DNA from: a virus
Strand: one strand, 5' to 3'
Virus record (IMG/VR): IMGVR_UViG_3300042876_000229
Coordinates: 1 to 21,052 of that record
Length of the DNA stretch: 21,052 nt
The translations under genes and the position numbers were made by a program. The notes beneath the pieces were generated by a model that saw only the letters and a list, made by a program, of their open reading frames with translations, searched no databases and was not told the DNA's origin. Every line of letters begins with the position of its first letter. Positions within the stretch are counted from its first letter, which is position 1. Of this stretch, positions 1-21,052 are shown piece by piece.

Positions 1-1
1 G

Positions 2-598
2 GTGACCGTCACCGCGGACGTGGACGGGATCGCGGATCGCATCCAGGTGGCAACCGGCGCGATGGGGACCATCTACCAAGCCGAGAACGTGAACGCGGGG
101 GAGAACTTCTCCTTCTCGTTCGAGGCGAAGGAGAACGGGGGCAACGCGGCGAAGTACATGGTGTGGGACGTGACGCATCAAGCGATGATCGTCCCTCAGA
201 CTTCGTACTTCTCGCGGATCAACGGCTCCTCGTACACCACCGTCGAGACGACGTTCACCGTTCCGGCGGGATGCACGCAGATCGCGGTCTACCCGGTGGG
301 CATCACCTCCCTCAATACCGAGACCACCGATGTCCTCATCAAGAATGTGCAGTTGTGGAAGATGGACATCGGGTTTCTCAAGTTCGCGTGGGGATCCGCG
401 ACCGTTCTGAACGGAGCGCAGACCGCGGCGGTGGACATCTCGCTCAAGAAGTTCAACGCGGCGCCAGCCTGTACGATCACGGGGTCCACCGCGAACCGGG
501 CGTACAAGGCGACGAGCACCGCAACGCAGTTGACCGTGGACGCTGGAGCGGTCCTCGGCGGCAACGAGACGGTGAGCTACACCTGCATCGGGCAGTAA
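2..598 (+). CDS. Putative tail or receptor-binding protein, 5' partial
   Basis: The frame is open from the window edge and ends at TAA 596-598. The GTG at base 2 has no visible ribosome site, so the gene very likely starts outside the window. The visible 198 residues are beta-rich. Residues about 35-100, with FSFSFEAKEN followed by TFTVPAGCTQIAVYPVG, resemble the jelly-roll carbohydrate-binding-type domains often found in phage tail fibres and tail-associated proteins. The C-terminal part (residues about 120-198) is Thr/Ala-rich and ends in SYTCIGQ; I do not recognise it. It is followed after 21 bases by a gene for a protein with a signal peptide. Role in host attachment is inferred from fold resemblance and position only; another virion protein is possible. 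Confidence 0.7.
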   Translation: MTVTADVDGIADRIQVATGAMGTIYQAENVNAGENFSFSFEAKENGGNAAKYMVWDVTHQAMIVPQTSYFSRINGSSYTTVETTFTVPAGCTQIAVYPVGITSLNTETTDVLIKNVQLWKMDIGFLKFAWGSATVLNGAQTAAVDISLKKFNAAPACTITGSTANRAYKATSTATQLTVDAGAVLGGNETVSYTCIGQ

Positions 599-619
599 AC
601 CTACGAAAGGAGATCGCAC

Positions 620-1138
620 ATGAAGAAGCTCTTCGCAGTCGTCCTCTGCCTCACCATCGCCACCCCCGCGTTCGCCGCGGATACCATCGTCGGCCGGGAT
701 CCGGTCACCCAGGGGCTCGTCGGCCCGGTGGAGGTGTTCCGCCCAAACGGTACGACCGACACCTACGCGCTCCGCTCCACGTCGAAGGGGATGATCCTCT
801 ACAACTCGGGGACGGTCGCGGCCGGGGCGGTCATCAGTAGCCCGACGCTCGATGTCTCCGGCATCCGCGAGATCACTTGCTGGATCAACAATACCGCCGG
901 GGCAGTCGCCCGCATCACCAACGTCAAGGTGTACGCGGATGACGGCACCACGCTCCTCTTCGCCGCGCAGGCGAGGAGTATCGCGGCGGCGGCATCCGAG
1001 TGGCTCGTCCTCGGAACGGGGGCGGTGGGCAACGGGAGCGCGGTGATTCCTTTCCCGATCACCATCCCCCGCTACGTGGCGTTCAACATCCCCGCGGCCG
1101 GCGCCGCTGCCTGCTCTCTCATGTGTTGGGGCAGGTAA
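620..1138 (+). CDS. Small exported protein with Sec signal peptide, unknown function
   Basis: This 172-residue protein begins with a textbook Sec signal peptide: basic MKK, a hydrophobic core (LFAVVLCLTIA) and an AFA-A cleavage site near residues 18-20. The mature part is beta-rich, with paired cysteines near the end (CSLMCWGR) and one in EITCWINN, compatible with periplasmic disulphides. GAAAGGAGA at 605-613 is a good ribosome site for ATG 620. It lies between a tail-like gene and a small beta-rich gene, so it is probably co-transcribed with late genes. Export of a phage protein could serve host-surface modification, superinfection exclusion or virion-associated function; the sequence does not say which. 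I do not recognise a family. Confidence 0.8.
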   Translation: MKKLFAVVLCLTIATPAFAADTIVGRDPVTQGLVGPVEVFRPNGTTDTYALRSTSKGMILYNSGTVAAGAVISSPTLDVSGIREITCWINNTAGAVARITNVKVYADDGTTLLFAAQARSIAAAASEWLVLGTGAVGNGSAVIPFPITIPRYVAFNIPAAGAAACSLMCWGR

Positions 1139-1194
1139 ACTCTCGACCGGGGCCACCGCCCCCGTAAACTTCTGCGGTGAGAAGGAGGAGTCAC

Positions 1195-1530
1195 ATGAGA
1201 AGGCAGATCATCGGAGTCGGTGACGAGATCAACCCGCTGGTTCCCTCGACCGACAAGGGGGACGCCGACGTGGCGCTCGTCGCAGGAAAGAACCACACGG
1301 TCCAGATGTTCGAGACCGCCCTCACCGCCAACCGCACGGTGACGGTGAGCAAGGACGCGAAGCGGGGCGACATCTTCCGCATCGTGCGGTCGGGGCTCGG
1401 CGCCTTCACGCTCACCGTCACGGACGGGGTGGCGATCAAGGTCATGCCGGCGAACACCGCCGCGTGGTGTGAGATCGCCTTCGAGGCGTCCTCGCTCCGC
1501 TGGAAGCTCATCGGCTACGGGCTCCTCTAG
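1195..1530 (+). CDS. Small beta-rich phage protein, unknown
   Basis: Encodes 111 residues beginning MRRQIIGVGDEIN. The start is set by the strong site GAAGGAGGAG at 1181-1190, four bases before ATG 1195; a GTG at 1177 lies upstream of that site and is less likely. The protein alternates hydrophobic and polar residues (TVQMFETALTANRTVTVSKD, FTLTVTDGVAIKVM), predicting a beta sandwich, with no catalytic motif visible. It is the last plus-strand gene before a strong hairpin at 1546-1581, so it probably ends the late operon. A small virion decoration or tail protein is plausible from position, but this is inference. Confidence 0.75.
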   Translation: MRRQIIGVGDEINPLVPSTDKGDADVALVAGKNHTVQMFETALTANRTVTVSKDAKRGDIFRIVRSGLGAFTLTVTDGVAIKVMPANTAAWCEIAFEASSLRWKLIGYGLL

Positions 1531-1545
1531 CCGAGGGGAAGGAAG

Positions 1546-1581
1546 CGAAGGGCCCGAGGAGATCACCCCTCGGGCCCTTCG
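1546..1581. terminator. Strong bidirectional hairpin between convergent units
   Basis: A perfect 14-bp stem (CGAAGGGCCCGAGG at 1546-1559 with its complement at 1568-1581) encloses an 8-base loop. It separates the plus-strand gene ending at 1530 from the minus-strand tRNA and helicase ending at 1584. There is no clear T tract on either side, so it could be a bidirectional terminator without U-run or an RNA-stabilising 3' hairpin. Confidence 0.7.
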
Positions 1582-1583
1582 TG

Positions 1584-1658
1584 TACCCGCGCCGGGTCTC
1601 GAACCCGGATCACGCGCTTATAAGGCGCGGGCCTTCGTTCCCGTTAGGCGACGCGGGC
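1584..1658 (-). tRNA. tRNA-Ile (anticodon UAU)
   Basis: Read on the minus strand, the 75 bases fold as a full cloverleaf. The acceptor stem is GCCCGCG with CGCGGGT (first pair G-U), the D stem GCCT/AGGC with a GG-containing loop, the anticodon stem CGCGC/GCGCG with loop CTTATAA (anticodon UAU), a 4-base variable loop, and a T stem CCGGG/CCCGG around TTCGAGA. The discriminator is A and the 3' CCA is not encoded (CAC follows). UAU should read AUA isoleucine codons. The 5' acceptor half lies inside the end of the helicase gene, whose TAA stop falls in the D loop. Transcription probably comes from the helicase promoter, with termination at the hairpin three bases beyond the 3' end. Confidence 0.85.
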
Positions 1659-3002
1659 GAGGACGAGTTCCTCGCGCGGGCGGGTGACGGCCACGTAGAG
1701 GGCCTGCATCGAGAACTTGCCGAGATCCGCCACGTCCGCGAACACGAGCCGGTAGGTGGAGCCCTGCGACTTGTGCGAGGTGATCGCGAAGGGGTGGCGG
1801 AAGGAGATGATGGTCGAGTCCCGCCACTCGAAGAAGTCGCGCCACGCCTGCCGGCGCCGCTTGTCGATGTCGCTCCAGCGGAGATCCGAGCGCGGCATCT
1901 TCCGCTTCTCCTCTTCGAGCTTCTGCGCCTTCCCGAGCCGCTCCGCGAGTTCGACGTTGTACGGGTGCGTCTTGTCCTTCTTCTCCTCGGGCGAGAGGTA
2001 GTGCGCCATGAAGGTGCCGCGGTCACCGCGCCGGTGCAGGACGACGGGGACGCCTCTCTGCGGATCACGCTCTTCATCGCGGAAGTGATCGACGATGAGT
2101 TCGTCCTGGTTCGAGCAGAGCAACACCTTGTCGCGGTAGAGGTTCCCCTCGGAGAGCACAAGCTCACCGCGGGCGAACGCCTTGCGCCCGTGCCCGTACA
2201 ACTTCCGGCACGCGAGATCCTGCACCTCGTTCACGCGCGAGTTGCGGTACGCGATGAAGACCTCGCGGTCCTCCTCGGGCCGCTCGCCCGGCGCCTGGAC
2301 CGCGGCCACGAACTCGTCCTTGAGGTGGTCGGTGCGGCGCACGCCCGAGCCCTCGATCCCCGACCACTCCTTCCCTTCGCGGATGGCCCATGCCAGGGTG
2401 ATGATCTTCGAGCCCTCGGCCTGCCTTACGATCTGCCGGAGCGCAGCGGTGTACTTGAAGTTCTTGAAGGGGATCGCCTCCTGCTTTACGGGCGGAAGCT
2501 GCCCGGCATCCCCGACCGCGAGGAGCTTCGAGCCGGCCTGCTTGAGCGAATCGTGGAGCGCCTTGAAGTCGCGCCACCCGAGCATGGACGCCTCGTCGAT
2601 GATGACGATCCTTGGCATCACCTTCGAGAGGATCCCCTTGCCCGTCTTGCCAAACTTCACCTCGGTATCCTGCTCTTCGAGGATGACGGGCGCGATGCCG
2701 AGAAGTTGCGCGGTGGTGCCGGTGATCACGTCGGTGCCGTTGAACGAGTAGTCGTCGAAGCCCTGGCACCACTCGACCCCGAAGCCGTCGAGCTTCTTGC
2801 GGAGGACGTTGATCGCCTTATGCGTGGGGGCCGCGACGGCGCGGATGGAGTAGGTGTCGATCCCCTGGAGAAGCTGCCCGAGGAGGAAGGTCTTGCCGAC
2901 TCCGGCGCCTCCCTCCAGGAGGAAGGAAGTTGCAGCGGGATTGTTGAGGAAGTTGGAGATCTGCTCGGAAGCGATCTCCTGGTCTTTCGTCAGGGTGGTC
3001 AC
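1644..3002 (-). CDS. Dda/RecD-like superfamily 1B DNA helicase
   Basis: Encodes 452 residues, close to T4 Dda (about 440). ATP-dependent 5'-3' helicase motifs are in order: Walker A GGAGVGKT (residues 31-38), motif Ia APTHKA, Walker B IIDEASM (134-140), motif III GDAGQLPPV (164-172), an AALRQI arginine motif, motif V-like ITSHKSQGST and C-terminal motif VI YVAVTRPREEL (about 436-446). Such helicases act in replication initiation, recombination and removal of bound proteins. The start is GTG 3002 with AAGGAG (3011-3016) upstream. It is the only minus-strand protein gene here and diverges from the gene at 3104. Its last five codons overlap the 5' end of the tRNA gene. The helicase class is secure; the exact pathway is not. 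Confidence 0.93.
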   Translation of the reverse strand: MTTLTKDQEIASEQISNFLNNPAATSFLLEGGAGVGKTFLLGQLLQGIDTYSIRAVAAPTHKAINVLRKKLDGFGVEWCQGFDDYSFNGTDVITGTTAQLLGIAPVILEEQDTEVKFGKTGKGILSKVMPRIVIIDEASMLGWRDFKALHDSLKQAGSKLLAVGDAGQLPPVKQEAIPFKNFKYTAALRQIVRQAEGSKIITLAWAIREGKEWSGIEGSGVRRTDHLKDEFVAAVQAPGERPEEDREVFIAYRNSRVNEVQDLACRKLYGHGRKAFARGELVLSEGNLYRDKVLLCSNQDELIVDHFRDEERDPQRGVPVVLHRRGDRGTFMAHYLSPEEKKDKTHPYNVELAERLGKAQKLEEEKRKMPRSDLRWSDIDKRRRQAWRDFFEWRDSTIISFRHPFAITSHKSQGSTYRLVFADVADLGKFSMQALYVAVTRPREELVLARVA

Positions 3003-3017
3003 GGTTGGAACTCCTTG

Positions 3018-3046
3018 TTGACAGCGTTCGAGCAGGAGACTAAGCT
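3018..3046 (+). promoter_or_regulatory. Sigma70-like promoter for the rightward replication genes
   Basis: A perfect -35 TTGACA at 3018-3023 and a -10-like TAAGCT at 3041-3046 are spaced by 17 bases, directed at the gene starting at 3104. The -10 overlaps a minus-strand -10 candidate. Confidence 0.6.
3023..3036 (+). repeat. 14-base element AGCGTTCGAGCAGG, copy 1
   Basis: AGCGTTCGAGCAGG lies in the spacer between -35 and -10 of the rightward promoter. An identical copy is at 12506-12519 in the gap before the primase-helicase gene, and GTTCGAGC recurs at 10792-10799 just after another promoter. It may be a regulator-binding site. Confidence 0.5.
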
Positions 3047-3066
3047 CTCTCCAGTTAAGCAGTCAA
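3037..3066 (-). promoter_or_regulatory. Sigma70-like promoter for the leftward helicase
   Basis: On the minus strand TTGACT (3066-3061) is followed after 18 bases by TAGTCT (3042-3037), about 35 bases before the helicase GTG at 3002. Its -10 shares bases 3041-3042 with the opposing promoter, so the two probably compete. Confidence 0.5.
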
Positions 3067-3103
3067 GCAGACAAACACAAACGACCTAACGGAGCACCCC
3101 ACC

Positions 3104-3550
3104 ATGACGACGCCCGCCGCCCTCACCCGCCTCCAGGACATCGGCAACTTCATCCTCGCCGGCAACGCGATCTTCACGCTCGTGTCGAAGAAGACCGGCG
3201 CGCGGAAGACCTTCGAGGCGGTCCAGGTGCCCCCGAAGCCCGGGTTCGACAAGCCCGGCTACGTGGTGCGGCTCCTCACCGGCCCCGAGAACACCTCCGA
3301 TTACCGCTACCTCGGGTTCATGTACACCGGGCGGCAGGGGATCGGGTTCAAGCTCAACCACGACGGGTGGGGCGAGGAGGCCGGCTCCGTGTTCTCGTGG
3401 TTCCTCCGCAGGCTCAACGCGGGCAACGAGATCGACCTCCTCTCGCAGGCCGAGTTCTGGCACGCCGGCCGGTGCGGGCGGTGTGGTCACCTCCTCACCG
3501 ATCCCGAGTCCATCGCCCGCGGCCTCGGCCCGGTGTGCGCCGAGAAGTAG
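3104..3550 (+). CDS. DUF6011-like zinc-ribbon protein
   Basis: Encodes 148 residues. The C-terminus has a CGRCGHLLTDPESIARGLGPVC pattern: a Cys-X2-Cys, the turn LTDPESIARGLGP and a final Cys, as in DUF6011 proteins of phages and actinobacteria (family match from memory). The Cys residues and nearby His probably bind zinc. The N-terminal about 115 residues look like a mixed alpha/beta domain with IFTLVSKKTGARKTFE and YRYLGFMY, without catalytic residues that I recognise. ATG 3104 has GGAG at 3091-3094. It is the first gene after the divergent promoters and is followed by a strong terminator, so it forms a short early unit. The function is unknown. Confidence 0.8.
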   Translation: MTTPAALTRLQDIGNFILAGNAIFTLVSKKTGARKTFEAVQVPPKPGFDKPGYVVRLLTGPENTSDYRYLGFMYTGRQGIGFKLNHDGWGEEAGSVFSWFLRRLNAGNEIDLLSQAEFWHAGRCGRCGHLLTDPESIARGLGPVCAEK

Positions 3551-3562
3551 CTCCGCAACCCC

Positions 3563-3591
3563 GGGGCCCGGCATCGGGCCGGGCCCCTTTT
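3563..3591 (+). terminator. Rho-independent terminator after the DUF6011-like gene
   Basis: A perfect 10-bp stem GGGGCCCGGC (3563-3572)/GCCGGGCCCC (3578-3587) with a 5-base loop is followed by TTTT. It lies 12 bases after the stop at 3550 and just before the next ribosome site, so it should isolate or attenuate the following gene. Confidence 0.8.
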
Positions 3592-3612
3592 CCAAACGAA
3601 GGAGAAGCGATC

Positions 3613-4410
3613 ATGGCGACGAAGAAGCAGACCGCAGCCCCCGAGCCGTCCCGCCCGAGCGTCGAGGCGATCCTCACCGACATCCACAACACCCTCACCG
3701 AGTCGGGCGAGGCCATCCTCGCCAAGCTCACCGAGATCCACGAGGCCCTCACCGCGGAGAAGACCGTGACGAGCAGCAACCCCGGCCCGACCGACGAGGT
3801 GGTGGAGAAGTTCCTCCGGGAGAACCCGAAGGCCACCATCGCGGACGTGATCCGCGCCTGCCACGCCCCCGCCTACAACCGCGTCATGCGGATCAAGGAG
3901 AAGCTCGCCAAGGAGGTTGGTGAGACCAAGCCCGAGCCGAAGAAGGAGGAGGCCAAGCCCGAGCCCGAGAAGAAGCCCGAGCCGAAGAAGGAGGAGAAGA
4001 TCACCGTCGAGATGCTCCGCGAGAAGATCTCCGAGTTCGCGGAGGCGTTCGGCATGAACGAGGCGCTCGCGGTCAACGAGGCGAAGGGCGGCTCGCGCAA
4101 GGTCTCGAACATCCCCGAGGCGAAGTACGCGGCGGTCTACAAGGAGATGCAGGACCGGCTCCAGATGAAGGCCGAGGTGGCGAAGGCCAACGCGGCGCAG
4201 AAGGCCAAGGACGAGGCGGCGCCGGCCGGCGAGCCCTCGATCACCAAGGAGGACATCCAGAAGGTGGGCGGCGCGTTCGTGAAGCAGTACGGGGATCCCG
4301 CGTTCCGCGAGCTTCTCGCCAAGTTCATCGAGAAGGGCAAGGACGCGAAGATCTCGAACGTCGCCCCGGCGAAGTACGCCGCGCTCCACGAGGCTCTCTC
4401 CAATGCCTAG
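3613..4410 (+). CDS. Phage protein with duplicated C-terminal domain and charged linker
   Basis: Encodes 265 residues from ATG 3613, with GAAGGAG at 3598-3604 as ribosome site. The N-terminal about 100 residues are helical (AILTDIHNTLTESGEAILAKL). A low-complexity linker at about 107-128 repeats PEPKKEE. Two copies of one helical module follow: residues about 130-185, ending RKVSNIPEAKYAAVYKEM, and about 210-265, ending AKISNVAPAKYAALHEAL. The K(V/I)SN(I/V)xxAKYAAL signature resembles C-terminal modules of phage recombination and single-strand-annealing proteins, which is recall rather than proof. The 3' end overlaps the DUF2800 gene by 8 bases, implying translational coupling. A DNA-binding or adaptor role in the replication module is plausible; no enzyme motif is seen. 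Confidence 0.8.
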   Translation: MATKKQTAAPEPSRPSVEAILTDIHNTLTESGEAILAKLTEIHEALTAEKTVTSSNPGPTDEVVEKFLRENPKATIADVIRACHAPAYNRVMRIKEKLAKEVGETKPEPKKEEAKPEPEKKPEPKKEEKITVEMLREKISEFAEAFGMNEALAVNEAKGGSRKVSNIPEAKYAAVYKEMQDRLQMKAEVAKANAAQKAKDEAAPAGEPSITKEDIQKVGGAFVKQYGDPAFRELLAKFIEKGKDAKISNVAPAKYAALHEALSNA

Positions 4411-5632
4411 CGCCCACGCCAAGCTCCAGCCCTCCGCGGCGAAGCGGTGGCTCAACTGCCCCGGCTCGGTGGCCCTCTGCGAGAACGCGGTGGACATCGG
4501 GTCGGAGTACGCGGACGAGGGCACCGCCTGCCACGAGATCTGCGAGCAGGTGCTCAACGGGAAGCCCTGGCCGGCGGCCGGTGACAAGGCGTCGAACGGG
4601 GTGACCATCACCGAGGAGATGCTCCGGCTCTGCCGGCCGTGCGTGGAGTTCGTCCAGGACTACCAGGACGCCACCGGGGCCACGATCCACACCGAGATGC
4701 GCGTGGAGATCGGCAAGTCCTTCGGCCTGCCGGAGGGAGACTGCTTCGGCACTTCCGACGTGGTGGGCCGTTCGGAGCGCGAGCTTCTCATCCTCGACTT
4801 CAAGTTCGGCTACAACGAGGTGCAGATCGAGGAGGAAGGCAAGCCCAACGCGCAGCTTGCTCTCTACGCGCGGGGCGCCGGTGCCCACCCGGCCCTCGCG
4901 CTCGGGGCCGTGGAGCGGGTGCGGCTCGTGATCCTCCAGCCGAAGTGCGGCGAGCCGAAGGAGAAGACTTACTCCACGCAGGATCTCCTCTACTACTTCC
5001 AGGAGATCACCCCGAAGGTCGCCACCGCCGCCAAGGGCGGGCCGCTCGTGCCGGGCCCGTGGTGCGGCGCCACGTACTGCAAGGCGCAGGCGATGTGCCC
5101 CGCGCTCCGGGGCGAGATGGTGGCCCTCGCGCAGCGGGAGTTCGCGGAGAACGTGATGGAGTACACGCCCGAGGATCTCGCGGACCTCCTGCTCAAGCTG
5201 GAGATGCTCGAACCGGCCGCGAAGGCGATCCGCAACCACGCTATCAAGCTCATGGAACTCGGCACCGAGATCCCGGGCTGGAAGCGGGTGAAGGGCGACA
5301 CCAAGGAGGCGTGGCTCAAGAAGGATGACGAGCCGGGCACCGCCGCTGCCCTCAAGAAGATGGGCGTCGATCCGTGGGAGAAGTCCCTCGTCTCTCCTGC
5401 GAACGCCCGCGAGCAACTCGTCGAGATCCTCGTCGGCAAGTCGAAGACGAAGCTCACCAAGAAGGACGCGCGGGAGGCGGCCCGGGGGCTCCTCTCGAAG
5501 TACGCGGGGAAGCCCGAGGGCAGGCCGACGCTCGCCAAGGCCGACGACCCGAGGCCGGCGCTCCCGCCCGAGTTCACCGCCGCCGACGTGGCCGCCCTGG
5601 AGGCCGCGGAGGAGAAGCCCGAGATCGACTAG
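4403..5632 (+). CDS. DUF2800 Cas4/AddB-like PD-(D/E)XK nuclease
   Basis: Encodes 409 residues. The N-terminus KRWLNCPGS and DEGTACHEICEQVL match DUF2800. Likely nuclease residues are the His of EGTACHE, Asp119 in FGTSDVV, Asp132-x-Lys134 in LILDFKFG, and the NAQLALYARG helix. Cys19 with Cys221, Cys226 and Cys232 (WCGATYCKAQAMC) could hold a 4Fe-4S cluster as in Cas4 and AddB. Such phage proteins are expected to process DNA ends during replication or recombination. The C-terminal about 170 residues are helical and end in an acidic tail. ATG 4403 overlaps the upstream stop by 8 bases, and the single-stranded DNA-binding gene follows after a promoter. The family assignment is strong; the activity is inferred. 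Confidence 0.88.
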   Translation: MPSAHAKLQPSAAKRWLNCPGSVALCENAVDIGSEYADEGTACHEICEQVLNGKPWPAAGDKASNGVTITEEMLRLCRPCVEFVQDYQDATGATIHTEMRVEIGKSFGLPEGDCFGTSDVVGRSERELLILDFKFGYNEVQIEEEGKPNAQLALYARGAGAHPALALGAVERVRLVILQPKCGEPKEKTYSTQDLLYYFQEITPKVATAAKGGPLVPGPWCGATYCKAQAMCPALRGEMVALAQREFAENVMEYTPEDLADLLLKLEMLEPAAKAIRNHAIKLMELGTEIPGWKRVKGDTKEAWLKKDDEPGTAAALKKMGVDPWEKSLVSPANAREQLVEILVGKSKTKLTKKDAREAARGLLSKYAGKPEGRPTLAKADDPRPALPPEFTAADVAALEAAEEKPEID

Positions 5633-5639
5633 CGCCCGC

Positions 5640-5668
5640 TTGACGAGGCGGTTAGGAGGCGCTAGGAT
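5640..5668 (+). promoter_or_regulatory. Sigma70-like promoter for the DUF2815 gene
   Basis: TTGACG (5640-5645) and TAGGAT (5663-5668) are spaced by 17 bases in the gap after the DUF2800 stop. The transcript would have a leader of about 50 bases containing two AGTCAAAC repeats before AAGGAG and ATG 5728. Confidence 0.65.
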
Positions 5669-5727
5669 TCAGTCCGTTGCATCCGAGCAGTCAAACGCAA
5701 ACAGTCAAACCGCAAGGAGACAGACAG

Positions 5728-6339
5728 ATGGCTCAGACGAACGGCAAGGAGAACACGAAGCTCAAGATCGGCCCCGCGGTCGGGGCGTTCGCCAACGGGC
5801 TCTTCGAGGCCCGCGCCTTCGAGGAGGGGCAGGAGCCCAAGTACGGGATCACCCTGCTCTTCCCGAAGAAGATGAAGGCGGGGAGCCCCGAGGCGAAGAG
5901 CTTCGAGGCGCTCAAGGCGATGATCCACAAGGTCGCGGTCACGAAGGCGGGCCCCAACTACTCGAAGCTCCCCAAGTTCGGGCTCCCGATCCGGGACGGC
6001 GACGTGGAGAAGCCCGACCGCAAGGAGTTCGCCGGGATGTGGTTCGTCGCGGCGAAGTCCAAGAACCGCCCGCAGATCGTCAACCGGCACCTTGTCCACG
6101 TCACCGACAAGGACGAGGCGTACTCGGGCTGCAAGTTCGTGGCCTCGGTGGGCGTCTTCGCGTTCGAGAAGAAGGGCGTGAAGGGCGTGGCGCTCGGCCT
6201 CAACAACGTGATGCTCTGGGAGAAGGGCGAGCGGATCGACGGGCGCATCGACGCGGCCGAGGACTTCGCGGAGTACGCGGAGGGCGGCGAGGCCGGCGGC
6301 GCGGAGGGTGGCGGCGAGGAGGAGAGCGCCCTCGACTAG
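5728..6339 (+). CDS. DUF2815 single-stranded DNA-binding protein
   Basis: Encodes 203 residues with the DUF2815 pattern: an N-terminal strand KLKIGPAVGAFANGLFEARAFEEGQEPKYGITLLFPK, then KNRPQIVNRH and a YSGCKFVASVGVFAFEKKGVKGVALGLNNV core. This family is related to the T7 gp2.5 OB fold, which coats single-stranded DNA and recruits polymerase. The tail (about 180-203) is acidic and Gly-rich, ending EEESALD, like the acidic tails SSBs use to contact partner proteins. The start is ATG 5728 with AAGGAG eight bases upstream; an in-frame TTG at 5677 is less likely. It has its own promoter and terminator, consistent with high separate expression, and sits beside the polymerase gene. Confidence 0.88.
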   Translation: MAQTNGKENTKLKIGPAVGAFANGLFEARAFEEGQEPKYGITLLFPKKMKAGSPEAKSFEALKAMIHKVAVTKAGPNYSKLPKFGLPIRDGDVEKPDRKEFAGMWFVAAKSKNRPQIVNRHLVHVTDKDEAYSGCKFVASVGVFAFEKKGVKGVALGLNNVMLWEKGERIDGRIDAAEDFAEYAEGGEAGGAEGGGEEESALD

Positions 6340-6363
6340 TTCCGGCAGGGGAGTGGGGCCGGC

Positions 6364-6397
6364 GGGCGGGGGCGCAGTTTGGGCCCCCGCCCTTTTT
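6364..6397 (+). terminator. Rho-independent terminator after the SSB gene
   Basis: A perfect 10-bp stem GGGCGGGGGC (6364-6373)/GCCCCCGCCC (6383-6392) with a 9-base loop is followed by TTTTT (6393-6397). It lies between the SSB stop and the polymerase ATG, so polymerase expression should be lower and depend on readthrough. Confidence 0.85.
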
Positions 6398-6410
6398 CTT
6401 CGAGGACATC

Positions 6411-8384
6411 ATGGATCGCCTTCTCTTCTGCGACTTCGAGACCTTCTCCGAGGCCGATCTCCGCGCGGTGGGCGCGCACCGCTACGCGGAAGACCCCACC
6501 ACCGAGGCCCTCTGCCTCGCGCACGCCACGGGCGACGAGCCGGTGGATCTCTGGACCCCGGGCGGCAAGAGCATCGAGGACGTGAAGCTCGCGGCCTGCC
6601 TCGGCTACACCTTCGTGGCCTGGAACTCCGAGTTCGAGAAGGAGATCTTCGAGCACGTCATCGGGTTCCAGATCCCCACCACGCAATGGATCGACCCGGC
6701 CGCGATGTCGGCGCGGATGTCCCTGCCCCGCAAGCTCGAAGAGGTGGCGGTCTTCTTCGGGCTCGACACCGAGGCCAAGGAGGCGGCGAACGTCTCACGC
6801 AAGGGCGACTCGGTGTGCCGCCCGCGGAACCCCACCAAGGGCAACCCGGCGACGAGGTGGACGCCCGAGACCAAGCCCGAGGGCTTCGAGGCCCTGTACG
6901 CCCGCTGCAAGCAGGACGTGGAGCTTCTGCGCGAGGTGTACAAGCGGCTCCTCCCGCTCGACGAGAGGGAGCGGAAGATCTGGCAGGTGACGATGGAGAT
7001 GAATGAGCGGGGCCTCCTCATCGACCGCGCGATGATCGCGCCGGCCAAGGCCCTCCTCGAAGCGGACGCGGCTCCTCAGATCCAGGAGTTCGAGCGGCTC
7101 GCGGGCTGCAAGCTCAAGAGCTACGTGAAGCTCGCGGCGCGGTGCCGGCTCCCGGACGTGGGGAAGAGCACCGTCCGCAAGGCGCTCCGCGACGTGGCGA
7201 CCACGCCCGACGTGCGGCGCATCCTGGAGATCTACCAAGGGCTCGGGAAGTCCTCCATCTCGAAGCTCGACGCGATGCTCGACCGGATGTGCTCGGACGC
7301 TCGGGTCCGGGGCTCGTTCGTCTACTGCGGCGCGGAGCGCACCGCCCGGTGGAGCGCGAACGGCATTCAACCGCAGAACTTCCCCCGCGGGTTCACCGGG
7401 CTGGAGATCTTCCTCGTCTTCCGCGCCATCGAGCGGGGCATGGATTGGATCGAGGCGCTCTTCGTGGGCTGCGCTCGCCCCTCGCCCGAGCCCGCCCTCA
7501 CCGTCACCTCGACGGTCGCCAACGCGCTCCGCGGGTTCATCATCGCCCCGCCCGGCAAGACGCTCATCGTGGGCGACCTCTCGCAGATCGAGGCCCGCTC
7601 CCTCAACTGGCTCGCGGAGCAGAACGACACGGTGCAGGTGTTCGCCACCGGCGGGGATCCCTACTGCGCGATGGCCTCGAAGATCTACGGGCGCGAGGTG
7701 ACGAAGAAGCAGAAGGACGAGCGGTTCATGGGGAAGCAGGCAGTCCTCGGCGCGGGCTACGGGCTCGGGCCGGGCGGCTTCCAGTTCATGCTCGATGAGA
7801 CCTACGATGTGCAGATCTCCGAGGAGTTTGCCAAGAAGGTCGTCTACGCCTACCGCGAGGCGAGCCCGAAGGTGGTGAAGTTCTGGGAGCGCCTCAACTC
7901 GGGCTTCGTCCACGTCATCGCCGCGAAGCGGGAGCGGGTGCGCGTCACGCGCAACATCTCGATGGGCTTCTTCGACGGCGCCGGCGATGTGAGCTACGCC
8001 TGGATCGAGCTTCCCTCCGGCCGGAAACTCTACTACGCGGCCCCCTCGGTGATCTCCACGCCGAAGGGCCCGGCCGCGCGCTACTTCGGGCGGGACCGCT
8101 TCTCGAAGGGCTGGACCGACGTGCGGACCTACGGGGGGAAAATCGCGGAGAACGTGACGCAAGCGTTCGCGCGGGACGTGATCGCCAACGGGATGCTCAA
8201 CCTCTGGGATGCCGGATTCGCCCTCAACGGGACGGTCCACGATGAGGTGATTTCCGAGGAGGACGAGGAAGGGGCAGAGGAGAAGGCGAAGCAGTTCCAC
8301 GATCTTATGGTGGATGTGCCCCCGTGGGCCGAGGGGCTTCCGCTCGAAGCCGAGGTGTTCGTCTCGCGTCGGTATCGCAAGTGA
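6411..8384 (+). CDS. Family A DNA polymerase with 3'-5' exonuclease domain
   Basis: Encodes 657 residues. The N-terminal proofreading exonuclease shows Exo I Asp8-Phe-Glu10 (CDFETFSE), Exo II WNSEFEK (about 71-77) and Exo III with Asp169 in YARCKQDVELL. The polymerase half has motif A GDLSQIEAR (Asp389, Glu394, Arg396), motif B RFMGKQAVLGAGYG (Arg438, Lys442) and motif C VHDEV (His610, Asp611). There is no 5'-3' exonuclease domain, as usual in phage replicative family A enzymes. ATG 6411 follows the SSB terminator with only weak ribosome site GAGGA at 6401-6405. The frame stays open far upstream, but the exonuclease begins right after this ATG. It is the main copying enzyme of the module. Confidence 0.95.
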   Translation: MDRLLFCDFETFSEADLRAVGAHRYAEDPTTEALCLAHATGDEPVDLWTPGGKSIEDVKLAACLGYTFVAWNSEFEKEIFEHVIGFQIPTTQWIDPAAMSARMSLPRKLEEVAVFFGLDTEAKEAANVSRKGDSVCRPRNPTKGNPATRWTPETKPEGFEALYARCKQDVELLREVYKRLLPLDERERKIWQVTMEMNERGLLIDRAMIAPAKALLEADAAPQIQEFERLAGCKLKSYVKLAARCRLPDVGKSTVRKALRDVATTPDVRRILEIYQGLGKSSISKLDAMLDRMCSDARVRGSFVYCGAERTARWSANGIQPQNFPRGFTGLEIFLVFRAIERGMDWIEALFVGCARPSPEPALTVTSTVANALRGFIIAPPGKTLIVGDLSQIEARSLNWLAEQNDTVQVFATGGDPYCAMASKIYGREVTKKQKDERFMGKQAVLGAGYGLGPGGFQFMLDETYDVQISEEFAKKVVYAYREASPKVVKFWERLNSGFVHVIAAKRERVRVTRNISMGFFDGAGDVSYAWIELPSGRKLYYAAPSVISTPKGPAARYFGRDRFSKGWTDVRTYGGKIAENVTQAFARDVIANGMLNLWDAGFALNGTVHDEVISEEDEEGAEEKAKQFHDLMVDVPPWAEGLPLEAEVFVSRRYRK

Positions 8385-8386
8385 TC

Positions 8387-8415
8387 TTGACAGGCAAACC
8401 AGGATGACATACTAG
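8387..8415 (+). promoter_or_regulatory. Promoter candidate before small gene at 8435
   Basis: A perfect -35 TTGACA (8387-8392) follows the polymerase stop almost directly. The -10 is ambiguous: CATACT (8408-8413, spacing 15) or TACTAG (8410-8415, spacing 17). GGAGGG and ATG 8435 come next. Confidence 0.5.
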
Positions 8416-8434
8416 ACAGGATCGGAGGGAGCGA

Positions 8435-8707
8435 ATGGCGCTCGATCTGGACAAGGTGAGGGTGAGCGAGAAGGAGAAGCAGGTGGCCGAGGAGACCCTC
8501 GCCAACCTGCCGACCCTCAACCGCACCCTCGTGCAGCCCAAGATGACGCTCGACGCGGTGCGGGTGCTCATCAAGGTGGAGGCGGATCACCGGCACCGCA
8601 TGACCACGTTGCAGCGGCTCATCGCCCGCTTCAACGTCCTCGAAGCGAAGCAGAACGAAGAGGATCTCATGGCCTACGTCACCGAGAAGGTGAAGGGCCT
8701 GCGGTAA
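8435..8707 (+). CDS. Small helical protein, unknown
   Basis: Encodes 90 residues starting MALDLDKVRVSEKEKQVAEE, with GGAGGG at 8424-8429 as ribosome site. It is predicted largely alpha-helical with heptad-like spacing in the second half (DHRHRMTTLQRLIARFNVLEAKQNEED), suggesting a coiled coil or helical bundle. It has no catalytic or metal-binding motif. It follows its own promoter and precedes the basic protein gene by 18 bases, in a unit of small replication-region genes. I do not recognise the family. Confidence 0.75.
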   Translation: MALDLDKVRVSEKEKQVAEETLANLPTLNRTLVQPKMTLDAVRVLIKVEADHRHRMTTLQRLIARFNVLEAKQNEEDLMAYVTEKVKGLR

Positions 8708-8725
8708 CGAAAGGACAGGAACGTC

Positions 8726-9091
8726 ATGGCGAAGACCGAGATCACCGTCCCCCACGTCGTCGAGAAGTTCGTCTCGCAGCTTCGGGAGCGGAAGGGGTTC
8801 AAGACCATCGCGGAGACGGTGGAGTACATGCTCCCCATCGCGGCCTCGCGGATCAACGCGACCACGAAGTACGCCCGCGACCACAAGCCCGAGCCGAAGC
8901 CCCGCAAGGCGAAGGCCGCGAAGCCCGCCACCAAGAAGGCCGCGCCGAAGGCGAAGGGCCCGCTCGCGCGCAAGCAGGCGTCGAAGGCGAAGGCCCCGCG
9001 CGTCCGCAAGGCCAAGGCCGCCCCGGCGCCGGTGAGCACCGCCGCGCCCGAGCCGAAGCCCGCCGAGGCCGCCGCGCCCGTCCTGGACTAG
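8726..9091 (+). CDS. Basic protein with histone H1-like Lys/Ala/Pro tail
   Basis: Encodes 121 residues. The N-terminal about 50 residues form a compact domain with TEITVPHVVEKF, then ERKGFKTIAETVEYML, whose strand-helix-helix spacing could be a ribbon-helix-helix fold (inference). From about residue 51 the protein is a low-complexity tail of Lys, Ala and Pro (PKPRKAKAAKPATKKAAPKA), similar in composition to histone H1 and bacterial H1-like or AlgP proteins, ending with a short acidic segment. It probably binds DNA non-specifically through the tail and perhaps specifically through the head. AAAGGACAGGA precedes ATG 8726. Its stop is one base before the VRR-NUC start, implying coupling. Confidence 0.75.
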   Translation: MAKTEITVPHVVEKFVSQLRERKGFKTIAETVEYMLPIAASRINATTKYARDHKPEPKPRKAKAAKPATKKAAPKAKGPLARKQASKAKAPRVRKAKAAPAPVSTAAPEPKPAEAAAPVLD

Positions 9092-9092
9092 C

Positions 9093-9479
9093 GTGGGCGC
9101 GCTCGAAGCGAGCGTCGAGAAGTTCGCGGTAGAGGAAGCCCACCGCCGGTGGGGACCGGATTCGGCTCCGAAGTGGGGCAGGGACGGTTGGCCGGATCGA
9201 CAGATCCTCCCCGGCGGTGGGTTTCACTTTTGGCTCGAACTCAAGACCGAGACGGGCCGGCTCCGCAAGGCGCAGGAGATTCGCGCGGAGCAGTTGGAGA
9301 GGCGAGGAGATCGCGTCTATGTCCCGCGGAGCCGTGAAGACATCCGGCAGATCTACGAAGCAGAAGCCGCAGGAACTCCGGCCGCGGTCCTCGCTCTTCG
9401 GGTTCCAGGCCGAGAAGTTCGTACCGGCCCTCGTCGAGAAGAAGCAGGCCGCCGCCTTCGTGCCCACCGGGCTCGGTAA
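9093..9479 (+). CDS. VRR-NUC domain nuclease
   Basis: Encodes 128 residues. The core GWPDRQILPGG, FWLELKTETGRL and KAQEIRAEQLERRGDRVYV matches the VRR-NUC fold: the Asp of WPD, Glu and Lys of LELK, and the following Gln helix are the expected PD-(D/E)XK residues. Phage members are stand-alone nucleases, commonly next to an SNF2 helicase gene, as here. The GTG start at 9093 lies one base after the previous stop, with no ribosome site of its own. The conserved domain ends near residue 88; the remaining 40 residues are read from DNA that also encodes the helicase start in another frame, giving a 161-base overlap. The extra tail looks non-conserved in style. Confidence 0.85.
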   Translation: MGALEASVEKFAVEEAHRRWGPDSAPKWGRDGWPDRQILPGGGFHFWLELKTETGRLRKAQEIRAEQLERRGDRVYVPRSREDIRQIYEAEAAGTPAAVLALRVPGREVRTGPRREEAGRRLRAHRAR

Positions 9480-10719
9480 GACCGGCTCGACCCTCACCGC
9501 CCTCGTCGATCTCGGGATGCCCCGCACCCTCGTGGTGGTGCCGGCGCGCGTGGCCGAGATGCGCGTGTGGACGAAGGAGGCCGCCTCCTGGGAGCACACG
9601 CAGGGGGTGCGGGTGGTCACGCTCGACGGCTCGCCCAAGCGGCGCGTCGAGTACCTCGACCTACCGGCCGACGTGAACGTGATCTCCTACAACCTCTTCG
9701 AGTGGCTCTGCGATCACTTCTACATGGAGATGGAGAAGCGGTACGGGGCCATCGTGTTCGACGAACTCTCGATGCTCAAGCACGCGGGCTCGACTCGGTT
9801 CAAGCGAGTTCGCACGCGCACCGAGGGGATCGACATCCGGTTCGGGCTCACCGCTTCACCGCGGGGCAACCACCTCCGGGACATCTGGGCTGAGATGTAC
9901 GCGGTGGCCGGCGAGAAGCCGCTCGGGCCCTCGAAGGTGCAGTTCGATATGCAATACTTCACCGCCTACGAGATCGCGGAGCACGTCAAGGGGTGGGCGG
10001 TGAACTTCGGCGCCGAGGAGATGATCTTCGAGCGCATCAAGCCGTGGGCCTTCTCGCTCGACCCGGCCGACGCGCCGAAGTGGGAGCTTCGCCTCAACCC
10101 GATCCACATCCCGCTCCCGAAGGACGTGGAGAAGCTCTCCGAGGATCTCTCGCGCGACCTCAAGGTGCAGTTGGCCTCGGGCACGGAACTCGTGGCGCTC
10201 ATGGCGGGCACCCGCGCCGCAAAGATCCGGCAGATGACCTCGGGCTTCGTCTACACGGACCCGGTGCTCCACACCTGGGAGCGGATCCACGACCACAAGC
10301 TCGATGCCCTGGAGGAACTCGTCGAGGGGCTCCAGGGCGAGCCGGCGATGCTCGGGTATTGGTACAAGCCCGAGCGCGAGATGATCCTCGAACGCTTCCC
10401 GCAGGCCCGGGAGTTGAAGTCGAAGGAAGACGAAGAGGCGTGGAACAGGGGCGAGATCGAGCTTCTCCTCACGCATCCGGCCTCGGTGGGCCACGGGCTC
10501 AACCTCCAGTTCGGCGGGCACAACCTCGTGTGGTACTCGATCCCGCCCTCCTGGGAACTCTGGCAGCAACTCAACGGGCGGCTCTCGCGCCCCGGGCAGA
10601 TCTCCCCCTTCTGCATGGCGCACGTCCTCCTCGCCGGTGCCACGGATCTCGCGGCCTTCATGCATCTCAAGGAGAAGGGCGAGGGGCAAGACCGGCTCGT
10701 GCGGGCGGTGGAGATCTAG
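9319..10719 (+). CDS. SNF2-family DNA helicase/translocase
   Basis: Encodes 466 residues. Motifs in order are FGFQAEKF (Q-like, 27-34), Walker A PTGLGKT (49-55), VVVPARV (Ia), Walker B FDELS (Asp148, Glu149), motif III LTASPRG (177-183), motif V region HPASVGHGLNLQ and motif VI QQLNGRLSRPGQ (416-427). These are the features of compact phage SNF2-like ATPases that translocate on double-stranded DNA, probably in recombination or fork remodelling. ATG 9319 has GAGGAG at 9304-9309 as ribosome site although it lies inside the VRR-NUC gene; the frame is open further upstream. The nuclease-helicase pair probably works together. A promoter gap follows the stop. Confidence 0.92.
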   Translation: MSRGAVKTSGRSTKQKPQELRPRSSLFGFQAEKFVPALVEKKQAAAFVPTGLGKTGSTLTALVDLGMPRTLVVVPARVAEMRVWTKEAASWEHTQGVRVVTLDGSPKRRVEYLDLPADVNVISYNLFEWLCDHFYMEMEKRYGAIVFDELSMLKHAGSTRFKRVRTRTEGIDIRFGLTASPRGNHLRDIWAEMYAVAGEKPLGPSKVQFDMQYFTAYEIAEHVKGWAVNFGAEEMIFERIKPWAFSLDPADAPKWELRLNPIHIPLPKDVEKLSEDLSRDLKVQLASGTELVALMAGTRAAKIRQMTSGFVYTDPVLHTWERIHDHKLDALEELVEGLQGEPAMLGYWYKPEREMILERFPQARELKSKEDEEAWNRGEIELLLTHPASVGHGLNLQFGGHNLVWYSIPPSWELWQQLNGRLSRPGQISPFCMAHVLLAGATDLAAFMHLKEKGEGQDRLVRAVEI

Positions 10720-10762
10720 CCGACCGTCACGTCCATTTTGGGGCGTTGCAGGTAGCGGTCGC

Positions 10763-10791
10763 TTGACCGTTCGCCCAAACACGTCTAACGT
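10763..10791 (+). promoter_or_regulatory. Sigma70-like promoter before gene at 10815
   Basis: TTGACC (10763-10768) and TAACGT (10786-10791) are spaced by exactly 17 bases. The -10 lies in a 7-bp palindrome, so the promoter is probably controlled. Confidence 0.65.
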
Positions 10792-10794
10792 GTT
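10778..10794. promoter_or_regulatory. Palindromic operator candidate over the -10
   Basis: AACACGTCTAACGTGTT is a perfect inverted repeat (7-bp arms, spacer CTA) that contains the -10 hexamer of the 10763 promoter. A dimeric repressor bound here would block RNA polymerase. Confidence 0.5.
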
Positions 10795-10814
10795 CGAGCG
10801 AAAGGAGAGCTACC

Positions 10815-11024
10815 GTGAACCCCACGTTCAACGAAGGCCACATCCTCGGGCAGGCGAGGGTTATCCAGGAGACCGACAAGGCGATCCTCGTGCGGCTCGA
10901 AGACGAGCAGGAGGTGTGGATCCCTAAGTCGGTCATCCACGACAATTCGGAGGTGTACTCGGAGAAGAGTGGCGAGGGGATGCTCGTGGTCGCGGAGTGG
11001 TGGGCCGAGAGGAACGGGTTCTAG
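10815..11024 (+). CDS. Small conserved phage protein, unknown
   Basis: Encodes 69 residues from GTG 10815, with AAAGGAGAG (10801-10809) upstream. The pattern ARVIQETDKAILVRLEDEQEVWIPKSVIHDNSEV and the ending LVVAEWWAERNGF are familiar from small proteins in phage replication regions, but I know no assigned function. It is beta-rich and might be an OB- or SH3-like fold. It starts a unit under its own palindrome-marked promoter and is followed after two bases by a zinc-ribbon gene. Confidence 0.78.
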   Translation: MNPTFNEGHILGQARVIQETDKAILVRLEDEQEVWIPKSVIHDNSEVYSEKSGEGMLVVAEWWAERNGF

Positions 11025-11026
11025 TC

Positions 11027-11239
11027 ATGGCGATCTTCAAGATCCAGTACGCCAACGTGAAGGCGAAGGCGCGCATCATCGACCGCAACCCCAACAAGCA
11101 CGGCGGCACCTGCTCGACGTGCGGGGGCCGCACCATCCGCTCGCGCACCACGGGGACGATCCACAAGGACTGCTTCTCGTGCCGCTACCTCAAGATGATC
11201 TACGGCCCGAGCATCGAGGTGAGCCGGGTGGACAAGTAG
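11027..11239 (+). CDS. Small zinc-ribbon protein
   Basis: Encodes 70 residues from ATG 11027; an in-frame GTG at 10997 would overlap the previous gene and is less likely. GTCSTCGGRTI and KDCFSCRYLK give two Cys-X2-Cys pairs, a likely four-Cys zinc site. The N-terminus is basic (YANVKAKARIIDRNPNKHGG). It is probably a nucleic-acid-binding or protein-contact module; no enzyme motif is visible. It is coupled to the upstream gene and is followed by a palindrome with a promoter. Confidence 0.75.
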   Translation: MAIFKIQYANVKAKARIIDRNPNKHGGTCSTCGGRTIRSRTTGTIHKDCFSCRYLKMIYGPSIEVSRVDK

Positions 11240-11254
11240 GTGTACCGTGGACAG

Positions 11255-11278
11255 GGGACGCCCTTGACGGGGCGTCCC
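11255..11278. promoter_or_regulatory. Perfect palindrome with -35 TTGACG in its loop
   Basis: GGGACGCCC (11255-11263) and GGGCGTCCC (11270-11278) form a perfect 9-bp inverted repeat whose 6-base spacer is exactly the -35 hexamer TTGACG. It could be an operator centred on the -35, or as RNA a hairpin ending the upstream transcript. Confidence 0.55.
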
Positions 11279-11292
11279 GTTAGGTCTAAGAG
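11264..11292 (+). promoter_or_regulatory. Sigma70-like promoter with predicted leaderless start
   Basis: TTGACG (11264-11269) and TAAGAG (11287-11292) are spaced by 17 bases. Transcription should begin at about 11298-11301, and the gene's ATG is at 11301 without a ribosome site in between. Confidence 0.6.
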
Positions 11293-11300
11293 GTTCAACC

Positions 11301-11711
11301 ATGAACGATAGATGGTCCCGACAGGACGGCAAGCGGTGGAGCCGGCGGGAGAGGGATCGCGTCGCGGAGCGGTTCCGCTCGCACGTCCGCACGCCCTCGA
11401 ACCCGGGCGGTCGCATCCATCGCGAGCGGTGCCCGTGGCACCCGGAGAAAGAGCGGAGCGAGGCGCACCACCCCGACTACTCGAAGCCGTTCGTGGTGGT
11501 GTGGTGCTGCTTCGTCTGCCACCGCAAGATCGACCACGGCTCGCTCGTCCCGACGAAGATGCACGTCTGGGACTACACGTCGCTCATCGCCGCGGCCGAG
11601 CGGCCGGGCCTCTTCGGCAACAAGAACGCGGTGCGGGACGCGGTGCGGGACGCGGTGGAGCCCACGGAGTTCGAGGAGCACGGGAGCGCGGGCGCGGAGG
11701 TGCCCTTCTAA
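11301..11711 (+). CDS. HNH-like/treble-clef protein
   Basis: Encodes 136 residues. The motif RCPWHPEKERSEAHHPDYSKP followed by VVWCCFVCHRKIDHG matches a treble-clef pattern common in phages: an AHHxDYxKP segment, a Cys-X2-Cys/His knuckle and a trailing His. This is the arrangement of HNH-type nucleases and related zinc fingers. The N-terminus is very basic (RWSRRERDRVAERFRSH). The C-terminus contains the tandem repeat VRDAVRDAV, encoded by a duplicated 12-base unit. It has no ribosome site; its ATG sits at the predicted transcription start. Whether it cuts DNA is open, as the catalytic His pair is suggestive only. It overlaps the next gene by one base. Confidence 0.72.
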   Translation: MNDRWSRQDGKRWSRRERDRVAERFRSHVRTPSNPGGRIHRERCPWHPEKERSEAHHPDYSKPFVVVWCCFVCHRKIDHGSLVPTKMHVWDYTSLIAAAERPGLFGNKNAVRDAVRDAVEPTEFEEHGSAGAEVPF

Positions 11712-11938
11712 TGCGCGTCAACATGGTGATCGCATCGAGCGACTCGGTGGCGTGTCGGATCTTCATCGGCTGCACCGACGTGGCGAACGAGTTCGGGGCG
11801 TGGCTCCAGTTGCAGGGGTGGCACGTCCGCATCGAGGGGGACATCGACCCGCGCACGCAGCCGAGGATCCGCGAGGAGGAGGAGATGGCCGCCGCCCTCA
11901 CGGCCGAGTACGACAAGTGGCTCGGCGCAAACCGATAA
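11711..11938 (+). CDS. Small protein, unknown
   Basis: Encodes 75 residues; its ATG overlaps the upstream stop (TAATG), implying translational coupling. The sequence begins MRVNMVIASSDSVACRIFIGCTDVANEF and continues with WLQLQGWHVRIEGD, then a helical acidic tail ending KWLGANR. The first half could be a small alpha/beta fold. No motif is recognised. It lies between the HNH-like gene and a helical Cys protein. Confidence 0.65.
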   Translation: MRVNMVIASSDSVACRIFIGCTDVANEFGAWLQLQGWHVRIEGDIDPRTQPRIREEEEMAAALTAEYDKWLGANR

Positions 11939-12057
11939 CGTGGCCGGATGGTAGCTACGGGTGGATGCCGTTCCCCGATGAAGCGATCCCGCCCGAGGAC
12001 GTGGTACAGTTCACCCTCAAGACCATCGCCGTCGAGATGGTGCAGGAGGAGGAGTTC

Positions 12058-12507
12058 ATGGCGCAGGAGAAGATCTCAGTCGCAGACCTCACGAGGCTCG
12101 TGAACGCCTGCAAGAACATCATCTCGCTCTCGAACCCCGAGGATCTCGTGAGCAACGGGGAGTGGCGGCGCGCGGTGGAGGGCCTCGACAAGGCGCTCGT
12201 GCCGTACTCCGACATCCGCCGGGCCTACGACGCGATGCGCAACGAGGTGGTGAAGGCGAAGGAGGAGCGCGACGTGGCCCGCGACAACGCCCTCAACGCC
12301 ATCGGGGAGCGGGACGCGGCGCTCGTGAAGATCGCCAAGGTGGCGAAGGCGTGCGAGCCCTGCACCCGCTCGAACTGCCAGGACGCGGTGTGCATCCTCG
12401 CCCGGCAGGTGCGCGAGATCCTCGGGGTGTGCCCGACGTGCGGCATCCTCGGGCGGATCGCGGATGCGCCATGTACCCATTTGGGTGCCAGGACTCCGGG
12501 TTCATAG
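12058..12507 (+). CDS. Helical protein with C-terminal Cys cluster, unknown
   Basis: Encodes 149 residues if started at ATG 12058, which has the very strong ribosome site GGAGGAGGAG at 12045-12054. The same frame is open with normal-looking codons back to about 11940, and ATG 11965 or 12037 are alternative starts that would add 31 or 7 residues. The middle is a predicted coiled coil (NEVVKAKEERDVARDNALNA). The C-terminus carries CEPCTRSNC, then CPTC and a late Cys, giving six or more cysteines that could bind zinc. This helix-plus-Cys-cluster layout is seen in several phage proteins of unknown role. It is followed by a 144-base gap. Confidence 0.72.
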   Translation: MAQEKISVADLTRLVNACKNIISLSNPEDLVSNGEWRRAVEGLDKALVPYSDIRRAYDAMRNEVVKAKEERDVARDNALNAIGERDAALVKIAKVAKACEPCTRSNCQDAVCILARQVREILGVCPTCGILGRIADAPCTHLGARTPGS

Positions 12508-12519
12508 CGTTCGAGCAGG
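12506..12519 (+). repeat. 14-base element AGCGTTCGAGCAGG, copy 2
   Basis: Identical to 3023-3036, here just upstream of a TAGACT -10-like hexamer (12527-12532). It lies at the very end of the upstream gene and the start of the gap before the primase-helicase gene. Confidence 0.45.
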
Positions 12520-12651
12520 CGCGTGGTAGACTGCCCCCGCCTCTGAGGGAGGGGTGGCACCATGCGCTAGTCCAGAAGAGGAAGGGCTCCAACACCCTGC
12601 CCGGTGTTGGAGCCCTGAGAGCACCCGCCCCGCGTGACCGAGGAGAGCGAC
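12508..12651 (+). other. 144-base leader region with start-stop minigene and hairpin
   Basis: The gap holds TAGACT at 12527-12532, an imperfect GC-rich hairpin at about 12532-12559, the ribosome-site-like GAGGGAGGGG (12545-12554) followed by ATG CGC TAG at 12562-12570, and the 12584-12615 hairpin. It looks like a regulated leader, but no known riboswitch is recognised. Confidence 0.4.
12584..12615 (+). terminator. Perfect hairpin before the primase-helicase gene
   Basis: A 13-bp perfect stem GGGCTCCAACACC (12584-12596)/GGTGTTGGAGCCC (12603-12615) with loop CTGCCC lies 36 bases before the TTG start at 12652. There is no T tract, so it is an intrinsic-type terminator of uncertain strength or an attenuator. 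Confidence 0.65.
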
Positions 12652-14931
12652 TTGGCGACGAGTGTAAGCACCCCCACCTCTGCAAAGCAATACCTCCAGG
12701 TGAGGCCCACCGTTCGCACCTCACCGCCCGCGGACCCGCGGATGGCGAAGGCGCAGAAGTGGACCGTCTGGACGATCCGCCCGGCGAAGGAGCCCGGCAA
12801 GAAGCCGTCGAAGGTCCCGGTCGCGAACATCACCGACCCCTCGACGTGGAGCTTCTACCCCACCGCCCGCTCGTGCCTGGATGACGAGAAGATCGCCGGG
12901 CTCGGGTTTATGATGTACGGGCGCCCCGGTGTCATTGGGGTGGACATCGACAACTGCATCGGAGATCTTGGGGAGCGCGGGCCGACCGCCACGCAGTTCC
13001 TCGCCATCCTCGAAGCGCACAAGACCAAGTGCCACGTCGAGATCTCTCCCTCGGGCAAGGGCTTGCGGGTCTTCGCGGCCGAGACGCCTACCCCCTTCCA
13101 CGACTTCACGAACAAGGACACGGGCGTCGAGTGCTACACCGGCGAGAGCCCGCGCTACCTCTGCTTCACCGGCGCGATCCTGCCCGAGTTCTCCGAGGTG
13201 GGCGGGCCGTTCGATCCGCTCCCGGACGAGGCGGTCATCTGGCTCGGCAAGCACGCCTCGAAGTGGAAGGAGGGCGCGCAGCCCGAGGCGGCGAAGGCCG
13301 AGGCGACCGCGGAGCCGGTGCCCGAGCTTTCGCGCCGCGATGACTGGAAGGATCTCTACCCGAAGGTCATCAAGCGGCTCTCGAAAGACCACAAGCAGTT
13401 CCTCGACACCGGCGCGCTCGGGGATCGGTACTCGTCGGCCTCGGAGCATCTCTTCGCGGTCGAGCAGTCGCTCCTCAAGCTCGGGCTCAAGCCCGCGCAG
13501 GCGTACCAAGTCCTCATCTCGGCCGAGGGCTCGTGGGGCGTGGCCCTGGAGCACCGCGAGGGGAAGACCGAGAAGGCCAAGGCGTTCGTCTGGGATGATC
13601 TCCAGCGGGCCGCCACCTCGAAGGAGAAGCACGAGAAGGACAAGGCGATCCAGAGCGCGGGCTGGAAGGACTGCGACATCGTGGTGGAGATGACCGAGGA
13701 CGGCGCCAAGGCCAAATGGCTCGCCCTCAACGTCCTCAACGCCTTCAAGAAGCATCCCGAGTGGATCAACCGCCTCGGCTACAACACCTTCGACGGGCGC
13801 GTCACCCTCGACAAGCAGAACGTGGAGAGCGAGCAGTTGATCACGATGTCCGCGTGGATCGTGGACTTCCTCAAGTGGTCGAGCGAGTTCAAGCGGGAGG
13901 CGTTCGAGGAGGCGCTCGCGGCGGCGGCCAAGGCCCGGCCCTGGAATCCTATCGAGGATCAACTCCGAGGGCTCGTGTGGGACTCGAAGAAGCGGCTCAA
14001 GCGATTCGTCGAGGCGCTCGTCGAGGAGCCCGAGCCGGTGGACTACGAGATCCTCAAGAAGTGGCTCGTGGCCTATGTGGCGCGCGGCATCGAGCCCGGG
14101 TGCCAGATGGACACGGTGCTCGTCCTGCGCGAGCGGGTGGGCGGCGGGTTCAAGACCAAGTTCTGCCGGGTGATGGCCGGTAGCATGGATCGCTTCTCCG
14201 ACTCGCCGGGCTTCGGCTCCGACCGAGAGAGCGCGATGCTTCGGGAGGGGATGCGGATCGTCGAACTCGGTGAGGGCGTGGCCGCGCGCAAGGCCGACCG
14301 CCACGAACTCAAGCGGGACATCACGAAGCTCGACGAGCAGTTCCGCCGGCCGTGGGGGCGCGGTGTCGAGCGTCGGCCGCGCGGCTTCGTCTACGTGATG
14401 ACGGTGAACGACTTCGCGTTCCTTCGCTCGGATCAAGACGGGCTCCGGCGCATCTGGCCGGTGAACGCGAAAGGCGTCATCGACATCGAGTGGATCAAGG
14501 CGAACCTCGACCAACTCCTCGCGGAGGCGGTGACGTGGTACGAGGCGGGGACCGCGTGGTGGTGGGACAAGGGCGAGGAGCCCGAGGCCCTCGTCGAGCG
14601 GCAGGGCTCCGCAGTCCAGGAGGACCCGCTCGACGCCGCGGTGGACGTGGTGATCTCCGACAAGGAGAACATCGAGCGCGGCTACACCACCCTCGCGCAG
14701 ATCAAGGCGCAGGTGGAGGGCGCGGCCGGCATCATCATCGGCGCCTCGCAGATGAACCACCTCATGGAGATCTGCCACAAGAACGGGCTCCGCTCGGGCA
14801 GGGAGCGGCGCATCGACGGGAGGAAGCTCCGGCCGTGGGTCCACGACTCGTGGAAGCCCACGGTGCCGGGGAAGGTGCTGGAGATGCGAACGGGGGCACC
14901 GGCCGGTGAGCCGGAGGAGGGCGTGGCGTGA
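12652..14931 (+). CDS. Bifunctional primase-polymerase/VapE-type helicase
   Basis: Encodes 759 residues from TTG 12652 (GAGGAGAG at 12640-12647 upstream); GTG 12634 is the alternative. The N-terminal domain carries archaeo-eukaryotic primase signatures: VDIDNC (Asp98, Asp100), SPSGKGLR (132-139) and VECYTGESPRYLCFTG (from 159), as in phage NrS-1-type prim-pols. The C-terminal half is a VapE-like superfamily 3-type ATPase: NPIEDQLRGLVWD, a P-loop region with Lys501, acidic VELGEG (537-542), then RRPWGRG and the sensor/finger TVNDFAFL-DGLRRIWPV. The P-loop reads RVGGGFKT, lacking the usual first Gly. The enzyme probably primes and unwinds at the origin. Its stop overlaps the methyltransferase-like gene. 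Confidence 0.87.
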   Translation: MATSVSTPTSAKQYLQVRPTVRTSPPADPRMAKAQKWTVWTIRPAKEPGKKPSKVPVANITDPSTWSFYPTARSCLDDEKIAGLGFMMYGRPGVIGVDIDNCIGDLGERGPTATQFLAILEAHKTKCHVEISPSGKGLRVFAAETPTPFHDFTNKDTGVECYTGESPRYLCFTGAILPEFSEVGGPFDPLPDEAVIWLGKHASKWKEGAQPEAAKAEATAEPVPELSRRDDWKDLYPKVIKRLSKDHKQFLDTGALGDRYSSASEHLFAVEQSLLKLGLKPAQAYQVLISAEGSWGVALEHREGKTEKAKAFVWDDLQRAATSKEKHEKDKAIQSAGWKDCDIVVEMTEDGAKAKWLALNVLNAFKKHPEWINRLGYNTFDGRVTLDKQNVESEQLITMSAWIVDFLKWSSEFKREAFEEALAAAAKARPWNPIEDQLRGLVWDSKKRLKRFVEALVEEPEPVDYEILKKWLVAYVARGIEPGCQMDTVLVLRERVGGGFKTKFCRVMAGSMDRFSDSPGFGSDRESAMLREGMRIVELGEGVAARKADRHELKRDITKLDEQFRRPWGRGVERRPRGFVYVMTVNDFAFLRSDQDGLRRIWPVNAKGVIDIEWIKANLDQLLAEAVTWYEAGTAWWWDKGEEPEALVERQGSAVQEDPLDAAVDVVISDKENIERGYTTLAQIKAQVEGAAGIIIGASQMNHLMEICHKNGLRSGRERRIDGRKLRPWVHDSWKPTVPGKVLEMRTGAPAGEPEEGVA

Positions 14932-15482
14932 GGGTCCTCGTCGCCTGCGAGTTCTCCGGGGTGGTGCGCGACGCCTTCCGCGCGCTCGGGCATACCGCGT
15001 GGTCCTGTGATCTCCTGCCGTCCGAGATGCCGGGGCCTCACTACCAGGGGGATGTGCTCGACATCCTCGACCTCGGGTGGGATCTCCTCATCGGACATCC
15101 GCCATGCACGCATCTGGCCGTGAGCGGGAGCCGGCACTTCTGGAGGAAGCAGAAGGAGCAGGCCGAGGCCCTCGATTTCGTGCGCGCCCTCATGGATGCC
15201 CCGGTTCCGCGCATCGCCATCGAGAACCCGGTGTCGGTGATCTCGACCCGAATCCGCAAGCCCGACCAAATCGTGCAGCCGTGGATGTTCGGGCACGGGG
15301 AGACCAAGGCCACCTGCCTCTGGCTCAAGAACATGCCGCCGCTCGTTCCGACGAAGGTGGTCTCCGGGAGGGAGCCGCGCGTCCACCGGATGGCGCCGGG
15401 GCCGAATCGGTGGCGGGAGAGGTCTCGAACGTACTTCGGGCTCGCGCAGGCGATGGCGGCTCAATGGGGAGGCCGGGCATGA
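14928..15482 (+). CDS. Compact cytosine-C5-methyltransferase-like protein
   Basis: Encodes 184 residues from GTG 14928, overlapping the upstream TGA (GTGA), with GGAGGAGG at 14913-14920. MRVLVACEFSGVVRDAF resembles the SAM-binding motif I, GDVLDI and DLLIGHPPCTHLAVSG the catalytic PPC loop (motif IV), and IENPVSVIS the ENV-type motif VI; RSRTYFGLAQAMAAQWG resembles the closing helix. This protein type is widespread in phages and usually annotated as DNA cytosine methyltransferase. It is about half the length of typical enzymes and lacks an obvious target-recognition domain, so it may have broad specificity, need a partner, or act on a different substrate. It could protect phage DNA from restriction. 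Confidence 0.8.
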   Translation: MRVLVACEFSGVVRDAFRALGHTAWSCDLLPSEMPGPHYQGDVLDILDLGWDLLIGHPPCTHLAVSGSRHFWRKQKEQAEALDFVRALMDAPVPRIAIENPVSVISTRIRKPDQIVQPWMFGHGETKATCLWLKNMPPLVPTKVVSGREPRVHRMAPGPNRWRERSRTYFGLAQAMAAQWGGRA

Positions 15483-15775
15483 GCGGCGCGATTCGGCGGG
15501 CGGCGGCATCGTGGCGGGGTCGGGCGGCGCTCTTCTCCTGGGGCATCCTCGTGCGTTCTGAGTGCCCTTGCCGAGGGCTCGGGCTCGTCGCCCGGCTCGT
15601 CGAGGTGAGGGGTTCGGAGAGGTACACTTTTGACGTGTGTCAAAATCCGGCCTGCCCCTCGAAGGCGCGGTTCGATCCGAGAATGACCGCGGTCAAGAAA
15701 TCCGAGTCGAAAAATGGGCCTCGCGGAAAGCCGATTTCGGAGATCACCATCAACGATTCCAAGGAGTTACGTTGA
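15479..15775 (+). CDS. Small Cys-containing protein, unknown
   Basis: Encodes 98 residues; its ATG overlaps the stop of the methyltransferase-like gene (ATGA), so it is probably translated by coupling. CPC at about 29-31 and CQNPAC at about 54-59 could form a four-Cys zinc ribbon. The N-terminus is Arg/Ala-rich and the C-terminus is KKSESKNGPRGKPISEIT, with less GC-biased codons than neighbours. The stretch of bases 15628-15645 inside it is a perfect palindrome. It is the last gene before the repeat-rich non-coding region. Confidence 0.65.
   Translation: MSGAIRRAAASWRGRAALFSWGILVRSECPCRGLGLVARLVEVRGSERYTFDVCQNPACPSKARFDPRMTAVKKSESKNGPRGKPISEITINDSKELR
15628..15645. repeat. Perfect AT-rich palindrome within a coding region
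   Basis: TTTTGACGTGTGTCAAAA has 7-bp perfect arms and a 4-base spacer in otherwise GC-rich DNA, preceded by a TACACT hexamer (15623-15628). It encodes TFDVCQ in the gene at 15479, so an operator function is only possible. Confidence 0.35.
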
Positions 15776-15801
15776 TTTGCTGTCTCACCCGTCTCACCCC
15801 C

Positions 15802-15821
15802 GTCTCACCCTGGGGTGAGAC
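15802..15821 (+). repeat. Box pair forming a hairpin
   Basis: GTCTCACCCTGGGGTGAGAC is a head-to-head box pair that can fold as an 8-bp stem with a CTGG loop, followed by ACTTTT. It could also terminate transcription from the gene ending at 15775. Confidence 0.5.
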
Positions 15822-15855
15822 ACTTTTCGCCTTCTCTCCCAACGGTTTCCTTCTA

Positions 15856-15880
15856 CTGTCTCACCCGTCTCACCCAAATC
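15856..15880 (+). repeat. Inner arm, left copy (25-bp perfect inverted repeat)
   Basis: Two tandem boxes with flanks CT and AAATC; perfectly complementary to 15944-15968. Confidence 0.85.
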
Positions 15881-15943
15881 ATAGGTAACGAAGGGGGATA
15901 GGTGATCGAGAGGAGGTGTCGGGTTCCAGAGAAGGTTGGGCTC

Positions 15944-15968
15944 GATTTGGGTGAGACGGGTGAGACAG
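15944..15968 (-). repeat. Inner arm, right copy (25-bp perfect inverted repeat)
   Basis: Reverse complement of 15856-15880 across a 63-base unrelated centre (15881-15943). Confidence 0.85.
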
Positions 15969-16068
15969 CGTAGTTAAGCGTCGGTGATCGTTAAGCTTTA
16001 GGTGTCTCACCCCCTCTGAGACAGGGTGAGACGGGGTGAGACGGCTGGCGCAGGCGCAGTTCCGGTGG

Positions 16069-16096
16069 TTGCACGCATCCCAAACGGGTATAAGAT
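16069..16096 (+). promoter_or_regulatory. Promoter with predicted leaderless small terminase start
   Basis: TTGCAC (16069-16074) and TAAGAT (16091-16096), within GGTATAAGAT, are spaced by 16 bases. Transcription should start near 16102-16105, and the gene's ATG is at 16104. No ribosome site is seen. The repeat array ends 26 bases upstream of the -35. Confidence 0.6.
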
Positions 16097-16103
16097 CGCT
16101 CCG

Positions 16104-16646
16104 ATGGCTTTGACAGACAAAGAGATTTCGTTCATCGACGAATACTTGATCAACGGGTGCAACGCCACGGAAGCGATCCGTAAGGTGAGCCCGAAGATCA
16201 AGGACAACTCCGCGAGGACCGAGGGGTGGCGGATGTTGATCAAGGCTGACGTGCGAGCCGAGATCGACCGCAGGCTCGCAGAGCGGCGGGCGCAGAACAA
16301 GCTCACCGTGGCGCACGTCGAGAACCTGCTCCGAGACTTCGCAGAGGTGGATCTCCTCGACATCTTCCAGGAGGATGGGGACCTCAAGCCGCTCTCCGAG
16401 ATTCCGCCGCACGCTCGTCGCGCCATCGCGAGCATCGAAGTCGAAGAGATCTGGGATGGTCCGCGCGGAGAGCGCGAGTGCATCGGCCACCTCAAGAAGA
16501 TCAAACTCGTGGACAAGCGAGGCGCCGCGGAGCTTCTCGGCAAGTGGAAGAAGATGTTCACCGACAAGGTGGAGGTGGGCGGCACCGATGGCGGGCCGCT
16601 CCGCATCTCCGTGTCGATCAACGGCATCAAGAAGGGACAGGGGTAG
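16104..16646 (+). CDS. Terminase small subunit
   Basis: Encodes 180 residues. The N-terminus LTDKEISFIDEYLINGCNATEAIRKV is the helix-turn-helix start of Terminase_2-type small subunits, continuing through SARTEGWRMLIKADVRAEIDRRLAERRAQN and the helical central region VAHVENLLRDFAEVDLLDIF. The LLGKWKKMFTDKVEVGG end is also usual for this family. Small terminases form rings that recognise phage DNA and regulate the large subunit. ATG 16104 has no ribosome site and lies at the predicted transcription start; in-frame codons upstream (to 16026) run into the repeat array. Its gene follows a symmetric repeat array that may be its binding site. Confidence 0.88.
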   Translation: MALTDKEISFIDEYLINGCNATEAIRKVSPKIKDNSARTEGWRMLIKADVRAEIDRRLAERRAQNKLTVAHVENLLRDFAEVDLLDIFQEDGDLKPLSEIPPHARRAIASIEVEEIWDGPRGERECIGHLKKIKLVDKRGAAELLGKWKKMFTDKVEVGGTDGGPLRISVSINGIKKGQG

Positions 16647-16650
16647 ATCT

Positions 16651-17127
16651 ATGTGCTGCAACGACTGCGGGATGCAGGGCGCGGGCGAGGGCTGCGGGCC
16701 CTGCCCCGAGAAGCGCACGGCTGAGTTCGAGGGCAAGCGGATCGAGGTGTGTCCGCACAAGCCGCCTACCGTGGACGGCAAGCCCGTGGAGATCTCGGGC
16801 GCGGTCATCGACGAGGCCAACCGCCTCCAGGCCGCGCTCTCGCGCGACGAGAAGCGGCTCGCCTTCATCGGCGGGCTCTGCGCCAAGGCCGAGACGAGCC
16901 ACCTCAAGAAGATCGAGGCGCTCGTCATCCTCCAGGGCACGCTCGCGGAGATGCTCGCGCAGACCATCCCGGGCCTCGTCGAGGAGGCCGAGAAGGTCGA
17001 GCCCGGCTCCATCGCCCGCTTCAACGCGGACCTCATGGTCGAGATCGCCAAGGAGGTGCAGGCCGAGGCCCTCCGCGTGATCGACCACGCGATGGCGAAC
17101 TCGAAGCTCATCGTGGTGCCGCGGTGA
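16651..17127 (+). CDS. Cys-rich helical protein between terminase genes, unknown
   Basis: Encodes 158 residues. The first 35 residues hold six or so cysteines (MCCNDCGMQGAGEGCGPC, then VCPHKP), a probable metal-binding or disulphide-rich knob. The rest is strongly helical and amphipathic (HLKKIEALVILQGTLAEMLAQ, FNADLMVEIAKEVQAEALRV). It lies four bases after the small terminase stop and overlaps the next gene by the GTGA sequence, so it is probably part of the packaging operon. No family is recognised; a small terminase cofactor or head protein is possible by position only. Confidence 0.72.
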   Translation: MCCNDCGMQGAGEGCGPCPEKRTAEFEGKRIEVCPHKPPTVDGKPVEISGAVIDEANRLQAALSRDEKRLAFIGGLCAKAETSHLKKIEALVILQGTLAEMLAQTIPGLVEEAEKVEPGSIARFNADLMVEIAKEVQAEALRVIDHAMANSKLIVVPR

Positions 17128-17369
17128 CCCCGAGCGCGTTCCCCGAGGCCAACGCGGTCCTGCGCCGCCCCGAGGGCATGACCGAGGCCGAGTGCGGTGA
17201 TCTCCACGTTCACCGCACGGGCGAGGCGTTCATCTCGATGTGGACACCCACGCCCGAGGAGCGCGCCGCCATCGCGGCCGGTGCGCCGATCTACCTGTGG
17301 GTCTTCGGCTCGGGGCACCCGCCCGTCGCGGTCGAGACATTCAACCCGTTCAAGGCCAAGGATGCCTGA
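17124..17369 (+). CDS. Small conserved phage protein, unknown
   Basis: Encodes 81 residues from GTG 17124 overlapping the previous stop. The pattern GMTEAECGDLHVHRTGEAFISMW followed by PTPEERAAIAAGAPIYLWVFGSG and PPVAVETFNPF is familiar from small phage proteins, often near head or packaging genes, without known function. It overlaps the large terminase start by 8 bases, so expression is probably coupled. No catalytic motif is seen. Confidence 0.78.
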   Translation: MTPSAFPEANAVLRRPEGMTEAECGDLHVHRTGEAFISMWTPTPEERAAIAAGAPIYLWVFGSGHPPVAVETFNPFKAKDA

Positions 17370-19041
17370 GATCAACATCAACTTCGATGCGCCGCCCGTG
17401 GTCGGGGACTTCCTCGGCTGCGACGAGTTCGTGCGGCTCATCGTCGGGCCGGTGGGCTCGGGCAAATCCTCTGGGTGCTGCATGGAGGGCCTCCGGCGCG
17501 CGATGGAGATGCCGCCCTCGCCTTGCTGCGAGGCGTACAAGCAAGGCCAGCCTTGCGAGTGCAGGGAGCGGGTGCGCAAGAGCCGCGGGGCCATCGTGCG
17601 CAACACGCTCCCGCAGCTTCGCGACACCACGATGAAGACGTGGCGCGAATGGATCCCCGAGCACCTCGGCTACTGGAAGCTCTCCGAGAAGATGTTCGTG
17701 ATCGACTTCCCGCTCGGGGACGGCACGCGCGTCTACTGCGAGGTGCTCTTCCGCGCCCTCGACGACGCGGACGACGTGCGGAACCTGCTCTCGCTCGAAC
17801 TCACCTGGATCTACTTCAACGAGTGGCGCGAGATCAACAAGGCCATCCACGACGCGGCGCAGACGCGAGTGGGCCGCTACCCGCGCAAGGAGGACGTGCC
17901 GCGCTACTGGACGGGCGTGTTTGGTGACTCGAACGCCTTCGACACCGATCACTACCTGTACAAGCTCTTCAAGGAGCCGGATCCCGAGACCGGCCTCCCC
18001 CTCGAAGGCCACCGCATCTTCGAGCAACCGGGCGGGCTGGAGGCCAACGCGGAGAACCGCGAGCACCTCGACCGATGCTTCGACCCCGACGAGCAGGCGC
18101 TCGCGGCAGCGGCGGTGCGCCTCGGGGACGAACTCAACATCCGTGATCCGCAGGTGATGAAGGAGGCGCGGCGCGAGCAGGACGAGCGGCTCGCGGCCGG
18201 TGAGCACGAGAAGCCCTGCCGGTGCTACTACCTGCGGATGATGCGCGGCAAGCGGCAGTCATGGATCGACTGCTACATCCACAACAAGTACGTGTTCGCG
18301 GTGGACGGCAGGCCGATCTACGACAACTTCAATCAGCGCATCCACGTCGCAGAGTTCGAGGTGCCGAAGAAGGTCAAGGTGATCTTCCACGGGCAGGACT
18401 ACGGGCTCACGCCTGCCATCGTCTTCGCCCACGTCATGCCCGATGGACAGATCCGCATCTCGCACGAGTTCGTCTCGGAGCGGATGGGCGCCCTCAACTT
18501 CGGCACCGAGGCGGCCAAGCTCGCCAAGCGGGAGTTCCCCGGCGCTCGCCTCGAAGGGTGGGGCGATCCCGCAGGCATGGCGGCCTCGCCCACCGACGAG
18601 GAGAAGACTCCGATCTCGGTGGTGAACGGGTGCGGCCTGCCCACGAGCCCGGCGCCTACGAACGAGTGGACGATCCGGCGCGACGCCTTCGGGCTCTGCC
18701 TCGGCACGCTCACGATGACGGGCGAGCCCGAGATCCTCATCCACCCCCGCTGCAAGACGCTCATCAAGGCGTGCGCGGGGGCCTACTGCCTCAAGCGCAA
18801 GAAGGTGACGGGCGACGAGCAGTTCCACGATCACCCCGACAAGAACGAGTGGTCGCACGTCGCGGAGGCCGCGCAATACCTCGTAGTCGGCCTTGGCCGG
18901 GATCGTCGCGTACTGGATGGTGGCGTTGACGACCCCGAAAGGGTACAGTCGGTGAGGATTCACCGTTCGACAGAGCGGGGAGCCGCGGAGGACGGGCCGC
19001 GGGTGACGGTTTCGATCAGACGGTCCACTTCGCGGAGGTAG
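17362..19041 (+). CDS. Terminase large subunit (packaging ATPase-nuclease)
   Basis: Encodes 559 residues. The packaging ATPase shows Walker A GPVGSGKS (29-36) and Walker B-type WIYFNE with catalytic Glu154; Asn precedes the Glu instead of the more usual Asp. Motif RNTLPQLRDTT follows the P-loop as in other large terminases. The C-terminal RNase H-like nuclease has Asp346 (GQDYGLTP), Asp402 (WGDPAG) and Asp493 in DKNEWSHVAEA. It cuts concatemers and drives DNA into the head through the portal. A Cys-rich stretch (PPSPCCEAY and QPCEC, about 51-67) lies between P-loop and coupling motif and a second (PCRCYYL) before the nuclease. ATG 17362 overlaps the upstream gene by 8 bases. Confidence 0.94.
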   Translation: MPEININFDAPPVVGDFLGCDEFVRLIVGPVGSGKSSGCCMEGLRRAMEMPPSPCCEAYKQGQPCECRERVRKSRGAIVRNTLPQLRDTTMKTWREWIPEHLGYWKLSEKMFVIDFPLGDGTRVYCEVLFRALDDADDVRNLLSLELTWIYFNEWREINKAIHDAAQTRVGRYPRKEDVPRYWTGVFGDSNAFDTDHYLYKLFKEPDPETGLPLEGHRIFEQPGGLEANAENREHLDRCFDPDEQALAAAAVRLGDELNIRDPQVMKEARREQDERLAAGEHEKPCRCYYLRMMRGKRQSWIDCYIHNKYVFAVDGRPIYDNFNQRIHVAEFEVPKKVKVIFHGQDYGLTPAIVFAHVMPDGQIRISHEFVSERMGALNFGTEAAKLAKREFPGARLEGWGDPAGMAASPTDEEKTPISVVNGCGLPTSPAPTNEWTIRRDAFGLCLGTLTMTGEPEILIHPRCKTLIKACAGAYCLKRKKVTGDEQFHDHPDKNEWSHVAEAAQYLVVGLGRDRRVLDGGVDDPERVQSVRIHRSTERGAAEDGPRVTVSIRRSTSRR

Positions 19042-19045
19042 AGCA

Positions 19046-20776
19046 ATGGCGATCACGATGGCGCAGAGCAACCGGCACAAGTCCCTTCGGCGGCGATTCC
19101 TCGCCTCCGAGACGAAGTTCACCGACTACCGAGCGGTGCGCGAGCGGATCGAGCACTTCATGGGCCCGGTGGATGACGATGCGGGCGTCCGCACGGACGT
19201 GTTCGACTTCACCGCCATCGACGGGCGCGAGAAGCTCTCGGCCTCGATCCACGGCTCGCTCGTGCCGCAGTCGGTGCGGTGGTTCCAGGGTGCCTACCGC
19301 AAGCGCAACAATCTCAACAAGAACCCCGAGGCGGCCAAGTACCGGGACGAGGTGATCGACGAGGTATGGAACACCCTCGGCGCCTCCGATTTCTACCTGG
19401 AGATGGCCTCGGCCTGCCACGAGGCCACCGGCCCTGGCAACGCTCTCATGGCGGTCGAGCCGGTGTACGAGGATCTCGCGGAGACGGAACTGGAGACCAT
19501 CGACTTCACCGCCATCCCCACCAACGAGGCGCGGTGGGAGCAGGACCGGCGCGGGGAGATCAAGACCTTCTGGCACGAGTTCGAGTGGGAGCCGTCGCAG
19601 ATCGACGACTTCTGCGAGGCCAAGGGCTACAAGAAGTTCGAGGACATCACCCTGCGCGTGGAGAAGGCGAACCGCGACCCGGTGAAGATCGTCCATTGCA
19701 TCTTCCCGCGCGAGAAGATCATCAAGCGGAAGAAGATGGTCTACCCGGCCGCGCCCGAGAACCGGCCGTGGGGCTCGTTGTGGTGGCGCGAGGACACCGG
19801 CGAGGTGTTCGTGCGCGAGATGGACGGCAAGGCCGAGGGCGGCTACTACGAGAAGCCGATCCACCTGCTCCGCTGGAGCCGCAAGGGCAACGGGCTCGTC
19901 GGCTACGGGCCGGGCAACATCGCCCTCCCCACGGTCGAGTTCGTCAACGCATGGCTGGAGGACTACCTCAAGGCCGGCGAGAAGGCGCTCGATCCGCCCA
20001 CCATCGGCACGAACCGCAACATGCTCACGGAACTCGACCACCGCCCCGGTCGCCACACCCTCGTGCGCGACGTGGACGACATCAAGGAGATCCCTGGCCG
20101 CGCGAACTTCGTGGTGGCGGACAAGATCATCGAGATGCTCTTCGCGCAGATCCGCCAGATCTTCCGCACGGACGACCTCCAACTCAAGGAGTCGCCCGCG
20201 ATGACCGCGATGGAGGTGCAGGTTCGCTACGAGATCATGAACCGGCTCCTCGGCAAGACCCTCACCTTCATCCAGCAATTCCTCGGCGCGATCATCCGCG
20301 CCTGCATCTCGATCCTCATGCGCGCCGGGCGTCTGCCCGAGATGCCCAAGGTGGTCGAGAAGGCCGGCGGGGCGATGAACATCGAGTACCAGGGCCCGCT
20401 CGCGCGTTCGCAGCGCACGGACGAGGTGGCCGCGGTCGAGCGGTGGGTCTCGATGATCTACGGCATGGCGCAGTTCGACCCGCGCATCCGCGCCGCCATC
20501 GCGCCGAAGAAGATCGCGGAGTACCTGCGAGAGCGCCTCGGCATCCCGGCCGACCTCATGCCCACCGAGCAGGAGATGGAGGCGCGCATGAAGGAGATCG
20601 ACTCGATGGAGCAGAGGGCCGTGGCCTCGCAGGCGCAGGCGAACGAGGCCAAGGCGGCGAAGGACAACGCGGCGGCGCAGGCCGCGGGCCCGGTGCAGGG
20701 CGCGGTGTACCCGTCGCTCCCGCCGAAGCCCCCGCTCGCTCCGAGCGGCCGAGTGGCGGCGGCCGGAATCCAGTAA
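19046..20776 (+). CDS. Portal (T7-type head-tail connector) protein
   Basis: Encodes 576 residues, close to T7 gp8 (about 536). The layout matches the T7-like head-to-tail connector family: MAQSNRHKSLRRRF, SSIHGSLVPQSVRWF-like start (here LSASIHGSLVPQ), an EATGPGNALMAVEP segment, FPREKIIKRKKMVYPA, the KGNGLVGYGPGNIALP core, QLKESPAMTAMEVQVRYE and the LGKTLTFIQQFLGAIIRACI helix. It forms the dodecameric ring through which DNA is packaged. GGAGG (19034-19038) supports ATG 19046, four bases after the terminase stop; an in-frame ATG at 19058 is possible. The C-terminus is Ala/Gln/Lys-rich then Pro-rich. It indicates a podovirus-type virion. Confidence 0.9.
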   Translation: MAITMAQSNRHKSLRRRFLASETKFTDYRAVRERIEHFMGPVDDDAGVRTDVFDFTAIDGREKLSASIHGSLVPQSVRWFQGAYRKRNNLNKNPEAAKYRDEVIDEVWNTLGASDFYLEMASACHEATGPGNALMAVEPVYEDLAETELETIDFTAIPTNEARWEQDRRGEIKTFWHEFEWEPSQIDDFCEAKGYKKFEDITLRVEKANRDPVKIVHCIFPREKIIKRKKMVYPAAPENRPWGSLWWREDTGEVFVREMDGKAEGGYYEKPIHLLRWSRKGNGLVGYGPGNIALPTVEFVNAWLEDYLKAGEKALDPPTIGTNRNMLTELDHRPGRHTLVRDVDDIKEIPGRANFVVADKIIEMLFAQIRQIFRTDDLQLKESPAMTAMEVQVRYEIMNRLLGKTLTFIQQFLGAIIRACISILMRAGRLPEMPKVVEKAGGAMNIEYQGPLARSQRTDEVAAVERWVSMIYGMAQFDPRIRAAIAPKKIAEYLRERLGIPADLMPTEQEMEARMKEIDSMEQRAVASQAQANEAKAAKDNAAAQAAGPVQGAVYPSLPPKPPLAPSGRVAAAGIQ

Positions 20777-20788
20777 CGAGGTGATCGC

Positions 20789-21049
20789 ATGGCGAAGGAC
20801 AGGGAGAAGCTCCCGAAGCTCACCGAGGAAGGCGAGCGGGACAAGCGGGAGCGGGCAGAGATCAAGACGCTCCTCCAGAGCGAGCGGGGCAAGACCCTGC
20901 TCGCCTGGATGGAGCGGCAGTACGATGGCGCCCTCGTCAAGAGGGTCGAGGGTGCCGTCGATGTGAATCAGACCCTCATCAACGTCGGAGCGCGTGAAGT
21001 CGTCCACGATCTTCGCTCGATCCGTGACTCGCAGGACAGGGAGGAATGA
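20789..21049 (+). CDS. Small charged helical protein, unknown
   Basis: Encodes 86 residues with the ribosome site GAGGTGATC (20778-20786) ahead of ATG 20789. The sequence is rich in Lys, Arg and Glu (KLPKLTEEGERDKRERAEIK) and probably mostly helical, with the stretch LLAWMERQYDGALVKRVEGAVDVNQ in the middle. It sits between the portal gene and the next gene, where podoviruses often carry scaffold or small head genes. No family is recognised. Confidence 0.72.
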   Translation: MAKDREKLPKLTEEGERDKRERAEIKTLLQSERGKTLLAWMERQYDGALVKRVEGAVDVNQTLINVGAREVVHDLRSIRDSQDREE

Positions 21050-21052
21050 CCA
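21046..21052 (+). CDS. Possible start of next gene, 3' partial
   Basis: ATG 21046 overlaps the upstream TGA (ATGA) and follows GGGAGGA directly, which is closer than usual. Only two codons and one base are visible, so this may not be the true start. Confidence 0.25.

Follow-up and report, generated by a model that had tools for sequence, protein, structure and literature searches.

The window analyzed here, meaning the whole stretch of DNA under study, is the entire public virus record IMGVR_UViG_3300042876_000229, which comprises 21,052 bases and has its main genes all on one strand. A family-A DNA polymerase and an SNF2-type helicase were read in the record, along with the following features.

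12634..14931, plus strand: VapE-type primase-helicase, 765 residues, the proposed initiator (Pfam VapE-like_dom, E=1.4e-46; PDB matches)
12727..13185, plus strand: N-terminal primase (PrimPol-like) domain, residues 32-184 (phmmer to Primase chains 6k9a/6a9w/7rr3, about 2e-8; PHROG DNA primase matches)
14662..14844, plus strand: C-terminal winged-helix-like domain, residues 677-737, the proposed box-binding domain (AlphaFold2 model, Foldseek)
14928..15482, plus strand: DNA methyltransferase gene, between helicase and array (phrog_757, E=1.1e-69)
15479..15775, plus strand: small ORF without a family match in Pfam/PHROG searches, ending 6 bases ahead of the first box
15782..15821, no strand: left outer box cluster, F F F R (15782, 15791, 15802, 15813)
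15822..15857, no strand: left spacer, 53% A+T
15858..15875, no strand: inner left box pair, F F (15858, 15867)
15876..15948, no strand: array centre, 49% A+T, the proposed melting region
15949..15966, no strand: inner right box pair, R R (15949, 15958)
15967..16003, no strand: right spacer, 54% A+T
16004..16042, no strand: right outer box cluster, F (r) R R (16004, degenerate 16014, 16024, 16034)
16104..16646, plus strand: small terminase (TerS) gene, the array's neighbour, ATG at 16104 (Pfam Terminase_2, E=7.1e-25)
17356-19041: TerL match
19046-20776: podovirus-type portal

PICI satellites are helper-dependent, small, and without full capsid genes; the record carries TerS, a portal, and a TerL match and is a phage fragment, not a PICI satellite. 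A tRNA-like gene at 1584-1658 on the minus strand (Rfam RF00005, 53.1 bits) overlaps predicted ORFs, and the Rfam search of the record returned nothing beyond that tRNA.

An initial annotation of this DNA had described eleven exact boxes mirrored about position 15912 to within one base, with a perfect 25-bp inverted repeat at their core, and each of these observations was confirmed. All eleven copies of GTCTCACCC lie within 15782-16042 at the positions and strands first described, and none occurs elsewhere in the 21,052-base record, while shuffled sequence contained a mean of 0.34 boxes and at most 2. The order is FFFRFF-RRF(r)RR (F, forward; R, reverse; r, degenerate). With the mirror axis at 15912.0, an opposite-orientation partner was found within 1 base for 10 of the 11 boxes, and pairing was complete (12/12) once the degenerate site at 16014-16022 (CTCTGAGAC, 6/9 matches) was counted; permutation of gaps and orientations reached 10 mirrored boxes in 3 of 5000 trials. 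The inverted repeat occupies 15856-15880/15944-15968. A+T content is 49-54% in the spacers and centre, versus 34% record-wide, the enrichment of the centre being moderate.

The array is wholly intergenic and upstream of the late genes, with 61 bases between the last box and the TerS start codon. It begins 851 bases beyond the helicase stop, the methyltransferase gene and small ORF intervening. The same array is present in a second public record (L083/L081) that has an identical TerS (100%), making an assembly artefact unlikely. GC skew, which the annotation had suggested as a check, displayed no turning point at the array, a result that is uninformative with the main genes all on one strand. 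A scan of 15400-16200 covering sigma-70-like promoters alone detected none.

The helicase matched PDB entry 7pds (PriRep1, "Similar to D. nodosus vapE") with E=8.5e-19, and its N-terminal part matched the Primase chains 6k9a and 6a9w at E about 2e-8. The VapE-like domain and the primase match are thus fused in one 765-residue protein, the combination of initiator with primase that characterizes a SaPI/PICI-type replicon. An AlphaFold2 model of residues 400-765 (mean pLDDT 89.8) ends in an HHH + beta wing arrangement, and the C-terminal end of the model accordingly looks like a winged helix. The best Foldseek match of this model was again 7pds, PriRep1 with dsDNA (E=6.6e-18), followed by the C-terminal region of NrS-1 polymerase. 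The P-loop, LRERVGGGFKT, is atypical: it is longer by one residue, and R takes the place of the G present in 55 of 57 aligned relatives. The deviation is either genuine or due to an error in the sequence.

The nearest distinct relative, L084, encodes a helicase and a TerS that are 56% and 50% identical, respectively, to those of the window. Its boxes, GTCCCACC, have nearly the same order and spacing and start inside the last helicase codons, so that array and gene overlap there; in most relatives the array follows that gene directly, compared with the 851 bases and two ORFs found in the window. A methyltransferase with a similar N-terminus is upstream of the helicase in L084 (L084:75-761) rather than in the helicase-origin interval as in the record, indicating that this gene has moved relative to the origin. 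In L100, whose TerS is 27% identical, an 800-residue primase-type protein is followed by CTTGTGTC boxes and then by TerS. The TerS relatives L086, L090, L092, L093, L095, L096, L098, L101, and L102 have no array in the 800 bases upstream of the gene, and a VapE match over the family cut-off was found in none of those searched, that is, all but L102.

We then surveyed VapE helicase genes at large. The window helicase alone returned no matches in a search of viral contigs, while an alignment of it with L084 and two Pseudomonas phages recovered 160 loci, of which 145 had usable helicase genes, falling into 60 protein clusters and totaling 594,896 bases. An array was called when one 8-mer was present in at least 6 copies within 420 bases and in both orientations. 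By this strict test 25 of the 60 clusters were positive, and all 25 arrays start between -60 and +500 from the helicase stop; none was located away from it in the 594,896 bases. Markov-shuffled controls gave an array in 1 of 600 loci. The 35 clusters negative by this test may include missed arrays, since the strict scan also missed most SaPI-type arrays, whose boxes are degenerate. Annotated phages likewise carry arrays, each with a private box, in the non-coding gap behind the VapE/helicase gene: PLE2 (TGTAGACACT), LfeSau (TGTTACACC), Adelaide (GGGACAACC), Javan551 (TGATGGTACA), AJG77 (ACTGCAACA), and phi12 (TGATGCAACA). LPPA36 and Haddon have CTGTCCCAC nearby, and ARB14, KA2-1, 1358, FoX5, Mano, and Mica have no array in the gap after the helicase gene.

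Two GTCTCACCC boxes were present in 74 viral stretches, 16 of which have a cluster of at least 4 copies, and most are not arrays; the single-orientation copies that were read, such as those in L014, proved to be coding repeats and were set aside. At L014:13467-13961 a one-orientation run of GTCTCACC is part of a coding repeat of collagen-like Gly-rich units unrelated to origins. Arrays of the GTCTCACC type adjoin terminase genes in four truncated contigs (L026:11908-12206, L058:5041-5339, L034:10099-10462, and L038:5004-5107), in which neither a VapE nor a D5_N helicase was found. Five contigs, either array-bearing or from relatives, were likewise searched for D5_N without a match.

In the arrays of the VapE survey, the start-to-start distances between boxes cluster at 8-12, 20-22, and 43-47 bases. 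A spacing of about 9, 11, 21, and 45 bases, followed by 80-110 over the centre, is kept while the boxes differ, as can be seen from the gaps of the window (9,11,12,44,9,83,9,45,21,10), L236 (9,11,21,47,9,78,9,46,21,11,9), and L234 (10,11,22,44,9,101,9,9). The order FFFRFF-RR is common to the window, L234, L224, L236, and L275, which have unrelated boxes. This recurrence bears out the suggestion of the annotation that selection acts on the boxes and their geometry. Tested against permutations of themselves, the arrays of L218, L236, and L244 are mirror-symmetric and several others are not. L218 and L244, both from Candidatus Thiodiazotropha genomes, have near-perfect mirrored arrays with the boxes TTGCCAAC and TTGCTAAC and are a good pair for testing helicase specificity. 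Across the arrays, box sequence tracks the helicase C-terminal domain only weakly (Mantel 0.099, p=0.14; 0.17, p=0.03 in the partial test that controls for the ATPase region).

The same spacing was observed in SaPI-sized elements. With 227 residues of the 7pds protein as the query, we matched 46 contigs, many of which are about 10-15 kb and thus the size of a SaPI. In L290, whose Rep is 100% identical to 7pds over the whole 227-residue query, TGTCCC-type boxes lie right behind rep in the order RrrrFF-RRrffR with gaps of 8,11,11,44,8,78,8, and similar arrays are present in L333 and L324. The inner and outer steps are 83 and 44-45 in the window, 78 and 44 in L290, 43 and 43 in L333, and 71 and 43 in L324, so that by our own comparison, which is not a published criterion, the box geometry of the window agrees with that of the SaPI-type contigs. 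The window array is more fully mirror-symmetric than that of L290. With the described SaPI/PICI rep-ori (PMC6092414, PMC7581432) the window shares a helicase with a primase domain, a downstream iteron array, and facing box sets that flank a more A+T-rich centre, the inner pair about 80 bases apart and the outer about 44 further; the closest solved structure to its helicase is PriRep1. The C-terminal domain of SaPI Rep recognizes the downstream origin (PMC7581432). In replicons of this type the origin is placed directly 3' of rep, and rep together with ori drives autonomous replication. Unlike those systems, the window array belongs to a phage whose record itself encodes terminase, portal, and DNA polymerase, its box is GTCTCACCC, it is 851 bases from the helicase stop, and its centre is less A+T-rich.

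Other initiators offer partial parallels. The P4 alpha protein, a primase-helicase that recognizes iterons at its ori, resembles the system proposed for the window. P4 has been treated as independently evolved (PMC6092414). The SCCmec Cch2 origin also combines a self-loading-type helicase with a repeat region downstream of its own gene, which Cch2 binds through its C-terminal domain, but it has three iterons only, in direct repeat, and the helicase belongs to the D5_N / Primase_Cterm family (PMC7581432).

The initial annotation had named packaging, replication, and multi-operator control as possible functions and preferred packaging on the strength of the adjacent terS. The replication origin is the option that the evidence favours; the preference for packaging was not supported, as arrays stay with the VapE helicase while the neighbour varies. 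As a pac or cosB-like site, the array would be bound at its boxes by TerS, which would start packaging beside its own gene. The TerS start 61 bases downstream fits such a site, as does the presence of a terminase as the next gene at L144, L182, L210, L215, and L234 (TerS) and at L224, L275, and L218 (TerL), and next to the arrays of the truncated contigs L026, L034, and L038, with no helicase found. A pac or cos site marks the ends of virion DNA, and at P1/SPP1 pac and lambda cosB, TerS recognizes short repeated boxes that lie within its gene or close to it; unlike these, the present arrays follow the helicase gene and not terS. All 25 arrays of the survey lie at the helicase stop, and the gene that comes next can instead encode a minor tail protein (L206, L232, L236), an SNF2-type helicase (L198), an antiterminator (L244), or an HNH nuclease (L130), with VRR-NUC/endonuclease genes next to the arrays of Gram-positive phages. 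The box geometry that the annotation proposed to look for in related phages does recur, in L084 and many others, tied to the helicase gene. Moreover, the adjacent TerS proteins are not all of one family, being phrog_51 in the window and phrog_57 at five other loci, and no array accompanies those relatives of the window TerS that have 800 or more bases of upstream sequence and lack a VapE match above the cut-off. Given these varied neighbours, and the lack of arrays in TerS relatives that have no such helicase, we rejected packaging as the general function and consider it very improbable here; TerS is not thought to be the box-binding protein.

An origin that doubles as the packaging start in those phages where terS adjoins would account for the frequent adjacency to terminase genes but is improbable; gene order explains that adjacency as well, for the replication module ends with the origin and the late genes come next. 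The array might otherwise be a set of operators at which a repressor or activator controls the late operon beginning with terS. Multi-box operators occur in phages, and the array is wholly intergenic and ahead of the late genes; the scan for sigma-70-like promoters in 15400-16200 was negative, and the geometry is kept beside genes of different function and is common to SaPI-type contigs behind rep, leaving operator control extremely improbable.

The tie to the helicase gene, the shared geometry, the SaPI-type contigs, and the similarity to PriRep1 together lead us to read the array as a cognate origin. Judged from sequence, it is very probably the replication origin of the phage, bilateral and of the SaPI/PICI type although the phage has capsid genes of its own, and cognate to the phage's own VapE primase-helicase. 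Counted against an origin are the distance of the array from the helicase stop, the moderately A+T-rich centre, the 35 of 60 clusters without arrays by the strict test, the weak covariation of box and C-terminal domain, the absent GC-skew turning point, and the atypical P-loop. We infer a mechanism in which the C-terminal domain of the helicase would bind the GTCTCACCC boxes on both sides, the mirrored half-sites giving two oppositely facing assemblies. The A+T-richer centre and spacers would then melt, one helicase ring would be loaded per strand, and the N-terminal primase domain would prime bidirectional synthesis by the family-A DNA polymerase.

It is also rather likely that a bilateral origin of fixed spacing and freely changing box is common in VapE-helicase phages across many bacterial groups and is shared by PICIs. 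This would provide a sequence rule for the origins of many uncharacterized phages, namely a mirrored iteron array behind the stop codon of the helicase gene, and the helicase/box pairs would form a natural data set for learning how such initiators read DNA. A PICI-type origin layout in phages with their own packaging genes bears in turn on the provenance of satellite replicons.
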